From Microbacterium murale (GTDB taxonomy: Bacteria > Actinomycetota > Actinomycetes > Actinomycetales > Microbacteriaceae), in assembly GCF_014635185.1 (NCBI RefSeq), contig NZ_BMCM01000001.1, positions 806,001 to 870,000 on the forward strand: DNA of 64,000 nt, read 5' to 3'. Shown here one piece after another: positions 1-64,000 of this stretch. Positions within the stretch are counted from its first letter, which is position 1. Each line of letters starts with the position of its first letter. The notes beneath the pieces were generated by a model, which saw nothing but the letters and a program-made list of their open reading frames with translations, did no database searches and had not been told where the DNA came from. Both the position numbers and the translations under genes were made by a program.

Positions 1-293
1 GCGTCGCGGTCGCGTTCGCCCTCGACATCGAGGACGGCGTCGTCACGGCGGCGAAGATCGGACTCGGCGGTGTCGCAGCCACCCCGTTGCGCGCTCGCGC
101 GACGGAAGACGCCCTGGTCGGGCAGCCATGGAATGTCGGCACCGTCCGCGCAGCATCCGAGATCCTCGGCGGTGAGGGCACCCCGATGTCCGACCACCGC
201 GCGAGTTCGGAATACCGCGCGCTCATGCTCAACACCGCGCTGCTCAAGCTTTACAGCACGACCGTCCTCGACAACAAGGAGGTGTCGGCATGA
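1..293 (+). CDS. xdhA: Xanthine dehydrogenase small (FAD) subunit, C-terminal end only
   Basis: The frame is open from base 3, cut by the window edge, and ends in TGA at 291-293. About 96 residues remain. They match the end of the CO-dehydrogenase-type flavoprotein C-terminal domain of XdhA, with a text such as KIGLGGVAATPLRA and a closing helix YRALMLNTALLKLY. In this family the subunit carries the 2Fe-2S clusters and FAD and passes electrons from the Mo centre to NAD+. Its stop overlaps the ATG of xdhB by four bases (ATGA), indicating translational coupling of the two subunits. The assignment rests on context plus these motifs, since the Fe-S and FAD motifs lie outside the window. Confidence 0.85.
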   Translation, partial: VAVAFALDIEDGVVTAAKIGLGGVAATPLRARATEDALVGQPWNVGTVRAASEILGGEGTPMSDHRASSEYRALMLNTALLKLYSTTVLDNKEVSA

Positions 294-2671
294 GTGCTCT
301 CGCCGACCGTCCAGCCAACCCCGTCGTCGGAATCCGCGCCCCGCACGAGAGCGCCGCCCTGCATGTGACGGGCGCCGCGATGTACACCGACGACCTCGCC
401 GCCCACACCGCCGGCGTGCTCACCGCCTGGCCGGTGCAGTCCACCAACGCCCACGCCAAGGTCACGATCGACGTCTCGGGCGCCTACGAGGTGCCGGGCG
501 TCGTCCGCGTGCTCACCGCCGACGACGTGCCCGGCGTCAACGACGCGGGCATCAAGCACGACGAACCGCTGTTCCCCGACGAGGCGATGTTCTACGGCCA
601 CGCCCTCGTCTGGGTGCTCGGCGAGACGCAGGAGGCAGCGCGCCTCGGCGCCGCGGCCGTCAAGGTCGAATACGAGCCACTTCCGTCACTGATCACGATT
701 CAGGATGCCGTCGACGCCGACTCCTTCCAGGGCATCGCGCGCACGGTCGAACGTGGGGATGCGGCATCCGCTCTGGCATCCGCGGCGCACGTCTTCGAGG
801 GTGTGAGCGAGTTCGGCGGCCAGGAGCACTTCTATCTCGAGACGCAGGCGTCGTTCGCGAAGATCGACTCCGAGGGTCAGTACTTCGTGGAGTGCTCGAC
901 GCAGCATCCGTCCGAGACGCAGGAGATCGTCGCGCACGTGCTCGACCTCTCCTCGAACCAGGTCACCGTGCAGTCGCTGCGCATGGGCGGCGGGTTCGGC
1001 GGCAAGGAGATGCAGTCGCACGGTTTCGCGGCGATCGCCGCACTCGGCGCGAAGCTCACCGGTCGGCCGGTGCGGCTGCGCCTGAACCGCACGCAGGACA
1101 TCACGATGACCGGCAAACGGCACCCCTTCCACATCTCGTGGAAGGTCGGCTTCGACGCCGATGGTCTGCTGCAGGGCCTGGATGCCGTGCTCACCTGCGA
1201 CGGTGGATGGAGCCTCGACCTGTCCGAGCCGGTGCTCGGCCGCGCGCTCTGCCACCTCGACAACGCGTATTGGATTCCCAACGTGCACGCGCTCGGGCGG
1301 ATCGTGAAGACCAACAAGGCGTCGAACACGGCGTTCCGCGGATTCGGCGGCCCGCAGGGCGTGTTCCTCATCGAGGACATCCTGGGCAGGGTCGCTCCCG
1401 CGCTCGGCATCGACGCGCTCGCGCTGCGCGAGAAGAACTTCTACCAGCCTGGTCAGAGCACGCCGTACGGCCAGCTCGTGAAGGATGCTGATCGCCTCGG
1501 CACCATCTGGAATCAGCTGCACGACGAGGCAGACATCGACGAGCGTCGGGCGGAGATCGCTCGGTTCAACGCCGGCAGCCCGCACTCCAAGCGCGCACTC
1601 ACGATGACGCCGATCAAGTTCGGCATCTCGTTCAACTTCGCCGCCTTCAACCAGGCCGGCGCGCTCGTGCACGTCTACAAGGACGGCTCGGTGCTGATCA
1701 ACCACGGCGGCACCGAGATGGGCCAGGGCCTGCACACCAAGATGCTGCAGGTCGCCGCGACCGCACTGGGCCTCGAGATGCATCAGGTGCGCCTCGCTCC
1801 AACCCGCACCGACAAGGTGCCCAACACCTCGGCCACTGCGGCATCCTCGGGCGCCGACCTCAACGGCGGTGCGGTCAAGAACGCGTGCGAGCAGATCAGG
1901 GAGCGGATGGCTGCGGTCGCAGGGCGCCTGCTGAATGTCGACGAGCGCGATGTGCGCTTCTCGGGTGGTCTGATCACGGGTCTCGGCAACACGTCGCAGA
2001 CCCTGACCTTCGCCGAGGTCGCAGAGGCCGCCTACCTGCAGCGCGTGCAGCTCTTCGCGGCCGGGTACTACCGCACGGAGGGACTGCACTGGAATCCCGA
2101 GATCATGCAGGGCTCGCCGTTCAAGTACTTCGCCTACGGCAGCGCCGCGACCGAGGTCGAGGTCGACGAGTTCACCGGTTCCTACACTGTGCGCCGCGTC
2201 GACATCGTGCACGACGTCGGCGACTCGCTCTCGCCGATGCTCGACATCGGACAGGTCGAGGGCGCGTACGTGCAGGGCGTCGGCTGGCTGACGCTCGAAG
2301 AGCTGCGCTGGGACACCAGCGACGGTCCGCACCGCGGTCGCCTGCAGACGCAGTCGGCATCGACGTACAAGCTGCCCAGCTTCTCGGAGATGCCCTCGGA
2401 GTTCAACGTGCGCCTGTTCGAGGATGCGCGTGAGGACGGCGCTGTCTACGGGTCGAAGGCCGTCGGAGAGCCGCCGTTCATGCTCGCATTCAGCGCGCGT
2501 GAGGCGATCCGCGAGGCCGTCGGCGCGTTCGGGCCGGAGGGCCACATGGTCGAACTCGGTTCGCCTGCGACGCCGGAGGCGGTGTTCTGGGCGGTCCGCG
2601 CCGTGCAGCGGGCCGCGGCAGAGACTGCGCCCGACCGCGCGGGAGCCCACCAGCTCGCCGCCGTTCGCTGA
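290..2671 (+). CDS. xdhB: Xanthine dehydrogenase large subunit, molybdopterin-binding
   Basis: This 793-residue protein is the Mo-binding subunit of a xanthine-oxidase-family hydroxylase, oxidising hypoxanthine or xanthine toward urate in the cytoplasm. Signature motifs run in the expected order: GGQEHFYLE near residue 185, RMGGGFGGKE near 230, AFRGFGGPQG near 350, GTEMGQGLHTKM near 480 and SSGADLNGGA near 520. VGEPPFMLA near 725 supplies the conserved active-site glutamate. The length fits two-subunit bacterial enzymes. It is coupled to xdhA by a 4-bp overlap and followed after 11 bp by xdhC. A related purine hydroxylase is the main alternative, but the neighbouring guanine deaminase and purine permease favour xanthine. 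Confidence 0.95.
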   Translation: MSALADRPANPVVGIRAPHESAALHVTGAAMYTDDLAAHTAGVLTAWPVQSTNAHAKVTIDVSGAYEVPGVVRVLTADDVPGVNDAGIKHDEPLFPDEAMFYGHALVWVLGETQEAARLGAAAVKVEYEPLPSLITIQDAVDADSFQGIARTVERGDAASALASAAHVFEGVSEFGGQEHFYLETQASFAKIDSEGQYFVECSTQHPSETQEIVAHVLDLSSNQVTVQSLRMGGGFGGKEMQSHGFAAIAALGAKLTGRPVRLRLNRTQDITMTGKRHPFHISWKVGFDADGLLQGLDAVLTCDGGWSLDLSEPVLGRALCHLDNAYWIPNVHALGRIVKTNKASNTAFRGFGGPQGVFLIEDILGRVAPALGIDALALREKNFYQPGQSTPYGQLVKDADRLGTIWNQLHDEADIDERRAEIARFNAGSPHSKRALTMTPIKFGISFNFAAFNQAGALVHVYKDGSVLINHGGTEMGQGLHTKMLQVAATALGLEMHQVRLAPTRTDKVPNTSATAASSGADLNGGAVKNACEQIRERMAAVAGRLLNVDERDVRFSGGLITGLGNTSQTLTFAEVAEAAYLQRVQLFAAGYYRTEGLHWNPEIMQGSPFKYFAYGSAATEVEVDEFTGSYTVRRVDIVHDVGDSLSPMLDIGQVEGAYVQGVGWLTLEELRWDTSDGPHRGRLQTQSASTYKLPSFSEMPSEFNVRLFEDAREDGAVYGSKAVGEPPFMLAFSAREAIREAVGAFGPEGHMVELGSPATPEAVFWAVRAVQRAAAETAPDRAGAHQLAAVR

Positions 2672-2682
2672 TCGGACGCGGG

Positions 2683-3528
2683 ATGGACTGGCTCGACGCC
2701 CTGCAGGATCTGCGCACACGGCGCGTTCCCGCCGTCGTCGTGACCATGGCGCTCGTGCGGGGCCACGCGCCCCGCAACGGCGGCGCGAAGATGGTGGTCT
2801 CGCCCGATGCCGTGTTCGGCACGATCGGGGGTGGCAATCTCGAGGCGACCGCGATCGATCGGGCACGGGCGATGCTCGCGGCCGGTTCGGGCGAGCCAGA
2901 GCTGCTCACGCTCACGCTCAGCGACAAGGCGACGACGGAGTACGGCGTGCAGTGCTGTGGAGGAGAGGTCACGATGATGCTCGAGCCGATGCGGGTCGTC
3001 CCCGTGGTCGCGATCTTCGGGGTGGGGCACGTCGGGCTTGAGCTCGCGCGCATCCTCTCGCGGCACGAGATCGATCTGCACCTGATCGATTCCCGCCCCG
3101 AGATGCTCGCGCCCGAGCGTGTGGGTGAGCCGGGTCGAGACGGCGTCTTCGCGGATGCTGTCGCCAGGGTCCACATCACGCACTCCCCTGTTCCGGAGGC
3201 GGCACTCATGACGCTGCCCGCCGACGCCCACGTGCTGGTGATGACGCACGACCATGTCGAGGACCTCGCCGTCGTCGACCAGTCGCTTCGTACCGACGGC
3301 ATCCGCTCGATCGGCCTGATCGGCTCATCGTCGAAGTGGGCGCGCTTCCGAAAGAAGCTCACCGAACTCGGGCACAGCGACGCGGATCTCGCCCGCGTCA
3401 CCACCCCGATCGGCGTGCCCGAGGTCTCGGGGAAGCAGCCGGCGGTCATCGCGGTCAGCGTCGCCGCCCGCATCCTCCAGCTCATCGACGAGGCCGCGCC
3501 GGTCGCCGTCGCGGGTGACGACCTGTGA
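2683..3528 (+). CDS. xdhC: XdhC family Mo-cofactor insertion/sulfuration protein
   Basis: This 281-residue protein of the XdhC/CoxI family binds the molybdenum cofactor, protects its sulfurated form and delivers it to xanthine dehydrogenase. The N-terminal part contains TIGGGNLEA and the cysteine motif QCCGGEV near residue 88. The C-terminal half has a Rossmann segment, VAIFGVGHVGLELA near 110, typical of the XdhC C-terminal domain. The ATG at 2683 lies 11 bp after the xdhB stop. Its TGA overlaps the GTG of the next gene, so the SDR gene is co-translated. Family and role are clear. Whether it recruits a cysteine desulfurase cannot be seen here. Confidence 0.92.
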   Translation: MDWLDALQDLRTRRVPAVVVTMALVRGHAPRNGGAKMVVSPDAVFGTIGGGNLEATAIDRARAMLAAGSGEPELLTLTLSDKATTEYGVQCCGGEVTMMLEPMRVVPVVAIFGVGHVGLELARILSRHEIDLHLIDSRPEMLAPERVGEPGRDGVFADAVARVHITHSPVPEAALMTLPADAHVLVMTHDHVEDLAVVDQSLRTDGIRSIGLIGSSSKWARFRKKLTELGHSDADLARVTTPIGVPEVSGKQPAVIAVSVAARILQLIDEAAPVAVAGDDL

Positions 3529-4277
3529 CCGACGCTCCACACGCTTCTGCGATCGTCACCGGTGCCGGCAGCGGCATCGGGCGCGCGATCGCGCGCGCTT
3601 TGCTCGCCGGCGGATTCGGGGTGACGCTGGCCGGCCGGCGCAGCGGGCCGTTGCTTGAGACTGCTGCGGGCGATCCTCATGCACTCGTCGTCGAGACCGA
3701 CATCACCGATCCCTCTCAGGTGGAGCGCCTGCTCGCTCGCCACGTGGAACGCTTCGGGCGGCTCGACATCCTGGTGAACAACGCCGGCGTGTTCGGTCCG
3801 AACGCCGACATCGGAGACCTCATCTCCGCCGAGTGGGAGTCCACGCTCGCCGTCAACCTCACCGGCGCGATGCTCTGCGCAGGTGCGGCCTTCCGACAGA
3901 TGAAGGCGCAGTCGCCGGTCGGCGGTCGCATCATCAACAACGGCTCAATCTCTGCGCAGACGCCGCGCCCTCGTTCGGTCGCGTACACGACGACCAAGCA
4001 CGCCATTGCCGGGCTCACGAAGTCCATCGAGCTCGACGGACGTGCGCATCGGATCACCGCGACCCAGCTCGACATCGGCAATGCGCGCACCGAGTTGATC
4101 GACCGGCTGGTCTCCGACGGTGCGCTGCAGGCGGATGGCTCACGTCGACCGGAGCCGACGATGGATGCCGGGCACGTCGCCGACCTCGTCGTTCAGCTCG
4201 CACGGATGCCGCTCGAGGTCAGCGTGCCGCAGCTGACGGTCACAGCGGCCGGAATGCCGTTCATCGGCCGCGGCTGA
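3525..4277 (+). CDS. SDR-family NAD(P)-dependent oxidoreductase
   Basis: This is a 250-residue classical short-chain dehydrogenase/reductase. The cofactor motif TGAGSGIG lies at residues 12-19, NNAG near 85, a Ser near 142 (NNGSISAQTPRPRS) and the catalytic YTTTK near 155. The start is GTG at 3525, which overlaps the xdhC stop (GTGA), so the gene belongs to the xdh operon. The substrate cannot be read from sequence. A link to purine breakdown is inferred only from position. Convergent with the MFS gene downstream, with about 40 bp between the two stops. Confidence 0.85.
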   Translation: MTDAPHASAIVTGAGSGIGRAIARALLAGGFGVTLAGRRSGPLLETAAGDPHALVVETDITDPSQVERLLARHVERFGRLDILVNNAGVFGPNADIGDLISAEWESTLAVNLTGAMLCAGAAFRQMKAQSPVGGRIINNGSISAQTPRPRSVAYTTTKHAIAGLTKSIELDGRAHRITATQLDIGNARTELIDRLVSDGALQADGSRRPEPTMDAGHVADLVVQLARMPLEVSVPQLTVTAAGMPFIGRG

Positions 4278-4318
4278 AGGCGCGGCTGCGGGTTCGGCTG
4301 CGGTACGCGGCACGAAGG

Positions 4319-5542
4319 TCAGTCGGTACCCGCAGTGCGCACCTGGTGCCCCCGCACGAATGCCAGCGGAAGAGTGAGCAGCGCGAGCGTCGCGGCGGCG
4401 AGCAGCGCGGGCGGGAACGAGAACGCCGATGCGAGCAGCCCGACGACCACTGCGCCGAGCCCGGTTCCGGCGTCGAAGCCGATGTTCCACACCGCGCTGG
4501 CGACCACCTGGTCCCGCCGTGGCACCGCGGCGAAGGCTGCTCCGAGGGTGAGGTTCTGCAGGGCGCCGTACGCGATGCCGATCAGGGCCATGCCCGTCAA
4601 CAGCATCCCTTCTCTCCCGGTATCGGCGGCCGCCCACGCGGTAGCGATCAGCCCCGCGATGGTCACGAGCACGAACGGCCACATCAGCCGCTGTGCGCCG
4701 ACGCGATCGGAGAGGTGCCCGATACCCCACCGGGTGAGCGCTGCCAGTCCCGTCAGCAGAAGCAGCCCGATGGTCGTGATCATCGCCGAGACGCCGAACT
4801 GCGGCACGAACGTGATGAGCGCGCCGCCGGCGAGGGTGACCCCGAGCAGCAGGAACATCGGCGGCAGGAGTCCGAGGTAGCGGCGCACGCCGCGGTGCGC
4901 CTCATCGGCCGGATCGGGATGCGGCGGCAGTTTGTCGATGCTTCGCCCCAGCCGCGCCGCCGCGAAGATGCCCAGGACGGGTGCGGTCGCGAGCAGAAAC
5001 ACGAGCCCGAAGCCCAGCTGCTCGGCGATCCACGGAGCCGCCGGAAGCAGGAGAACCTGGGGACCTGCGATCCCGAGCCCGAACGCGCCGATCGCTCTGC
5101 CGCGCCGCGCGGGCTCGACGAGCTCGGCGACGGCGCCGCTGCCGCACACCGTCAGGACGGCGAACCCCGCACCGCGCACGGCGGCGAGGAGCAGGATCGG
5201 CGTCAACGCGTCGGAGAGCAGATGCGCTGCCGCGGGCAGTCCGAGCAGCAGCATGCCAACGACGAGCACTCGTGTCCAACCGAATCGGCGCAGCGCGGCG
5301 GGGACGAACAGCTGCGAGAGGACGGTGAAGAGCATGAAGACACCGGTCACGAGCCCTGCTCCGGCCTCGTCCGCTCCTCCGCGCACCGCCCACAGCGGGG
5401 CGATCGGCATCAGCAGCGCGTATCCGGAGAACCCAGCGACGACCATGCCGAGCAGGGCGGGCATGCCGGGCGCGCGCCACACCGACGCGGCGGCTCCTTG
5501 GTCGGGTGCGCTCTTCGATGCGGGGATCCTGCGTGATCGCAT
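4319..5542 (-). CDS. MFS transporter
   Basis: This 407-residue integral membrane protein has about twelve hydrophobic segments. A long cytoplasmic loop near residues 205-225 is rich in charged residues and prolines. MFS-like elements include LRRFGWTRVLVVGMLLLG in the first half and GIGHLSDRVGAQRL after the central loop, the usual motif-A positions. It lies convergent to the xdh operon and upstream of the purine permease gene on the same strand, separated from it by 286 bp. Substrate unknown; drug or metabolite efflux is the generic expectation. The ATG at 5542 gives a short charged N-terminus before the first membrane helix, consistent with a correct start. Confidence 0.85.
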   Translation of the reverse strand: MRSRRIPASKSAPDQGAAASVWRAPGMPALLGMVVAGFSGYALLMPIAPLWAVRGGADEAGAGLVTGVFMLFTVLSQLFVPAALRRFGWTRVLVVGMLLLGLPAAAHLLSDALTPILLLAAVRGAGFAVLTVCGSGAVAELVEPARRGRAIGAFGLGIAGPQVLLLPAAPWIAEQLGFGLVFLLATAPVLGIFAAARLGRSIDKLPPHPDPADEAHRGVRRYLGLLPPMFLLLGVTLAGGALITFVPQFGVSAMITTIGLLLLTGLAALTRWGIGHLSDRVGAQRLMWPFVLVTIAGLIATAWAAADTGREGMLLTGMALIGIAYGALQNLTLGAAFAAVPRRDQVVASAVWNIGFDAGTGLGAVVVGLLASAFSFPPALLAAATLALLTLPLAFVRGHQVRTAGTD

Positions 5543-5781
5543 CCGTCCATCCTTTCATCCGGTACGTCCGGGCCGGCGGCGCCGTCTTCGACCGCGGGCG
5601 CCACGCGCCATCCGCGTCTCCCCCGGCCGGTCTTCGCGCGCAGTGCCAGAAGAGTTTCCCGGGTTCCCCTGCGCTCCGGGCCGTGAAATCCTTCTGCCAT
5701 GCGCCTGGATGCCACGACCGATCCGGATGGGGGGGCCCGCTCGTCTCGGATGCCGAAGGTTCGGGAAGCGGGGAACGCGAC

Positions 5782-5817
5782 TGCGCCCGGCGCCGCGCGA
5801 GCGGAACCGGGCGCAGA
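5782..5817 (-). terminator. GC-rich hairpin after the purine permease gene
   Basis: CTGCGCCCGG at 5782-5791 pairs perfectly with CCGGGCGCAG at 5808-5817 around a 16-nt loop. It lies just downstream of the permease stop on the minus strand and fits an intrinsic or bidirectional terminator; no clear U-tract follows. The rest of the 286-bp gap (5543-5828) holds the MFS promoter region and wide inverted arms, CAGAAG at 5647-5652 and CTTCTG at 5691-5696, of unknown role. Confidence 0.55.
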
Positions 5818-5828
5818 GCCGCTGAGCG

Positions 5829-7343
5829 TCAGCCCGCGAGCAGCTGCTCGATCGGGCCTCGGACGAAGTAGAGCGTGAAGCCGACCGCGACCACCCACAT
5901 CAGCCAGTGCACCTTGCGGGCCCGGCCCGACAGCGCGTTCACCAGCGTCCAGGAGATGAAGCCGACGCCGATGCCGTTCGCGATCGAGTAGGTCAGCGGC
6001 ATCGTGACGATGGTGAGGAATGCCGGGAGCACGACCGCGAACTTGGTGAACTTGATCTCCTTGATCTGCGACATCATCATCGCGCCGACGACGACCAGGG
6101 CTGCGGAGCCGACCTCGATCGGCACCGTCAGCGTGAGCGGTGTGAAGAACATCGACAGCAGGAACAGCGCACCGACCACGACCGAGGCCAGGCCCGTCCG
6201 GGCTCCTTCCCCGATGCCGGAGGCGCTGTCGACGAACACGGTGTTCGACGATGTCGACGTCGCACCGCCGGCAACCGCTCCGAGGCCCTCGACCACGAAG
6301 GCGGAGCGCAGGCGCGGGAATGTACCGTCCTTGTACGCGAGGCCGGCGTTCTTGGCGAGGCCGGTCATCGTGCCCATCGCGTCGAAGAAGTTCGAGAACA
6401 CGAGAGTGAAGACGAGCATCGTCGCGGCGAGGGCGCCGATGCGGCCGAACGAGCCGAACAGGTCGAACTGGCCGATCAGGCCGAAGTCGGGGATCGTGAC
6501 CAGCGAGCTGGGCAGCTCGGGAATGGTCATGTGCCATCCGCCCGGATCCTCGACGCTCGGTCCGAGCTTGAGGAACAGTTGCACGACGATCGCGACGATG
6601 GTGGCGCCGATGATTCCGATCAGGATGCCGCCCGGCACCTTCCGTGCGACGAGCACGCCGATCACGATCAGTGCCAGCAGGAAGATGAGCGTCGGGACGG
6701 ACGTGATCGAGCCGCCGTCGCCCAGCTGCACCGGCGGGCCGCCTGGCGTGCGGGTGACGAATCCCGCGTCGACGAAGCCGATGAACGCGATGAAGAGGCC
6801 GATGCCGACCGTGATCGCCGCCTTGAGCGGCGCGGGCACGGCGTTGAAGATCGCGGTGCGGATGCCGGTGGCTCCGAACAGCACGATGAGCAGGCCGTTG
6901 ATCACGACGAGGCCCATGGCCTCGGGCCACGTCACCTGGCCCACGACCGACACGGCGAGGAACGAGTTGATGCCGAGCCCTGCGGCGAGCGCGAACGGCA
7001 ATCGTGCGACGAGGCCGAAGAGGATCGTCATGACGCCGGCGGTGAGGCCGGTGGCCGCGCCGATCTGGGCGGTCTGGAGCGCGTTGCCGGCGACGTCTGC
7101 CGTGCCGCCGAGGATGAGCGGGTTGAGGATGACGATGTAGGCCATCGTCACGAACGTGACGATGCCTCCGCGGATCTCTCGCCCGAACGTCGAACCGCGG
7201 CGGCTGATCTCGAAGAACCGGTCGAGTCCGTTCCTGGGTTCGGCGTCGACGGTGGTCGTCGCGCCGGTGGGCAGCGGCGGGTGGACGATGGTCTGCGTTG
7301 ACTCGTCCTCGGACTCGCCGCGAACCGATGTGGTTGAAGTCAT
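5829..7343 (-). CDS. NCS2/AzgA-type purine permease
   Basis: This 504-residue membrane protein belongs to the AzgA branch of nucleobase:cation symporter 2, which takes up adenine, guanine or hypoxanthine with protons. After a hydrophilic N-terminus the characteristic block REIRGGIVTFVTMAYIV appears near residue 57, followed by NPLILGG. Conserved loop text FFDAMGTMTGLA lies near 310, and about a dozen hydrophobic segments follow the NCS2 pattern. The gene is 12 bp downstream of the guanine deaminase gene on the same strand, so guanine import and deamination are probably one operon feeding the xanthine dehydrogenase encoded nearby. Exact substrate preference is inferred from context. Confidence 0.9.
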   Translation of the reverse strand: MTSTTSVRGESEDESTQTIVHPPLPTGATTTVDAEPRNGLDRFFEISRRGSTFGREIRGGIVTFVTMAYIVILNPLILGGTADVAGNALQTAQIGAATGLTAGVMTILFGLVARLPFALAAGLGINSFLAVSVVGQVTWPEAMGLVVINGLLIVLFGATGIRTAIFNAVPAPLKAAITVGIGLFIAFIGFVDAGFVTRTPGGPPVQLGDGGSITSVPTLIFLLALIVIGVLVARKVPGGILIGIIGATIVAIVVQLFLKLGPSVEDPGGWHMTIPELPSSLVTIPDFGLIGQFDLFGSFGRIGALAATMLVFTLVFSNFFDAMGTMTGLAKNAGLAYKDGTFPRLRSAFVVEGLGAVAGGATSTSSNTVFVDSASGIGEGARTGLASVVVGALFLLSMFFTPLTLTVPIEVGSAALVVVGAMMMSQIKEIKFTKFAVVLPAFLTIVTMPLTYSIANGIGVGFISWTLVNALSGRARKVHWLMWVVAVGFTLYFVRGPIEQLLAG

Positions 7344-7355
7344 CTTCGGCTCCGC

Positions 7356-7886
7356 TCAGTAGTCGACACGAGTGGTCGTCTGGTTCCACTCGGTGAACGC
7401 GGCGACCCGCTGCTGCGGCGGAAGGGGCTCCTGGGCGACCGGCATGATCGCCCTGTCTTCGCTCGTGCCCTCGAAGTACCGGTAGAAGACGGCGTCGTCG
7501 AAACCGGCGTCGGCTGCGTCGTTGCGGTCGGCGGCGAAGTACACCTTCTCGACCCGCGCCCACAGTGACGTGGCGAGACACATCGGGCACGGCTCGCAGC
7601 TGGTGTAGAGCACTGCGCCGGTCAGGTCGAACGTGCCCAGCGCCTGGCAGGCGTTGCGGATCGCCGTGACCTCGGCGTGCGCCGAAGGGTCGAGGTTGGC
7701 GGTGACGCGGTTGACGCCTTCGAAGACCTGTCCGTCGGCGGAGACGATGATGGCGCCGAACGGGCCGCCTGCATTGCGCACGTTCTCGGTCGCGAGATCC
7801 ACCGCGCGGGCCAGGTACTCGGCGGGGGTGGGGACAGTGTCTGCAGCTGACGGTGCCGTGGACGGGGTGATACCGATCGTGTCCAT
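7356..7886 (-). CDS. guaD: Guanine deaminase (CMP/dCMP-deaminase fold)
   Basis: This 176-residue zinc-dependent nucleoside/nucleobase deaminase carries the zinc and catalytic motif HAEV near residue 70 and CEPCPMC near 97. The length and the C-terminal block ending in a Trp/Tyr-rich tail (FTEWNQTTTRVDY) resemble the Bacillus GuaD type of guanine deaminase rather than tRNA adenosine deaminase TadA. It would convert guanine to xanthine, the substrate of the xanthine dehydrogenase encoded by xdhAB. It is first in a two-gene operon with the purine permease. The ATG at 7886 is preceded by a 230-bp leader shared with the divergent Mo-regulator gene. Confidence 0.88.
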   Translation of the reverse strand: MDTIGITPSTAPSAADTVPTPAEYLARAVDLATENVRNAGGPFGAIIVSADGQVFEGVNRVTANLDPSAHAEVTAIRNACQALGTFDLTGAVLYTSCEPCPMCLATSLWARVEKVYFAADRNDAADAGFDDAVFYRYFEGTSEDRAIMPVAQEPLPPQQRVAAFTEWNQTTTRVDY

Positions 7887-8118
7887 GTTGGAGAGATTCC
7901 TTGCGTCGGACGCTGATGCAACGAGGTCTGGCCGGGTGTGCGCGTGATCCTCGTCGATCCGCTGGCTTCTGGTTTCTTCCCTGCCCGTTGATCACGGGTT
8001 CCGGGGCTCTACGACAGTAACAGCGAAACGGCCGGACGTCCATGTTTTTTGGAATTGGTTTTCCGTATTGCGAGATTCGCGATTGTGGATCCGCTGATGC
8101 GGGACTATCCTTCATTTC
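7887..8118. promoter_or_regulatory. Divergent promoter region and long leader of the guanine deaminase operon
   Basis: This 232-bp gap separates guaD (minus) from the Mo-regulator gene (plus). The right part, 8041-8075, is AT-richer than its surroundings (GTTTTTTGGAATTGG) and probably holds one or both promoters. The guaD-side leader contains a small hairpin, CCCGT/ACGGG around 7985-7999, and purine-rich stretches, so an RNA element is possible. No known purine riboswitch consensus was recognised. Confidence 0.4.
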
Positions 8119-8526
8119 ATGACGCAATTTCGGATTAGCGAGGCGGCCGGCCTTCTCGGCGTGAGCGACGACACCGTGCGCAGGTGGTGCGCCGACGGCA
8201 TCCTCTCGGTCTCCCGTGACGACTCGGGGCGCCAGGTCGTCGACGGCGCCGAGCTCGCCGCCCATGCCAAGACCATCGCCGCTGAAATCGCCGACGTCGG
8301 CGACGTGCGCCGCAGCGCCCGCAACCGCTTCACCGGCCTCGTGACGAAGATCGAGATCGACGGGCTCATGGCCCAGGTCGAGTTGCAGTGCGGCCCCAAT
8401 CGCGTCGTGTCGCTGATGTCGTCAGAGGCCGCCCGCGAGATGAACCTCGACGTCGGATCCAAGGCCGTGGCCATCATCAAGGCGACCATGGTCATCCTCG
8501 AAGCAGAAAGAGACACCCGACAGTGA
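8119..8526 (+). CDS. MerR-like HTH protein with TOBE (molybdate-binding) domain
   Basis: This 135-residue two-domain protein has an N-terminal excisionase/MerR-like winged helix at residues 1-50 (RISEAAGLLGVSDDTVRRWC). A TOBE domain follows at about 65-130 (ARNRFTGLVTKIEIDGLMAQVEL), the fold that binds molybdate or tungstate in ModE and ModC. It starts the modABC operon and its TGA overlaps the GTG start of modA. The likely role is sensing molybdate and controlling uptake genes, although proteins of this type can also act as molybdate stores. It is not a full ModE, because the long LysR-like N-terminal domain is absent. Confidence 0.85.
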   Translation: MTQFRISEAAGLLGVSDDTVRRWCADGILSVSRDDSGRQVVDGAELAAHAKTIAAEIADVGDVRRSARNRFTGLVTKIEIDGLMAQVELQCGPNRVVSLMSSEAAREMNLDVGSKAVAIIKATMVILEAERDTRQ

Positions 8527-9332
8527 TCACTCCCCTCCTCCGACGTGCAGCCGCCATCACCACGATCATCGGCGCCCTCGGACTCGCAGGTTGCGCAGGC
8601 AGCACCGCGGATGCCGGGCCCTCTGCCGGTTCGGATGCATCAAGCGCCGACGAACTCACCGGCGAACTCACGATTTTCGCTGCGGCCTCGCTCTCTGGCG
8701 CTTTCGACGAACTGTCCGCGGAGTTCGAGAAGCAGCAGCCCGATGTCGACGTGCTGCCGATCAGCTACGACGGCTCGTCGGTGCTGGCGACGCAGCTGAT
8801 CGAAGGCGCCGCCGCCGATGTGTTCGCCTCGGCGGATGAACCCAACATGGCGAAGGTGACCGACGAAGGTCTCGCCGACGACGCATCCGCGTTCGCGACG
8901 AACATCATGCAGATCGCCGTCGCGCCCGGCAATCCGCACGAGATCGACGGCCTGGAAGACCTCACCGACACCTCGCTGCTCACGGTGCTGTGCGCCCCGG
9001 AGGTGCCCTGCGGGAACGCCTCGCACACCCTGCTCGACGCGGCCGGTCTGGCCCTGACACCCGCCAGCGAAGAGCAGAACGTCACGGCGGTGCTCACGAA
9101 GGTGAAGTCGGGCGAGGCGGATGCCGGGCTCGTCTACCGCACCGATGTCACGGCTGCAGGAGACGAAGTCGAGGGGGTCGAGATCGAAGGGGCGGAGAAG
9201 GCCACCAACGTGTATCCGCTGACGACGCTCGCGGATGCGCAGAACGCGCCGGCCGCGCAGGCCTTCGTCGACTTCGTACTCTCGGACGCCGGCCAGAAGG
9301 TGCTCGCGGACTTCGGCTTCGGGGCTCCGTGA
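8523..9332 (+). CDS. modA: Molybdate ABC transporter substrate-binding lipoprotein
   Basis: This 269-residue extracellular molybdate-binding protein starts at GTG 8523, overlapping the upstream stop. The signal peptide ends in the lipobox LAGC at residues 19-22, so the mature protein is membrane-anchored by a lipid. A Ser/Asp-rich linker follows. The ModA signature ELTIFAAASLSGAFDEL then begins the periplasmic-binding-protein fold, and the C-terminal part contains PAAQAFVDFVLSDAGQKVL, typical of the family. Coupled to modB by a GTGA overlap at 9329-9332. It captures molybdate for the cofactor genes encoded just downstream. Confidence 0.95.
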   Translation: MITPLLRRAAAITTIIGALGLAGCAGSTADAGPSAGSDASSADELTGELTIFAAASLSGAFDELSAEFEKQQPDVDVLPISYDGSSVLATQLIEGAAADVFASADEPNMAKVTDEGLADDASAFATNIMQIAVAPGNPHEIDGLEDLTDTSLLTVLCAPEVPCGNASHTLLDAAGLALTPASEEQNVTAVLTKVKSGEADAGLVYRTDVTAAGDEVEGVEIEGAEKATNVYPLTTLADAQNAPAAQAFVDFVLSDAGQKVLADFGFGAP

Positions 9333-10177
9333 CCCGTTCCGCCGAGATCCCTGCCAATGCGCCACGGCGTCTCGGCAGCCATGGGTCGGTGACGAATCTG
9401 CCGCCGTGGCTGCTGATACCAGCGGCGATCGGCACGCTGCTGCTCGTGCTTCCGTTCGTCGCTCTGCTTGTGCGGCTGGACTGGGCAGGGGTTCCGGCGG
9501 CGATGACGTCGCCCGAGGCGCTGCAGGCCCTCGGGCTTTCGCTGTCGACGGCGACGATCGCCACCGTGGTCTGCGTGCTTCTCGGCGTTCCGCTGGCACT
9601 CGTGATCGCGCGGAGTCCCGGATGGCTGGCCGCGATGCTGCGGACGCTCGCGACGCTTCCGCTCGTGCTGCCTCCGCTCGTCGGCGGCATCGCGTTGCTC
9701 TCATTGTTCGGGCGCAACGGGCTGCTCGGCGATGCCCTCGCTCTCGCCGGTCTGCGCATCCCGTTCACGACCGTCGCCGTGGTCATCGCACAGGCGTTCG
9801 TCGCCCTGCCGTTCCTGGTGATCTCGGTCGAGGGCGCGCTGCGCACCGCCGGCACCGGTCACGAGCAGGTCGCGGCCAGCCTCGGCGCACGGCGCTTCAC
9901 GGTGTTCCGGAGGGTGACGCTGCCGCTGGTCGCACCGGGCCTCATCGCAGGCACGGTGCTGTGCTTCGCCCGCGCGCTCGGCGAGTTCGGGGCGACGGCG
10001 CTCTTCGCCGGAAACGCACCGGGCGTGACCCGCACGATGCCGCTGGCGATCTACACGGCATTCAACGGCGCCGGGGTGCGTGAAGACACGGCTGTCGCGC
10101 TTTCGCTCATGCTCATCGTCGTGGCGCTGGCGGTGCTCGTGCTGATGCGCAGCTGGCGAGAGGATGCGGTGCGATGA
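9329..10177 (+). CDS. modB: Molybdate ABC transporter permease
   Basis: This 282-residue inner-membrane permease is read from GTG 9329, overlapping the modA stop. An in-frame GTG about 20 codons later is an alternative start. Six hydrophobic segments are visible. The EAA loop that contacts the ATPase, EQVAASLGARRFTVFRRVTL, lies near residues 180-200, followed by the ModB-typical ALGEFGATALFAGN. Its TGA overlaps the modC ATG. Together with ModA and ModC it forms the molybdate importer. Confidence 0.94.
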   Translation: MTRSAEIPANAPRRLGSHGSVTNLPPWLLIPAAIGTLLLVLPFVALLVRLDWAGVPAAMTSPEALQALGLSLSTATIATVVCVLLGVPLALVIARSPGWLAAMLRTLATLPLVLPPLVGGIALLSLFGRNGLLGDALALAGLRIPFTTVAVVIAQAFVALPFLVISVEGALRTAGTGHEQVAASLGARRFTVFRRVTLPLVAPGLIAGTVLCFARALGEFGATALFAGNAPGVTRTMPLAIYTAFNGAGVREDTAVALSLMLIVVALAVLVLMRSWREDAVR

Positions 10178-11358
10178 CTCTCGCCGTCGACATCCGCGCC
10201 CGGGTCGGAGGCTTCACGCTCGAGGCGGCGATCGCCGCGCGTGCCGGCGAAGTGCTGGCGGTGCTCGGACCGAACGGCTCGGGCAAGTCGACCCTTCTCG
10301 GCGCGATCGCCGGGCACCTGCCGATGGTTGACGGCTCCATCGCTCTGAACAGCCGTGCGCTGAACGCCCTGCCGCCCGAACGGCGGCGGATCGGGCTGCT
10401 CGGGCAGCGCGCGATGCTGTTCCCGCATCTCACCGCACTCGAGAACATCGCCTTCGGGCCGCGGGCACAGGGCGTATCCCGCACCGAGGCCCGCGATGCC
10501 GCCCACGAGTGGCTCGCCGAAGTCGGACTGGCGGAGTTCGCACTGCGCCGTCCGGCGCAACTCTCCGGCGGTCAGCAGCAGCGAGTCGCGCTGGCCAGGG
10601 CGTTGGCGGCGAAGCCGGATGCCCTGTTGCTGGACGAACCGTTCGCGGCGCTTGACGTGCAGACCGCGACGCAGGCCAGACGCCTGATCCGCGAGCAGCG
10701 CGATCGCATCGGCATTCCGATCGTGCTCGTCACGCACGACGCGATGGATGCCGTCGTGCTCGCGTCGCGCACCGTCGTGCTGAATGACGGACGCGTCGTG
10801 CAGCAGGGCGAGACCCGCGAGGTGCTCGGTCACCCGAATTCGCCGTTCGTCGCCGCCATCGCCGGGGTCAATCTCGTCACGGGCATCGCCGACGGCGACG
10901 GCCTGTTGCAGGTGGATGCCGGAGACGCATCGGTTCCAGGATCGGGAATCCGTTGGATCGGACTCGGCGACCCGTTGGCGCCGGGCGAGGCTGGCACGGC
11001 GGTGTTCTCGCCCGGGGCCGTTCGGCTTCGACCGGTCTCGGAGTCGGATGGCGGCACGGAGCAGGATGACGGCACCGAGCTGTTCGGCCAACGCTTCGAC
11101 CCGCTGACGCTCGCTCAGCGCGTTTCGTCTCGCTCCGCTCGCTCAACGTCCCGCGGTTCGCGCTCGCCGAACACCTGGACGGGGACCGTCGCGCACTTCG
11201 AGGCGATTCCCGGTGGAGTGCGGCTGTTCACCGCCGAGCATCCCGACATCGCCGTCGACTGCTCGTCCATGATCGCCGTTGACGCCGGCGTGCGTCCCGA
11301 TGCCGTGCTGTCGTTCTCGATCGACGAACAGGACGTCTCCGTGCGCCGGTCGCTCTGA
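10174..11358 (+). CDS. modC: Molybdate ABC transporter ATP-binding protein with an in-frame repeat insertion
   Basis: This 394-residue importer ATPase has Walker [10 protein letters not shown] near residue 32, the ABC signature [11 protein letters not shown] near 130 and Walker [13 protein letters not shown] near 150, with a switch histidine in VTHDA. A regulatory C-terminal part follows, including a TOBE-like end from about residue 330. Between them, near residues 316-326, the text [10 protein letters not shown] interrupts the domain. It is encoded by a sequence that looks like a Microbacterium intergenic repeat, listed separately. The reading frame stays open through it. The ATG overlaps the modB stop, and moaA follows after 35 bp. 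Confidence 0.93.
11121..11150 (-). repeat. REP-like element inside modC
   Basis: The bases read CGTTTCGTCTCG, then CTCCGCTCGCTCAACG. On the opposite strand this is the CGTTGAGCGAGC-GGAGCGAGACGAAACG string that I recall as a common short intergenic repeat in Microbacterium-type genomes. Here it lies wholly within modC and is translated as a Ser/Arg-rich loop. Membership of the repeat family is from recall, because no second copy occurs in this window. Confidence 0.55.
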
Positions 11359-11393
11359 GCGGTGCTACCGTTGCCCACACGAAAGGGACGGCG

Positions 11394-12488
11394 ATGGCGA
11401 TCATTCCGATTCCCGCACCAGGGCGGGTGACAGGGGCGTCGCGCCTGCCCTCGACCGGCGGGCTGGTCGACCGGTTCGACCGCCCGATGCGCGATCTGCG
11501 GATCTCCGTGACCGACCGCTGCAATTTCCGCTGCGTGTACTGCATGCCGCGCGCGGTATTCGGTCGCGACTATGCATTCCTGGATCGTGATGAACTGCTG
11601 AGTTTCGAGGAGATCGAGCGGATCGCGCGCGTCGCGGCCGCCCACGGCGTGCGTAAACTGCGCCTGACCGGCGGCGAGCCGCTGCTGCGTCGCGGCATCG
11701 AGGAGCTCATCTCACGGCTCGCGGCGCTGCGCACGCCGGAGGGCGACAAGCTGGAGATCGCCCTCACCACGAACGGCTCGGCGCTGACCGTGAAGGCGCA
11801 GGCACTGAAGGATGCCGGGCTCGGCCGCCTCACCGTCTCGATCGACTCGCTGGACGACGAACTGTTCCAGCGGATGAACGACGTGCGCTTCCCCGTCTCG
11901 CGTGTGCTGGACGGCCTTGACGCGGCCCACGCCGCCGGCCTCGGCCCCATCAAGCTGAACATGGTCGTCAAGCGCGGACTGAACGACGGCGAGATCGAGG
12001 CGATGGCGGCCCATTTCAAGGGCACCCCGTACACGCTGCGGTTCATCGAGTACATGGACGTCGGCACATCCAATGGCTGGTCGCTCGACGAGGTGGTGCC
12101 ATCGGCCGAGATCGTCGAGCGGATCAGCGCACGGCATCCGCTCGAACCGGTGGGCGCCACGGTGACGGGCGAGACCGCCCAGCGCTGGCGCTACACCGAC
12201 GGCTCGGGTGAGATCGGCGTGATCTCCTCGGTGACCAACACGTTCTGCGGCACGTGCAATCGGGCGCGCATCTCGACGGAGGGCAAGCTGTTCACCTGCC
12301 TGTTCGCCTCAGAGGGGCACGATCTGCGGGCGCTGATGCGCGGTGGCGCCGACGACGAGCAGCTCGCCGCAGCCATGGCGGCGATCTGGGGCGCTCGGGA
12401 TGACCGGTACTCCGAGATCCGCTCGAGCCTCACCCCAGAGCTGCGCGCCTCGCGCCAGCGCATCGAGATGAGCTACATCGGGGGTTGA
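11394..12488 (+). CDS. moaA: GTP 3',8-cyclase
   Basis: This 364-residue radical-SAM enzyme performs the first step of molybdopterin synthesis, turning GTP into 3',8-cyclo-dihydro-GTP. The N-terminal cluster motif CNFRCVYC lies near residue 43 and [11 protein letters not shown] near 90. The second cluster motif [11 protein letters not shown] lies near 285, with the third cysteine in LFTCLF. The chain ends in SYIGG, the essential C-terminal Gly-Gly that reaches the active site. It is the last gene of the mod operon direction, 35 bp after modC, and is convergent with moaE. A 23-bp inverted repeat lies between them. Confidence 0.96.
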
Positions 12489-12490
12489 CT

Positions 12491-12557
12491 CGAAACTGCA
12501 AGACCACGCCGAGCCGGCCCGGTTTCGCCGCATTCTCGGCGTGGTGTTGCAGTCTCG
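12491..12557. repeat. Imperfect 23-bp inverted repeat between moaA and moaE
   Basis: The arm at 12491-12513 (CGAAACTGCAAG, then ACCACGCCGAG) is the reverse complement of the arm at 12535-12557 at 21 of 23 positions. The loop is 21 nt. It lies between the converging stops of moaA and moaE, so it can act as a bidirectional terminator. Its length and form also fit an interspersed palindromic repeat. Confidence 0.6.
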
Positions 12558-12564
12558 CGGGAGG

Positions 12565-12978
12565 TCAGAGACCGACCCACTCCGAGACGCCGTCTTCGTA
12601 GTGCTGTCGCTTCCAGATCGGCACGCCGCGCTTGATCTCCTCGACCACGAGCTCGCACGCGCGGAACGACTCCGCGCGGTGACCACCGGATGCTGCGGCA
12701 TACAGGGCGATGTCGCCGATGCGCAGATCGCCGACGCGATGCGCGGCGGCGACCAGCAGCCCGGTCTCGGCCCGCACCCGCTCGACGATCTCGGCGAGGA
12801 ACCGCGCAGCATCCGGATGCGCACGATAGTCGAGCGAGCGCACCGAGCGCCCACCGTCGTGGTCCCGCACGACACCGCAGAAGGTGACGATGGCGCCGTG
12901 CTCGTCCGAGCCAACGGCGGCGCGGACGGCCGCCTCGTCGATCGGTTCCTCGGAGATCAGCGCGAAGGTCGTCGTCAT
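12565..12978 (-). CDS. moaE: Molybdopterin synthase catalytic (large) subunit
   Basis: This 137-residue MoaE protein, with MoaD, inserts the dithiolene sulfurs into precursor Z to form molybdopterin. Family text includes IVTFCGVVRDHDGGRSV near residue 30, LDYRAHPDAA near 50 and the catalytic lysine region EEIKRGVPIWKRQHYEDG near 110-128. The length matches the family. Its ATG overlaps the moeB stop by four bases, so the two are co-translated on the minus strand. The partner MoaD is encoded divergently at 14252. Confidence 0.95.
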   Translation of the reverse strand: MTTTFALISEEPIDEAAVRAAVGSDEHGAIVTFCGVVRDHDGGRSVRSLDYRAHPDAARFLAEIVERVRAETGLLVAAAHRVGDLRIGDIALYAAASGGHRAESFRACELVVEEIKRGVPIWKRQHYEDGVSEWVGL

Positions 12979-14168
12979 GAGGTCACGTGCTCCATCCGAG
13001 CGGGATTCCTGCTCGCATCATCCGGCACTGCATCGCCGACCACGTCTCCGCCGACGGCGACGAAGGCCTGGATGCCGCCGGCGAGATACGTCACGCGGAA
13101 CCCGCGCTCGATCAGCGTGCGCACGGCGCGGCGGGAGCGCGGGTCGCGCTCGCAGTAGATGACGATCGGCTCGTCGCTCGAACCCTCCGGGATCTCCCCT
13201 GCGTCCAGACGGCCCAGCGGCAGCAGCTGCCCACCTGCTATGCGCCGCGCGCGCGCCTCGTGCGGCTCGCGCACGTCGATCAGCCGTACCGGTCGGTGCT
13301 CTCTCATCCACTGCAGCAGCTCGGCGGCCGATGTCGTCGCCGCGTCATCGGCTGCCGGCTCGCTGCGCACTCCGCAGAACTGCTCGTAGTCGATGAGTTC
13401 GGTCACCGGCGCACGCATGTCGTCAGCGGCATATGCGATCTCACGCGTGCGGGCCGTGAGCGCGTCGTAGAAGACCACCCGACCCAGCAGTGGTTCGCCG
13501 ATCCCCACGATGAGCTTGACGACCTCGGTCGCCATGAGCGATCCGATCGCGGTGCACAGGCTCGGCAGCACTCCGCCGAGCTCGCACGAGAGAGTCTCGT
13601 CGGCCGGCGGCGGTGAGGGGAACAGGTCGCGGAACGTCGGCCCGTGTTCGCGCCATGCCACTCCGACCTGTCCGTGGAAGCGCAGGATGCTGCCCCAGAC
13701 GAGCGGTTTGCCCGCGAGCTCCGCCGCGTCGTTCGCGAGGTAGCGTGTCGGGAAGTTGTCGCTTCCGTCGACGATGAGGTCGTAGCCCTCGACGATCGCG
13801 GGCAGGTTCTGCGACGTCAGTCGCTCGCGGTGGACGATCAGTTCACGCGCGGGGTCGATGGCCCGCACGGTGTCGGCGAGCGAGTCGACCTTCGCCCGCC
13901 CGATGTCGCCCGTGCCGTGGCTGAGCTGACGGTGCAGGTTCGACAGCTCGACGACGTCGTCGTCGGCGACCCCGATGGTGCCGATGCCGGAGCCGGCGAG
14001 AATGGGAACGATGGCGCTGCCGAGTCCGCCGGCGCCGATCACGAGCACGCGGGCCGCCGCGAGTCGCCGCTGCGCGTCTTCACCGAACCCGGGCAGCATC
14101 AGCTGACGGCTGTAACGTGTGATGCGCTCGGGCTCCAGCGCGGGGCCCGGCTCGACGAGCGGGATCAT
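12975..14168 (-). CDS. moeB: Molybdopterin-synthase adenylyltransferase with C-terminal rhodanese domain
   Basis: This 397-residue E1-like enzyme adenylates the C-terminal glycine of MoaD so that it can be thiolated. The ThiF/MoeB domain (residues about 15-260) starts with ITRYSRQLMLPGFG, followed by the ATP-binding VLVIGAGGLGSA and DDVVELSNLHRQ. A rhodanese domain (about 295-390) carries LIDVREPHEA and the active-site loop IYCERDPRS, so adenylation and sulfur transfer are fused as in MOCS3-type proteins. The start MIPLVEPG at 14168 was chosen over an upstream ATG because homology begins there. The paired CxxC zinc motifs common in MoeB are not evident. Confidence 0.9.
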   Translation of the reverse strand: MIPLVEPGPALEPERITRYSRQLMLPGFGEDAQRRLAAARVLVIGAGGLGSAIVPILAGSGIGTIGVADDDVVELSNLHRQLSHGTGDIGRAKVDSLADTVRAIDPARELIVHRERLTSQNLPAIVEGYDLIVDGSDNFPTRYLANDAAELAGKPLVWGSILRFHGQVGVAWREHGPTFRDLFPSPPPADETLSCELGGVLPSLCTAIGSLMATEVVKLIVGIGEPLLGRVVFYDALTARTREIAYAADDMRAPVTELIDYEQFCGVRSEPAADDAATTSAAELLQWMREHRPVRLIDVREPHEARARRIAGGQLLPLGRLDAGEIPEGSSDEPIVIYCERDPRSRRAVRTLIERGFRVTYLAGGIQAFVAVGGDVVGDAVPDDASRNPARMEHVTS

Positions 14169-14251
14169 GGTTGCAATAGTACGCGTCGAACTCCGCCAGT
14201 CGGCAGCGAGTTTCCACGATACGAAGATCGAATTCCACACTCTGAACTAGA

Positions 14252-14509
14252 ATGGACAGCATGGCAATCGTGACGGTGCGATACTTCGCTGCCGCCTCTG
14301 AGGCAGCGGGTCGCGAGCAGGAGGAGCTCGATCTCGGCTCCGATTCGACCCTCGGCGGGCTGCGCGAGGTTCTGGTCCGCAATTACGGCGAGCCGATGGC
14401 GCGCGTGCTCCGGTCCGGCTCGTTCCTTCTCGATGGCGTGGTGCGCCGCGACCTCGCCCATCCCACCGGCGCGCAGGTCGACATCCTTCCGCCGTTCGCC
14501 GGAGGATGA
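14252..14509 (+). CDS. moaD: Molybdopterin synthase sulfur carrier (small) subunit
   Basis: This 85-residue ubiquitin-fold protein ends in FAGG, the Gly-Gly tail adenylated by MoeB and thiolated for transfer. The beginning VTVRYFAAASEAAGREQEEL is typical of MoaD. An in-frame ATG three codons downstream (14261) is an equally good start. The gene is divergent from moeB across about 80 bp and is followed after 7 bp by moeA, heading the moaD-moeA-moaC-mog operon. Confidence 0.93.
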   Translation: MDSMAIVTVRYFAAASEAAGREQEELDLGSDSTLGGLREVLVRNYGEPMARVLRSGSFLLDGVVRRDLAHPTGAQVDILPPFAGG

Positions 14510-14516
14510 TCGAACC

Positions 14517-15815
14517 ATGACTTCGAACCCAATCGCCCCGGCGCAGCACCCGGCCACCCCGGCGGAGCACGCCGACGCCGTGTCGCAGTTGCTCGCCCCG
14601 ATCTTCGACAGCCTTGCCGATGATGCGCGATCCGAGTTGATCGCGCTGAGCCGGGGCGCAGCATCCGGCCGTGTCCTGGCGGCGGATGTGCGCAGCCCGA
14701 TCACCGTGCCGCCGTTCCGGAACTCGCAGATGGACGGATACGCCGTCCGCGCTGCCGACCTGGAATCGGCCGCCGCCGATGCCCCGGCGACTCTGCGCAT
14801 CGGCACGACCAGTGCCGCCGGCGACGCCGTGCACGAACACGTTCCCGGCACTGCTGCGCCGGTGATGACCGGTGCGCCGATCCCCTCGGGAGCGGATGCC
14901 GTCGTGCCGATCGAGATCGCGGATCCGCCGCGCTTCATCGGCATCGGCACCGAGACGGGCGAGAGCTCCGCGGACACCACAGTCCGCTTCTACGCGCCGG
15001 TGCAGGCCGGTGCGTTCGTGCGTGAGGCGGGTGCCGACCTCGCAGCGGGGTCGACGATCCTGCCGGCCGGCACGCGGCTGGGACCTGCGCAACTGGGCTC
15101 GCTGGCCTCCGCCGGAGTCACCGAGGTGCGGGTGCGGGCGCGTCCGGTCGTGCTGCTGCTCTCCACCGGTCATGAGCTGCGTGCACCGGGCGACGAGCTC
15201 GAGCCGGGGCAGATCTACGACGCGAACACCGCGTCGCTCACGGCGGCGATGGAGGACTCCGGTGCGATCGTGCAGGTCGCCTTCGCCCCGGACGACGCCT
15301 CGGCCGTGCTCCACGCGATCGCACAGCATCCGGATGCCGACCTGATCGTCACGACCGGCGGAGTCAGCGCCGGCGCCTTCGAGGTGGTGCGCGACGCTCT
15401 CGAGCCGGCCGGCGTGCGGTTCGGAAAGGTGGCGATGCAGCCGGGCGGTCCGCAGGGACTGGGGACCGCCCGGCTGCATGAACGAGCGGTGCCCGTCATC
15501 GCGTTCCCCGGCAATCCGGTCTCCGCCCTGCTGTCGTTCGAGATGTTCCTCCGCCCGATCCTGCGCAGGTCCGCCGGGCTCGATCCCTGTCGTCGTGTGC
15601 AGCGGGCCCCGTTGGCCGAGGCCCTCAGCTCCCCGCGCGAGAAGCACCAGATCCGTCGCGGACGATTGCGCGCGGACGGTAGCGTCGAGGTGGGAGCTCC
15701 TGGTTCGCACCTGCTGCACGACTACGCGCGGGCGACGGTCCTGGTGCACGTTCCGATCGGCGTCGACGCGCTCCCCGCGGGCGCCGAGGTCGAGGTATGG
15801 AGAATCGATGAGTGA
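14517..15815 (+). CDS. moeA: Molybdopterin molybdotransferase
   Basis: This 432-residue MoeA inserts molybdate into adenylated molybdopterin. Domain order is normal: the N-terminal block VTVPPFRNSQMDGYAVR near residue 65, VMTGAPIPSGADAVVPIE near 118, the MoaB-like domain with YDANTASLTAAM near 240 and TTGGVSAGAFEVV near 280, then PGNPVSALLSFEMF and a C-terminal beta domain. It starts at ATG 14517, 7 bp after moaD. Its stop overlaps moaC by eight bases. Confidence 0.95.
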   Translation: MTSNPIAPAQHPATPAEHADAVSQLLAPIFDSLADDARSELIALSRGAASGRVLAADVRSPITVPPFRNSQMDGYAVRAADLESAAADAPATLRIGTTSAAGDAVHEHVPGTAAPVMTGAPIPSGADAVVPIEIADPPRFIGIGTETGESSADTTVRFYAPVQAGAFVREAGADLAAGSTILPAGTRLGPAQLGSLASAGVTEVRVRARPVVLLLSTGHELRAPGDELEPGQIYDANTASLTAAMEDSGAIVQVAFAPDDASAVLHAIAQHPDADLIVTTGGVSAGAFEVVRDALEPAGVRFGKVAMQPGGPQGLGTARLHERAVPVIAFPGNPVSALLSFEMFLRPILRRSAGLDPCRRVQRAPLAEALSSPREKHQIRRGRLRADGSVEVGAPGSHLLHDYARATVLVHVPIGVDALPAGAEVEVWRIDE

Positions 15816-16278
15816 CCTGACGCACCTGCGTTCCGACGGCTCGGCCCACATGGTCGATGTCACCGACAAGGCGGTCACGCGACGCGAGGCGCGCGCACAG
15901 GCGGTGCTCGTGACGACCGAAGAGGTCGTGGCGAAGATCGCCGACGGCTCGCTGCCGAAGGGCGAGGCACTGGGAACGGCACGTCTGGCCGGCATCATGG
16001 GCGCCAAGCAGACGTCGAACCTGATCCCGCTGTGCCACCCGCTGCCGCTGACCAAGCTCTCGGTCGACCTCGAACCACAGGGCGACCGCGTGCGGATCGT
16101 CGCGACCGCGGTGACCAACGGCGTCACCGGCGTCGAGATGGAGGCGCTGACCGCCGCGAACATCGCGGCCCTGACGCTCTACGACATGATCAAGGCCGTC
16201 GACAATCGCGCCGTGATCACCGACGTGCTCGTACTGGCGAAGTCGGGCGGCAAGAGCGGCGACTGGTCTCGCGAATGA
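15808..16278 (+). CDS. moaC: Cyclic pyranopterin monophosphate synthase
   Basis: This 156-residue MoaC converts the MoaA product into precursor Z. The family core LIPLCHPLPLTKL lies near residue 73 and GVTGVEMEALTAANIAAL near 110, followed by YDMIKAVD with its conserved lysine. The N-terminus HMVDVTDKAVTRREARA is also standard. The ATG at 15808 lies within the end of moeA, and its TGA overlaps the next ATG, so the whole moaD-mog set is tightly coupled. Confidence 0.96.
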   Translation: MSDLTHLRSDGSAHMVDVTDKAVTRREARAQAVLVTTEEVVAKIADGSLPKGEALGTARLAGIMGAKQTSNLIPLCHPLPLTKLSVDLEPQGDRVRIVATAVTNGVTGVEMEALTAANIAALTLYDMIKAVDNRAVITDVLVLAKSGGKSGDWSRE

Positions 16279-16754
16279 CCAGGCGCGCCGCGGTTCTCGT
16301 CGCCTCGACCCGTGCGGCGGCGGGGACATACGAGGATCGCACCGGTCCGGTGGTCGCCGAGTGGCTGCGTGCCCGCGGTTTCGAGGTGGCAGGTCCGGTC
16401 GTCGTGGCGGATGCCGCGATCGCCGATGCACTCGCGGAGCTGCTCGCGGAGCATCCGGATCTGATTCTCACCACCGGCGGAACCGGCGTCTCACCCGATG
16501 ACCGCACACCGGAGGCGACCAGGAAGCTGCTGGACCTGGAGCTGCCTGGCATCGCCGAGGAGGTCCGAAGGCGCGGAGCCGCCATCACACCGACGGCGAT
16601 CCTCAGCCGGGCTGTCGCCGGTGTCGCCGGCCGCACGCTCGTGATGAACCTCCCCGGCTCGACCGGCGGGGTGCGTGACGGGCTCGCCGTGCTCGACGAC
16701 GTTCTCGATCACCTGCTCGACCAGATCACCGGTGGGGACCATCCGGGGCACTGA
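16275..16754 (+). CDS. mog: MogA/MoaB family molybdopterin adenylyltransferase
   Basis: This 159-residue protein adenylates molybdopterin before MoeA loads the metal. Conserved stretches are LILTTGGTGVSPDDRTPEAT near residue 65 and NLPGSTGGVRDGLAVLDDVL near 130. It starts at ATG 16275, overlapping the moaC stop, and is last in the operon. No mobA-type nucleotidyltransferase is present in the window. Xanthine-dehydrogenase-family enzymes may need a cytidylyl or unmodified cofactor, and which form is made here cannot be told. The 148 bp that follow (16755-16902) show no gene. Confidence 0.92.
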   Translation: MTRRAAVLVASTRAAAGTYEDRTGPVVAEWLRARGFEVAGPVVVADAAIADALAELLAEHPDLILTTGGTGVSPDDRTPEATRKLLDLELPGIAEEVRRRGAAITPTAILSRAVAGVAGRTLVMNLPGSTGGVRDGLAVLDDVLDHLLDQITGGDHPGH

Positions 16755-16902
16755 ACGTCCCTGCGACGCGCGGCACCCGACCGGACGATTCTGTGCAGGG
16801 AAGACCGTGACCAATGTCATGCCGATAGGGGACGGTTCGGCACTCCCTCGCGCTCCGGGCCGCTTGTAGCGTCGATCTCACGGACGTAGAAGGGGATGAC
16901 GA

Positions 16903-17538
16903 ATGGTGCGCAGAGCCAAGCCGGGAGACGATCACCCGCTGCAGCGATATCGCTGGTGGCAGTTGTTCTCACGCTCGCTGTTCCATCTGCGCCTCGAAGG
17001 CGTCACCGGTGCACCGGAGGTCTGGTCGGTCGACGTCCGCCATGGCGGTGACTCGAACGGAGAGGTGTGGGCCCTGCTCTACCTCGACGGACGCAACCAG
17101 TCACGCTCCAGGCTTCCCGCGGCGTTCCGCATCCCCGGTGGCATAGTCGAAGTGGCCACGAGCAGCTACGGCCTCAAGCGCTGTCACTACGTCGCCGAAG
17201 ACGGGACAACTCGGATGCTGGTGCCCGATCGAGCATCCGCCGAGGGGCGACGTGCTCGCCTGGATCAGAGCAGTCCGACCTTGAGCCGCGCGATCGGCGT
17301 CGTGTCGGTGGTCGTACTCTTGATCGCACTCGTGCTCGGTGTGCCGCAGATCGTCGAGGACATCACGCGGATACCTCCCGTGGCCGACGCCGTCGGTACG
17401 TTCGTCAGCCCGATCCAACTCCCGGCGTGGACGAACATCACGCTGGTCGTCGCGGCACTCGTGGCGAGCACCGAGCGTGCCCTTCGCATGCGCTACAACT
17501 GGATACTCGACGGCGGCCTGTTCGACGGCGATGATTAG
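16903..17538 (+). CDS. Conserved-looking membrane protein of unknown function
   Basis: This 211-residue protein is not recognised. The N-terminal 125 residues are soluble and rich in aromatic and basic residues (RYRWWQLFSRSLFHLRLEG). Two hydrophobic segments follow at about 127-150 (IGVVSVVVLLIALVLGVPQI) and 172-190 (NITLVVAALVAS), with an acidic C-terminus. Two transmembrane helices after a soluble domain suggest a membrane-anchored protein facing the cytoplasm. It is 3 bp upstream of the next gene on the same strand, so the two are probably one transcript. Confidence 0.7.
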   Translation: MVRRAKPGDDHPLQRYRWWQLFSRSLFHLRLEGVTGAPEVWSVDVRHGGDSNGEVWALLYLDGRNQSRSRLPAAFRIPGGIVEVATSSYGLKRCHYVAEDGTTRMLVPDRASAEGRRARLDQSSPTLSRAIGVVSVVVLLIALVLGVPQIVEDITRIPPVADAVGTFVSPIQLPAWTNITLVVAALVASTERALRMRYNWILDGGLFDGDD

Positions 17539-17541
17539 GTC

Positions 17542-18111
17542 ATGGGCAAAGTCGCATGGGGATTCACGAGCTCGATCGACGGCTTCATCGCCGGCCCCGG
17601 TCACGACATGAGCTGGCTGTCGGCCTCGGAGCCGATGGCCGAGGGCATGACGGCGAGCATGGCCGGCGAGGTGGGAGTGATCATCTCCGGCAGATCGGGC
17701 TACGACGCCGCGAAGGCCCAGCAGGACGAGCGCGACGAGATGACCTCAGAGGCGTACGGCGGCGCGTGGTCGGGCACCGAGTTCATCCTCACGCACCGGC
17801 CGGAGGAGATCGCGGATGATCCGACGATCGTCCCGCTGAACTGCGATGTCGTCGAGGCGATCCGCCGCGCACGGGAGATCGCCGGCGACAAGGACGTGCA
17901 GATCATCAGTGCGGACATCGCCCGCCAGGCTCTGGAGCACGATCTGATCGACGAACTGCAGGTCTTCGTCGCTCCGGTGTTCCTCGGCGACGGCATCCGG
18001 ATCTTCGATGTCCCCGGCGGGCGCCGCTACGACTGGGAGCTGGTCGAGATGTACGAGGGCGCAGAGCGCAGCTTCGGGCGGACGTACCGGCCGAAGCGCA
18101 CCCAGCGGTGA
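17542..18111 (+). CDS. Dihydrofolate reductase / RibD C-terminal family protein
   Basis: This 189-residue protein of the RibD-C/DHFR-like family has the usual opening VAWGFTSSIDGFIAG. The middle block is VGVIISGRSGYD, and KDVQIISADIARQAL leads to LIDELQVFVAPVFLGDGIR, the core of the fold. Proteins of this type reduce small heterocycles with NADPH, but the substrates of these short stand-alone members are mostly unknown. It directly follows the membrane protein gene and is convergent with the reverse transcriptase gene, stop to stop with one base between. Confidence 0.85.
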   Translation: MGKVAWGFTSSIDGFIAGPGHDMSWLSASEPMAEGMTASMAGEVGVIISGRSGYDAAKAQQDERDEMTSEAYGGAWSGTEFILTHRPEEIADDPTIVPLNCDVVEAIRRAREIAGDKDVQIISADIARQALEHDLIDELQVFVAPVFLGDGIRIFDVPGGRRYDWELVEMYEGAERSFGRTYRPKRTQR

Positions 18112-18112
18112 G

Positions 18113-19483
18113 TCACCACCGGATGCGCAGGAACTCCTGACGAAGCCGCGCCCCTCGCGGCGGGTTCAGGCTCTCGACCCACGAGATGCGGCCCAGCAGG
18201 TGCGCACGGAAATCGTCGAGACTGCGGTGATTCTGGGTGTGCGGACCGTGGAGGACGCAGTTGTGGATCGTCGCCTTGAGCCGATCGAAGTCGGCGCGCG
18301 AGACGTTGGCGCGCTGGTTGACGACGATCCCTGTAACGGTCTGTCTGACTCCCTGACGCCTGACCCTCGTCTTCCGCGGGTTGGCCAAATGCCCTTCGTC
18401 TTCGATGATCCGCTGCACTCCGCGGATGAAGGCATCCGGGCGCTTGGCGAGTGTCGAGCCGCCGCTGAACGCGAGGTCGTCCGCGTATCGCGTGTACGTC
18501 GCATCGACGGCATCCGCCCATCCGGTCAGTCGTGAATCGAGACGCCGGATCGCGAGGTTGGCGAGCATCGGCGAGGAGGGAGCGCCCTGCGGCAGATGAC
18601 TCGTTGCCAGAGCCTGGCGCAGGGCGAACCGCTCTTCGGGTGAGCCGCCGGGCGGCATGGCCGCGAGCACGCGCGGAGGGACGGCGTTGGTGCACAGCCC
18701 GGTGATCACGTGCGAGACGGGTTCGGACAATCCCGACTGACGGAGCGTGCCGAAGATGCGGCCCGCTGTCACACGGGCGAAGAATGTGGTGAGGTCGAGC
18801 GATATGACGATGTCGGATCCCGTGTGGTGCGCGGCCCCGGTGACCGCGCTGCGGCCGGGGACGAAGCCGTGGGCGGCGCCGTTCACGGGAATGAGGCCGA
18901 GCACCCTCTCCAGGAGCGTGCGCTGCACACGGCGCATCCGCTGCTCGGGGATCTCCAGCAGTCTGGGGATCCGCCCTGGCCGTGCGCGCCACTCGTACTG
19001 GTAGTGGTGCAGTGGCCCTGGGCGCGCGCGGCGATTCCACTGCTTCGTGTCGGCGAGCCACTGGAGCCGTCCGACGTCCAGATCGAGGAGGACGGCGAGA
19101 TCCGGGATGCTGTCGATACGGGGAAGCGGGCCCGACGGCGGCTGCGACGTCGAGGGACCGACGACGTGGTGGTGGATGCGCAGCGGCGAACGGCGCTCGT
19201 CTGCCTTGCGCACCGCCTCGATGAAGTCGGGCGCGCGGAGGATCACCGAGGTGAGCAGGCGTGGGGCATCGACGGGTGCGCGGACGAATGCGCTCATCAC
19301 GTCGCCCACGAGCGGTGTGAGCCATCGGCGACGAGCTCCCATGACGAACGCTCCGGTTCGGATCAGCTCTTTCGGCGCCCAGACCTCTGACGCGAGGAAC
19401 GCGTCGGCCAGAGATGCGGCCACGGACGACGGCAGCGGGCGCGGCGTGCGAGCGAGCACACGTGATGCGGTGGTGGCCGCCAT
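18113..19483 (-). CDS. Retron-type reverse transcriptase
   Basis: This 456-residue RNA-directed DNA polymerase shows retron-group features. Catalytic motifs are SLDLTTFF (Asp 230), LPQGAPSSP at 297-305 and RYADDLAFSGG with the YADD box at 333-336. The retron-specific VTG motif appears at 383-385 (QTVTGIVVN), and GAAHH at 216-220 sits where retron enzymes have NAxxH, with the Asn replaced. AHGFVPGRS at 204-212 is standard. Unlike typical 300-350-residue retron enzymes there is an N-terminal extension of about 120 residues with no recognised motif. An inverted-repeat RNA candidate lies 45 nt upstream. No gene is co-oriented on either side, so this is a single-gene unit. Function is probably phage defence by analogy with retrons. 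Confidence 0.88.
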   Translation of the reverse strand: MAATTASRVLARTPRPLPSSVAASLADAFLASEVWAPKELIRTGAFVMGARRRWLTPLVGDVMSAFVRAPVDAPRLLTSVILRAPDFIEAVRKADERRSPLRIHHHVVGPSTSQPPSGPLPRIDSIPDLAVLLDLDVGRLQWLADTKQWNRRARPGPLHHYQYEWRARPGRIPRLLEIPEQRMRRVQRTLLERVLGLIPVNGAAHGFVPGRSAVTGAAHHTGSDIVISLDLTTFFARVTAGRIFGTLRQSGLSEPVSHVITGLCTNAVPPRVLAAMPPGGSPEERFALRQALATSHLPQGAPSSPMLANLAIRRLDSRLTGWADAVDATYTRYADDLAFSGGSTLAKRPDAFIRGVQRIIEDEGHLANPRKTRVRRQGVRQTVTGIVVNQRANVSRADFDRLKATIHNCVLHGPHTQNHRSLDDFRAHLLGRISWVESLNPPRGARLRQEFLRIRW

Positions 19484-19527
19484 CAGAGGGCAGTCATGGA
19501 ACGGGCGCCGGCCCGATCGTCGTGCGG

Positions 19528-19696
19528 CGTGCGATGGCCTGCGTACGACTCATCCATCAGTGCGGGCGCTGTATTGCGCGAAGCGCAAGGAGGCGCCTGC
19601 GGCGTTCGTTCCAGGTCAGACTGCGTACCCCGGGGTGACCCCGGAGAGAGCGGAACACATCGTGAACCACTCGCCTCGTCCGCAAGCCATCGCACG
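19528..19696 (-). ncRNA. Candidate retron msr-msd RNA
   Basis: Read on the minus strand, the segment begins with CGTGCGATGGCTTGCG (19696-19681) and ends with CGCAGGCCATCGCACG (19543-19528). These pair over all 16 positions with one G-U wobble, and after one mismatch four further pairs form (19679-19676 with 19548-19545). This matches the a1/a2 stem of retron RNAs. Inside are a G/C hairpin at 19646-19628 (8 pairs, 3-nt loop) and a longer hairpin at 19597-19565, GGCGC and TTGCGC paired with GCGCAA and GCGCC. These would suit msr and msd stems. The usual AGC around the branching guanosine was not identified, so the exact msr/msd border is unknown. The a2 arm ends 45 nt before the reverse transcriptase start. 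Confidence 0.7.
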
Positions 19697-19701
19697 GCGC
19701 C

Positions 19702-19707
19702 ACGATA
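19702..19707 (-). promoter_or_regulatory. Putative -10 element for the retron RNA
   Basis: The minus strand reads TATCGT here, five bases upstream of the a1 arm. A start 6-7 bases downstream would put the RNA 5' end at the first base of a1, as expected for a retron transcript. No convincing -35 was seen. Confidence 0.4.
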
Positions 19708-19777
19708 GCAAGGAACACCGACGTCCGGACGGCACCGCCAGCATCCGGTCCCCGCGCGGGGCGGTTAGCATTCAGGA

Positions 19778-20005
19778 ATGACGAACGCTGATCAGATCGA
19801 CGACGTGCCCATCGGGGGCGAGGTCATCCGCCTCGGGCAGTTCCTCAAGTTCTCCGGCCTGCTCGACTCCGGCGGCAACGCCAAGGAGGTCATCATCGAC
19901 GGCTACGTCGACGTCAACGGTGAGACCGAGCGCCGCCGCGGGCGGCAGCTGCACGACGGCGACCTCGTCACGTTCGAGGGACGGACGGTCCGCGTTCGGC
20001 CGTGA
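19778..20005 (+). CDS. Small S4-domain RNA-binding protein
   Basis: This 75-residue protein is essentially one S4 domain. IRLGQFLKFSGLLDSGGNAK leads to VIIDGYVDVNGETERRRGRQL and a basic C-terminus, as in YaaA/YbcJ-type small RNA-binding proteins. It would bind structured RNA, usually ribosomal. It is transcribed away from the reverse transcriptase across a 294-bp gap that holds the candidate retron RNA. A functional link to that RNA is possible but not shown by the sequence. Convergent with the NTF2-like gene downstream. Confidence 0.88.
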   Translation: MTNADQIDDVPIGGEVIRLGQFLKFSGLLDSGGNAKEVIIDGYVDVNGETERRRGRQLHDGDLVTFEGRTVRVRP

Positions 20006-20019
20006 GGCCGAAGTGAGCC

Positions 20020-20418
20020 TCACCGGTTCCAGTGCCGCAGCTTCTCCGGATTGCAGACGACCCAGAGGCTCGACAGCAGCCCGGATCGCATCTCGCCCGT
20101 GATCGCGCCGACCACCGAGTCGCCGCGCGTGAGGATGAGTCCAGGGGCGCCGTTGATCGACGCCTTGATGATCACAGTCTCCGGTGTCATCAGAGATGCC
20201 AACCCGGATGCCGCGGGCACCCGGCCTTCCGATGACGTCGAGGCGGCGGGGACGAGGCCACCGCTGTCGATGGTCAGCACCACGTCGCGGTGCAGAACCG
20301 TGTGGACGTCGTCGCCGTTGCCGGACATCATGGCTGTCGCCAGCGCATCGATCGTGGCGCTGTCGGGCGCGCCACGACGCCTCCGGCGCGCCCACGCCGG
20401 GTACTGCCTCCGGGTCAT
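20020..20418 (-). CDS. Stand-alone NTF2/SnoaL-like domain resembling an ECF41 sigma C-terminus
   Basis: This 132-residue protein has no sigma domains. Residues 20-130 read like the C-terminal extension of ECF41 sigma factors: TIDALATAMMSGNGDDVHTV, then a DSGG segment near residue 51, TRGDSVVGAIT and the ending WVVCNPEKLRHWN, which matches the NPDKL motif of that family. Its ATG overlaps the stop of the adjacent sigma gene by four bases, so both should be made together. It may modulate the sigma factor or bind the same ligand. An alternative is an unrelated SnoaL-like enzyme. Confidence 0.7.
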   Translation of the reverse strand: MTRRQYPAWARRRRRGAPDSATIDALATAMMSGNGDDVHTVLHRDVVLTIDSGGLVPAASTSSEGRVPAASGLASLMTPETVIIKASINGAPGLILTRGDSVVGAITGEMRSGLLSSLWVVCNPEKLRHWNR

Positions 20419-21317
20419 GCGCCGACCGCGGCGACATGCCGGAGCTTGGGCGGACTCATCACCCAGAGAAGCTGAAGGATGCCGTCGTTCGAAGCCGTGA
20501 CGGTCACCATCGTGGTGACCTCGCCGTTCTCTGTGAGAGTCGCCGCGGGCTGGCCGTTCACCTGGACCCAGTCGATCGACTTGCCGATCCAGAAATGGTG
20601 CGCGAAGGCCGCGACGAACTTCGCCACCCTGCCGCGCCCGATCACCGGGATCCTTGCCGCGAGCTTGACGCCGTTGCCGTCCGAGTAGCTCACGACATCG
20701 GCAGCGAAGAGGCTTTCGAGTTCCTGGGCGTCGCCCTTCTGCGCGGCGACGAGGAATGCCTCCAGCAGTCGGCGCTGAGCGGATGGCTCCACCGCCACAT
20801 GGCGAGTGGATTCCAGATGCGCGCGCGCCCTGCTGACCAGTTGCCTGGCGCTGACGACGGTGGACGAAATCACCTCTGCGATACGCGGATACGGATAGTC
20901 GAACGCCTCGCGCAGGATGTACGCCGCCCGCTCGGTCGGGGTCAGCTTCTCCAGTGTCAGCAGGATCGCGAACTGCAGCGCCTCAGCACGCTCTGCGCCG
21001 AGGGCCGGGTCGTCATCCGTGTTCACGGGCTCAGGCAGCCAGGGGCCGATGTACGTCTCGCGCTTCGCGTGCGCGGACTGCAGCACGTTGATCGACAGCC
21101 TCGTTGTGATCGTCGCGAGGAAGGCAGCGGGCTCGAGGATCTCCGTCCGATCGGTGCTCTGCCAGCGGATCCAGGTCTCCTGCACGATGTCCTCCGCATC
21201 GGCAACGGTGCCCAGCATCCGATACGCGATCCCGAACAGGCGCCGTCGGTGCGCCGCGAAGACGGCAATCGCGTCGTCGAGGTCGTCGGTTCGTGCGTGA
21301 GCGTCGTTCTTCACCAT
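20415..21317 (-). CDS. ECF41-like RNA polymerase sigma factor with C-terminal NTF2-like domain
   Basis: This 300-residue sigma-70-family factor has sigma region 2 at about 18-85 (LFGIAYRMLGTVADAEDIVQ), a linker with the ECF41 mark YIGPWLPEP at 89-97, and sigma region 4 at about 110-170. A fused NTF2-like domain spans about 183-300 and contains YSDGNGVK at 211-218, the position of the ECF41 DGGGR motif, and a degenerate NPDKL (SPPKLRH) at the end. Members of this group lack an anti-sigma factor and are controlled by this C-terminal domain. The ATG at 21317 follows GGGAG by five bases. It lies 15 bp after an NmrA-like gene, the oxidoreductase/epimerase partner typical of ECF41 loci. Confidence 0.85.
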   Translation of the reverse strand: MVKNDAHARTDDLDDAIAVFAAHRRRLFGIAYRMLGTVADAEDIVQETWIRWQSTDRTEILEPAAFLATITTRLSINVLQSAHAKRETYIGPWLPEPVNTDDDPALGAERAEALQFAILLTLEKLTPTERAAYILREAFDYPYPRIAEVISSTVVSARQLVSRARAHLESTRHVAVEPSAQRRLLEAFLVAAQKGDAQELESLFAADVVSYSDGNGVKLAARIPVIGRGRVAKFVAAFAHHFWIGKSIDWVQVNGQPAATLTENGEVTTMVTVTASNDGILQLLWVMSPPKLRHVAAVGA

Positions 21318-21332
21318 CACAGCTCCCACCTC

Positions 21333-22103
21333 TCAGCGCGATCCGACAAGTCTCCGGCGTCCCTCATCGTGCACCCAAGATTCCAGGGTGGTGGGCCCCA
21401 AGCGCAAGGGGGCATGCGGGAGCAGCGAATCACCGGAAATGTTGAAGCCGACAGGGGTGATCTCATCATCCTCGACGACGTAGCGCGGGTCGTGGTCTGT
21501 CCGCAGCACGCGATGGACGAATTCCGGCAGCAGCAGCTTCTCCGGACCGCCCACGTCCATCGCGCCGCCGAGCGGAGTACCCGTCGCCATCTCCACGAGG
21601 ACCTCTGCCACATCCGAGGCGGCGATCGGCTGCACAGGCTTCGAGGGCAGCCGGACGGTGTCAGCGATGGTGTTCCATCCTGCGATCACCCTGGCGAAGT
21701 CGTAGAACTGCGTGGACCGCAGGATCGAATGGGGAATCGGCCCTGTCTGCACCAACCGCTCCTGCGCGCGCTTCGCGGCGAAATAGCCATCCGCACCGGC
21801 ATGATCCGCACCGACGATGGAAAGGAGCACATGGTGCTTCACGCCGGCTCGTTCCTCAGCATCCAACAGACGCTGAGTGGACTCCTCGAAGAAGGCGCGA
21901 GCAGCCGGGCCGGCAAGGTCTGGCGAGTTGGTCACATCGATGACGGCATCCGCATACTCGAGCGCGCTGTCGAGACCTCGTCCCGTTCTCGCATCCACTC
22001 CGCTCGTCGGCGACGCCACGACGACAGCCTGCGCGTGTCGTTCCAGTCTTTCGACGACCATGCGGCCGACCTGTCCGGTTCCGCCCATAACAACGATTCG
22101 CAT
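21333..22103 (-). CDS. NmrA-like NAD(P)-binding oxidoreductase, paralogue 1
   Basis: This 256-residue atypical SDR opens with MRIVVMGGTGQVGR, the NAD(P)-binding loop, followed by HHVLLSIVGAD and an Ala-Lys region YFAAKRAQERLV where classical enzymes have YxxxK. C-terminal text AMDVGGPEKLLLPEF is typical of the NmrA/epimerase-like group. It heads the operon with the ECF41 sigma gene and its NTF2-like partner. A candidate sigma-dependent promoter lies about 60 bp upstream at 22162-22188. Two further paralogues occur at 26695 and 28770. Substrate unknown; quinone or carbonyl reduction is a common suggestion for the family. Confidence 0.83.
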   Translation of the reverse strand: MRIVVMGGTGQVGRMVVERLERHAQAVVVASPTSGVDARTGRGLDSALEYADAVIDVTNSPDLAGPAARAFFEESTQRLLDAEERAGVKHHVLLSIVGADHAGADGYFAAKRAQERLVQTGPIPHSILRSTQFYDFARVIAGWNTIADTVRLPSKPVQPIAASDVAEVLVEMATGTPLGGAMDVGGPEKLLLPEFVHRVLRTDHDPRYVVEDDEITPVGFNISGDSLLPHAPLRLGPTTLESWVHDEGRRRLVGSR

Positions 22104-22161
22104 CTCGCCCGCTCCGTTTCTGGATCCGCGCCGTCCGCGCAGTTGGTCTCCTGGAAGCTCT

Positions 22162-22188
22162 GACCGATCAGCCCCGCGATCTGTGACA
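22162..22188 (-). promoter_or_regulatory. Candidate ECF41-type promoter 1 (NmrA-like 1, sigma operon)
   Basis: The minus strand reads TGTCACA (22188-22182), 16 bases, then GGTC (22165-22162). ECF41 promoters are described as TGTCACA with a CGTC-like -10. It sits about 60 bp before the start of the NmrA-like/sigma operon, implying autoregulation. Confidence 0.7.
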
Positions 22189-22205
22189 GAGTCGCCGAAG
22201 TCTCC

Positions 22206-22832
22206 TCAATCGCGCACTGCTCCGCCTCCTGCCGACGACCTGTCGAGGTTCGCCGCGCGAATCCGGCGACGTTCATATGACAGCGTCGCTGCGAGCAGCA
22301 GGATCCCGAACACCACCCCCGTGATCTGCGCGGGCAATGATGCCGTGTCGAATCCGATGATCAGCACGAGAGCCGCAAGCGCGCCGCCGAGCACCGCATT
22401 CACCGCGCCGATCATGCTGGCCATGGTGAACAGGAACGATGAGCGGGCGTAGCGCACCCCCAGCTCGCCGGTGCGCGGGTCATCGAGCGCGATCAGTGCA
22501 GCACCGGCAGGATGCAGGCCGGCGAAGTGCTCACGGATCCGCTCCATGCGCTGGCGCACGGTGATGTTCTCGACGCTGTTGTCGACCAGTCGCACCACGG
22601 TGAACCATCCGAGCATGAAGATCGTCGGGAACACAGTGAAGGTGAGGGCGCCGAGCAGATCGGGCGCGTCGCCGGCGAACCCGATCGCCACGAGCCCGCC
22701 CGAAAGAGTGGACAGGTAGATCGTGGACCGGGTTCCCGATTCGCTGATCGTCGAGCTCGCAATCGACTGCAGTACGAACTGTTCCGTTCCCAGCGCGTTG
22801 TTCAGCGCCGCGGAGTCGGATGCTGTTTCCAT
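22206..22832 (-). CDS. Four-helix membrane protein of unknown function
   Basis: This 208-residue protein is not recognised. It has a soluble N-terminus (METASDSAALNN) and paired hydrophobic segments near residues 40-80 (STLSGGLVAIGFA; LTFTVFPTIFMLGWFTVV). A cytoplasmic loop with a helix (ITVRQRMERIREHFAGL) follows, then two more membrane segments near 130-185. The start at 22832 was chosen because AAGGAG precedes it at good spacing and the frame upstream overlaps the SDR gene. It has its own candidate sigma-dependent promoter and is divergent from the SDR gene. The repeated motif suggests membership of the same stress regulon. Confidence 0.75.
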   Translation of the reverse strand: METASDSAALNNALGTEQFVLQSIASSTISESGTRSTIYLSTLSGGLVAIGFAGDAPDLLGALTFTVFPTIFMLGWFTVVRLVDNSVENITVRQRMERIREHFAGLHPAGAALIALDDPRTGELGVRYARSSFLFTMASMIGAVNAVLGGALAALVLIIGFDTASLPAQITGVVFGILLLAATLSYERRRIRAANLDRSSAGGGAVRD

Positions 22833-22864
22833 CTCTGTCTCCTTGAATCGTCGTTGATATGGAA

Positions 22865-22891
22865 GACCGATCCGACGGTCGAATTGTGACG
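22865..22891 (-). promoter_or_regulatory. Candidate ECF41-type promoter 2 (membrane protein)
   Basis: The minus strand reads CGTCACA (22891-22885), 16 bases, then GGTC (22868-22865), about 33 bp before the gene start. It differs from the consensus only in the first base of the -35 string. Confidence 0.62.
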
Positions 22892-22928
22892 GGCGAACGC
22901 AGCCACGGATGCGGCAGCGCTCGAACCA

Positions 22929-22955
22929 TGTCACAGGATCGGCGCCCTCCCGGTC
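22929..22955 (+). promoter_or_regulatory. Candidate ECF41-type promoter 3 (SDR)
   Basis: TGTCACA at 22929-22935, 16 bases, then GGTC at 22952-22955, about 60 bp before the SDR start. It forms a divergent pair with promoter 2. Confidence 0.7.
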
Positions 22956-23016
22956 AGAGATCGTGGCGTCATGGCGGCATCCGTCGATCGCGGCGCCATC
23001 GATCAAAAGGAGTCGA

Positions 23017-23754
23017 ATGAACAGCAGCCTCAAGGACCAGGTCGTACTCGTCACCGGCGCATCGTCGGGTATCGGCCGGGCGACCGCGCTCGCCCTCTCC
23101 CGCGCCGGCGCGAAAGTCGTCGCCGCGGGGCGCCGACTCGAGCAGTTGAACGCACTCGTCGAGGAAGCATCGGGAGAGATGATCGCCGTCGAGCTCGATG
23201 TGACGCGTGCGGAGGCCGTGAACCTGGCGGTCGCTGAGGCGGTCACACATTTCGGACGGCTCGACGCGCTCGTCAACAATGCGGGTGTGATGCTGGCGGG
23301 CATGATCCTCGACGCCGACACCGAGCAATGGGTGCGGATGGTCGAGACGAACCTGCTGGGATCGATGTTCGCCATCCATGCCGCACTGCCGCACCTCATC
23401 GAGAGCCGCGGAGCGATCGTGCAGGTCTCGTCGACCTCCGGACGCATCGCGTCGGCCGGCAGCGGGGCCTACGCGGCGACGAAGTTCGGGATCTCGGCGT
23501 TCGCCGAGTCGCTGCGGCAGGAGGTGACGACGTTGGGCGTTCGTGTCATCGTCGTCGAGCCGGGCTTCGTCGACACGGAGCTCACCACGCATATCACCGA
23601 CCCGGTGATGCGGGAGGCAGCGGCGAGCATCGGCGACTCGATGCGCACGCTCCAGCCGCAGGACATCGCCGAGGTGGTCGTCTTCGCTCTCGACCAGCCA
23701 GAGCATGTCGCGGTGAACGAGATCCTCGTGCGCCCGACCGATCAGGTGCGCTGA
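23017..23754 (+). CDS. SDR-family oxidoreductase
   Basis: This 245-residue classical short-chain dehydrogenase has VTGASSGIGRATALAL at about 11-26, NNAG near 86, a catalytic Ser in VQVSSTSGRIAS near 138 and YAATK near 152. A C-terminal VEPGFVDTELTTHI follows. The ATG at 23017 was chosen because AAAAGGAG precedes it; homology begins there, and the open frame upstream runs through the promoter. It is controlled from candidate promoter 3. The specific substrate is unknown. Members of this clade are often annotated as NADP-dependent carbonyl reductases. Confidence 0.88.
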   Translation: MNSSLKDQVVLVTGASSGIGRATALALSRAGAKVVAAGRRLEQLNALVEEASGEMIAVELDVTRAEAVNLAVAEAVTHFGRLDALVNNAGVMLAGMILDADTEQWVRMVETNLLGSMFAIHAALPHLIESRGAIVQVSSTSGRIASAGSGAYAATKFGISAFAESLRQEVTTLGVRVIVVEPGFVDTELTTHITDPVMREAAASIGDSMRTLQPQDIAEVVVFALDQPEHVAVNEILVRPTDQVR

Positions 23755-23829
23755 GCGGAGCGCGCTCGGGCGGACGCCACCCCGGCAGACGTGTGACGCG
23801 CCGTCGGATCGCGACGGCGCGTCACACGG

Positions 23830-24756
23830 TCAGGGGGTGCCGCTGCCGTCTCCTGGCGGCCCAGCGACATCGAGCACAGCATCCGCGAACTCGAGCGGCG
23901 CCTCCGCCGGCAGGTGATGGCCGGCATGCGCGATCTGGCGATGTTCCCGTGCACCGGTGAACAGGTGCGCGTGCTGCGAGCCGTCCGTCGCGGGGAAGTT
24001 GCCGTCCGCTGTTCCGTCCAGGGTGATGGTCGGAACACTGATGGCGGGTGCCGCTGCGAGGCGCTGCTCGAGGGCGTCGTAGAGTGATGCACCCGATTCG
24101 AGCCCCAGCCGGTGACGGTACGAGTGGATGACGACGTCGACGTAGTCTGGGTTGGCGAATGCCGCCGCAGCCCTGTCGACATCGAGATCCGTGAACCGCC
24201 ATTCCGGTGAGTTCCGGCGCCAGATCACGTCGGCGATCTCGCGCCGATTCTCTTCCAGTCCTTGTCGACCACGTTCGGTGGAGAAGTACCAGAAGTACCA
24301 GGAGCCCGCTTCGAGGTCGGGACGGATCGGATGCTGCGAGCCGGCGATGTCCTGAATGAGATAGCCGTTCACCGACACCAGCCCCGAGATCCGCTCCGGC
24401 CAGAGTGCCGCGACGACGCACGCCGCCCTGCCACCCCAGTCGTAGCCGGCCAGGGTGGGCTCGTTCAACTCGAGCGCGTCGAGAAGAGCGAGCAGATCGG
24501 CGCCGAGCGCGGCCTGCTGGCCGGATCGCGGAGTGCGAGCGTCCAAGAACCGGGTCGGCCCGTGACCACGCAGGTAGGGCACGATGACCCGGTAGCCCGC
24601 GTCGGCGAGCAGCGGAGTGACCTCTGCGTAGCTGTGGACGTCGTACGGGAATCCGTGCAGCAGCACGACCGGGTCCCCGCCTGGGTCTCCGACGTCGTGG
24701 TACGCGACCGACAGCTCGCCGGCGTCGATGCGACGGATCGGCGGGAACGACGACAT
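23830..24756 (-). CDS. Alpha/beta hydrolase, epoxide-hydrolase-like
   Basis: This 308-residue hydrolase shows the order of epoxide hydrolases and haloalkane dehalogenases. The oxyanion motif HGFPYD lies near residue 33, and GYDWGG near 103 places an aspartate as nucleophile. Acidic and histidine residues follow (LDGTADGNFP; HAGHHLPAEAP near 285). The nucleophile Asp rather than Ser is the reason for the epoxide-hydrolase-like call. It is last in a three-gene operon of hydrolases, two bases after the preceding stop. Start MSSFPPIRR at 24756 was chosen over a long upstream extension that overlaps the preceding gene. Confidence 0.85.
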   Translation of the reverse strand: MSSFPPIRRIDAGELSVAYHDVGDPGGDPVVLLHGFPYDVHSYAEVTPLLADAGYRVIVPYLRGHGPTRFLDARTPRSGQQAALGADLLALLDALELNEPTLAGYDWGGRAACVVAALWPERISGLVSVNGYLIQDIAGSQHPIRPDLEAGSWYFWYFSTERGRQGLEENRREIADVIWRRNSPEWRFTDLDVDRAAAAFANPDYVDVVIHSYRHRLGLESGASLYDALEQRLAAAPAISVPTITLDGTADGNFPATDGSQHAHLFTGAREHRQIAHAGHHLPAEAPLEFADAVLDVAGPPGDGSGTP

Positions 24757-24758
24757 GG

Positions 24759-25502
24759 CTACGCGGCGCTCGATGAGAGACCGGCGACGTAGGCCTTGCC
24801 CGCCTCGGCGATCACCTCGGCGACGACGTCGGGGTTCGAGACCGGAACCGCATGCGAGGCCCCCGCGATCTCCCGGGTTCCCTGCGACCCCGCACGCACG
24901 GCTCCATCGCGGAGCACAGCCGGCGGAATGTTGAGGTCCTGGTCGCCGAACACGTGCCACGACGGAATGCTCTTCCACGCCGGCCGCTGCGTCGACAGCC
25001 CGTCCGAGAGCGCGGCCTCGGTGACAGGACGCTGGGTCGCGCCCATGAGCGCAGCGACATCCTCTGCGACGTCGGCGGCGAACTGGTGGTGGAAGACGTC
25101 CTGACGGATCGCGAACTCGTTGCCCCCGGTGGCGACCGGATAGGCGACGAGCGCTTCCCCCAGCGTGCTTCCCGGTGCGCTGTTCGAGAGCTCGAAGGCG
25201 CTCTGTCCGGTTTCAGGGGCGAATGCGGAGACGAACACGAGTGCGACGACGTCCGCGTTGTCGGCTGCCGCCTCTGTGATGACGAGGCCTCCGTAGGAGT
25301 GCCCCACCAGCACGACGGGGCCTTCGATCGAGGCGATGACGTCACGCACGTAGGCGGCGTCACCGGCGAGGCTGCGCAGCGGATTGGCGACGGCGACGGC
25401 GGTCACTCCGTGCGTCTGCAGTCGCTGGATGACGCCGTTCCACGATGCAGACTCGGCGAACGCGCCGTGGACGAGGACGATGGTGGGCTTCTGGTCGGTC
25501 AT
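24759..25502 (-). CDS. Alpha/beta hydrolase (serine type)
   Basis: This 247-residue protein opens with PTIVLVHGAFAESASWNGVI, the oxyanion HGA motif, and has the nucleophile elbow GHSYGG near residue 80. HVFGDQDLNIP and the terminal GASHAVPVSNPD hold the acid and histidine of the triad. This is the common actinobacterial group of small alpha/beta hydrolases of undefined substrate. The ATG at 25502 is preceded by AGAGAAGAAGATC, a purine-rich ribosome-binding region. It is the middle gene of a hydrolase operon that starts with the esterase at 26515. Confidence 0.86.
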   Translation of the reverse strand: MTDQKPTIVLVHGAFAESASWNGVIQRLQTHGVTAVAVANPLRSLAGDAAYVRDVIASIEGPVVLVGHSYGGLVITEAAADNADVVALVFVSAFAPETGQSAFELSNSAPGSTLGEALVAYPVATGGNEFAIRQDVFHHQFAADVAEDVAALMGATQRPVTEAALSDGLSTQRPAWKSIPSWHVFGDQDLNIPPAVLRDGAVRAGSQGTREIAGASHAVPVSNPDVVAEVIAEAGKAYVAGLSSSAA

Positions 25503-25564
25503 GATCTTCTTCTCTCTGGTTGATGTTGCGGGTATTGCGGGGTGGTGTTCGTTCGTTGTGGGAG

Positions 25565-26515
25565 TCAGGCGTTCGCGAACGCCTTGCGGAGAATGTGGAC
25601 GGCCTGCTCGATCGCGGCGGTGCTGGCAGCGGATCCGCGGAGGGGGTTGAGCATCATGAAGTCGTGGATCGTCGCGTCGTAGCGCGCGAGCGTGGTGCGG
25701 ACTCCCGCCTGGATGAGCTTGCGGCCGTACGCCTCGCCTTCGTCGCGGAGGACGTCGTTCTCGTCGACGATGAGGAACGTCTCCGGCAGGCCCTTGAGCT
25801 CGTCGACGGGTGCGCGCAACGGTGACGCCGTGACATCCTTGCGGGTGTGCTCGTCGGGAAGATAGCTGTCCCAGAACCACGCCATCGCGTCGGCGCGGAG
25901 GTGGAACCCCTCGGCGAACTCCCGATAGCTCTCGGTGTTCTGACCGGCATCCGTCACGGGGTAGTACAGCGACTGATGGATGAAGGCGACGTCACCGCGC
26001 CGCTTCGCGAGGATCGCGACGACCGCGGCCATGTTCCCGCCGACCGAGTCGCCGGCGATGGCGAGCTTCGAGGCGTCCAGCCCCTTCGCCTCGCCCTCGT
26101 TCGTGATCCAGCGGGCGGTCGCGTAAACCTGTTCGATGGCGACCGGATGCTGCGCCTCTGGTGACCGGTCGTACTCGACGAACACAACCGCTGCGTCCGC
26201 TCCCGTTGCGAGATCGCGCACGAGCCGGTCATGTGTGCCGGCATCGCCGAGCACCCAGCCGCCGCCGTGCACGTAGAGGACCACCGGCAGGGGCCGATCC
26301 GCTCCGACCGGCTTGACGATGCGCACCTGCACGTCGCCGACGTCGGCGGCGACGGTGATCCACTCGTCGACGACGTCGGGCTTGTCGATCGGTCCTGCCT
26401 GGACGTCATCCAACAGCTTTCGCGCGCCCTCGACGCCGAGGTCTGTGAGAAACGGAGGCGTGGATGCTGCATCGGCGAACGCCTGAGCGTCCGGCTCGAG
26501 AATGTGGTCGGTCAT
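25565..26515 (-). CDS. Alpha/beta hydrolase, hormone-sensitive-lipase family esterase
   Basis: This 316-residue esterase has YVHGGGWVLGD near residue 85, the HGGGW oxyanion motif of the HSL family, and GDSVGGNMAAV near 160 as nucleophile elbow. IVDENDVLRDEGEAY supplies the acid and ATIHDFMML the histidine. Such enzymes cleave short-chain esters or lactones. Start MTDHILEP at 26515 lies downstream of GAAAGGATC. A candidate ECF41-type promoter is placed about 45 bp upstream, so all three hydrolases may answer to the sigma factor. Confidence 0.88.
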   Translation of the reverse strand: MTDHILEPDAQAFADAASTPPFLTDLGVEGARKLLDDVQAGPIDKPDVVDEWITVAADVGDVQVRIVKPVGADRPLPVVLYVHGGGWVLGDAGTHDRLVRDLATGADAAVVFVEYDRSPEAQHPVAIEQVYATARWITNEGEAKGLDASKLAIAGDSVGGNMAAVVAILAKRRGDVAFIHQSLYYPVTDAGQNTESYREFAEGFHLRADAMAWFWDSYLPDEHTRKDVTASPLRAPVDELKGLPETFLIVDENDVLRDEGEAYGRKLIQAGVRTTLARYDATIHDFMMLNPLRGSAASTAAIEQAVHILRKAFANA

Positions 26516-26554
26516 TTCTGATCCTTTCGTGTGATGGATGGGGTTGCCAGAAGA

Positions 26555-26581
26555 GACCGGGCGACTTCGACGTCTGTGACG
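26555..26581 (-). promoter_or_regulatory. Candidate ECF41-type promoter 4 (hydrolase operon)
   Basis: The minus strand reads CGTCACA (26581-26575), 16 bases, then GGTC (26558-26555), about 40 bp before the esterase start. Confidence 0.62.
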
Positions 26582-26614
26582 AGATCTGCCGTGTGGATTC
26601 CGATGCTCGGGAAT

Positions 26615-26641
26615 TGTCACAACCGCGGAGGCTGACCGGTC
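26615..26641 (+). promoter_or_regulatory. Candidate ECF41-type promoter 5 (NmrA-like 2)
   Basis: TGTCACA at 26615-26621, 16 bases, then GGTC at 26638-26641, about 54 bp before the gene. It is divergent to promoter 4. Confidence 0.7.
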
Positions 26642-26694
26642 AATGGAGTACGGACGGGCGTCCGTGGCGAATCGACATACAAAGGAGCAGCGAC

Positions 26695-27477
26695 ATGAGA
26701 ATCACGGTTATCGGTGGAACAGGTCTGATCGGCACAAGACTCGTTCGAACCCTGCAGTCGACCGGTCATGAGATCTTCGTCGCGTCGCGTGCGACCGGTG
26801 TGAACTCCTACACCGGCGAGGGGCTGGACGATGCGTTGGCCGGCGCCGAGGTCGTCGTCGATGTCTCCAACTCCTCGTACACCGACGAGGAGGCTGCCCG
26901 CGAGTTCTTCTACACCTCCACGATGAATCTGCTCAGCTACGGCGAAGCCGCCGGTGTGCGCCATCACGTCGCGCTCTCAGTCGTCGGCACCGATCGTCTG
27001 GCTCGTGCTGAAGGCGGATACTTCATCGCCAAAGAGCAGCAGGAGCGTCTCATCTCGGCATCACAGCGACCGTTCTCACTCGTGCACGCGACCCAGTTCT
27101 TCGAGTTCATCCGCAACATCACGGATCACGCCGTGCGCAGTGGTGTCGTGCGCGTCGCGGACGTGCTCATCCAACCGATGGCGGCCGATGATGTCGCGAA
27201 TGCCGTCGCTCAGACCGCACTCGGCGAGCCGCTCTACGGCACCGTCGAGTTCGGCGGACCTGAGGTCTTCACGCTCGACGAGTTGGCAGTGCTGGATCTG
27301 CGCTACCGCCACGACGAACGCGAGGTCGTTCCCGACCCGCTGGGCACGTACTTCGGAGCACGACTGACACACCGCGACCTGCTGCCGGAGGCCACAGCCA
27401 CGATCGCGCCTACGCGGTATCACGACTGGCGGGTCCAGAAGCCCGTCAGTGAGCGATCTTCAGCTATTCCTAGATAA
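26695..27477 (+). CDS. NmrA-like NAD(P)-binding oxidoreductase, paralogue 2
   Basis: This 260-residue protein is closely similar to the products at 21333 and 28770. MRITVIGGTGLIGTRLV opens it, followed by RATGVNSYTGEGLDDAL, HHVALSVVGTD, YFIAKEQQERLI and FSLVHATQFFEF. The ATG follows AAAGGAG. It is directly upstream of the truncated ECF41-like sigma gene, so the NmrA-sigma order of the intact locus at 20415-22103 is repeated. The C-terminal tail RVQKPVSERSS is longer than in paralogue 3. Confidence 0.84.
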   Translation: MRITVIGGTGLIGTRLVRTLQSTGHEIFVASRATGVNSYTGEGLDDALAGAEVVVDVSNSSYTDEEAAREFFYTSTMNLLSYGEAAGVRHHVALSVVGTDRLARAEGGYFIAKEQQERLISASQRPFSLVHATQFFEFIRNITDHAVRSGVVRVADVLIQPMAADDVANAVAQTALGEPLYGTVEFGGPEVFTLDELAVLDLRYRHDEREVVPDPLGTYFGARLTHRDLLPEATATIAPTRYHDWRVQKPVSERSSAIPR

Positions 27478-27555
27478 AAGCTTTCTTTTTAAAAGATCAC
27501 GCGCTAATCTGTCGCTCGGTTGCGACGCACGCAACCTTCCCGACTGGAGCGGCTC

Positions 27556-28275
27556 ATGACCCCGTATCCGCAGTACGTCTACTCTTCCGACGACGAGGCG
27601 CTGGACGTGTTCCTGCGACATCGACCGCGGCTGTTCGGCATCGCCTACCGGGTGCTGGGAAGCGCTTTTGAGGCTGAGGATGTCGTGCAGGAGACGTGGA
27701 TCCGATGGCACTTGTGCGATCAGTCGGAGGTACGAGATCCGGGCGCATTCTTGGCGACCACGACCACTCGCCTGGCGATCAACGTACTCGGCAGCGCGCA
27801 CTCCCGCCACGAGACGTACATCGGCCCCTGGCTGCCGACCCCCGTCGACACGTCAGACGATCCGACACTCGGAGCCGAACGGGCCGAAGCCCTGGAGTTC
27901 GCGACACTGCTCCTGATGGAGCGCCTTACTCCTACTGAGCGAGCGGCCTATGTGCTGCGGGAGGCGTTCGCGTACCCGTATCCACGGATCGCAGAGATCA
28001 TCCGCACGACAGAGGTCGCGGCTCGGCAACTCGTCAGCCGCGCACGCAGACACCTGTCGGCTGATGCTCCGCATGTCGCTGATCGAGAAGCGCAGAAGAA
28101 TCTCTTTCGCGCGTTCCTCGACGCGGCCCGGGGAGGCGACGCCACTGCGCTCGAACGACTTCTGTCCGAGGACGCTTGCTTCCCTCGCACCCGATTGAAT
28201 AGCTCTCTACGGTCTGGCCTGCTAGGTTCGAGCCGTGGCAAAGTCAGTCAAACCGCCCGTCGTGGCACTCGATGA
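27556..28275 (+). CDS. ECF41-like sigma factor lacking its C-terminal regulatory domain
   Basis: This 239-residue protein matches the intact sigma factor through residue 207: region 2 (LFGIAYRVLGSAFEAEDVVQ), linker YIGPWLPTP at 88-96, region 4 (LTPTERAAYVLREAF) and the first helix of the NTF2-like domain (FRAFLDAARGGDATALERLL). After SEDA the similarity stops and about 30 unrelated residues follow, running into the start of the MarR gene, so the gene looks like it lost about 90 codons by deletion. The start MTPYPQYV at 27556 follows GGAGCGG. In ECF41 proteins the missing domain controls activity, so this form may be unregulated or inactive. Confidence 0.72.
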   Translation: MTPYPQYVYSSDDEALDVFLRHRPRLFGIAYRVLGSAFEAEDVVQETWIRWHLCDQSEVRDPGAFLATTTTRLAINVLGSAHSRHETYIGPWLPTPVDTSDDPTLGAERAEALEFATLLLMERLTPTERAAYVLREAFAYPYPRIAEIIRTTEVAARQLVSRARRHLSADAPHVADREAQKNLFRAFLDAARGGDATALERLLSEDACFPRTRLNSSLRSGLLGSSRGKVSQTARRGTR

Positions 28276-28687
28276 CATGGTGTGCTTCAACGTGCACTCT
28301 GCTTTCCGTGCAGTGGCATCCGTATACCGACCACTGCTCGAGCCCCTCGGAGTGTCCTACCCGCAGTACCTCGTGCTCGCCGTCCTCTGGGAGAACGACG
28401 ACCTCCCGGTCGGCAAACTCGTCTCGCGGCTGCAGTCCGACTACGGCACGATCACTCCGCTGCTCAAGCGCATGGAGAAGCAGGGACTGATCGTCCGTGC
28501 ACGCAACCTCCAGGATGAGAGATCCGTCCTCGTCAGCCTCACTCCGGATGGCGACGCTCTCCGGGTGCACGGCCCACGGATCTATCAGGCCGTCACCGAG
28601 ACCTTCGGCTTCACGCCCGAGCGCGCAGCAGCTGCTCTCGAGGTATTGCGCTCGATCACGAACAGCGTCTCGCACAACAGCAGATGA
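28235..28687 (+). CDS. MarR-family regulator, OhrR-like
   Basis: This 150-residue winged-helix repressor resembles the peroxide sensor OhrR. Cys 17 in DDMVCFNVHSAFRA is at the place of the reactive cysteine, PLLEPLGVSYPQYLVL follows, and the DNA-binding wing region is ITPLLKRMEKQGLIVRARNLQDERSV written in parts near residues 72-100. The GTG start at 28235 overlaps the 3' end of the truncated sigma gene by 41 bases. Organic peroxide or another oxidant would release it from DNA. The next gene, an NmrA-like oxidoreductase, is a possible target. No ohr gene is nearby. Confidence 0.83.
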   Translation: MAKSVKPPVVALDDMVCFNVHSAFRAVASVYRPLLEPLGVSYPQYLVLAVLWENDDLPVGKLVSRLQSDYGTITPLLKRMEKQGLIVRARNLQDERSVLVSLTPDGDALRVHGPRIYQAVTETFGFTPERAAAALEVLRSITNSVSHNSR

Positions 28688-28694
28688 CACCGCC

Positions 28695-28721
28695 CTGTCA
28701 CACCTGACGACGCCCTCCTGT
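28695..28721 (+). promoter_or_regulatory. Candidate ECF41-type promoter 6 (NmrA-like 3)
   Basis: TGTCACA at 28695-28701, 16 bases, then TGTC at 28718-28721, about 50 bp before the gene. The -10 string differs in one base from the other five sites. Confidence 0.6.
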
Positions 28722-28769
28722 CTTAGCTGGTGGATGCCACACGGCACCCTCCAATCGGAAAGGCATGAA

Positions 28770-29525
28770 ATGGCAAAGATCGTCGTCATCGGAGGCACCG
28801 GCCTCATCGGCTCGAAGGTCGTCGCGAAGTTGACCGAGCACGGCCATGAAGCAGTGGCCGCTTCGCCCAACACGGGAGTCAACTCCCTCACCGGCGAGGG
28901 CCTCGCCGAAGTACTCACCGGCGCGAGCACCGTCGTGGATGTGTCGAATTCGCCGTCGTTCGCACCGGACGATGTGCTCGAGTTCTTCACCACCTCGACC
29001 CGCAACCTGCTCGAGGCCGAGGCCGAGGCAGGCGTCACCCACCACGTCGCTCTCACGATCGTCGGCACGACCCGGCCGCAGAACATCCCGTACTTCGCCG
29101 CGAAGGTCGCGCAGGAGAAGCTCATCCGCGAGTCCGGCATCGCGTACTCACTGGTGCACGCCACGCAGTTCTTCGAGTTCGTCGGCAGCATCGCCGACAT
29201 CTCGACCGACGGCGACATCGTTCGCCTGCCCGGCGCGCTCATCCAACCCATCGCGGCTGAGGATGTCGCCACCGCCGTGGCACGCGCGGCAGCCGGCACG
29301 CCGCTCGGCGACGTCGAGATCGCCGGCCCGGAAGCATTCGGAATGGACGAGTTCGCCCGCCGCGGACTGACCTTCCGCGGCGACCCCCGCACGGTCATCC
29401 GTGACGACGATGCGCCGTACTACGGCGCCAAGATCGAGGAGCGCACTCTCATCCCCGTCGACGGGGCGCAGATCTTCGAGACCACGCTGGAGGAGTGGCT
29501 GCCGCTCAACCCGCCGCGTAAGTAG
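28770..29525 (+). CDS. NmrA-like NAD(P)-binding oxidoreductase, paralogue 3
   Basis: This 251-residue protein opens with MAKIVVIGGTGLIGSKVV and carries TGVNSLTGEGLAEVLTGA, HHVALTIVGTTRPQ, YFAAKVAQEKLI and YSLVHATQFFEFVG, all shared with paralogue 2. The C-terminal part DVEIAGPEAFGMDEFARRGL completes the family fold. It lies about 80 bp after the OhrR-like gene and has its own candidate ECF41-type promoter. Cofactor binding is clear. The substrate is not. Confidence 0.85.
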   Translation: MAKIVVIGGTGLIGSKVVAKLTEHGHEAVAASPNTGVNSLTGEGLAEVLTGASTVVDVSNSPSFAPDDVLEFFTTSTRNLLEAEAEAGVTHHVALTIVGTTRPQNIPYFAAKVAQEKLIRESGIAYSLVHATQFFEFVGSIADISTDGDIVRLPGALIQPIAAEDVATAVARAAAGTPLGDVEIAGPEAFGMDEFARRGLTFRGDPRTVIRDDDAPYYGAKIEERTLIPVDGAQIFETTLEEWLPLNPPRK

Positions 29526-29561
29526 TGAACCGTCCGGTGGGCGCGCTGGTGCATCCCGCGC

Positions 29562-30644
29562 TCACCAGGGGTCTTCCACTCCGACTCCGAGCCACCCGGC
29601 CAGATCAGTGAGTTCGGCGCGCACCATATCCTTCTCTTCTGGCTCGAACGGTGTGAGTTCGTGGACGGTGTTGATGCGCAGCATCCCGCGTTCGTGATCG
29701 ACTTCGGCGTCGAGCAGTCCTGCGAATCGATCCCCCAACAGGATCGGATGCGCGAAGTAGCCGTACCTGCGCTGAGGCTTGGGCTTGAACTGCTCGAGCA
29801 CGTACGTGAAGTCGAACAGCTCGGTCAGTCGCCCGCGGTCGAACAGGAAGCCATCGTACGGGTTGAGGAACGCGACTCGTCCGCCCGGGTCGTCGTCGAG
29901 AGTCGCGAGCGCGACCGGATCCACACGGAACTTCCACCGGCTGCCCTCCACCGCTGCGGGTTCACCGGTCTCCTTGCCGACGCCGTTCCAATGCCAGTGC
30001 GGCTTCGCGATGCCGGCCGCCTGCAGTTGACGTTCTTCGAGCAGTCGTGCGGCCTCGTCGTCGTCGTACTCGGGAAGGTCCTTCGGGTACACCCGCTCGG
30101 CCAGATCCCACACTCGCTGGCGGCCCTCGCGTCGCGCGATGGCGACTTCCCCCTGCCGCATCAAGAACTCCAGCATGTGGATCGCCTGGTTCGGGCCGTA
30201 CCAGCCGTCGGGTGCACGGCGCACCTGCGCGGTATCGGGGATGTCGCTCGCCAACAGCGGACCCTCCGCGCGCAGGCGCGCCAGCACCTCACCGCGGAAC
30301 CTGTCATTCGCCGCGAGCCATTCCCTGGTGCTCTCGCGGGTCGGCCACCGCCGCATCGCCGGCATCATCAGCGGCAGCAGGCTCATCGGCCGGAACGTGC
30401 CATCGAATTCGAACAGCATCCGATCGTCTTCGACCGCCTTGGGCAGCTGGCCCGTCTCGTATCCCCAGCCGATGCGCGACCACAGGATGGTGTGCTCACA
30501 CGGTGCGATCGTCGCGGTCGGGTCGATCTTGATCGCACCGAGACGCTCGGCGACCTCGACGACGTCGCCGGGACGGTCGGCGTCGAGTGCCTGCGCGCGC
30601 ACCACGATGCGCCGCGCCTGCTCTCGCGTCAGCTGATGCGTCAC
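29562..30644 (-). CDS. YcaQ/AlkX-type winged-helix DNA glycosylase
   Basis: This 360-residue protein of the HTH_42 family includes E. coli YcaQ, a glycosylase that unhooks interstrand crosslinks, and Streptomyces AlkZ relatives. Family text includes the DNA-binding block IKIDPTATIAPCEHTILWSR near residue 42, and FDGTFRPMSLLP near 82. YGYFAHPILLGDRFAGLLDA near 300 is the site of the catalytic motif region. The start is GTG 30644, which overlaps the stop of the MFS gene by four bases, so repair enzyme and pump are co-translated. That pairing is usual for self-resistance to a DNA-damaging metabolite, though here it is inference. Confidence 0.83.
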   Translation of the reverse strand: MTHQLTREQARRIVVRAQALDADRPGDVVEVAERLGAIKIDPTATIAPCEHTILWSRIGWGYETGQLPKAVEDDRMLFEFDGTFRPMSLLPLMMPAMRRWPTRESTREWLAANDRFRGEVLARLRAEGPLLASDIPDTAQVRRAPDGWYGPNQAIHMLEFLMRQGEVAIARREGRQRVWDLAERVYPKDLPEYDDDEAARLLEERQLQAAGIAKPHWHWNGVGKETGEPAAVEGSRWKFRVDPVALATLDDDPGGRVAFLNPYDGFLFDRGRLTELFDFTYVLEQFKPKPQRRYGYFAHPILLGDRFAGLLDAEVDHERGMLRINTVHELTPFEPEEKDMVRAELTDLAGWLGVGVEDPW

Positions 30645-32047
30645 GTGTTCCAGGGTAGCCACGGGCGCGGCGCGACCGCGATGAAGACGACGCTCAGCGC
30701 GAGCAACGGGAGAACGCACAACGCGATGATCGAGTAGCCGCGTTCATCGGGGAAGACCGCCCCGGTAGAGGTGGCGATCGCGAGCATGACGCCGGCGAGC
30801 GCGCTGCCGATGCTGAATCCGACGCTGCGGATGACCTGGTTGATCGACAACACGCTAGAGGTCTCCTTCTGCGGCACATCGTCCAGCAGAAGCCTCGGCA
30901 TGATCGCGGAGACCCCGCCGACGCCGAAACCGAGCACCGCCATCGACAGCAGGGTCACGATGAGCGAACCAGGACTCATCGCGAACACCCCCGCCGCAAG
31001 AGCGACGAAAGCGGCGTGGATCACGAATGCCCACCGCGCAGACACCCGGGCGGTCAACCAAGGCGTCAGCCGCCCGGCGAAGAAGCCGAGCACGGAGAAC
31101 GGGATGAGTGCCGCGCCCGCGAGCACACCTGACAGGCCCAGCCCGTATCCGGCATCGGGCGGCGTCTGCACATAGCGAGTGAGCGCCGAGAACAGCAGGT
31201 ACATGCCCGCACCTGAAGTGAGCATCGCCGCGTTCGCGCGCAGGACCGCACCTCGAGCGAACAGCGTGAGGTCGATCAGCGGCCCGGTGGTTCGACGTTC
31301 CACCGCGACCCACCCGGCGAGCGTGAGCATCGCGACGAGGAGGACGGATGCGCCGATCCATGGCACGTCCCAGACGGAACGCTGCGCGATCACGAGGAGG
31401 ATGCCGAGGGTGCCGATCCCGAGCAGCACCGCGCCGGGGATGTCCACTCTGGTGCGCGGCCCCGGCGCGTCTTCTGGGATGCTGCGCCACGCGACGATGA
31501 CGGCAGCGAGCGAGAGCACGAAGCCGACCCAGTATGCGGTGCGCAGCCCGGCGAGCTGATCGATGAGAGCCATGACCGGATACGCGACGCCGATTCCGAT
31601 GGTGGAGGCGACGGAGACCGTGGCTATCGTGGTCTGCGCCCGCTCGGCGTGCAGGTGCTCTCGAGCCACGCTCATCAGCAGGGCGACGACGCCGAGTCCG
31701 AGTCCCTGCAGCGCGCGACCGATCAGCAGTACCGCGAACGGCAGCGGAATCGCAGTGAGCAGCCCGCCCACGGCGACCAGGCCGAGGGTGATGAGGATCG
31801 TGGCGCGCCGTTGCGGGCCGGAGCCGAGCCGTCCGAGCACCGGCGCAGCGATAGCGCCGGCGAACAGGGTGATGGTCAACGTCCACTGAGCGCCGTCCAA
31901 CGGCACATCGAGATCGAGCGCGACGGCGGTGATCAGCGGGGCACCGACGCCTCCGATCACCGCCCCGAGGAACGCGACGGTCACGACAGCGGGGCCCAGG
32001 CCGCGGTTCGGCCGGTTCGATCTCAGCTGATGCGTCACGACTTCCAC
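30641..32047 (-). CDS. MFS drug-efflux-type transporter (DHA2-like)
   Basis: This 468-residue protein has about fourteen hydrophobic segments. Early text AVIGGVGAPLITAVALDLDV and LIGRALQGLGLGVVALLMS match the motif-C and GRxxQG region of 14-helix DHA2 exporters. The second half ends in PRPWLPWNT. Its stop overlaps the GTG of the glycosylase gene. The first coding bases (VTHQL) recur at the start of the glycosylase, which may be coincidence. Divergent from the sulfite-oxidase-like gene across 100 bp. Confidence 0.85.
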   Translation of the reverse strand: MEVVTHQLRSNRPNRGLGPAVVTVAFLGAVIGGVGAPLITAVALDLDVPLDGAQWTLTITLFAGAIAAPVLGRLGSGPQRRATILITLGLVAVGGLLTAIPLPFAVLLIGRALQGLGLGVVALLMSVAREHLHAERAQTTIATVSVASTIGIGVAYPVMALIDQLAGLRTAYWVGFVLSLAAVIVAWRSIPEDAPGPRTRVDIPGAVLLGIGTLGILLVIAQRSVWDVPWIGASVLLVAMLTLAGWVAVERRTTGPLIDLTLFARGAVLRANAAMLTSGAGMYLLFSALTRYVQTPPDAGYGLGLSGVLAGAALIPFSVLGFFAGRLTPWLTARVSARWAFVIHAAFVALAAGVFAMSPGSLIVTLLSMAVLGFGVGGVSAIMPRLLLDDVPQKETSSVLSINQVIRSVGFSIGSALAGVMLAIATSTGAVFPDERGYSIIALCVLPLLALSVVFIAVAPRPWLPWNT

Positions 32048-32147
32048 GATATCCAGCCGTGCTCCCCGCCCATCTGCGTTAGTGTCTCGGCTAGACGAAG
32101 CTGCTCTGCTCCGGGCGGGTGGGGCTTCTGAGCGAGGGGACGATCTG

Positions 32148-33932
32148 ATGACCCGTATGGTTCCGCGACGGAGTCCGGAAGCTCAACGAGCCGAGCAGCT
32201 GTCCGAGCTGCCGCCGTCACTGCGCGATCGCCTCGATCAGGGCCGACACGACCATGTCGGCGAGCACTGGGCAGGTGGCCTTCCCGCACAGTACGGCGTG
32301 GCGCCGAAGCTGCGCATCGGACGCGAACGATGGTTCAACGTCCTCTGGCTGTTCCCCGCGGTGATCGTGCTCGGCGGGCTGGGCGTCCTCGTCGCACGCG
32401 GGCTCGTCACGATGCCGGCCGTGCAGGACTTCATGCGCACGTTCCCTGGCGCGAGCGATGTGCCGGAGGGCACCCCGGAAGGGTTTCCGGCATGGATGCG
32501 GTGGCAGCACCTCCTGAACATCCTCTTCATGATCTTCATCATCCGCGCAGGGCTCAGCATCCTCGCCGATCATCCGCGCCTCTACTGGTCGCGGCACTCG
32601 GTACCGGGGCGCGAGTGGCTCCGCTTCCAGAAGCCCGTCCCCGACGACCCGACCTACACGGCCAAGGCCGATTCCCTCACGCTGCCGGACCAGATCGGTC
32701 TACCAGGGCGTCGCCACTCGATCGGTCTCGCGCGATGGTGGCATCTCGGGGTCGACATGCTGTGGCTGCTCAACGGCGTCATCTTCGTCGCACTGCTGTT
32801 CGCAACCGGGCACTGGGCTCGCATCGTGCCCACGAGCTGGGACATCATCCCGAACGCCGTCAGCACGGCCCTGCAGTATCTCTCCCTCGACTGGCCGACC
32901 GACACGAGTTGGACGAACTACAACGCGCTGCAGCTGATCTCGTACTTCATCACGGTCTTCGTCGCCGCGCCGCTGGCGATGCTGACCGGACTGGGGATGT
33001 CGCCTGCGCTCTCGACGCGGTTCCGGCGGATCAGTCGCGTGTTCAGCATCCAGTTCGCCCGCTCGCTGCACTTCCTGGTGCTGTGCTGGTATCTGTTCTT
33101 CGTGGTGGTGCACGTGACGCTGGTCTTCGCGACCGGGGCGTTGCGCAACCTGAATCACATGTACGCCGGCGACGACACGTCCTCCTGGGTCGGATTCGGA
33201 CTCTTCGCCGCGTCGGCCGCCGTGCTCGTGGTGATCTGGGTCGCAGCGACGCCGTTCACCTACCGGCATCCGCGCGCGGTGCGCCGCTTCGGGATGGCAC
33301 TGATCGGACCGGTGCAGCGACTGTTCGAACACGTCGACGGCCGCCCGGGCGAGTACACCGAGAAGGACATCTCGACCTACTTCTGGGCCAACGGTCGCGT
33401 TCCGGACAGTGCGGAGTACAAGCTGCTGCAGGATGGCGGTTTCGCCGACTACCGCCTGCAGATCTCGGGCTTGGTCGATCGACCGGCGTCGTTGTCGCTC
33501 GCCGATCTTCGTGCGCTGCCGTCGCACGAGCAGATCACCCAGCATTTCTGCATTCAGGGCTGGTCGGGTGTCGCCAAATGGGGCGGTGTGTCGATGTCGT
33601 CGATCCTCGACCTCGTCGGGCCGAAGCCCGAGGCGCGGTGGGTGGTGTTCTACTCCTTCGCCGAAGGCTCCGACGGCGGCCTCTACTACGACGTGCAGGA
33701 GCTCGCGCAGATGCGGTACGAACTCACCATGCTCGCGGTCGACATGAACGATGAGCCGTTGTCATTCTCGCATGGTGCCCCCGTGCGGTTGCGCAACGAG
33801 GTACAGCTCGGCTTCAAGATGGTCAAGTGGATCCAGGGCATCGAGTTCGTCGACCGCTTCGACGATGTCGGTGGAGGTTCGGGCGGGTACAACAACGACC
33901 ATGAGTTCTTCGGCTATCGCCAATCGATCTGA
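32148..33932 (+). CDS. Membrane-fused sulfite-oxidase-family molybdoprotein
   Basis: This 594-residue protein has two parts. Residues 60-390 hold six hydrophobic segments with histidines in helices (WQHLLNILF, WWHLGVDML, RSLHFLVLCW, FVVVHVTLV), the look of a cytochrome b561/MsrQ-like haem module. Residues 400-594 form a sulfite-oxidase Mo-cofactor domain with HFCIQGWSGVAKWGG near 465-480, whose Cys ligates Mo, then RLRNEVQLGFKMVKWI near 560. No Tat signal is present. Topology would place the Mo domain as a C-terminal extension. It likely reduces or oxidises an S- or N-oxide, by analogy with MsrP/MsrQ fused into one chain. The TDT transporter gene follows after 7 bp. Confidence 0.87.
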   Translation: MTRMVPRRSPEAQRAEQLSELPPSLRDRLDQGRHDHVGEHWAGGLPAQYGVAPKLRIGRERWFNVLWLFPAVIVLGGLGVLVARGLVTMPAVQDFMRTFPGASDVPEGTPEGFPAWMRWQHLLNILFMIFIIRAGLSILADHPRLYWSRHSVPGREWLRFQKPVPDDPTYTAKADSLTLPDQIGLPGRRHSIGLARWWHLGVDMLWLLNGVIFVALLFATGHWARIVPTSWDIIPNAVSTALQYLSLDWPTDTSWTNYNALQLISYFITVFVAAPLAMLTGLGMSPALSTRFRRISRVFSIQFARSLHFLVLCWYLFFVVVHVTLVFATGALRNLNHMYAGDDTSSWVGFGLFAASAAVLVVIWVAATPFTYRHPRAVRRFGMALIGPVQRLFEHVDGRPGEYTEKDISTYFWANGRVPDSAEYKLLQDGGFADYRLQISGLVDRPASLSLADLRALPSHEQITQHFCIQGWSGVAKWGGVSMSSILDLVGPKPEARWVVFYSFAEGSDGGLYYDVQELAQMRYELTMLAVDMNDEPLSFSHGAPVRLRNEVQLGFKMVKWIQGIEFVDRFDDVGGGSGGYNNDHEFFGYRQSI

Positions 33933-33939
33933 TTCACCG

Positions 33940-34953
33940 ATGCGAACCCGTCTGATCGCCGTCGTCGACGCGCTGCCGCCGAACGCCTTCGCCGCGGTGA
34001 TGGCGACCGGCATCCTCGGCGTCGCCCTCACGCACATCGTCTCCGCGCCGGCCGGCATGGCACTGTTCGTCATCGCCGAAGTGATCCTGCTCGCGTTGCT
34101 GACCGCCACCATCATTCGGGCGTTCCGCGATCGTCGCGGAGTCATCGCCGATACGCGTGAAGTCGGACGTGCCCTGGGTTGGTGGACGTTCCCGACGGCT
34201 GTCGCCGTGAGCGCCGCGCTTGCCGACGCCCTCGGGATCGTGGGCGTGCTCTGGCCGGCGCTGATCGTCGCCGCGCTGTCGTGGCTCGTCCTCAGCTACG
34301 TCGTCCTGCCGACCGTGCTCAGCCGGCACACCGGCTCGCCCCTTGCCGACGCGGTGGACGGGAGCTGGCTGCTGCTCGTCGTCTCCACGCAGGCACTCGC
34401 GATCGTCTGCGGTCTTGCCGGCGCCGCGGTCCCGGCGATCGTGCTGTGGGGAACCGGGATCGTGCTGTACTTCCTGCTCGCCTCCGCGCTGCTCTCGCGA
34501 CTGCTGCGCAACTCGGTGGGCGGCCATGCCGCACCCACCGTCTGGATCGTCATGGGAGCCACCGCCGTGTCTGCTCTCGCCGCGACCCGCATCGCGAACC
34601 TCGAAACACTGCATCCACTCGTCCCGTTCCTGGACGGCGCGGCCGTGATGCTCTGGGGGTTCGGCACTCTCAGCATCCCGTACCTGATCCTGCTCGGCGT
34701 GCGCCGCTATTTCATCTACCGCGAACCTGTCCGATTCGAGTACGGGCTCTGGTCGGTGGTCTTCCCGCTGGGCATGTACGCGACCGCCACGCATGCGCTG
34801 GCGTCGGTCGTGCATGCGGACGTTCTCGACGTCGTGGCGATGATCGCCCTCGTCGCGACCGCGACGGCCTGGATCGGCGTGGTCATACTCGCGATCATCG
34901 CGTTCGTCTCGATCGGATCGGGTTCCCCGGGGGGCACCCGAGCGCAGCGTTGA
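33940..34953 (+). CDS. TDT/SLAC1-family membrane transporter
   Basis: This 337-residue protein has about ten hydrophobic segments and opens with LPPNAFAAVMATGILGVAL, the family beginning (PxxFxxVMxTG). Relatives include TehA, the malate permease Mae1 and the sulfite pump Ssu1. The ATG at 33940 is seven bases after the molybdoprotein stop; an upstream ATG at 33901 inside that gene is less likely. Placed beside a sulfite-oxidase-like enzyme, sulfite or another small anion is a reasonable guess for the substrate, not a proven one. Convergent with the CDF gene. Confidence 0.84.
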   Translation: MRTRLIAVVDALPPNAFAAVMATGILGVALTHIVSAPAGMALFVIAEVILLALLTATIIRAFRDRRGVIADTREVGRALGWWTFPTAVAVSAALADALGIVGVLWPALIVAALSWLVLSYVVLPTVLSRHTGSPLADAVDGSWLLLVVSTQALAIVCGLAGAAVPAIVLWGTGIVLYFLLASALLSRLLRNSVGGHAAPTVWIVMGATAVSALAATRIANLETLHPLVPFLDGAAVMLWGFGTLSIPYLILLGVRRYFIYREPVRFEYGLWSVVFPLGMYATATHALASVVHADVLDVVAMIALVATATAWIGVVILAIIAFVSIGSGSPGGTRAQR

Positions 34954-34987
34954 CGACGCAGCATCCGACGGGGGCGAATACTCACGC

Positions 34988-35656
34988 TCAGTGCTCGTGG
35001 GCCTCGTCGCCGTCTTCCTCGAGGAGCATCCCGACCGATGTCGCGCACGCGTCGCCACGCCAGGCTTCGAGGCCCTCGCGCACCGCGAAGACGGCGATGA
35101 TGAGGCCCGCGATCGCATCCGCCCACCACCAGCCGAAGAGGCTGTTGAGCACGAGCCCGACGAGCACGGCGGCGGAGAGGTACGTGCAGAGAAGGGTCTG
35201 CTTGGAGTCGGCTATGGCTGTGGCAGATCCAAGCTCTCGTCCTGCACGACGCTCGGCGAATGAGAGGAACGGCATGATGACGACGCTGAGCGCGGTGATC
35301 GCGATTCCGACGGACGAGTGCTCGACCTCGACGCTCACAACGAGCACGAGGATCGAGCTCACACTCACGTAGGCCGCCAGAGCGAAGAATGCGGCGGCGA
35401 TGACCCTGAGCGTGCCTCGTTCCCAACGCTCGGGGTCACGGCGAGTGAATTGCCAGGCCACTGCGGCCGCCGAGAGCACTTCGATCGTCGAGTCCAACCC
35501 GAACCCGATGAGGGCAGCCGAGGAAGCGAGCGTTCCAGCCGTGATGGCGACGATTGCTTCGATGACGTTGTAGACGATCGTCGCGGTGACGATCCAGCGG
35601 ATGCGCCGCTGCAGAACGTGTCTGCGGGCACTGGCGGCGACGTTCGAGGCAGTCAT
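34988..35656 (-). CDS. Cation diffusion facilitator-type metal exporter
   Basis: This 222-residue membrane protein has about six hydrophobic segments. NVIEAIVAITAGTLASSAAL and GFGLDSTIEVLSAAAVAW hold the metal-site Asp near residue 57, and ATAIADSKQTLLCTYLSA a second near 150. The long C-terminal cytoplasmic domain is absent, with only a short acidic His-containing tail (EEDGDEAHEH). The ATG at 35656 overlaps the stop of the ArsR-type regulator, so sensor and exporter are one operon. Zn, Cd or Pb export is likely from the sensor type. Confidence 0.88.
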   Translation of the reverse strand: MTASNVAASARRHVLQRRIRWIVTATIVYNVIEAIVAITAGTLASSAALIGFGLDSTIEVLSAAAVAWQFTRRDPERWERGTLRVIAAAFFALAAYVSVSSILVLVVSVEVEHSSVGIAITALSVVIMPFLSFAERRAGRELGSATAIADSKQTLLCTYLSAAVLVGLVLNSLFGWWWADAIAGLIIAVFAVREGLEAWRGDACATSVGMLLEEDGDEAHEH

Positions 35657-35991
35657 GCGCACGTGCAGTCCTCACCGGCGCAGCATCCGGGTTCGACGTG
35701 GAGAACGACGCGCAGGAGCTCATCCAGCGCGGGAGCCAGGTGGGAGTCCGCGAGCCGATACGACGTGCGTCGCCCTTCCGGAACGGCCTCGACCAGACCG
35801 CATCCGCGCAGGCAGGCGAGCTGGTTGGACATCACCTGACGTGAGACGCCCAGCGCGTCGGCGAGTTCGGACGGATACGCCGCTGCCTCCCGCAGAGCGA
35901 GAAGCACACTGGTGCGGGTCCGATCGGACAAGGCGTGACCGAGCCGCGCGAGCGCGGCGGTGTGCGTCACCGTGGCCGTCATCGTCATCAT
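35653..35991 (-). CDS. ArsR/SmtB-family metal sensor, CmtR-like
   Basis: This winged-helix repressor of about 112 residues has the core LSDRTRTSVLLALREAAAYP and the recognition helix GVSRQVMSNQLACLRGCGLV. The CLRGC pair in that helix and the cysteines near the end (GCCAGEDCTCA) correspond to the Cys ligands of CmtR, the Cd/Pb sensor of mycobacteria. Several ATG codons cluster at 35982-35991; 35991 was chosen. It is coupled to the CDF exporter gene, whose expression it should repress until metal binds. The 169 bp upstream (35992-36160) hold no gene. Confidence 0.87.
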   Translation of the reverse strand: MMTMTATVTHTAALARLGHALSDRTRTSVLLALREAAAYPSELADALGVSRQVMSNQLACLRGCGLVEAVPEGRRTSYRLADSHLAPALDELLRVVLHVEPGCCAGEDCTCA

Positions 35992-36160
35992 GCGGTCGAC
36001 GATACAGCGTTTTCTGAACAATTGTCACCGACATGTGTGCGGGGTGTGACATCGCTGAGCGGGGTGATGTCGACGATGATCTTCCGCACAGCGACAACGC
36101 TGATTGGCGAAGACACCTGGCCTTGACCCTCAGCGGCATCTGAAGCACGAGGCGCGCTTC

Positions 36161-37534
36161 CTAGTTGAAGTCCCCACCGGTCGCCATGTCCGCGAACCGC
36201 GAGTAGTGGCCCTGGAACGCGAGGTTGATCGTCGCGGTCGGGCCGTTACGGTGCTTGGCTACGATGAGGTCGGCCTCGCCCGGACGCACGTCCTTGTCGT
36301 AGACGGAGTCGCGGTGCAGCAGTATCACCATGTCGGCATCCTGCTCGATCGAGCCCGACTCTCGCAGGTCGCTGATCTGCGGCTTCTTGTCCTGACGTGC
36401 CTCTGAACCACGGTTCAGCTGCGACAGCGCGATGACCGGAACCTGGAGCTCCTTCGCGATGAGCTTGAGGCTTCGGGAGAACTCCGAGACCTCCTGCTGA
36501 CGCGACTCGACACGCTTACCGCTCGTCATCAGCTGCAGATAGTCGATCACGACCATGCGCAGGCCCTCGCGCTGCTTCAGACGGCGGCACTTGGCGCGGA
36601 TCTCGACCAGCGTCATGTTGGGGCTGTCGTCGATGAAGAGGGGGGCGTCATTGATGCGGCCGCGGGTCGCGGCGACCGTGGTCCAGTCGCGCGGGTCGAG
36701 CGTTCCCTTGCGCATGTGCTGCAGCGGAATCGCGCCCTCTGCGCTGAGGAGACGCATCGCGATCTCGCTCCGGCCCATCTCGAGGGAGAAGAAGACGGTC
36801 GGCTGGTTGTGCCCGATCGCAGCTGCCCGCGCGATGTCCAGCGCGAGCGTCGACTTGCCGACGGCGGGCCTCGCCGCCACGACGATCATCTGTCCGCCGT
36901 GCAAGCCGTTCGTGAGTTCGTCAAGCTCTTTGAAGCCGGTGGGCACACCCGTCATCGAACCGTCGCGGCCGCTGGCCGCCTCGATCTCTTCCATCGCGGC
37001 ATCCACCGCGACCGTCAGGGGCACATAGTCCTCAGTGGTCTGGGTGCCGGTGACGGCGTAGATCTCAGCCTGAGCGTTGTTGACGAGATCGGTCGCGTCG
37101 CCCTGGCCGTCATACCCGATCTGCACGATGCGCGTGCCTGCGTCGACCAGGCGGCGCAGGATCGAACGCTCGGCGACGATGCCGGCGTAATACCCCGCGT
37201 TCGCGGCGGTCGGGACGATCGAGGTCAGCGTGTGCAGGTAGTCGGCGCCGCCGGCGCGGCCCAGCTCGCCGGTCTTGATCAGCTCATCGGTGACGGCGAC
37301 CACGTCGGTGGGCTCGCCGTGCGAGTACAGCGAGAGGATCGCCTCGAAGATGAGCTCGTGCTTGGGGATGTAGAAGTCGGCGCCCTTGAGGGTCTCGATC
37401 ACATCGGCGACAGCATCCTTCGAAAGGAGCATTCCGCCCAGAGCACTCTGCTCGGCGAGCAGGTCGTGCGGCGGCACGCGCTCTGGCTTGCGCTGGCCCC
37501 CGAGGCGCTCCTCCGAGATGTCGGCAATCGACAC
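36161..37534 (-). CDS. dnaB: Replicative DNA helicase
   Basis: This 457-residue hexameric helicase of the replication fork has the N-terminal domain starting at PPHDLLAEQSALGGMLL. The RecA-like domain carries Walker A ARPAVGKST near residue 220, Walker B LRMVVIDYLQLM near 320 and the arginine-finger region SQLNRGSEARQDKKPQ near 375. No intein is present. The start GTG at 37534 was chosen because GAAGGGAG precedes it and homology begins there, although the frame is open further upstream. It is on the same strand as rplI but separated from it by two oppositely oriented secreted-protein genes. Confidence 0.96.
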   Translation of the reverse strand: MSIADISEERLGGQRKPERVPPHDLLAEQSALGGMLLSKDAVADVIETLKGADFYIPKHELIFEAILSLYSHGEPTDVVAVTDELIKTGELGRAGGADYLHTLTSIVPTAANAGYYAGIVAERSILRRLVDAGTRIVQIGYDGQGDATDLVNNAQAEIYAVTGTQTTEDYVPLTVAVDAAMEEIEAASGRDGSMTGVPTGFKELDELTNGLHGGQMIVVAARPAVGKSTLALDIARAAAIGHNQPTVFFSLEMGRSEIAMRLLSAEGAIPLQHMRKGTLDPRDWTTVAATRGRINDAPLFIDDSPNMTLVEIRAKCRRLKQREGLRMVVIDYLQLMTSGKRVESRQQEVSEFSRSLKLIAKELQVPVIALSQLNRGSEARQDKKPQISDLRESGSIEQDADMVILLHRDSVYDKDVRPGEADLIVAKHRNGPTATINLAFQGHYSRFADMATGGDFN

Positions 37535-37699
37535 TGTGCTCCCTTCGATGCGCTTGCTGCTGGTGCGGCGCGGGATGTGTGATCTCCGGTTGCCGTACGA
37601 CGGCGGGTGTTTCCGCGGTTGCACAGAGCGAACCACGTACCTCCGACATCTCGTCGCTCGTCCACGCTAGAAGGGCGCCTCAGCACCCGCAACACAGCC

Positions 37700-37842
37700 T
37701 GTGGATAACTATGTGGAGAATGTGCGGAGAACCTCGGAGTGTCTGTGCACAACGGATGTGGATAACCCTGTGACACATCCCGATATCCAAGTTTTTAATG
37801 GTCGTTGAACAGGGATTCCGCTATTCCCCAGCCTGTGGATGA
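37700..37842. other. Cluster of DnaA-box sequences upstream of dnaB
   Basis: TGTGGATAA, the reverse complement of the consensus TTATCCACA, occurs perfectly at 37700-37708 and 37758-37766. One-mismatch copies lie at 37712-37720 (TGTGGAGAA) and 37834-37842 (TGTGGATGA). All point the same way, and an AT-richer stretch follows (37788-37860). They fall in the 524-bp gene-free gap 37535-38058 between dnaB and the secreted-protein gene. The rest of that gap shows only the promoter regions of both genes. Confidence 0.65.
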
Positions 37843-38058
37843 CAATCTGTTTAAACACTCGATTGAAGGTTGGGCCCGCAACCGCGGGGTGTGTACAACC
37901 TGGGGAGAAGTCAAGCCTGATTTTTCCCGGGCGCGTCAAGTTGGGCTCGCGCGAGAAGGGGCCGGTCAAACCTCAATTAGCTCTGGACACGGTTCTTCGA
38001 CACGAGTAAGTTCAGGCAGGACGCATTCGCGTCGAGAACGTTCCTTTCGGAGGGGGAG

Positions 38059-39102
38059 GTGAACGTGGCCGTTGCTGCATCCCGTCGGATCTTGAGCGGC
38101 ATCGCCTGGGTCGCCTTCGGCGTGCTCGCGTGGGCGACGTTCACCGTCCTGATCGGCGGCAGCGCCGCACATGCCGAGGAAGAACCCGAAACTCCACTCG
38201 GCACTCTCACCTCGCTCGTCGGCTCGACGGTGGAAGAGGCGGCCTCGCTCGCGACTCCGCTCGTCACCGACGTCGTCACCCCGGTTGTCGAGACTGCGGT
38301 CGCGCCCGTCGTGCAGCAGACGGCGCCGCAGGTCGTCGAAAGCGCTGTCGAGACCGTGCAGTCGACTCCGGTCGTCGGTGATGCCGCTCAGCCCGTTCTC
38401 GACTCGGTCGCCCCGGTCATGACCGATACCGTCGAGACCGTGAGCTCTCCAGTCACCGACGTACTCCAGAGCGCCCCGGTGGCGACGATCACCGAACCGG
38501 TTCTGCAGACGCTCTCCGGCGTCGCAGGCGGAGAGGTCGGCGAGCTCCTCACCGATCTCGGCGTCACCGGTGCGGTTCGAGAGGTCGCCGGAGCCGTTGA
38601 TCGCACCAGCGACCTGCTCGGCGGCACGGTCGAAGCCACAGTGCCTCCCGTGCTCGGATCCCTGAATCCGCCTGTGACACCCGATCCGCCCGACGCACCC
38701 GACACGGCACCCGTGTCAGAAGCGCCCGATCATGCGGTCGATTCGGATGCTCCCGCTTCCGTGCGCGTCGACGACACGGTCGTCCGCGCTGCTTCCGAAA
38801 CAAGCACCAGTCGGATATCGGCTCGCCTCTTCGAACAGCTCAGAGCCGCAGCATCCGATCCTGACATCGCCGAACAGGACTCCGCCGTCCCCACGCGACC
38901 GCACGACGCCCCTCAGGCGCCGCCGGCCGCGCCGTCCGGGACCTCGACCGCCGCCGGATCCAGTGGCGGCTCACACAGCGACGCTGCCCGCCTCGACGAC
39001 TCGGCAGCCGACCCGCTTCGTGCCTGGAAGCGAACTCTCGGCGCACTGGATGACGCACTGCCGTCATCACCGGTCGCCGACGCCGACGTCTCTCCTGACT
39101 GA
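38059..39102 (+). CDS. Secreted Val/Thr/Pro-rich protein of unknown function
   Basis: This 347-residue protein starts at GTG 38059 just after a strong GGAGGGGGAG ribosome-binding stretch. The signal peptide runs to about residue 38 (IAWVAFGVLAWATFTVLIGG, then SAAHA as cleavage site). The mature chain has degenerate repeats of the type PVVETAVAPVVQQ and PVLDSVAPVMTDT up to about residue 190, then a low-complexity Pro/Asp/Ala tail. No sortase signal or membrane anchor is seen at the C-terminus. It is co-oriented with the chaplin-like gene about 100 bp downstream, so a shared role at the cell surface is plausible. Confidence 0.78.
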   Translation: MNVAVAASRRILSGIAWVAFGVLAWATFTVLIGGSAAHAEEEPETPLGTLTSLVGSTVEEAASLATPLVTDVVTPVVETAVAPVVQQTAPQVVESAVETVQSTPVVGDAAQPVLDSVAPVMTDTVETVSSPVTDVLQSAPVATITEPVLQTLSGVAGGEVGELLTDLGVTGAVREVAGAVDRTSDLLGGTVEATVPPVLGSLNPPVTPDPPDAPDTAPVSEAPDHAVDSDAPASVRVDDTVVRAASETSTSRISARLFEQLRAAASDPDIAEQDSAVPTRPHDAPQAPPAAPSGTSTAAGSSGGSHSDAARLDDSAADPLRAWKRTLGALDDALPSSPVADADVSPD

Positions 39103-39112
39103 CCGGGGTCTC

Positions 39113-39131
39113 GTCATCCCTCGTGGATGAC
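39113..39131 (+). terminator. Short hairpin after the secreted-protein gene
   Basis: GTCATCC at 39113-39119 pairs with GGATGAC at 39125-39131 around a 5-nt loop, 11 bp after the stop. It may attenuate transcription before the chaplin-like gene; no U-run follows. Confidence 0.4.
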
Positions 39132-39204
39132 CGACGTGTGCTGCGCGCGCACATCTGATCGCGCGCATCCAACCGACCCCATTTCAGTCAGGAGCTGAAT
39201 CACC

Positions 39205-40986
39205 ATGCATAAAATCATCAAGCACGCCCTCTGGGGCGTCGTGGTAGCCGGCGGGATCACCCTGCTCGGCGCCACAGCCGCCAGCGCGGCAGAGACCGAC
39301 GGAGAGGACGGGATCCTCTCCGGAACTCAGGCGGTCATTCCCCTCTCGGTACCCGGCGACGTCGTCGGCAACGCGGTCTCGGTGCTCGGCACCTCCTCCG
39401 TGGAGGCACCGGCGACTGCACCCGCAGCACCGGCACCAGCACCAGCGGCACCAGCGCCGGCACCTGCGCCGGCATCGGAGGCCACGACGAGCGGCGCGGA
39501 GGGCGTCGCATCCGGTAGTCAGGCCGTCGTGACGGTCGACGTCCCGGTGACCGTCCAGGACAACGCGGTGAGCGTCCTCGGCTCATCTTCAGCAGCCGCC
39601 CCTGCCGCCGCTCCCCAAAGCGATGACCCCCAGTCATCGCCGAGTGCGGCTCCCCAGGCCGATGCTCCGGCGGCAGAGGCGGCACCCACCACCACATCGG
39701 GCATCGATTCGCTGCTCGGCGGCACCCAGGGGCTGGTGCAGGTGAACCTGCCCGTCACGGTCACCGGCAACGGTGTCGCGGTGCTCGGCGACAGCGACGT
39801 GACGGCTCGGGAGGGCGCGACGGCACCGGTGTCATCGACGGACGGTCCGTCGATGTCGCCCACACCGGATGCTGTCACCGACGGGTCCGATTCGATCGCC
39901 AGCGGCACACAGGTCGTCGCTCCGGTAACCGCACCGGTCACGGTCGGCGGCAATGCGATCAGCGTGCTCGGCACCAGTGACGTGAGCGCAGGCGCGCCCG
40001 CGACCACGGGGTCGGCCACGTCCGCATCATCCGCTGCGGCCGGGACCTCTGGGGCGTCATCGATTCTGCGTGGCAGCCAGGTGGTCGCGCCGGTGACGGC
40101 ACCGATCTCGGCGGTCGGCAACGCCATCAGCGTCGCCGGCACCAGCGCTGTCACGAGCGGCGGGACCGCTACCCCCGGGGACGCCCATGCGGCACCGGCA
40201 ACCCAGCCGAACACCGACGGAACCGATGGCACCGCCAGCGGCACCCAGGTCGTCGCACCCATCACCGCCCCGGTGGCAGTGACCGGCAACGCGATCTCCG
40301 TCCTCGGGGAAAGCGCAACCACGACCGACGGGACAGCGGGAGACAACGGCACGGCACCGGCAACCCAGCCGAACACCGACGGAACCGATGGCACCGCCAG
40401 CGGCACCCAGGTCGTCGCACCCATCACCGTCCCGGTGGCAGTGACCGGCAACGCGATCTCCGCCGTCGGGACGAGCGCAGTCACCGGAGGTGGTGCATCC
40501 AGCATCCCCTCGACCGGCGGCACCATTCCGGCGGGCGGGGCGCAGACCGACGGTACTGGCTCGCTGCTCGGCGGAACTCAGATAGCTCTGCCGGTCACCG
40601 CACCGATCACGATCGGCGGCAACGCCGTCGGCATCATCGGAGACGCGACAGTCACAACCCCGGGAACGGACCCCGGTACCGACCCCGGGACTGATCCTGG
40701 CACCGACCCTGGAACCGACCCCGGGACGGACCCCGGGACGGACCCCGGGACGGACCCCGGGACGGACCCTGGAACGGACCCTGGAACCGACCCCGGCACC
40801 GACCCCGGGACCGGGACTGACCCTGGAGCCGCGTCGACCCCGAGCGGTCAGGCCGGCAACGTCGTGCAGGCAGACGGTGAGACACTCGCCGCGACCGGAG
40901 TGGACTTCCCGTTCGCCCCGGCGGCGCTTGCGCTCACGATGCTGCTGATCGGAGCCGGACTGCTGCGCCGCCGCATCGCGGCGTGA
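39205..40986 (+). CDS. Chaplin-like repeat surface protein with LAATG sorting signal
   Basis: This 593-residue secreted protein has a signal peptide at residues 1-30 (WGVVVAGGITLLGATAASA). Eight chaplin-like repeats of about 30 residues follow, each of the form GTQ-xx-PVTVPVTVxGNAxSVLG and spaced by Ala/Thr/Pro linkers. A 12-fold GTDP repeat (residues about 487-534) serves as a wall-spanning stalk. The C-terminus has LAATG near residue 565, a hydrophobic segment and RRR, a class E sortase signal. Chaplins form amphipathic surface layers in streptomycetes. Here the repeats lack the paired cysteines of some chaplins. Recent repeat duplication is visible at the DNA level. Confidence 0.85.
   Translation: MHKIIKHALWGVVVAGGITLLGATAASAAETDGEDGILSGTQAVIPLSVPGDVVGNAVSVLGTSSVEAPATAPAAPAPAPAAPAPAPAPASEATTSGAEGVASGSQAVVTVDVPVTVQDNAVSVLGSSSAAAPAAAPQSDDPQSSPSAAPQADAPAAEAAPTTTSGIDSLLGGTQGLVQVNLPVTVTGNGVAVLGDSDVTAREGATAPVSSTDGPSMSPTPDAVTDGSDSIASGTQVVAPVTAPVTVGGNAISVLGTSDVSAGAPATTGSATSASSAAAGTSGASSILRGSQVVAPVTAPISAVGNAISVAGTSAVTSGGTATPGDAHAAPATQPNTDGTDGTASGTQVVAPITAPVAVTGNAISVLGESATTTDGTAGDNGTAPATQPNTDGTDGTASGTQVVAPITVPVAVTGNAISAVGTSAVTGGGASSIPSTGGTIPAGGAQTDGTGSLLGGTQIALPVTAPITIGGNAVGIIGDATVTTPGTDPGTDPGTDPGTDPGTDPGTDPGTDPGTDPGTDPGTDPGTDPGTDPGTGTDPGAASTPSGQAGNVVQADGETLAATGVDFPFAPAALALTMLLIGAGLLRRRIAA
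40191..40462 (+). repeat. Direct 110-bp duplication within the chaplin-like gene
   Basis: Bases 40191-40300 recur at 40353-40462 with a single clear difference (GCC to GTC). The offset is 162 bp, exactly 54 codons, so one chaplin-like repeat plus linker was copied in frame. The near identity, including third positions, indicates a recent event. Confidence 0.85.
40663..40806 (+). repeat. 12-bp tandem repeat encoding GTDP units
   Basis: Twelve consecutive units of the form GGN-ACN-GAY-CCN, each 12 bp, encode the Gly-Thr-Asp-Pro stalk. Units 6-9 are nearly identical and others vary at wobble positions. Copy-number change would alter stalk length without shifting the frame. Confidence 0.9.
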
Positions 40987-40988
40987 CC

Positions 40989-41008
40989 ACCGCCGACAGG
41001 CCGGCGGT
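40989..41008 (+). terminator. Hairpin after the chaplin-like gene
   Basis: ACCGCCG at 40989-40995 pairs with CGGCGGT at 41002-41008, three bases after the stop. It is a compact GC-rich stem consistent with a terminator. Confidence 0.5.
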
Positions 41009-41122
41009 CGCACAAGCGGTCGTCGGTGTGTCGGAGTGCGTGCAGAGGAAGCTCAGGCATCCCCTCCTGAGCGCTTCACGCTGCGGATGTCTGACGCAGC
41101 CCTTCTGCTAGACGCACATGGC

Positions 41123-41155
41123 CGGATGCCCCGGGTCCCCAGCCCGGGGCATCCG
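41123..41155. terminator. Strong hairpin 1 downstream of rplI
   Basis: CGGATGCCCCGGG at 41123-41135 pairs perfectly with CCCGGGGCATCCG at 41143-41155, a 13-bp stem with a 7-nt loop. It lies between the converging rplI operon and the chaplin-like gene. Confidence 0.65.
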
Positions 41156-41190
41156 ATGCGCCGTGAACCGGGAGACGGACGCCTCAACGA

Positions 41191-41226
41191 CGGATGCCCC
41201 GAAGTCCGAAGACTCCGGGGCATCCG
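41191..41226. terminator. Strong hairpin 2 downstream of rplI
   Basis: CGGATGCCCCG at 41191-41201 pairs with CGGGGCATCCG at 41216-41226. After a one-base bulge pair the inner AGTC and GACT also pair around CGAA. The outer stem has the same sequence as hairpin 1, so the two are tandem copies. Confidence 0.65.
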
Positions 41227-41242
41227 AACGATGCAGCGAGCG

Positions 41243-41695
41243 CTACTTGGCCGCGACGACCTGAAGGGTGATGACGGCCACGACGTCTTCGTGCAGACGC
41301 ACGGTCGCCTCGTGGTCACCGGTCGACTTGATCGGCGAGGTGATGGTCACCTTGCGCTTGTCGATCGTGCCGAGACCGGCAGCCTCGACAGCGTTCGCGA
41401 CGTGCTCGGTCTTGACAGAACCGAACAGGCGTCCGGCGCCGCCGGCCTTGACGGCCAGACGAACCTTCGTGTCCTCGATCTTGTCCTTGAGAGCCACAGC
41501 CTCGTCGCGATCGTGGATCGCGCGCGACTTGCGTGCGGCCTGGATCGACTCGACCTGCTTTGCGCCACCACGGGTCCACGCCGTAGCGAAGCCCTGGGGG
41601 ATGAGGTAGTTGCGGGCGTACCCGTTCTTGACCTCGACCACGTCGCCGGCGCTTCCGAGCCCGGCGACCTCATTCGTGAGAATCAGCTTTGCCAT
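41243..41695 (-). CDS. rplI: 50S ribosomal protein bL9
   Basis: This 150-residue ribosomal protein has [20 protein letters not shown] at the N-terminus and the bL9 hallmark [15 protein letters not shown] near residue 23. A long connecting helix ([20 protein letters not shown]) and the C-terminal domain follow, ending in [10 protein letters not shown]. It is last of the rpsF-ssb-rpsR-rplI operon on the minus strand, 11 bp after rpsR. Two strong hairpins follow it. In many actinobacteria dnaB comes next; here two unrelated secreted-protein genes intervene. Confidence 0.98.
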
Positions 41696-41706
41696 GTCGA
41701 TACCCC

Positions 41707-41961
41707 TTAGCGGCCAGCGCCGGCGTAAGGCAGGAGCGCCATCTCGCGTGCGTTCTTGATCGCCGTGGCGATCAGACGCTGCTCCTGCACCGAGACACCG
41801 GTGATACGACGGGCGCGGATCTTGCCGCGCTCCGAGACGAACTTGCGAAGGGTTGCGACGTCCTTGTAATCAATGACGCCGACCCGGATCGACTTCGCGG
41901 GAGCGGTGGGCTTGCCACCCTTCCGCGGCTTGCGGCGGTCGCCGCTCGACTTTCCAGCCAT
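41707..41961 (-). CDS. rpsR: 30S ribosomal protein bS18
   Basis: This 84-residue basic ribosomal protein has a lysine-rich N-terminus ([15 protein letters not shown]). The bS18 core is [20 protein letters not shown] followed by [19 protein letters not shown]. It binds next to bS6 on the small-subunit platform. No zinc-binding cysteines are present, so this is the zinc-independent form. It lies 61 bp after ssb. Confidence 0.98.
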
Positions 41962-42022
41962 GGTTATTCCTTATTGATGAGCGGATGCCGGGCCTCTTGC
42001 GAAGCTCGGATCCAGAAGTTGT

Positions 42023-42532
42023 TCAGAATGGGGTGTCGTCGCCGAAGCTGCCCGGAGTGCTCCAGGCATCTGCGCTGGTCGAGGAACCGGGCGTTGACCA
42101 CGGCTCCTCCGACACCTGCTGCTGCTGCGCTGGACGCTGTCCACCGCCGCCGCCACCGGCACCGCCGGAAGCGGCACGGGTGACCTGTGCCGTCGCGTAT
42201 CGCAGGGACGGGCCGATCTCGTCGACCTCGAGCTCGATGGCCGTGCGGTTGTTACCCTCACGGTCCTGGTAGGAACGCTGACGAAGACGACCCTGCGCGA
42301 CAACACGCATGCCCTTCGTCAGTGAACCCGCCACGTGCTCGGCGAACTCGCGCCACACGGACGCACGGAGGAACAGCGCATCGCCGTCCTTCCACTCGTT
42401 CGCCTGACGGTCGAAGGTTCGCGGCGTCGATGCGATGGTGAAGTTCGCCACCGGCAGCCCGTTCTGCGTGTAACGCAGCTCGGGGTCGGCCGTGAGGTTT
42501 CCCACCACGGTGATGACGGTTTCGCCGGCCAT
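42023..42532 (-). CDS. ssb: Single-stranded DNA-binding protein
   Basis: This 169-residue SSB has an OB fold over residues 1-110: [20 protein letters not shown], then [20 protein letters not shown] and [18 protein letters not shown] Gly/Gln-rich disordered linker follows, and the acidic tip ends DDTPF, the protein-interaction tail (usual form DDxPF). It lies between rpsF and rpsR, the standard bacterial arrangement, five bases after rpsF. Confidence 0.97.
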
Positions 42533-42537
42533 GAGCC

Positions 42538-42906
42538 TTAGGCCTTCGCTGCCTTGGCAGCCTTGCGAGCTGCCTTCTCCTCGGAGCGCTTGGCTTCGAA
42601 AGCGACCATCGCCTGAGCTTCTTCTGAGCGAAGAACCTTGGTGCGCATGATCTGCTCGTTCAGGCCCAGCTGGCGGTCGAGTTCCTTCGTGGCATCGCTC
42701 GTCGCGGTGAAGTTGACGACGGCGTAGATGCCCTCGGTCTTCTTCTGGATCTCGTATGCAAGACGGCGCTTGCCCCAGATGTCGACCTTGTCCACAGTGC
42801 CACCATCGTTGGTGATGACCTTGAGGAACTTGTCGAGCGTAGGGGCTACCTGGCGCTCGTCGATCTCGGGGGTCAGAATGACCATGAGTTCGTACTGGTG
42901 CGTCAC
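42538..42906 (-). CDS. rpsF: 30S ribosomal protein bS6
   Basis: This 122-residue ribosomal protein begins [20 protein letters not shown] and contains [20 protein letters not shown] near residue 40, both diagnostic of bS6. A basic Ala/Lys tail ends the chain. It is first in the rpsF-ssb-rpsR-rplI operon. The gap of about 115 bp to the CDF gene upstream should contain the operon promoter. Confidence 0.98.
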
Positions 42907-43023
42907 TTACCCACCTCCTTCGGACTAGAACGGCTTCCGGGCATTTCCCGAAAGCAGGAGGGTGTGTGCACGTGCCCGGCCGTGCGCGCAGGATGCACGC
43001 AGAAGACAGACAACCTGGACAGT

Positions 43024-43986
43024 CTAGCTGATTCTCGCCTCGGGCGCGTCCGGTCGCCCGACATGACGGACGGTCTCACTGAACTTGAGCGAAGGCTCGT
43101 CGTCGACGGACAGCGAGAGGACGACCGTCTCGACGACCGGACGCGCCTCGATCTGCCGTTCCACGTCACGCAGACGCCGCGCGACATCATGCTCGCGTTC
43201 GTCGCCGGCGAGGTCGATCTCGGCCACGATGAACAGGCGGTTCGGTCCGACGTACTCGATGTGCAGATAGGTGACGCGTTCGATCGCGGGGGCGGCGAGC
43301 AGCGCGGTGCCGACGCGCGATCGCAGCTCGGGCGACGCGCTCGTTCCCACGATGAAGGCGAGATTGCGTCCGATCAACAGAACGGCCACGACGGCCAGGA
43401 GGATGCCGACCAGGATCGACCCGACAGCATCCCAGGCGGCGACTCCGGTCATCTGGTGCACCGCGATGGACCCGCCGGCGAGCGCGAGGCCGATGAGCGC
43501 CGCAGCATCCTCGAAGAAGACCGCCCGCAGCGTCGTGTCGCTTGTCTCGATCACGAAGTCCCATGTCGAGCTTCCGCGTTCGCGGGCGAGGCGGCGCGAG
43601 CGGATGAGCGCCTGCGTGAACGACGCGCCCTCGAGCACGAACGCCACGGCGAGAACGATGTAGGCGACGAGGGGACTCTCGACCGGCTCGTCGGATCCCA
43701 GTTCCTGGATGCCGTGCATGATCGACACGATCGCGCCGGCCGTGAAGATCCCGAATGCGGCGATCAGCGACCAGACGAAGGCGCTGCGACCGTATCCGAG
43801 CGGATGCCGTTCGTCTTTCTTGCGTGCGCCCTGCCGGTCGGCGATCAGGAGGAAGATCTCGTTGCCGGCATCGGCCCACGAGTGCGCCGCCTCAGCCACC
43901 ATCGATGCGGATGCCGTGATGATCGCGGCGACCGTCTTGGCGACCGCGACGAGCAGGTTGGCGAGAAAGGCGATGAGCACGGTCAC
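43024..43986 (-). CDS. Cation diffusion facilitator transporter
   Basis: This 320-residue exporter of divalent metal has six hydrophobic segments in the first 205 residues. The metal-site helices carry [15 protein letters not shown] near residue 35 and [19 protein letters not shown] near 158. [15 protein letters not shown] is the conserved loop after helix 2. A cytoplasmic domain (about 205-300) contains the [17 protein letters not shown] strand-helix pattern typical of the CDF C-terminus. It is unrelated in sequence to the shorter CDF gene at 34988. Zn, Fe or Mn are possible substrates. Confidence 0.92.
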
Positions 43987-44013
43987 GCGGACAGGTTACG
44001 CCCGCCGGCGGCA

Positions 44014-44080
44014 CGAGACCGAGTTTCCCGCACGAGACCGCGCTGGCCGGGCTCGGTCTGGTGTCGCAGACTCGGTCTCG
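44014..44080. repeat. Interspersed inverted repeat, GAGACCGAG family, copy 1
   Basis: CGAGACCGAGT at 44014-44024 is matched by ACTCGGTCTCG at 44070-44080, perfect over 11 bp. Further partial pairing occurs inside (GCACGAGACC against GGTCTGGTG). It lies between the CDF gene and the nonulosonate operon. The same arm sequence occurs at 58907-58973. Confidence 0.65.
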
Positions 44081-44098
44081 CCCGAGGATGTCAGCGGC

Positions 44099-45508
44099 TC
44101 AGCGCCGAATCGGGTCGTGATGCGGCGTCGGCTCAAGCGTGTAGTCCGTGGTCGCATCCGACCAGGTGTCCTCGCCGGCCTTGCCGCGCGCCCGCCGCAT
44201 CGACAGGATGCCGTTCACGAGCGGCGCACCGACGCCCAGCGCAACGCTTCCGAGCAGCGAACGATCCTCGCCCGCGAGCACGCTCTTGCGGTGCCACGCC
44301 GCGTGGAGCGCGCCGCCACGACCCGTCGGCACGACCTTCGCGCGTAGGCGTCCTTCGCGGCGCAGCGCGACGAGCTCCTCGACACAGCGCCACCAGTTCG
44401 TGTGCGACTGCGGATGGAAGTAGTTGTCGCGCTGCCAGCCGGCGAGCGGATGCCGGAACCTGCGCCCGACGACCTCCTCGGCCCCGCCCAGCAGACCGCT
44501 GCCGGTGAACACCGTGTTGAGCAGGGCCTTGTGCACACCGAACATGTCGAGCGCGATGACGGGGACCTTCTGCGCGAGCGCCTCGATCGCCGCGGTCGAG
44601 CTGACCGTCACCAACCCCTCGGCACGTGCGAGCGCCGTCGACATCGGCTCGTGGGAGATGACGAGGTTGTCCGGGCGGCGGGAAAGCAGATCGGCGTACG
44701 CGTCGCGCTCGAGATGAGCCTCGGCCTCGCCGGGGCGTGAGCGCAATTTGACGACGACGCGCTTCGCCGGATCCGCGACGGCCGCGAGGCGCAGCATCTC
44801 GGCGATCTGCTCGCGCTCGTGCCGCGCCGCCGGCACCAGTGCCTGGGCGGCGAACACGAGATCCGTCCCGCCCTGTCTTGCGATCGGGGCGGGGGCTGGT
44901 CGGGCGGCTCGTGAGGCGCCCGACGTCGATACACCGACCAGTTCGCGCTGCTCGACGCGAGCGGACGCTGCCGTCACAGCATCCGGCGCCATCTGCGCGA
45001 AGGGAAGGGTCGCAAGCGCGGTCGGCACCTGGATGCCGATGCGACGACCGAGCTCGGCGAAGGCCCGCTCCTCACGGTGCGAGTGCACGACCATCAGGTC
45101 GCTCTCCCGCCGGTACTCCAGCGCCCCGCGCTGCGCGGGGATCGACATTCCAGGCAGCCCGCTCACCACGATGGGTCGCCGAGCCAAGCGGTCGATCTGG
45201 CGTGCGATCAGCCGCACGAACGGTCCGCGTCCGGAGAGCACGACCACGTCGGGCTGATGCCCCCTCAGCCATCCGTGCACCTCGTCGAAGCCGAGGCGGG
45301 TGACGTCGGCATCCGTGAAGCTCGTCCCGGTGAGCGCCGTGCGCTCCTGCGCGGCACTCACCGTGAGCGGCGTGCGCACCAGCAGCATGTGGCGGCGGAT
45401 GCCTTCTACACCCGACAGCAGCGACGCCGACCATTTCACGAACGAATCGGCATCCGCGATCGCGACGACGCGCAGCTCGGTCGTGCTCATGACCGTGTTC
45501 ATGCTCAT
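44099..45508 (-). CDS. Putative glycosyltransferase (DUF6716-like)
   Basis: This 469-residue protein lacks classic GT signatures but has a two-domain layout: HGWLRGHQPDVVVLSGRGPF in the first half and DNLVISHEPMSTALARAEGL then TVSSTAAIEALAQKVPVIAL in the second, the latter resembling the sugar-nucleotide half of GT-B enzymes and capsule polymerases. I recall such proteins as DUF6716 putative glycosyltransferases in actinobacteria. The ATG overlaps the neuB stop (ATGA), making it the last gene of the surface-glycan operon. It probably transfers or polymerises the nonulosonate sugar. Confidence 0.7.
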   Translation of the reverse strand: MSMNTVMSTTELRVVAIADADSFVKWSASLLSGVEGIRRHMLLVRTPLTVSAAQERTALTGTSFTDADVTRLGFDEVHGWLRGHQPDVVVLSGRGPFVRLIARQIDRLARRPIVVSGLPGMSIPAQRGALEYRRESDLMVVHSHREERAFAELGRRIGIQVPTALATLPFAQMAPDAVTAASARVEQRELVGVSTSGASRAARPAPAPIARQGGTDLVFAAQALVPAARHEREQIAEMLRLAAVADPAKRVVVKLRSRPGEAEAHLERDAYADLLSRRPDNLVISHEPMSTALARAEGLVTVSSTAAIEALAQKVPVIALDMFGVHKALLNTVFTGSGLLGGAEEVVGRRFRHPLAGWQRDNYFHPQSHTNWWRCVEELVALRREGRLRAKVVPTGRGGALHAAWHRKSVLAGEDRSLLGSVALGVGAPLVNGILSMRRARGKAGEDTWSDATTDYTLEPTPHHDPIRR

Positions 45509-46377
45509 GCCGGAACGCGACGCAGCTTCGCCATCGGGGCCTGCTCGCCGGGGAAGACGCGCTTGACGCCGTCGCCGAGTGCCGTCTCGATCACGCGGAT
45601 ATCGCGCACGAGGTGCGAGAGCCCTGTGGGCTCGAGCGATGCGGCGTGGTCGGAGCCCCACATGGTGCGATCGAGCGTGATGTGCCGTTCGACCGCGACC
45701 GCGCCGAGTGCGACGGCGGCAAGCGATATCTGCAGACCGCGCTCGTGTCCGGAGTAGCCGATCGGCACGCCGGGGTAGCGGTCGCGAAGCGTCGTGATGA
45801 CGCGGAGATTGGCCTCCTCCGGCTCCATCGGATAGGTCGATGTCGCGTGCATGAGTACGACCCGGTCGGTGCCGAGCGTCTCGAGCGCACGATCGATCTG
45901 CTCGATCGTCGACATGCCGGACGAGAGGATGACGGGCTTGCCCGTCTCACGCAGCGCAGTCAGCAGCTCGAGGTCGGTGACGCTCGCCGAGGCTACCTTG
46001 TGCGCCACGACGTTCAGTTCTTCCAGAAACGCGACGCTGGGCACGTCCCACGGCGAAGCGAACCAGTCGAGTCCGCGCAGCGTGGCGTGGTCGCCGACCT
46101 CCACGTACTCGTCGCGGCCGAACTCGACGCGGCGGCGGTAGTCGAGGTAGGTCATCGTGCCCCACGGCGTCTCCCGCGGCACGTCGCGCATGTGCTCGGG
46201 CGTGGAGATCTCCGGAGTGCGCTTCTGGAACTTCACGGCATCCGCGCCGGCGTCCGCCGCGACGTCGATGAGTCGCTTGGCGATGTCGACGTCGCCGTTG
46301 TGGTTCAGGCCGATCTCGGCGATGACGTAGGCGGGTCGACCGCCTCCGATGACGCGTGATCCGATGCTGACAGTCAT
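45505..46377 (-). CDS. neuB: N-acetylneuraminate/nonulosonate synthase, NeuB family, without SAF domain
   Basis: This 290-residue TIM-barrel enzyme condenses PEP with an N-acyl hexosamine to give a nine-carbon acidic sugar. The NeuB signature AYVIAEIGLNHNGDVDIAKR lies near residue 14, with VKFQKRTPEI, SPWDVPSVAFLEELNV, ILSSGMSTIEQI and IGYSGHERGLQIS following in order. Usual NeuB proteins have about 340 residues and end in an antifreeze-like (SAF) domain. This one stops after the barrel (FPGEQAPMAKLRRVPA). The ATG at 46377 follows GGAGGAAC. It is fourth in the operon. The product could be sialic, legionaminic or pseudaminic acid; sequence alone does not decide. Confidence 0.86.
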   Translation of the reverse strand: MTVSIGSRVIGGGRPAYVIAEIGLNHNGDVDIAKRLIDVAADAGADAVKFQKRTPEISTPEHMRDVPRETPWGTMTYLDYRRRVEFGRDEYVEVGDHATLRGLDWFASPWDVPSVAFLEELNVVAHKVASASVTDLELLTALRETGKPVILSSGMSTIEQIDRALETLGTDRVVLMHATSTYPMEPEEANLRVITTLRDRYPGVPIGYSGHERGLQISLAAVALGAVAVERHITLDRTMWGSDHAASLEPTGLSHLVRDIRVIETALGDGVKRVFPGEQAPMAKLRRVPA

Positions 46378-46448
46378 GATGTTCCTCCAGTCGTCGTGCC
46401 CCTCATTCCTGAGTACGCCGCGACTGTGAACACCGCGCGAACCCGGGG

Positions 46449-47747
46449 TTACCGGGGTTGGTCGGCTGTCAGAACGCGCTCGATCAACTCGCGCACCGCG
46501 CCCTGCCCACCCGACTTCGCCAGCACGACTCTCGCCGCGGCGCGCACCTCGTGGTGTGCGTTCGCGACGGCGACGGGCCACCCGACGATCCGCATGGCGG
46601 GCAGGTCGTTGACGTCGTTGCCGAGATAGGCGATGTCCGCGAGGGCGATCCCGTTCTCCGCGGCCCACGCGGCGAGCGCCTTCTCCTTGTCGTCGATGCC
46701 GTGCAGCACCGGGACATGGAGCTTGTCGGCCCGCGCCCGCACGACAGGATTGACCTCGGTGGAGAGGATGAGCATCGGGATGCCGGCACGCCTGAGTCGC
46801 GCGACCCCCATGCCGTCTTCCCGGCTGACACGCACCTGCTCTCGGCCCTCGGCGTCGACCAGCGCGGTGTCGTCCGTGTGCACGCCGTCGAAGTCGGTGA
46901 CGACCGCCTTCACCGCGATGCTCTCTGGCTGGTCCACGAGGACGGCGAGAGCGGATGCCACGGCGAGCTGCTGATCGTCATCGATCTCGATCGCCGTGCG
47001 CTCTGGCACCTCGACGATTCCGATCCGGCCGAAGAAGCGGTGGCCCGCCCGGCGGAAGCCGTCTGCCTGGAACACGTAGAACGCGCCGGTCTCGAGGTAA
47101 TGCGGCTCGCGATCCTGGCGGCGGGGGCGGTGTGCGGCGTCGTGGTTGATCGCCTCGGCCGTCGGGCCGCCGCCGTCATTCCCATCGTTGCCCCCACCGG
47201 AATTGCCCCCACCGGAATCGCCTTGCCGCCAGAGGAACCCGTACGTCTCGTGCGCCGAGAACATGCTGTCGTATCGGCCGGAGCGCACGTCGTCGACCGC
47301 GACGTCGATGCGGTCGCCGGGGATGAACGGCGACGTCGCCTGGATGAAGACGACGACCGCCACCTTCTCCCCCTCGTCTTCCAGGGCGTCGAGCGCGTGC
47401 AGCACGGCACTCTCGGAGGACGCGGTGTCACCGGAGATCTCGGCACGGCGGCGGATGACGCGCGCGCCTGCCGCGGTGCTGAGTTCTGCGATCTCGTCGT
47501 CGTCTGTGGAGACGACGACGAGGTCAACCTGGTCTGCGGCGGCGGCTGCCCGCACGGCCCGCTGGATGAGCGGGATGCCGCCGATGCGGCGAAGGTTCTT
47601 GCGCGGTACGCCCTTCGACCCGCCGCGCGCCGGGATGACCGCGACGGTGAGGCCGCTCGCGCGCCACTTCGCGGCATCCGCGGCATCGATCGGTGGCGCG
47701 GACGCCGAAGAGTGGCGCGCCTGGTCGTCATCGACGTATCGGGTCAT
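46449..47747 (-). CDS. neuA: CMP-nonulosonate synthetase fused to KdsC-type phosphatase
   Basis: This 432-residue bifunctional protein has a cytidylyltransferase domain at residues 30-270: VAVIPARGGSKGVPRKNLRR, VVVSTDDDEIAELS and FIQATSPF, which activates the nine-carbon sugar with CTP. A HAD phosphatase domain of the KdsC type occupies about 280-432, with DFDGVHTDD as motif I and YLGNDVNDLPAM near the end. It would dephosphorylate the NeuB product or its precursor. Between strands of the first domain, near residues 178-195, lies a Gly/Asn-rich insert (GGGNSGGGNDGNDGGG). The start at 47747 overlaps the upstream stop. Confidence 0.87.
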   Translation of the reverse strand: MTRYVDDDQARHSSASAPPIDAADAAKWRASGLTVAVIPARGGSKGVPRKNLRRIGGIPLIQRAVRAAAAADQVDLVVVSTDDDEIAELSTAAGARVIRRRAEISGDTASSESAVLHALDALEDEGEKVAVVVFIQATSPFIPGDRIDVAVDDVRSGRYDSMFSAHETYGFLWRQGDSGGGNSGGGNDGNDGGGPTAEAINHDAAHRPRRQDREPHYLETGAFYVFQADGFRRAGHRFFGRIGIVEVPERTAIEIDDDQQLAVASALAVLVDQPESIAVKAVVTDFDGVHTDDTALVDAEGREQVRVSREDGMGVARLRRAGIPMLILSTEVNPVVRARADKLHVPVLHGIDDKEKALAAWAAENGIALADIAYLGNDVNDLPAMRIVGWPVAVANAHHEVRAAARVVLAKSGGQGAVRELIERVLTADQPR

Positions 47748-49102
47748 AGTCCGCGCGCCACCTTCCAGATTCGTGCGGCGCGTCGGCGCGCACCTCGGAT
47801 CGTAAGCCGGATCTCCTCTGCCCTGCCCACTCCCCCGGCCGAGCGCAGTACGCGACGCACGATCGGCTCCGCGGGAGCGCCGGGGAGCCGGAGGTGGAGG
47901 AGCCGTTCCCGAGCGAAGTAGCGGTCTCGCTCGACCTGGTCGAGCCGGCCGAGCAGCTCCTCGGCCCGAGGCCGAAGGTGTGCGGCGATCTTCGGCTGCA
48001 TCGCATACCCGACGGCGTCGATCAGCAGCTGCAGCTGCGCCGGTTCGCGATGGCGATCGTCCGCACTGGTCAGCGCGTCGACGATCGTGGCCGGCACGCG
48101 GTTGCTGTTCTCGAACGGGGTGAGCCTGCGCAGCACGGTCTGCGTTCCCGACGACTCGATCGGACGGTCGAACAGCGCCTGCACGGTCGGGAGCGCGGTC
48201 GAGAACCCCGCGACGACTCCGGCGACGTCGAGGCGTTCTGCGACGAGCTCGGCCGACTCGACGCCGCGGTACTCGACGAACTCGGCCCCGTGGCGCTCGG
48301 CCCGTTCCCGCACGGCGTCGGTGACCAGGGGCGGCGCGGACGGATGCGGCTTGAAGACGATGCGCCGTGGATTCCACGCTGCCGCCCGATCGATCATGTC
48401 GCGCTGCATCGCGATCTCCTCCGCAGGCGACACGAGGCCCAGTGCAGACAGATACTGCCCCAGCACCAGCACGCTCGGCGTGCCGTCGACGAGAGCGTCG
48501 AGCTGCGGGTCTGCCGCGCTGGTCTCCCGCAGCACCTTCCGGAACGCGGCCGGCGGTACCGGCATCCGCTCTGCGCCGCCTCCGCCGGTACCGCCGAATA
48601 CGAGCGGCTCCACGCCGGGGACGACGTCGGCATACACGACACGGCCGACCCGCTCGACGACGGTGCGCGGAAGCTTCACCCGCATCGGCGAGTACGTCAT
48701 CAGTCCGTCGCCGATGATCGTGATGCGGGCGTTGGGGAACAGCGAGAGCAGCGTGCGCGCCGGGGCGACCTGCGGGCTCTGCACGAACAGCTCGAGGTCG
48801 TCGTCGAGGCTCCAGGCGCGGGCGAGGAGACGGTTCAGGATCGGGAGGTCCGCCGCGACAGGATGCCAGGAACTCGGATGCTGTGGCGAGAGGATCTCGT
48901 CGAGAGGCTCGATGCGATCGAAGCGCGCGCACAGCGACCGGAGGTTCGACTGCTCGTGGATCGCGAGGCTCGTCTCGGGTATCCGTGCGGAGTTCACCGG
49001 TACGAGCACGCGCTCCTCGCCCGCCTCGATGATTCCCTCATCGAGTGCGGCTGCCGCCGTCGTGAGTCCATACGCGCTGTGCAGGACGAAGAGCTGGGTC
49101 AT
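47744..49102 (-). CDS. Polysialyltransferase-like glycosyltransferase
   Basis: This 452-residue protein resembles the alpha-2,8-polysialyltransferase family. MTQLFVLHSAYGLTTAAAAL at the N-terminus is the usual opening, ARITIIGDGLMTYSP lies near residue 125, RRIVFKPHPSAPP near 245 carries the conserved His-Pro motif, and VVAGFSTALPTVQAL near 300 the Ser/Thr motif of that fold. It probably transfers CMP-activated nonulosonate to an acceptor. It overlaps both neighbours by four bases (ATGA), within the operon that begins with the GT2 gene. Confidence 0.8.
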   Translation of the reverse strand: MTQLFVLHSAYGLTTAAAALDEGIIEAGEERVLVPVNSARIPETSLAIHEQSNLRSLCARFDRIEPLDEILSPQHPSSWHPVAADLPILNRLLARAWSLDDDLELFVQSPQVAPARTLLSLFPNARITIIGDGLMTYSPMRVKLPRTVVERVGRVVYADVVPGVEPLVFGGTGGGGAERMPVPPAAFRKVLRETSAADPQLDALVDGTPSVLVLGQYLSALGLVSPAEEIAMQRDMIDRAAAWNPRRIVFKPHPSAPPLVTDAVRERAERHGAEFVEYRGVESAELVAERLDVAGVVAGFSTALPTVQALFDRPIESSGTQTVLRRLTPFENSNRVPATIVDALTSADDRHREPAQLQLLIDAVGYAMQPKIAAHLRPRAEELLGRLDQVERDRYFARERLLHLRLPGAPAEPIVRRVLRSAGGVGRAEEIRLTIRGARRRAARIWKVARGL

Positions 49103-50079
49103 CTCGCGTGTCCCGCCTCACGCAGCGTCCGCGCGAGCACGCGACGCTTGGATCCCTCCAGACGGTCGAGCGCGTGTGCGACATCTGCCGGGTCGAGAGT
49201 GGCGAGCAGGTCGCGGATGCTGCCGCGCATCTCGCGCCGCAGCGACGGCGTCATGCGCCGGGATCGCACGATGTGATGCGAACTCAGCGCGAGGGCCGTG
49301 CGCACCACCTTCGGCATGAAGCGGTGTGCCTCGGCATCCTGCTCCACGGTCTGCACCACCTGCGACAGCGCACGCGGGAAATCGAGCTGGCGCCGGTCGC
49401 GCACCTGGGTGAGCGAGGTTGCTATGCCGCGGCGGTAGAGCAGCGTCGGGGCGTCGACGACGGCGAACGACGCGGCCTGCAGGTGCAGCCGCCAAATCCA
49501 CGGACGATCCTCGGCGGTGAAGAGTCCCTCGGGGAAGGCGGCGAGGCCCTCCTCGAGGATGCGCCGGTGGAAGATGCCCGCCCAGGCGTACGGATAGTCG
49601 ACCATCGTGGTGTCGTCGGCGGGGAGGATCGCGTCGCGTGGCGATGCCACGACTCCCCGCCAGGCGAATGGGGCACGCACGATCTTGCGCGCGGATCCGG
49701 TGACGCGCACGTGATCGGTACGGAGGAAGTCGCATCCGAGTTCGCGCATACGCGAGGCGAGCACCTGCAGCCGGCGCGGCTGCATCCAGTCATCTCCGTC
49801 GATGAAGCAGAACGCGTCACCTTCGACGTGCGCGAGTCCCTGGTTACGCGCGGTCGCCAGCCCGACCGGTCGTGGATTGACGAGCACCTCGGCGCGCGCG
49901 AAGCGCTCCGCGTAACTGCGCATCTGATCGCCGGTGCCGTCGCTCGAACCGTCATCCACCGCGACGAGCTTCAGCGCGGACGGATCGTCGAACTGCCGCA
50001 GCAGCGTCTCGAGGGTCGTGCCGATGTAGGGCGCAGCATCCTTCGCGGGAAGGATGACGGTGACGAGCGGTGTGCGCAC
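49099..50079 (-). CDS. Family 2 glycosyltransferase
   Basis: This 326-residue GT-A enzyme opens with TPLVTVILPAKDAAPYIGTT and has VAVDDGSSDGTGDQ near residue 40, the nucleotide-sugar loop. GLATARNQGLAHVEGDAFCF leads to IDGDDWM near 97 (the DxD metal site). The start GTG 50079 was chosen because GGGAG precedes it and homology begins immediately. The open frame further upstream is non-homologous. It is the first gene of the five-gene operon and probably adds a hexose in the repeat unit before nonulosonate capping. Confidence 0.88.
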   Translation of the reverse strand: MRTPLVTVILPAKDAAPYIGTTLETLLRQFDDPSALKLVAVDDGSSDGTGDQMRSYAERFARAEVLVNPRPVGLATARNQGLAHVEGDAFCFIDGDDWMQPRRLQVLASRMRELGCDFLRTDHVRVTGSARKIVRAPFAWRGVVASPRDAILPADDTTMVDYPYAWAGIFHRRILEEGLAAFPEGLFTAEDRPWIWRLHLQAASFAVVDAPTLLYRRGIATSLTQVRDRRQLDFPRALSQVVQTVEQDAEAHRFMPKVVRTALALSSHHIVRSRRMTPSLRREMRGSIRDLLATLDPADVAHALDRLEGSKRRVLARTLREAGHAR

Positions 50080-50197
50080 TGGGCTCCCGGTGGGTCGGTG
50101 GGCGTCCGGAATGCTCGCACTCGCACCTTGCCGTGTGGTGGCGCCGGGGTGAACGGCGGGTATCTGGGCCCGCGTGTTCGAGAGGAGCACAACTGCT

Positions 50198-50268
50198 CGG
50201 GAGGAGAACTCCCTGTCGGGAGGAGAGATACCCCGCAGGGCTCCTCCCGATGGGGAGAAGTCCTCCCG
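50198..50268. repeat. Two direct and two inverted copies of CGGGAGGAG
   Basis: CGGGAGGAG occurs at 50198-50206 and 50217-50225, and its complement CTCCTCCCG at 50241-50249, with a partial copy at 50261-50268. The second and third form a 9-bp stem with a 15-nt loop. The cluster sits in the 237-bp gap between the divergent glycan operon and the membrane protein gene, so it may be an operator array or an RNA hairpin. Nothing else was seen in that gap. Confidence 0.5.
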
Positions 50269-50316
50269 GGAGCGCGTTGAAGAGCACGTTGCACGCGCCC
50301 GGGTTAGCGTAGGCGA

Positions 50317-51477
50317 GTGAGCATGCCCTCTCCGCAACCGTTGAGCTTCGACGCCCGCGCCCTCACCGAGCCTGTCGACGCGCGTGCGGTGCGCGCCTTC
50401 AGCGCCGCAGCGCGTGCAGGAAACACCTCGTCGACGTCCGCGACGAAGGTCATCACGATCGTCGTCGTGTCGTTCATCGGCCTGGTGTTCCTGACCATCC
50501 TGATCCCCACCGTGTCTTTGCTCATGGTTGGTATCAGTCGAGGCGGGCCGCTCTTCCTGCTGTTTCCCGTCGTGATCATCGCGGTGATCGTGGTCGGCGG
50601 AGGGCTGCTGGTCTGGTTCTCATTCCGCAACCGCAGACTCATGAACTACCGCCTCAGTCGCTTCGCTGCGGCGAACAACATGACCTATGCGGGTGAGATC
50701 GACGACCCACCGCTACCAGGCATGATCTTCACCCTCGGTCGCGCCCGCAAGGCGGGGCAGCTCGTCCGCGGGCACAGCCCCCGTTTCGTCGAGTTCGGTA
50801 ACTACCAGTACACGACGGGTTCCGGGAAGAACTCGACGACGCACAAGTGGGGCTACGTCGCGGTCAAGCTCGATGTACCGCTGCCCAACATCGTGCTCGA
50901 CGCCCTCGGCAACAACGCCGTGTTCGGCACGAACCTGCCGGCGTCGTTCCAGAAGGAGCAGAGGCTTTCGCTCGAGGGCGATTTCGACAAGTACTTCACG
51001 CTGTACTGCCCGGCCGGCTACGAGCAGGATGCCCTCTACCTGTTCACGCCCGACATCATGGCGCGCTTCGTCGACAGCGCCGCACAGCTTGACGTCGAGA
51101 TCGTCGACGACTGGCTGTTCCTGTACACGAAGCGCGAAGCGTCGACGCTCGATCCGAACACGTGGGCGTGGTTGTTCGGCGCTGTCGGTGCGCTCATCAC
51201 GAAGCTCGACCAGTGGGCCAGGTGGCGTGATGACCGGCTGATCGCAGAGCAGGGCCGCACGTACTCGCAGGCCCAGGCTGCTGCTGCCGCCGCTGCGTCC
51301 TCCGGCCCGGTGCCCGCCGCACCGTCGCTGCCGTTCGCAGCCCCGGTCGGGATGCTGACACCGCCGCCCGGCGTCGCGCAACAGGGCAGGCGTCTGAAGC
51401 GCAGTGGACGCTGGGTGCCGATCGTGATCGTGGTGGTCTTCGCGATCGGATGGTTCTGGCTGCGCACCCTCAGCTGA
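50317..51477 (+). CDS. Membrane protein of unknown function
   Basis: This 386-residue protein is not recognised. Two adjacent hydrophobic segments span about residues 44-70 and 78-105 (FLLFPVVIIAVIVVGGGLLV), followed by a soluble domain of about 180 residues with YQYTTGSGKNSTTHKWGYVA and CPAGYEQDALYLFTPDIM. A Pro/Ala-rich linker comes next, then one last membrane segment near the C-terminus (VPIVIVVVFAIGWFWLRTL). Such a layout is common in actinobacterial envelope proteins of unknown role. The start GTG 50317 follows a purine-rich stretch. A strong hairpin at 51488-51520 follows the gene. Confidence 0.78.
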   Translation: MSMPSPQPLSFDARALTEPVDARAVRAFSAAARAGNTSSTSATKVITIVVVSFIGLVFLTILIPTVSLLMVGISRGGPLFLLFPVVIIAVIVVGGGLLVWFSFRNRRLMNYRLSRFAAANNMTYAGEIDDPPLPGMIFTLGRARKAGQLVRGHSPRFVEFGNYQYTTGSGKNSTTHKWGYVAVKLDVPLPNIVLDALGNNAVFGTNLPASFQKEQRLSLEGDFDKYFTLYCPAGYEQDALYLFTPDIMARFVDSAAQLDVEIVDDWLFLYTKREASTLDPNTWAWLFGAVGALITKLDQWARWRDDRLIAEQGRTYSQAQAAAAAAASSGPVPAAPSLPFAAPVGMLTPPPGVAQQGRRLKRSGRWVPIVIVVVFAIGWFWLRTLS

Positions 51478-51487
51478 TGGGCTTTCA

Positions 51488-51520
51488 GGGTGAGCGCTGT
51501 CTGGGGAACCGCGCTCACCC
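51488..51520 (+). terminator. Hairpin terminator after the membrane protein gene
   Basis: GGGTGAGCGC at 51488-51497 pairs perfectly with GCGCTCACCC at 51511-51520 around 13 nt, ten bases after the stop. The gene-free stretch 51478-51918 otherwise holds C-rich sequence without an obvious gene, and the PadR promoter at its end. Confidence 0.6.
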
Positions 51521-51866
51521 CATCCCCCCTGGGACCGAAAGAAGACGTACTCCCTCCGAACGGACGGCTGCGCCGTCCGACGCCTGAAATCAGCTGGGGG
51601 CTGATCATTCATGGCGTATGCCGTGACGGTATCTCGAACGAGGTTGCACGCAGTTGCAGACTCAGCTCGGGTCGAGCAGCCTGCAACCAACACCGAGTAG
51701 ACCTCCCGCACCCGGCCGCGCTGCATCCCTCATACCGACGCCCCCTCCCGCCGTCCACGCCCCTCCCCAGCGACGTGTCTGCAAGGGGGCCTCGGCGAGA
51801 AGAGGGGGCGTCGGCGGAGGTAAACGGATGCGGGCACAGCGCGCGGGACGCGCCAACATTACGTTT

Positions 51867-51899
51867 CGCACACTACTGCGCAGTGCGTGGTAGTGTGCG
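51867..51899. promoter_or_regulatory. Inverted repeat at the padR promoter, likely operator
   Basis: CGCACACTAC at 51867-51876 and GTAGTGTGCG at 51890-51899 are perfect 10-bp arms with a 13-nt spacer. They end 19 bases before the padR start. PadR proteins usually repress their own operon, and this is the best candidate site. Confidence 0.65.
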
Positions 51900-51918
51900 A
51901 TGCATTGAAGGGGGTCCT

Positions 51919-52269
51919 GTGGATACGACGCAACTGCTCAAGGGCGTACTCGATGTGGCGGTGCTCGCCGTTCTGCGGCAGGAGGACGGCTATGGCTACG
52001 ACATCGTCCGCCGTCTGCGCGACGCCGGGCTCGGAGACGTGGGGGACGCCTCCGTCTACGGCACGCTCCGTCGCCTCTACGCCGCCGGCTCGTTGTCGAG
52101 CTACGTCGTGCCGTCCGAGGGCGGCCCGCACCGCAAGTACTACGCCATCAACCCGCAGGGCGTGAAGTCGCTCGATGCGCAGACCGCCAGCTGGGCCGAG
52201 TTCGCCACGGCGATGAGTGGTCTGCTCACACCCGCCCGCACCGCATCCCGCACGATCGGAGAGAAGTGA
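51919..52269 (+). CDS. PadR-family transcriptional regulator
   Basis: This 116-residue winged-helix regulator reads DTTQLLKGVLDVAVLAVLRQ, EDGYGYDIVRRLRDAG, DASVYGTLRRLYAAGSLSSY and then HRKYYAINPQGVKSL, the full PadR DNA-binding domain with a short dimerisation helix. The start GTG 51919 is preceded by GAAGGGGG. Its stop overlaps the next start, the common pairing of PadR with a membrane protein carrying a HAAS-type domain. A perfect inverted repeat just upstream suggests autorepression. Confidence 0.92.
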   Translation: MDTTQLLKGVLDVAVLAVLRQEDGYGYDIVRRLRDAGLGDVGDASVYGTLRRLYAAGSLSSYVVPSEGGPHRKYYAINPQGVKSLDAQTASWAEFATAMSGLLTPARTASRTIGEK

Positions 52270-53348
52270 TGAACAGCCTTGAGACCTCGCTCGATGAGCG
52301 CATCCGCACATTCGCCGACGCCGTGCGCGCTCACCTGGACGACCTCCCCGCAGATGAGGTCGACGACATCATCGTGGGACTCACCGCCGACCTCGCCGAA
52401 CAGGCGGCGGACGCGGGCGGAGTACTCGAGCTCGGTGATCCGTCCGCCTACGCCGCAGAGCTGCGATCGGCTGCGGGCCTGCCTGACCGGTCGGATGCTG
52501 TGAAGCACGAGACCGTGCGCGAGAGAGTGTCCCGACGCCTCGGGTACATCGCCGACAGCATCCGCCGCAACGCCTTCGGTGTGTGGCTGCTCGACCTGCT
52601 CGTCGCCCTGCGTCCGGTCTGGTGGGTGCTGCGAGGCTTCGGAATCTACGGGGTCGCACACGCACTGTTCGGGTCGCCGTCGTTCGGCGGCACCGGATCG
52701 GTCCTGCCGGACACCCTGTTCGGATGGCTCATCCTGCTCGCGATGATCATCGTCAGCGTGCAGTGGGGTCGCGACCGCTGGCTGCCTCGGAACGCGCTGC
52801 GGCACATGCGCACCGTGGCCAGCGTGATCGCGGTGATCGCGCTGCCGTTCGCCCTCGCCTCGGTTCTGATTCCGCGCGTCGAGTACGTCGACAACGGCGC
52901 CTACGAACAGCCCGGCCTGCTGCTGGACGGGGTTCAGGTCGGCAACGTCTTCGCGTACGACGAGAACGGCGAGCTCATCGAGCGCGTGCAGCTTTACACC
53001 GACCGTGGAACACCGCTGAACCTGTTCGGCGGAACGATCGAGGAGGGCGTCGACGGCACATGGCAGGGCTTCGGGTGGAACGGTGACGACCCTGTTCGCG
53101 TACCGTTCCGCGATGCCCGTGAGGCAGAGGTCTGGAACATCTACCCGCTCAAGGAGGGCAAGGTCGATCCGAACACCGGCAAGATCCGTACTTCGACGGT
53201 CAGGGATGCGGCCGCACCGTTCCTGCGTGCACCCGGCCTCATCACGCCGTCAGCAACGCCTTCACCGACGCCTTCGCCAACGCCCTCCCCGACGCCCTCA
53301 CCGACCGAGGCTCCGATCGACGGGGTCACGCCGACGCCGGAGCCGTGA
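52266..53348 (+). CDS. HAAS-domain membrane protein, PadR partner
   Basis: This 360-residue protein starts at GTG 52266, with ATG 52269 equally possible. Residues 1-75 form a helical HAAS-like domain (TFADAVRAHLDDLPADEVDD, then LGDPSAYAAELR), which is typical of proteins encoded with PadR regulators. Three or four hydrophobic segments follow between about 100 and 200. The large C-terminal part (200-330) is extracytoplasmic and not recognised. The end is a Ser/Pro/Thr repeat (PSPTPSPTPSPT). It probably responds to an envelope signal; the details are unknown. Confidence 0.82.
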   Translation: MMNSLETSLDERIRTFADAVRAHLDDLPADEVDDIIVGLTADLAEQAADAGGVLELGDPSAYAAELRSAAGLPDRSDAVKHETVRERVSRRLGYIADSIRRNAFGVWLLDLLVALRPVWWVLRGFGIYGVAHALFGSPSFGGTGSVLPDTLFGWLILLAMIIVSVQWGRDRWLPRNALRHMRTVASVIAVIALPFALASVLIPRVEYVDNGAYEQPGLLLDGVQVGNVFAYDENGELIERVQLYTDRGTPLNLFGGTIEEGVDGTWQGFGWNGDDPVRVPFRDAREAEVWNIYPLKEGKVDPNTGKIRTSTVRDAAAPFLRAPGLITPSATPSPTPSPTPSPTPSPTEAPIDGVTPTPEP

Positions 53349-53375
53349 CGATCGCGGCGGGTGAGCGCGCCATCG

Positions 53376-54674
53376 TCACCCGGCCGCAACCCATTCCCGC
53401 ACCGAGGCGTCGAGCACGTCCCCCAGTGTGCTGAGTGCATCCGTGTCGCGCATCGCAGCGCCGATCCGCTCGGCGTTCTCGCGATAGGCCGGGTCGTTGA
53501 GCACCTTCCCCACGGCATCTCCGACCTGATCAGGGGTGACGGTGCTCGCACGCAGATTCACCCCGGCACCAGACCATCCGACCCTCGCCGACACCTCGAC
53601 CTTGTCCTCGGTCTGACCGGCGACGACGATCGGCACGCCGTGCGCCAGCGCCTGCTGCACTCCGCCGTACCCGCCGTTGGTCACCATCACATCGACCAGC
53701 GGGAGCAGGCGATCGTACGGAAGGTAGTCGGCGACACGGACATTGGCGGGCAGGTCGCGCGGGAGCGCATCGACGGGCCGACCGCCGGTCGAGACGACGA
53801 CGAGGACATCGGATGCGGCGAGCGCGCTGATGGTCGGCAGCACCACCTGCCCGAATTCGGAGTTCGCGATCGTCCCCTGCGTGACGTGCACGACAGGCCG
53901 TGAGCCGTCCAGGTCCGACCACCAGGCGGGCAACGTGCGATCGGACTTCGGTGATGGCAGCGGCCCGGCGAAGTGCACGGTCGCAGGCAGATCGGAGCGG
54001 GGATACTCGAACTCCGGCACGGTGAACTGCACATAGGCGTCGGCGCGGCCTGCCCAGTCGAGCACGAATCCGCCGAGTTCCCGGCCGACCTCACGTCGCG
54101 CCATGTCATCCGCTTCTCGTTGGATGCCGCCGAAGATCGCCCGTTCGGCGATGGTCCGCAGCACCGCGTTGCGCAGTCGGCCGATCGGCCCGGCCATGGG
54201 AGTGACGCCGAGACCGAACGGGGCGGCGTCACGGCTGCGGGCACCCAGCGGGAAGATCCCCAGCACCACGACGGGCGGGCGCTCACTCGGCGGCAGCAGT
54301 TGCAGCAGCGCTCCCCCGACGAACAGCGGCTCCGTGAGAACGGCATCGACGTGACCGGCCGCCAACTCGGCCCGCACCGCCGCCAGCTGCGTCGCACCCG
54401 GTCGCACGAACAGATTGCTCATATCGAACCGCAGAGCGGCGGGACCCGTGAGCCCGACCCGCTCGGGGAACGCAGCGTCCGCGTCGTCGAGGTCTATGTC
54501 GGCCTCACTCGGCAGCGCGACGAAACGCGCACCCGCCGCCGCGACGTCTGCTGCATATCGGGGACTGGTGAGGAAACCGACCTCGTGGCCGCGCGCGATG
54601 AGGTGACGGGTGATCTGCAGCAGTGGCATGACGTGGCCATGCGCTGGCGTGCAGGTGATGAGGTAACTGGACAT
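53376..54674 (-). CDS. UGT-type (GT1) glycosyltransferase
   Basis: This 432-residue GT-B enzyme is of the macrolide/flavonoid glycosyltransferase kind. The N-terminal domain opens YLITCTPAHGHVMPLLQI. The C-terminal donor site contains VRVADYLPYDRLLPLVDVMV and NGGYGGVQQALAHGVPIVV near 335-355, followed by the acidic residue of GQTEDK. It would glycosylate a small hydrophobic molecule, possibly an antibiotic, as a protective step. The start MSSYLIT at 54674 was chosen because homology begins there. Divergent from a TetR-type regulator with a palindrome between them. Confidence 0.9.
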   Translation of the reverse strand: MSSYLITCTPAHGHVMPLLQITRHLIARGHEVGFLTSPRYAADVAAAGARFVALPSEADIDLDDADAAFPERVGLTGPAALRFDMSNLFVRPGATQLAAVRAELAAGHVDAVLTEPLFVGGALLQLLPPSERPPVVVLGIFPLGARSRDAAPFGLGVTPMAGPIGRLRNAVLRTIAERAIFGGIQREADDMARREVGRELGGFVLDWAGRADAYVQFTVPEFEYPRSDLPATVHFAGPLPSPKSDRTLPAWWSDLDGSRPVVHVTQGTIANSEFGQVVLPTISALAASDVLVVVSTGGRPVDALPRDLPANVRVADYLPYDRLLPLVDVMVTNGGYGGVQQALAHGVPIVVAGQTEDKVEVSARVGWSGAGVNLRASTVTPDQVGDAVGKVLNDPAYRENAERIGAAMRDTDALSTLGDVLDASVREWVAAG

Positions 54675-54695
54675 GGCGGGTTCTTTCCCTAAGAT

Positions 54696-54718
54696 TGAAT
54701 GTACCCCCGTAGTATTCA
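54696..54718. promoter_or_regulatory. Palindrome between glycosyltransferase and TetR genes
   Basis: TGAAT at 54696-54700 and ATTCA at 54714-54718 flank GTAC and GTAG half-matching inner arms, giving a 23-bp imperfect palindrome. It lies 20 bases from both starts and is the likely TetR operator. Confidence 0.5.
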
Positions 54719-54738
54719 TCACCCCGTAAGGAAAGTCA

Positions 54739-55374
54739 ATGACGGATGCCGTTCCCCGCGCCTACCGATCCGAGCTGCGAGCACGGCAGGCCAAGGAGAC
54801 GCGCGCGCGGATCGTCGCGGCATCCGCCGATCTGTTCGCCACGCGTGGCTATCAGGCCACCACGATCGCCGCCATCGCACGGGAGGCCGGCGTCTCTGCC
54901 GAGACGGTGAAGACGGCGGCGGCGAAGGCCGAGCTGCTGATCGCCGCATTCGAGGTGACCTTCTCCGGATCCGAAGCCGCGGAGTCGCTCGCCGATACCG
55001 AGGTCGCCGCCGGAGTCATGGAACTACCCGACGACGTCTTCCTCGACGCCGTGCTCGCTCAGATCACGACGGCCAACTCCCGTGGCCACGCGCTGTGGAC
55101 CGTGCTTCTCGGCGCGGCATCCTCCGATCAGGTCGTCGACGAGGCACTGAAGAACATCCTCAAGCACCGCGCGGCCGACTACCGTCTACTGGTCTCGGAG
55201 CTCCTGCGCCGGGGCATCGCGAAAGAACTCACCGACCCGGATGCGACGGCCGACGTGCTCTCATTCCTGCTGTCGCCGGAGAGCTACCAGCAACTGGTCG
55301 TCCAATCCGGCTGGACGCCGGAGCGCTACGGCTCGTGGCTCCGGGCCGCTGTGCTCGCAGAGATCGCGAAGTAG
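54739..55374 (+). CDS. TetR-family transcriptional regulator
   Basis: This 211-residue protein has the TetR helix-turn-helix at residues 16-60 (ETRARIVAASADLFATRGYQ followed by TTIAAIAREAGVSAETVKTA). The helical ligand-binding domain is not assignable to a ligand. It is divergent from the UGT-type glycosyltransferase gene, the usual arrangement of a repressor and a detoxification gene. Start ATG 54739 follows AAGGAAAG. It is convergent with the DUF779 gene, whose stop is 13 bases away. Confidence 0.9.
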   Translation: MTDAVPRAYRSELRARQAKETRARIVAASADLFATRGYQATTIAAIAREAGVSAETVKTAAAKAELLIAAFEVTFSGSEAAESLADTEVAAGVMELPDDVFLDAVLAQITTANSRGHALWTVLLGAASSDQVVDEALKNILKHRAADYRLLVSELLRRGIAKELTDPDATADVLSFLLSPESYQQLVVQSGWTPERYGSWLRAAVLAEIAK

Positions 55375-55387
55375 GCGAGACCGCGGA

Positions 55388-55777
55388 TCACGTCAGCCCG
55401 AAGTACTCCAGCTCCGCGTCGTTCAGCATCCGGGAGCGGATGAGGAACCGCATCCCGGTCGGACCCTCCACGCTGAATCCCGCGCCACGACCCGGCACGA
55501 CGTCGATTGTCAGGTGCGTGTACTTCCAGTACTCGAACTGCGACTCGGACATGTACACCTCGATCGGAGCATCCATGCCCGCCTCGATCTCCCCGAGCAG
55601 CACGTCGCTCGGCCCGGTGATGAACATGCCGATCGGATAGCACATCGGTGATGAGCCGTCACAGCATCCGCCGGACTGATGGAACATCAGCGGACCGTGC
55701 TGCGCCGTGAGATCGCGAAGCAGGGATGCCGCGGCATCCGTCACGTCGACCCGCTGGTGGGTGCCGATGCTCACCAT
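55388..55777 (-). CDS. DUF779 protein, aldehyde dehydrogenase partner
   Basis: This 129-residue DUF779 protein has GPLMFHQSGGCCDGSSPMCY near residue 28 with its characteristic cysteines, MFITGPSDVLLGEI near 52, then SQFEYWKYTHLTIDVVPGRG. These proteins are regularly encoded beside aldehyde dehydrogenases of the ExaC/AldA type. Their role is unproven, possibly metal or redox related. It lies 92 bp after the aldehyde dehydrogenase stop on the same strand. Confidence 0.9.
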   Translation of the reverse strand: MVSIGTHQRVDVTDAAASLLRDLTAQHGPLMFHQSGGCCDGSSPMCYPIGMFITGPSDVLLGEIEAGMDAPIEVYMSESQFEYWKYTHLTIDVVPGRGAGFSVEGPTGMRFLIRSRMLNDAELEYFGLT

Positions 55778-55869
55778 CTCGTCTTCCTCTCCATGGTTTT
55801 CGGGCGGGAACTGCCTCTGGAAGATGTCATGTGCTCCCGCAGCGCCCGCCCGAAATCTGTTCAGCAGGT

Positions 55870-57420
55870 TCAGAAGAAGCCCATCGGGCCCTCGGCGTAC
55901 GACACGAGGAGGTTCTTCGTCTGCTGGTAGTGATCGAGCATCTTGAGGTGGTTCTCCCGCCCGATGCCGGACTGCTTGTATCCGCCGAACGCGGCGTGCG
56001 CCGGGTACTGGTGGTAGGTGTTCGTCCACACGCGACCTGCCTGAATGGCGCGGCCGGCGCGGTAGGCGGTGTCTCCGCTGCGGGTCCAGACACCGGATCC
56101 CAGTCCGTACAGGGTGTCGTTGGCGATGTCGATCGCATCGTCGTAGTCGTCGAAGCTCGTCACGGCGAGCACGGGTCCGAAGATCTCCTCCTGGAAGATG
56201 CGCATGTCGTTCGTGCCCTCGAAGACGGTCGGCGTGACGTAGAAGCCCTCGCTGAGATCGCCGCCGAGATCGGCGCGCTCTCCACCCGTGAGCAGCTTCG
56301 CTCCACCCTGCTTGCCGATGTCGATGTAGCTGAGGATCTTCTCCAGCTGATCGTTGGACGCCTGCGCGCCGATCATGGTGTTCAGATCGAGCGGGTTGCC
56401 CTGCACGATCTTGCCGACGCGGTCGAGGCCGTCGGCGAGGAAGCCGTCGTAGATCGAACGCTGGATGAGGGCGCGGGACGGGCACGTGCACACCTCGCCC
56501 TGATTCAGCGCGAACATCGCGAAGCCCTCGAGCGCCTTGTCGTAGAAGGGGTCGTCCGTCGACCGGGCGACATCCTCGAAGAAGACGTTGGGCGACTTGC
56601 CCCCGAGCTCCAGCGTGACTGGAATGAGGTTCTGCGAGGCATACTGCATGATCAGGCGGCCGGTCGTTGTCTCGCCGGTGAACGCGATCTTGCGGATCTT
56701 CTTGTGCTGCGCGAGGGGGGCGCCCGCCTCGATGCCGAAGCCGTTGACGATGTTGACGACGCCGGCCGGCAGCAGGTCGCCGATGATCTCGAACAGGAAC
56801 AGGATGGATGCCGGAGTCTGCTCTGCCGGCTTCAAGACGATGCAGTTGCCTGCGGCGAGCGCCGGTGCGAGCTTCCACACCGCCATGAGGATCGGGAAGT
56901 TCCAGGGGATGATCTGCCCGACCACTCCCAGCGGCTCCTGGAAGTGGTACGCGACCGTGTTCTCGTCGAGCTGGCTGAGCGAGCCCTCCTGGCCGCGCAG
57001 CACGCCGGCGAAGTAGCGGAAGTGATCCACGGCGAGGGGGATGTCGGCGGCCAGGGTCTCACGAACCGGCTTGCCGTTCTCCCACGTCTCCGCGACCGCG
57101 ATCTCCTCGAGATGCTGCTCCATGCGGTCGGCGATCTTGTTGAGCACGATGCTGCGTTCGGCGGGACTCGTCCTGCCCCATCCTGCGAACGCCTGCCATG
57201 CGACCTCGACGGCGCGATCGATGTCTTCCGCCGTCCCGCGGGCGACCTCGGTGAACGGCTTGCCGTTGATCGGGCTGACGTTCTCGAAGTACTGGCCCTT
57301 GACGGGTTCGACGAACTCGCCGCCGATGTAATGCCCGTACCGCGGGCGGTACTGCGCCACGGCGCCGTCGGTGCCAGGGGCTGCGTAGGCGGTGGATACG
57401 GTCTCTTCGACGATGGTCAT
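55870..57420 (-). CDS. Aldehyde dehydrogenase (NAD+-dependent, ExaC/AldA-like)
   Basis: This 516-residue enzyme oxidises acetaldehyde or a similar aldehyde to the acid. The NAD-binding text is [20 protein letters not shown] near residue 160. The catalytic Glu lies in [17 protein letters not shown] near 275, and the catalytic Cys in [13 protein letters not shown] near 310. The C-terminal block [16 protein letters not shown] is read here as [16 protein letters not shown]. It is encoded between a GAF-domain regulator and the DUF779 gene, a conserved actinobacterial cluster for aldehyde or alcohol use. A nested inverted repeat overlaps its ribosome-binding region. Confidence 0.95.
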
Positions 57421-57428
57421 GTGCGTCT

Positions 57429-57471
57429 CCTTCGACGGGCAGCAGCACTGCTGCGGGCTTTGCGTCGAAGG
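57429..57471. promoter_or_regulatory. Nested inverted repeat before the aldehyde dehydrogenase gene
   Basis: CCTTCGACG at 57429-57437 and CGTCGAAGG at 57463-57471 are perfect 9-bp arms. Inside, GCAGCA at 57439-57444 pairs with TGCTGC at 57449-57454. It lies nine bases from the start codon, so it could be an activator site or an RNA hairpin masking the ribosome-binding site. Confidence 0.5.
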
Positions 57472-57521
57472 TATGCCGCGCCACGTTGCGCGCGGGTGCG
57501 CAGCGTTGCATCCGGTTGCGC

Positions 57522-58850
57522 TCAGTCGCCCTGGAGCTTCTCGATCCGACTCACGAGTCCTGTGCGGCGCGGCGAGCGCGCGGGGAGCATCTCGAGGCAC
57601 AGCCGCAGCACCTCTTCATCCTCTGCACCCTCGGGGATGTCGGCGTAGGAGAGGAGCACGTCGATGCTGGCCTCCGTGAGCATCGCCTCGCGGAGCGCGG
57701 CACGGATGCCGTCGCGCATCTCCTCCACTCCCGGGGCAGTGGATTCCGGGAGCACCGGTCCTCGATATGAGCTCAGGGCGACGCGATGGGCACCGCGGTC
57801 GAGCAGCGACAGCACGTTGTGCGCATCGGTCTCCAAGGGCATGCCGAGTCGATACGGCCGCGATTCCGGCGCGAGTTCGGGCACGGAGCGTTGAAGGACC
57901 TTCCGCAGCCGCACCATCTCAGGACGCAGCGTGTCTGGCGACGCGCCCTCGCCGTACACGAGCTCGGCCAGGCGATCGGCCGACATGCCCTGTCGGTGGA
58001 TCGCGAGCATGAGCAGGATCTCGGCGTGCCGCGCACTGAGCTCGACGACCGACTCGGAGTCGTCGGCGAAGATCTCCAGACGTGCACGATCTCTTCCGAG
58101 CACCCGCAGCATCGCCCTGGTCGGCACCGGTTTGCGCGCGGACCTGCGAGGCGACGGAGGCGCGATCGTGCTGCGGGCCCGCAGCCTGGCCACCAGCAGC
58201 TCTGACTCGACTGCCCTCGCCGTGGCATCCACCAGCAGTCGGGCCTGCGGCGTCGCGACCTCTGGGCCTCCCGTGACGTCGATCACGCCGAGGATCCTCT
58301 TCGTCTCCGGGTCGAGCACCGGCGCCGCCGTGCAGGACCAGGGATGCACGAGCCGGTTGTAGTGCTCCGCCTGATGGATCTGCACCGATTCGCCGAGCTG
58401 GAGGGCCGTACCCGGCGCAGACGTGCCGACCGCATCCTCTGACCAGTCGGCCCCGGCGACGAACCCCATCTCGCCACTGAGCACTCTCTTGTCCAGATCG
58501 CCCTCGACCCAGAGCAGACGGCCCGCATGATCTCCGACGGCAACGATCACGCCTGACGTCGCCGGGTCACCGGGCAGCAGCAGCCCGCGGATCATCGCCA
58601 TCGCGTCGGCGAGCGGATGCTCGAGCCGATACCGTTCGAGCTCTTCCGCATCGAGTGCAAGAGGAGGAAGACCCTCGGCACCGACGCGCTGCCGCCAGGA
58701 ACGCTCCCACGAATCACGCACCAGCGGACGCACGTGCTCGAGTCGTCGATCTCCGAGGTTCCCCGCCACGAGTTCCTCGTGCGCACGCTCGATGATCAGT
58801 CGCGATGCCTCGGCGGAGACGTCACGCGATGCTGACCATGGTGATGACAC
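57522..58850 (-). CDS. GAF-domain transcriptional regulator of aldehyde metabolism
   Basis: This 442-residue regulator has an N-terminal helical segment and [15 protein letters not shown], as in AcoR-type proteins. A GAF sensor domain spans about 80-240 ([53 protein letters not shown]). There is no sigma-54 ATPase. A winged-helix domain near 290-345 ([33 protein letters not shown]) binds DNA instead. It precedes the aldehyde dehydrogenase gene by 101 bp and is probably its activator. The start GTG 58850 follows ACAGGACAG; the frame upstream runs into a repeat element. Confidence 0.86.
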
Positions 58851-58906
58851 GGCTGTCCTGTCGTCGGTGACGGAGCGTGGTCCCAGTGTACGAGCATCCT
58901 GAACGG

Positions 58907-58973
58907 CGAGACCGAGTTTGCGGCACGAAACCGAGCGTCCTGCGGTCTGTCTCGTGCCGCAAACTCGGTCTCG
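58907..58973. repeat. Interspersed inverted repeat, GAGACCGAG family, copy 2
   Basis: The 22-nt arm at 58907-58928 (CGAGACCGAGTTT, then GCGGCACGA) is the exact reverse complement of 58952-58973, with a 23-nt spacer that itself carries ACCGAGCG. It lies between the GAF regulator and the cca gene. The outer arm matches copy 1 at 44014-44080. Confidence 0.7.
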
Positions 58974-58981
58974 TCGAAGCG

Positions 58982-60409
58982 TCAGCCCCGCGCAGCCCAC
59001 CACTCGCGCAGGCGCTGCTCGGCGACCTCCGGGCCGAGCACGCCCTCATCGAGGCGCAGGTCGAGCAGGAACTTGTAGGCCTCGCCGATCTCGCGGCCGG
59101 GCCCGATGCCCAGGATCTTCTGGATCTGGTTGCCGTCGAGCTCTGGACGCATCGCGTCGAGCTGCTCCTGCTCGCGGAGGTCGGCGATGCGCTTCTCGAG
59201 GTCGTCGTAGGCACCGGCGAGGCGCGAGGCCTTGCGCTTGTTGCGGGTCGTGACATCCGCGCGGGTGAGGATGTGCAGACGGTCCAGCAGATCGCCGGCG
59301 TCGCGCACGTAGCGGCGCACCGCGGCATCCGTCCAGGTTCCCTCCGCATAGCCGAAGAAGCGCAGGTGCAGTTCGATCAGGGTGGAGACGGCATCGGTCG
59401 TGTCACCGTCGAAGCGCAGTGCCTGCAGGCGCTTGCGCGCCATGCGCGATCCGACCACGTCGTGATGGTGGAACGTGACCGCTCCGCCTGGTTCGAGCTT
59501 GCGGGTGCGAGGCTTGCCGATGTCGTGCAGCAGCGCGGCGATGCGCAGTGGCACATCCGGTGCAGCATCCGGATGCCGGGAATGCTCCAACTCGATCGCC
59601 TGGGTGAGCACGGTCAGTGAGTGCTCGTAGACGTCTTTGTGGTGGTGGTGCTCGTCGACCTCGAGGCGCAGCGCGCTGACCTCGGGCAGGAACTCCTCGA
59701 TGAGCTCGGTGTCGACCAGTACCCGGATGCCGCGCGCAGGGTCGTCGGTCTGCATGAGGCGCACGAGCTCGCCCTGGATGCGCTCCGGGCTGACGATCTT
59801 CAGCGTCTCGCGCAGTCGACCGATCGCATCGAGCGTGTCCGCTTCGATCTCGAAACCGAGTTGTGCGCTGAAGCGGGCGGCACGCAGCATCCGGAGCGGG
59901 TCGTCGCCGAAACTCACGTTCGGGTCCGTGGGCGTGCGCAGGATGCCGGCGACCAGATCCTCCACGCCGCCGGTCGGGTCGATGAGTTTGACGGATGGAA
60001 CCTGCAGCGCCATCGCGTTGACCCGGAAGTCACGGCGCACGAGGTCACCGTCGATCGTGTCGCCGAACTCGACGGTCGGCTTGCGAGTCACGCCGTCGTA
60101 GCTGTCGGCGCGGTAACTCGTGATCTCGACCTGCTCGCCGCGCACCTTGGCGCCGATGGTGCCGAAGGCGCGGCCGATGTCCCACTGCGTCGACGAGATC
60201 GGCGTGACGATCTCGAGGATCTCGTCGGGTGACGCGTTCGTCGTGAAGTCGAGATCGTTCACCTCTCGCCCGAGCAGCGCGTCGCGCACCGGACCGCCGA
60301 CGACGGCGAGTTCGAACCCGGCGGCCTGGAAGGCACGCGCAACCTCGGCGACGACGGGACCCTCGGCGAGCGTGCGCAGGCGATCGAGCCCTTCGGCCAT
60401 GTTCAGCAT
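58982..60409 (-). CDS. cca: CCA tRNA nucleotidyltransferase
   Basis: This 475-residue class II polymerase adds or repairs the CCA end of tRNA. The head domain has ELAVVGGPVRDALLGREVND and LDFTTNASPDEIL, with the catalytic DLDF aspartates near residue 50, then RRDFRVNAMAL near 115. The RNA-binding part carries DDPLRMLRAARFSAQLGFEI, and an HD domain with ALLHDIGKPRTRK lies near 285. A C-terminal block ends ERLREWWAARG in sense. The start ATG 60409 was preferred to ATG 60400 because of better upstream purines. Confidence 0.95.
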   Translation of the reverse strand: MLNMAEGLDRLRTLAEGPVVAEVARAFQAAGFELAVVGGPVRDALLGREVNDLDFTTNASPDEILEIVTPISSTQWDIGRAFGTIGAKVRGEQVEITSYRADSYDGVTRKPTVEFGDTIDGDLVRRDFRVNAMALQVPSVKLIDPTGGVEDLVAGILRTPTDPNVSFGDDPLRMLRAARFSAQLGFEIEADTLDAIGRLRETLKIVSPERIQGELVRLMQTDDPARGIRVLVDTELIEEFLPEVSALRLEVDEHHHHKDVYEHSLTVLTQAIELEHSRHPDAAPDVPLRIAALLHDIGKPRTRKLEPGGAVTFHHHDVVGSRMARKRLQALRFDGDTTDAVSTLIELHLRFFGYAEGTWTDAAVRRYVRDAGDLLDRLHILTRADVTTRNKRKASRLAGAYDDLEKRIADLREQEQLDAMRPELDGNQIQKILGIGPGREIGEAYKFLLDLRLDEGVLGPEVAEQRLREWWAARG

Positions 60410-60572
60410 GGATTCCAGGTTACCGGGGTGCGCGCTCTCTGTTTCCGGTGCCGAATCCCAGACGCCTCGACCACCAGTCGGCGTGTCGGTACGGGATCGC
60501 CCTCCAACACGCCGTTGCGTCCACCGAGCGTCTGGTAACTGGAACGGGGCGGGATGTGGACCTGCTCCGGGA

Positions 60573-61232
60573 TCAGGGGGCGAGCAGTCGGCGCAACACC
60601 AGAGCAGGAGCGGATGCCGCGACCGCAGCACGCTCGCCCGCGTCAGCAGCTTCCGCCGCCAATACCCACTCGTCAATGGCGCGCAGCACGGCGAACGTCA
60701 CTTCGACCTGCAGCTCGAGGGGAAGATCATCGCGCACCTGTTCTGCTTCTCGACCCACACGGATCACGGCTTCAACCCAGGCGTGCACGGCATCCAGCAG
60801 CTCGCGGCGGGCGCCGCCGGACACGTCAGAAGACGCAGGATCACCGGAGGCAGAAGCGCCCGGCAGATAGAAGATCCGTCCGAGATGCTGCATCGCCGGG
60901 GTCGCGGACAACCTTGCGATCTCCTCCAGCAGCGCATCGACGCGTCGCCAGAACGCTCGCGCCCCGAACTCCGACGGCGCCGGCGGCGTCCACTGCGCGC
61001 GCACATCGGCGATCAGCATCCGCACCACCGCGTCGAACAGCTCATCCTTGGATCCGACGAAATGGTAGAACGAGCTCTTGCTCATGCCCGCCGCGCGGAT
61101 GATGCGGTTCAGCGACGCGCCCTCGTATCCGGAACGCTCGAACTCCGCCACCGTCGCATCGGCGAGCGCTGCGCGACGCTCCGGGCTCAGTCGCGTCGGG
61201 TCGGCCTCGGCGCTGTCGCTGTGCATCGTCAT
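60573..61232 (-). CDS. TetR-family transcriptional regulator
   Basis: This 219-residue regulator has its DNA-binding domain at residues 14-60 (ALADATVAEFERSGYEGASL and RIIRAAGMSKSSFYHFVGSK). The remainder is a helical ligand domain ending in an Ala-rich tail. The start is uncertain, with four in-frame ATG codons at 61226-61244. A TATGAT -10-like string at 61245-61240 favours a leaderless message at 61232. It is divergent from an FAD monooxygenase gene, with two matching operators between them. Confidence 0.88.
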   Translation of the reverse strand: MTMHSDSAEADPTRLSPERRAALADATVAEFERSGYEGASLNRIIRAAGMSKSSFYHFVGSKDELFDAVVRMLIADVRAQWTPPAPSEFGARAFWRRVDALLEEIARLSATPAMQHLGRIFYLPGASASGDPASSDVSGGARRELLDAVHAWVEAVIRVGREAEQVRDDLPLELQVEVTFAVLRAIDEWVLAAEAADAGERAAVAASAPALVLRRLLAP

Positions 61233-61246
61233 GCCCATGATCATAC

Positions 61247-61292
61247 TGGACCACCCGGTCCAGAGGGCGTAGTGTTTGGACCAGCTGGTCCA
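61247..61292. promoter_or_regulatory. Twin TetR operators between the regulator and the monooxygenase
   Basis: TGGACCAGCTGGTCCA at 61277-61292 is a perfect 16-bp palindrome. TGGACCACCCGGTCCA at 61247-61262 shares both half-sites. Their centres are exactly 30 bp apart, about three helical turns, so two dimers would bind on the same face of the DNA. Confidence 0.82.
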
Positions 61293-61313
61293 CGCACAGC
61301 ACAAGAGGAGAAC

Positions 61314-62528
61314 ATGATGATCGTCGAGACCGGCCTGCAGACGCAGATCGAATCCCAGCGAGACGATCGCCTGCGCATCCTCATCGCCGGCGCCGGAATC
61401 GCGGGCCTCACCCTCGCCGCCCTGCTGCGGAGGCAAGGGCTGCATCCCGTGCTGATCGAGCGGATGCCGCGGATGGACCATCCGGGCTACATGCTCGCGC
61501 TCATGCCGACTGTCGATCCCGCGCTCGAAGACATCGGCGTGCACGACGAGTACCTCGCCCGCAGCGCGCCGCTGAGCCGTTACGCGTTCCGCTCACACCG
61601 GGGCCGGACGCTGCGCTGCGATGATCTCGGCGCTCTGCTCGCGCTTCACGGGGACTACCAGGGCGTCGAGCGTGGCGCGCTCATCGACGTGCTGACGACG
61701 AACGACTGCCCGGTGACCTTCGGCACGACCCTCACCGGGTTCAACCATGGCGATGTCACGTTCAGCACCGGCGAGCGGGCCTCATTCGACCTGGTCGCCG
61801 TCGCCGACGGCATCCATTCCCGCACCCGCGACCTGCTCGACGTCGGTGACGTGTCGACCGTCGACACCGGCTGGGCCGGCTGGGTCACCTGGTCGGACGT
61901 GCTCGGCGACGATCCGGCGCTCGGCGAGGAGCTGTGGGGCGACGGCTTCTTCCTCGGCGCGTACCCCGTCAAGGATCGACTCGGAGTCTTCCTCGGCGGA
62001 CCGGTCGCCGATCTCGAGGTCGGGCCGTCCGCATTCGTGGCGCGGGTTCGGGATGCGGCCCCGGAGTCAGGCGATCGCCTTCGAGCTGCGCTGGATGCCG
62101 TCGCAGCCGACCCTGATCCGTACCTGTGGCCGCTCACCGACGTCCGCGCAGAGCGGTGGGTCGTACCGGGCGCCGTACTGCTCGGGGACGCGGCATCGGG
62201 ATTCCTGCCGACGGCGGGCATCGGCGCCGGCATGGCCATGGAGTCGGCGTGGATGCTGGGACGGATGCTGGCGCACGCCGACCGCACGAACGTCGCCGCC
62301 CTGCTCGCCGAGTGGGAGCGGGTGCAGAAACCGCGAGTCGAATCGGCACAGTCCAACTCGCGGATGCTGGCGCGCATGATGTTCCGCCGCGGCAAGGCGG
62401 TGGCGTGGCTGCGCGAGACGGCGATGCGGGTGCTTTCGGTGCGGTCGGCTCTGGGTCCGATCATCGACCTCGTCGCCGATCAGCCCGATCCGGACGCCGC
62501 CGCCCGGCGGGTGCTCAACGACCTGTGA
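61314..62528 (+). CDS. FAD-dependent monooxygenase
   Basis: This 404-residue PHBH-fold flavoprotein has the FAD-binding Rossmann motif RILIAGAGIAGLTLAALLRR at about 22-41. ADGIHSRTRDLLD near 173 is the conserved DG motif, and GAVLLGDAASGFLPTAGIGA near 284-303 the GD motif. Similar proteins hydroxylate aromatic compounds or inactivate tetracyclines (TetX). The length and the adjacent TetR regulator resemble a detoxification pair. ATG 61314 follows GAGGAG. The substrate is unknown; its last codons overlap the convergent small membrane protein gene by 14 bp. Confidence 0.9.
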   Translation: MMIVETGLQTQIESQRDDRLRILIAGAGIAGLTLAALLRRQGLHPVLIERMPRMDHPGYMLALMPTVDPALEDIGVHDEYLARSAPLSRYAFRSHRGRTLRCDDLGALLALHGDYQGVERGALIDVLTTNDCPVTFGTTLTGFNHGDVTFSTGERASFDLVAVADGIHSRTRDLLDVGDVSTVDTGWAGWVTWSDVLGDDPALGEELWGDGFFLGAYPVKDRLGVFLGGPVADLEVGPSAFVARVRDAAPESGDRLRAALDAVAADPDPYLWPLTDVRAERWVVPGAVLLGDAASGFLPTAGIGAGMAMESAWMLGRMLAHADRTNVAALLAEWERVQKPRVESAQSNSRMLARMMFRRGKAVAWLRETAMRVLSVRSALGPIIDLVADQPDPDAAARRVLNDL

Positions 62529-62799
62529 GGTCGCGCATCTCCCTCGCGTGTCGACGGATCATCGACATCAGGCTCGTCGACATGACGAACGCGCCGACGG
62601 CGGCGATCCCGATGAGGATCCAGATGCCCTGTGTCGGGTCGATGAGCCCCAGCACGTAGACGGCGATGGCAGCAGCGGCGAGCGCGATGCCTTCGACCAG
62701 CGCGATCGTGACGAGGAGTCGTGTCTGACGCCGCTGATGCTGCCGCTTGAGCTCTTCGACGCGAGAGTCGTTCGAACTGCCGTTCAGCGAGTAGCTCAT
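62515..62799 (-). CDS. Small two-helix membrane protein
   Basis: This 94-residue protein of unknown function has a charged N-terminal helix (DSRVEELKRQHQRRQTRLLV), two hydrophobic segments (ALVEGIALAAAAIAVYVLGL and IWILIGIAAVGAFVMS) and a basic tail. The start MSYSLNGS at 62799 was chosen as the first codon after which composition becomes protein-like. It overlaps the end of the monooxygenase gene by 14 bp on the opposite strand and follows the LLM-class gene by 25 bp. Confidence 0.72.
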   Translation of the reverse strand: MSYSLNGSSNDSRVEELKRQHQRRQTRLLVTIALVEGIALAAAAIAVYVLGLIDPTQGIWILIGIAAVGAFVMSTSLMSMIRRHAREMRDLTGR

Positions 62800-62824
62800 G
62801 CCCGAAGCGTAGCGGGGCGACGCC

Positions 62825-63877
62825 TCAGGCCGGGTCGCCCTGCACTGGTCCCTCGGTGTTCGGCTTCCATCCGAGCGCCCGTGCGACGTGGGTCGCGAAC
62901 GACTCGAGCACGTGCAGGTTGTAGTCGACACCGAGCTGGTTCGGGATCGTGAGCATGAGCGTGTCGGCGGCCATCACGGCCTCGTCGGCGAGAAGCTGCT
63001 CGATCAGCACATCCGGCTCTGCCGCGTACGTCTTGCCGAACGTCGAGCGGAAACCGTCGATGATGCCGACCTGATCGCCGTTCTCCGCGCTGCGCAGGCC
63101 GAAATAGGCACGATCCATGTCGTTGACCAGCGGGAACACGCTGCGGCTGACCGAGACGCGCGGCGTACCGGTGTGACCGGCGGCCTTGTACCCCGCACGA
63201 TACAGATCGATCTGCTCGCGCTGCAGCTCGTGGAACTGCGCGCCGGTCGCCTCGGTGAGAAGCGTCGAACTCATCATGTTGAGTCCCTTGCGACCGGTCT
63301 CCTCGGCCGTGGCACGTGAGCCCGAACCCCACCAGATGTGGTCGCGCAACGTCTCGGAACGCGGCTCGATCGCCAGGTATCGGCCCTCGCCGACCTGCTG
63401 CGGGTCGCCCTGCACGACGCCCGCGCCGTCGATCGCCTCGAGGAACAGGTCGAATTTGTCACGGGCGAGATCGGCACCGCGCGGGTCGTCCGATCCGACG
63501 TACCCGAACGCCTCGTAGCCGCGCAGCGCGGTCTCGGGTGAGCCACGGCTCACGCCGAGGGCGATACGACCGCGGGCGATGAGGTCGAGGGCCGCCGCTT
63601 CCTCGGCGAACTGCAGGGGGTTCTCGTAGCGCATGTCGATCACGCCGGTGCCGACCTCGATGCGCTCGGTCTTCGCCGCCATCGCGGCCAGCAGCGGCAT
63701 GGGCGACGCCGCCTGACGGGCGAAGTGATGCACGCGCACGTATGCGCCGTTGACGCCCAGCTGGTCAGCACCGACGGTGAGGTCGATCGTCTGGTGCAGC
63801 ATGTCGCCGGCGGTGCGCGTGCCTGAGCCGGGCACAGGTGCGTAGTGCCCGAACGAGAGGAATCCGAAAGCCTTCAT
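62825..63877 (-). CDS. LLM-class flavin-dependent oxidoreductase
   Basis: This 350-residue luciferase-like TIM-barrel enzyme uses FMN or F420. Family text includes LGVNGAYVRVHHFARQAASP near residue 40, TERIEVGTGVIDMRYENPLQ near 70, and LDLIARGRIALGVSRGSPE near 100. It ends with EGPVQGDPA. The exact reaction is not predictable; many members oxidise small organic molecules. The ATG at 63877 is three bases after the stop of the partial gene at the window edge, so the two form an operon. Confidence 0.9.
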   Translation of the reverse strand: MKAFGFLSFGHYAPVPGSGTRTAGDMLHQTIDLTVGADQLGVNGAYVRVHHFARQAASPMPLLAAMAAKTERIEVGTGVIDMRYENPLQFAEEAAALDLIARGRIALGVSRGSPETALRGYEAFGYVGSDDPRGADLARDKFDLFLEAIDGAGVVQGDPQQVGEGRYLAIEPRSETLRDHIWWGSGSRATAEETGRKGLNMMSSTLLTEATGAQFHELQREQIDLYRAGYKAAGHTGTPRVSVSRSVFPLVNDMDRAYFGLRSAENGDQVGIIDGFRSTFGKTYAAEPDVLIEQLLADEAVMAADTLMLTIPNQLGVDYNLHVLESFATHVARALGWKPNTEGPVQGDPA

Positions 63878-63880
63878 GTT

Positions 63881-64000
63881 CTATGCAACCGAATGGATGC
63901 CGTCGGCATTCCCCGAATCGGCGACGAGGAACCCATCCAGCACGAGCCGGCGGATGCGGGGTTCGAGGTCGTTCCACAGATCGACGAGCGGCACGTCGAA
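63881..64000 (-). CDS. C-terminal end of an unidentified gene
   Basis: The minus strand is open from the window edge to TAG at 63883-63881, giving 39 residues that begin FDVPLVDLWNDLEPRIRRLV and end in a Gly/Asp-rich tail. Codon use fits the genome. The fragment is too short to place in a family. The stop is three bases before the LLM-class gene, suggesting one transcript. Confidence 0.7.
   Translation of the reverse strand, partial: FDVPLVDLWNDLEPRIRRLVLDGFLVADSGNADGIHSVA

Follow-up and report, generated by a model that had tools for sequence, protein, structure and literature searches.

Does the reverse transcriptase (RT) gene at this locus of Microbacterium murale form a retron with the RNA encoded just upstream of it, and could the same RNA also be a message that is translated? 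The window, that is the whole stretch of 64,000 nucleotides that was analysed, encodes on its minus strand a retron-type RT of 456 aa (18113-19483), recognised from the ORF and from profile and PDB matches. The N-terminal extension of this RT comprises about 120 aa (19483-19124, minus strand). In the RT alignment, the YADD catalytic motif (Y333-D336; 18476-18487, minus strand) and the VTG motif of region Y (V383-G385; 18329-18337, minus strand) are invariant in 10 of 10 aligned RTs. The sequence-only reading of this DNA had named both motifs and had described a degenerate NAxxH, GAAHH, and all three are present. GAAHH occupies the NAxxH position of region X (18824-18838, minus strand), where A and H are retained in 10 of 10 aligned RTs and N is not. 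Toro 2014 described the variation of VTG and NAxxH, and in that survey N is retained in 62% of the retron RTs with the motif (PMC4244168); the atypical NAxxH of the window is therefore within known variation. Microbacterium is the genus of the named relatives whose RTs are 81 and 86% identical, which agrees with the Microbacterium-like host proposed earlier.

The window RT belongs to the retron clade. The PADLOC retron models RT_other (574 bits) and RT_outgroup (538 bits) matched it over nearly the full length; they are protein models, and their names give no retron type or effector. RT_XIII, the model of type XIII, was third best with 283 bits, half of the RT_other score. This match starts at profile position 109 and residue 119, and therefore RT_XIII and the window RT both have an N-terminal extension. 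The PDB matches were retron RTs, Ec86 among them, the NCBIfam retron models matched with scores below their curated cut-offs, and in Pfam only RVT_1 was above the cut-off. The NCBIfam search also gave weak matches to the Drt2 and Drt3a models. These matches, together with the lack of a recurring effector gene described below, would suit a DRT-like system, that is a non-retron, RNA-templated RT system with a product other than branched msDNA. We regard this as most improbable, because the retron models score far higher, VTG is invariant in the ten aligned RTs, and the paired arms of the upstream RNA are flanked by G on both sides.

The sequence-only reading had placed a segment with paired ends, containing a GC hairpin and a longer stem-loop, upstream of the RT. 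The ends correspond to an a1 arm (19700-19676, of which 19695-19676 would be transcribed) and an a2 arm (19548-19524), both on the minus strand and both defined by stem scan, alignment and covariation, and the two inner elements are present and conserved in relatives. Folding of 19528-19705 pairs the two ends over 16 bp and, beyond one mismatch, over more; none of 200 dinucleotide shuffles did as well (z = -3.1). The core between a1 and a2 is 127 nt in the window. The inner loop has the same length in nearly all Microbacteriaceae loci examined, with 126 nt in seven and 128 nt in one, and larger departures are found in four loci of one genus (L091, L094, L096 and L097). The first base after a1 is a G (19675, minus strand) that all 33 aligned RNAs share and that is the candidate branching G; the last base before a2 is another G that is invariant in the RNA alignment (19549, minus strand). 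The G after a1 lies in A-G-G and not in A-G-C, consistent with the earlier remark that the AGC motif is missing there. For this and for GAAHH the locus had been called unlike the textbook types.

Three further elements lie between the arms on the minus strand. Stem-loop 1 of the msr (19648-19672; helices 3-4) covaries. Hairpin 2 of the msr (19628-19646; helix 5) has the near-invariant sequence CUCCGGGGNNACCCCGGGG, and there is no variation in 7 of its 8 pairs. The third is a covarying stem-loop with a GCGCUUCGCGC-type tip (19562-19600; helices 6-7), which is the putative msd. For the covariation analysis 63 RNAs were collected, of which 35 were under 93% identical and had a 127-nt loop. From these, five that were out of register were dropped (L059, L061, L063, L064 and L065), and three RNAs with a 126-nt loop were added (L047, L087 and L089), giving 33. 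Over 49 pairs in these 33 RNAs, 95.0% of the cells are paired. Changes on both sides with pairing retained were found in 31 of the 49 pairs among the 33 chosen relatives, and in 16 of the 18 pairs of the a1/a2 stem. On each of five covariation measures, 0 of 500 shuffles were as high, and sliding the partner positions reduced pairing to 38-48%. The a1/a2 stem is therefore more than chance, because it recurs around a 127-nt loop and its arms change in concert. Rfam had no match in the whole window at its thresholds. Below the thresholds, a weak Guanidine-III match within 19480-19760 (12 bits, E = 3) was rejected as chance.

RT relatives were found in 15 of 367 genomes of the genus (14 close and one distant at 33%), in 49 of 398 genomes and 14 of 85 genera of the family sample, in 15 of 396 genomes of the order sample and in 15 of 394 of the class sample. 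All four genome tallies count the window's own genome, and five matches overall are distant RTs at 29-33% identity. Nine named contigs carry RT relatives, from Microbacterium, Leifsonia, Frigoribacterium, Curtobacterium, Agreia and Naasia. An RNA model, R1, was run across 363 genomes of the genus and matched 15, namely the 14 with a close RT, once each, and one further genome, G133. R1 also matched 53 of 57 sources with E up to 4e-7, class-level relatives at 40-51% RT identity included; several places are represented twice among these sources, and the window, L056 and L100 are in, or equal to, training rows of the model. The four misses were the distant RTs L016, L068 and L081 and a locus at a contig start (L084). 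These data show a structured a1/a2 RNA that is linked to the RT.

The locus in G133 (L137, 4584-4713), where R1 covers 130 nt with 61.5 bits, is a deletion remnant of the cassette. Its upstream flank is that of the window (the S4 side, 92% over 291 bp), and the downstream flank of the window had no match in G133. By eye, the RNA is kept in its 5' half, as is the promoter box. No RT was found in the 9 kb of G133 searched, where the best tblastn match had E = 1.5 and the matches included a scrap of 8 identical residues. The sole RT loss seen is thus also one with a broken RNA.

Related RTs (43% identity) with a recognisable RNA are also present on Burkholderia megaplasmids (L158, 2605-2780; L162, 2630-2805), where R1 scored 37 and 42 bits. 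R1 did not match the plasmid loci L161 (Methylobacterium), L163 and L164. No RT relative was found in the viral contigs searched, and no phage record covered 80% of the RT. The distant RTs constitute a second family (L016, L068 and L081, with G440 and G539), with 29-33% identity and ORFs of 373-380 aa, and R1 gave no match on L016, L068 or L081. In one locus (L097, genome G464) the RT was reported as two pieces in different frames.

The covarying RNA, its linkage to the RT, and the PADLOC and PDB matches to retron RTs strongly support the proposal, first made from the letters alone, that the RNA and RT of the window are a retron. The covariation check suggested with that proposal, in relatives that keep the RT, gave both-side changes in nearly all a1/a2 pairs, and RNA and RT co-occur. 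As a known system we used the L165 locus of E. coli BL21(DE3), which we take to be Retron-Eco1 (Ec86). Like the window, Ec86 has its RNA just 5' of the RT with a1/a2 arms (12 bp, with a loop of 145 nt), and a G adjoining a1 on its 3' side and a2 on its 5' side. Unlike the window, it has an annotated effector gene beside it and AGC at the branch. In Ec86 (L165, 8800-8969), an ATG at the start of a1 opens a frame of 51 codons that spans most of the msr-msd, a single case that may be chance; this frame ends 23 nt before an in-frame ATG at 8976, without the overlap seen in the window, and the RT CDS starts at 9051 in RefSeq. The myxobacterial retrons Mx162 and Sa163 have a long RT and no known effector gene, as in the window. 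Mx162 and Sa163, which we liken to the window by description, are vertically inherited according to the available portion of PMC6868368, whereas the window cassette is found at more than one site in its genus.

The 5' end of the RNA suggests a second function. The TATCGT box that had been noted as -10-like was found at 19707-19702 on the minus strand; it fits TAnnnT and lies 6 nt before a GTG (19693-19695, minus strand) inside a1, which by promoter spacing and fold would be both the transcription start of the RNA/RT transcript and a leaderless start codon. The 82 distinct RNAs comprise 76 encoded on the same strand as the RT and 6 on the opposite one. ATG or GTG (RTG) was found at the 5' end of a1 in 69 of the 76 same-strand RNAs, a count in which the choice of RTG favours one behind a -10 box, and a strict TAnnnT precedes 60 of these 69, at 6 nt in 43 and at 7 nt in 17. 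When the first RTG at the RNA start was taken blindly, 71 of 76 RNAs had one, with a spacing of 6 or 7 in 51 of 71; both the spacing peak and the open-frame excess described below remain in this recount. Once the retron was masked, the host DNA around these loci also showed peaks in the TAnnnT-to-RTG distance at 6 (103 cases) and 7 (50), vs 17-31 at the other fourteen spacings. Host ORFs of at least 200 aa begin at spacings 6 and 7 in 36 and 13 cases, vs 0-6 elsewhere, and a control in which retron RNAs were removed only by a hairpin filter gave the same peak. TAnnnT followed after 6-7 nt by RTG is the layout of leaderless genes: in the accessible part of PMC4633059, actinobacterial leaderless mRNAs have TAnnnT, 6-7 nt and an RTG at the inferred +1. 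Unlike those mRNAs, the message of the window would also be a structured template-primer of an RT.

A leader ORF of 70 codons opens at the a1 GTG and spans the entire RNA (19483-19695, minus strand). The sequence-only reading had passed over it, although it was visible in the ORF list. Its stop codon TGA (19485-19483) shares its A with the ATG of the RT, forming TGATG. The peptide matched no PADLOC family. Among the 69 RNAs with an RTG, 66 have no stop in the RTG frame up to the end of the RNA, compared with 37 and 38 for the two other frames; with the blind choice of RTG the numbers are 64 of 71 for frame 0 and 42 and 39 for the others. These numbers should be read with the caution that GC-rich hairpins hold few stops in whatever frame and that the tallies mix close relatives. 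Relative to the RTG, the RT frame is +2 in 43, 0 in 20 and +1 in 6 of the 69, and +2 in 38, 0 in 20 and +1 in 13 of the 71 blind cases.

When the leader frame was followed in 70 loci, it was fused to the RT in 18 and passed to it by one stop-start overlap (RTGA or TGATG) in 43, and two or three overlaps were needed in 4; given a TGA stop, an RTGA overlap by chance is not rare. The RT was not reached in 5 (L056, L061, L064, L067 and L080), of which L061, L064 and L067 fail the overlap rule and by eye have an 8-nt overlap, GTGnCTGA. In L037, L055, L070 and L075 each leader stop overlaps a new start, and the chains still reach the RT. Control frames reached the RT by the same rule in 29 and 31 of 70 loci, an impure control since one control frame is usually the RT frame. 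A test in which the RT start was not assumed used the 50 loci without direct fusion, with L056 and L080 left out. With the RT start projected by homology, frame 0 had its first stop no more than 45 nt away in 34 of the 50 loci, vs 1 and 2 for the other frames, and no more than 10 nt away in 18, vs 0 and 0. On Tsukamurella and Dietzia plasmids, the annotated RT start is the overlapping ATG.

Six fused loci of one genus, Curtobacterium as judged from L022 (L022, L036, L041, L042, L045 and L051), have no in-frame ATG, GTG or TTG between the a1 RTG and codon 83, and homology to the window RT begins at codon 51, ahead of codon 83. The simplest reading is therefore that translation of their RT begins at the a1 RTG and passes through the RNA. 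A quick tree of 80 RTs, with the states of L091, L094, L096 and L097 assigned by hand, has only 5 changes between the coupled and the fused state. L086 has one extra RNA base compared with its sisters and is fused where the sisters are coupled. Taken together, these observations show a conserved open frame leading into the RT.

Retron RNAs are called non-coding, for example in the accessible text of PMC12548924, and the window could be an ordinary retron of this kind. Its open frame and stop-start overlap would then be by-products of GC-rich sequence, and its 5' purine-TG would reflect a transcription-start preference or a constraint on the RNA. The frequent openness of the other frames fits this explanation, the RNA alone could set the leader peptide sequence, and the Burkholderia homologues retain the RNA although an RTG leader was not seen in them by eye. 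But a stop near the RT start is typical of frame 0 only (34 of 50, vs 1 and 2), fusion is found in several lineages and includes the six loci without another start before codon 83, and the RTG is lost where the RNA is inverted, in 6 of 6 cases. A non-coding RNA is accordingly an unlikely explanation.

The inverted RNAs are in six loci of one genus (L048, L053, L087, L089, L090 and L092) that form one clade in the quick RT tree, and all six lack the RTG at a1. They would provide a natural experiment that separates a trans action of the RNA from its coding role. These loci have a palindromic CCAGCCTAGGCTGG-like box on the 5' side of the RNA, between RNA and RT, which could be a two-way -10. Two same-strand RNAs also have no RTG in place: that of L033, from the genus of the inverted loci, begins 391 nt ahead of the projected RT start, and that of L056, from another family, 328 nt ahead of it. 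Distance alone does not explain this loss, because L049, L093 and L024 (383, 349 and 323 nt) retain the RTG, with the frame fused or coupled. No RTG is in place in L079. In L094, L096 and L097 the a1 RTG is absent and an ATG lies inside the RNA behind a purine-rich GGAGGG-like site; the frame of this ATG overlaps a start codon in the RT frame (GTG, GTG and TTG, respectively). In L091, an internal ATG is fused to the RT.

Conservation of the inverted RNAs suggests that the RNA acts in trans. This bears on another explanation, that the RNA is a cis-acting regulatory leader of the RT gene, an attenuator or translational switch, which is not reverse transcribed. Such a leader would be expected where the RNA is found, usually just 5' of the RT and beginning with a start codon that a1/a2 pairing could hide. 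The six opposite-strand RNAs are still conserved, Ec86 has the same a1/a2 layout and G positions, and the RT is of the retron kind. All three points speak against a purely cis-acting leader, which we consider very unlikely.

We consider it probable that the locus is a two-gene actinobacterial retron, with no effector found alongside, whose RNA doubles as a leaderless message. The signs that point to a translated message are of several kinds, all read from sequence. Sequence comparison shows a conserved RNA that covaries and is tied to the RT, the distance kept between TAnnnT and RTG, a conserved open frame, and its overlap with the RT start or fusion to the RT. From these we infer the transcription start, translation, msDNA, a switch and any biological role. 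Transcription would start at the GTG that opens a1, and a ribosome on this 5'-terminal GTG would translate the msr and msd and restart on the RT at the overlapping TGATG; in other lineages the leader frame would continue straight into the RT. In the predicted fold the a1 GTG is base-paired to CAC of a2, which should make translation and template folding mutually exclusive. Pairing of a1 with a2 would bury the start codon and exclude the ribosome, and the RNA would then be the template-primer of the RT, with priming from the G after a1 and the msd copied from the G before a2. Folding, perhaps aided by bound RT, would limit RT synthesis, and a drop in translation under stress or phage attack would free the RNA for msDNA. 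There is about an even chance that the template-primer RNA itself is translated in this way and that its translation into the RT, on the one side, and its folding and reverse transcription, on the other, compete, which would make it a built-in switch between enzyme and msDNA production.

Tripartite defence retrons of types I-XIII are recognised by an effector gene or a fused effector domain, and neither was apparent here. No effector gene that recurs near the cassette emerged when 2537 ORFs (90 aa or longer, at most 4.5 kb from the RT) were clustered from 61 loci under 29 genus labels, a few of them duplicate labels for one genus. The four most widely shared clusters were the RT and frames overlapping it, the next had 8 ORFs at varied positions under 6 labels, and three further clusters had 4 labels. 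The ten neighbours in the window are RibD_C, S4, ECF sigma factor, NAD-binding, SDR, hydrolase and MoeA genes or are unassigned, and PADLOC matched none of the ten. An unlinked effector may exist, or the function may reside in the N-terminal extension of the RT. Within the genus, both flanks of the window are common to L018 (= L126), the upstream flank is shared with L124, and L120 shares the flanks in part; they are not shared with L119, L121, L122, L123, L125 and L127. Because the flanks differ among loci, the cassette is present at more than one site within the genus.

Putative retrons in Actinobacteria were reported by Simon 2019, and the accessible part of that work describes the cassette as a promoter, msr with the priming G, msd and RT (PMC6868368). 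What is new here is that a retron RNA also looks like a leaderless message. In the open literature, retrons and leaderless or coupled translation were not joined in the matches listed, as judged by title and abstract, and open papers containing both 'retron' and 'leaderless' dealt with other subjects. If our reading is true, a large actinobacterial retron family has an RNA that carries the start codon for its own RT, and translation vs reverse transcription on one molecule would be a regulatory principle that is easily testable. It would also supply a searchable RNA family and GC-rich retrons that may suit actinobacterial hosts.

Molybdenum cofactor genes lie near the retron in the window (11394-16754). 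MoeA was identified by Pfam, and the remaining genes in this stretch are presumed molybdenum cofactor genes, named from their ORF translations.
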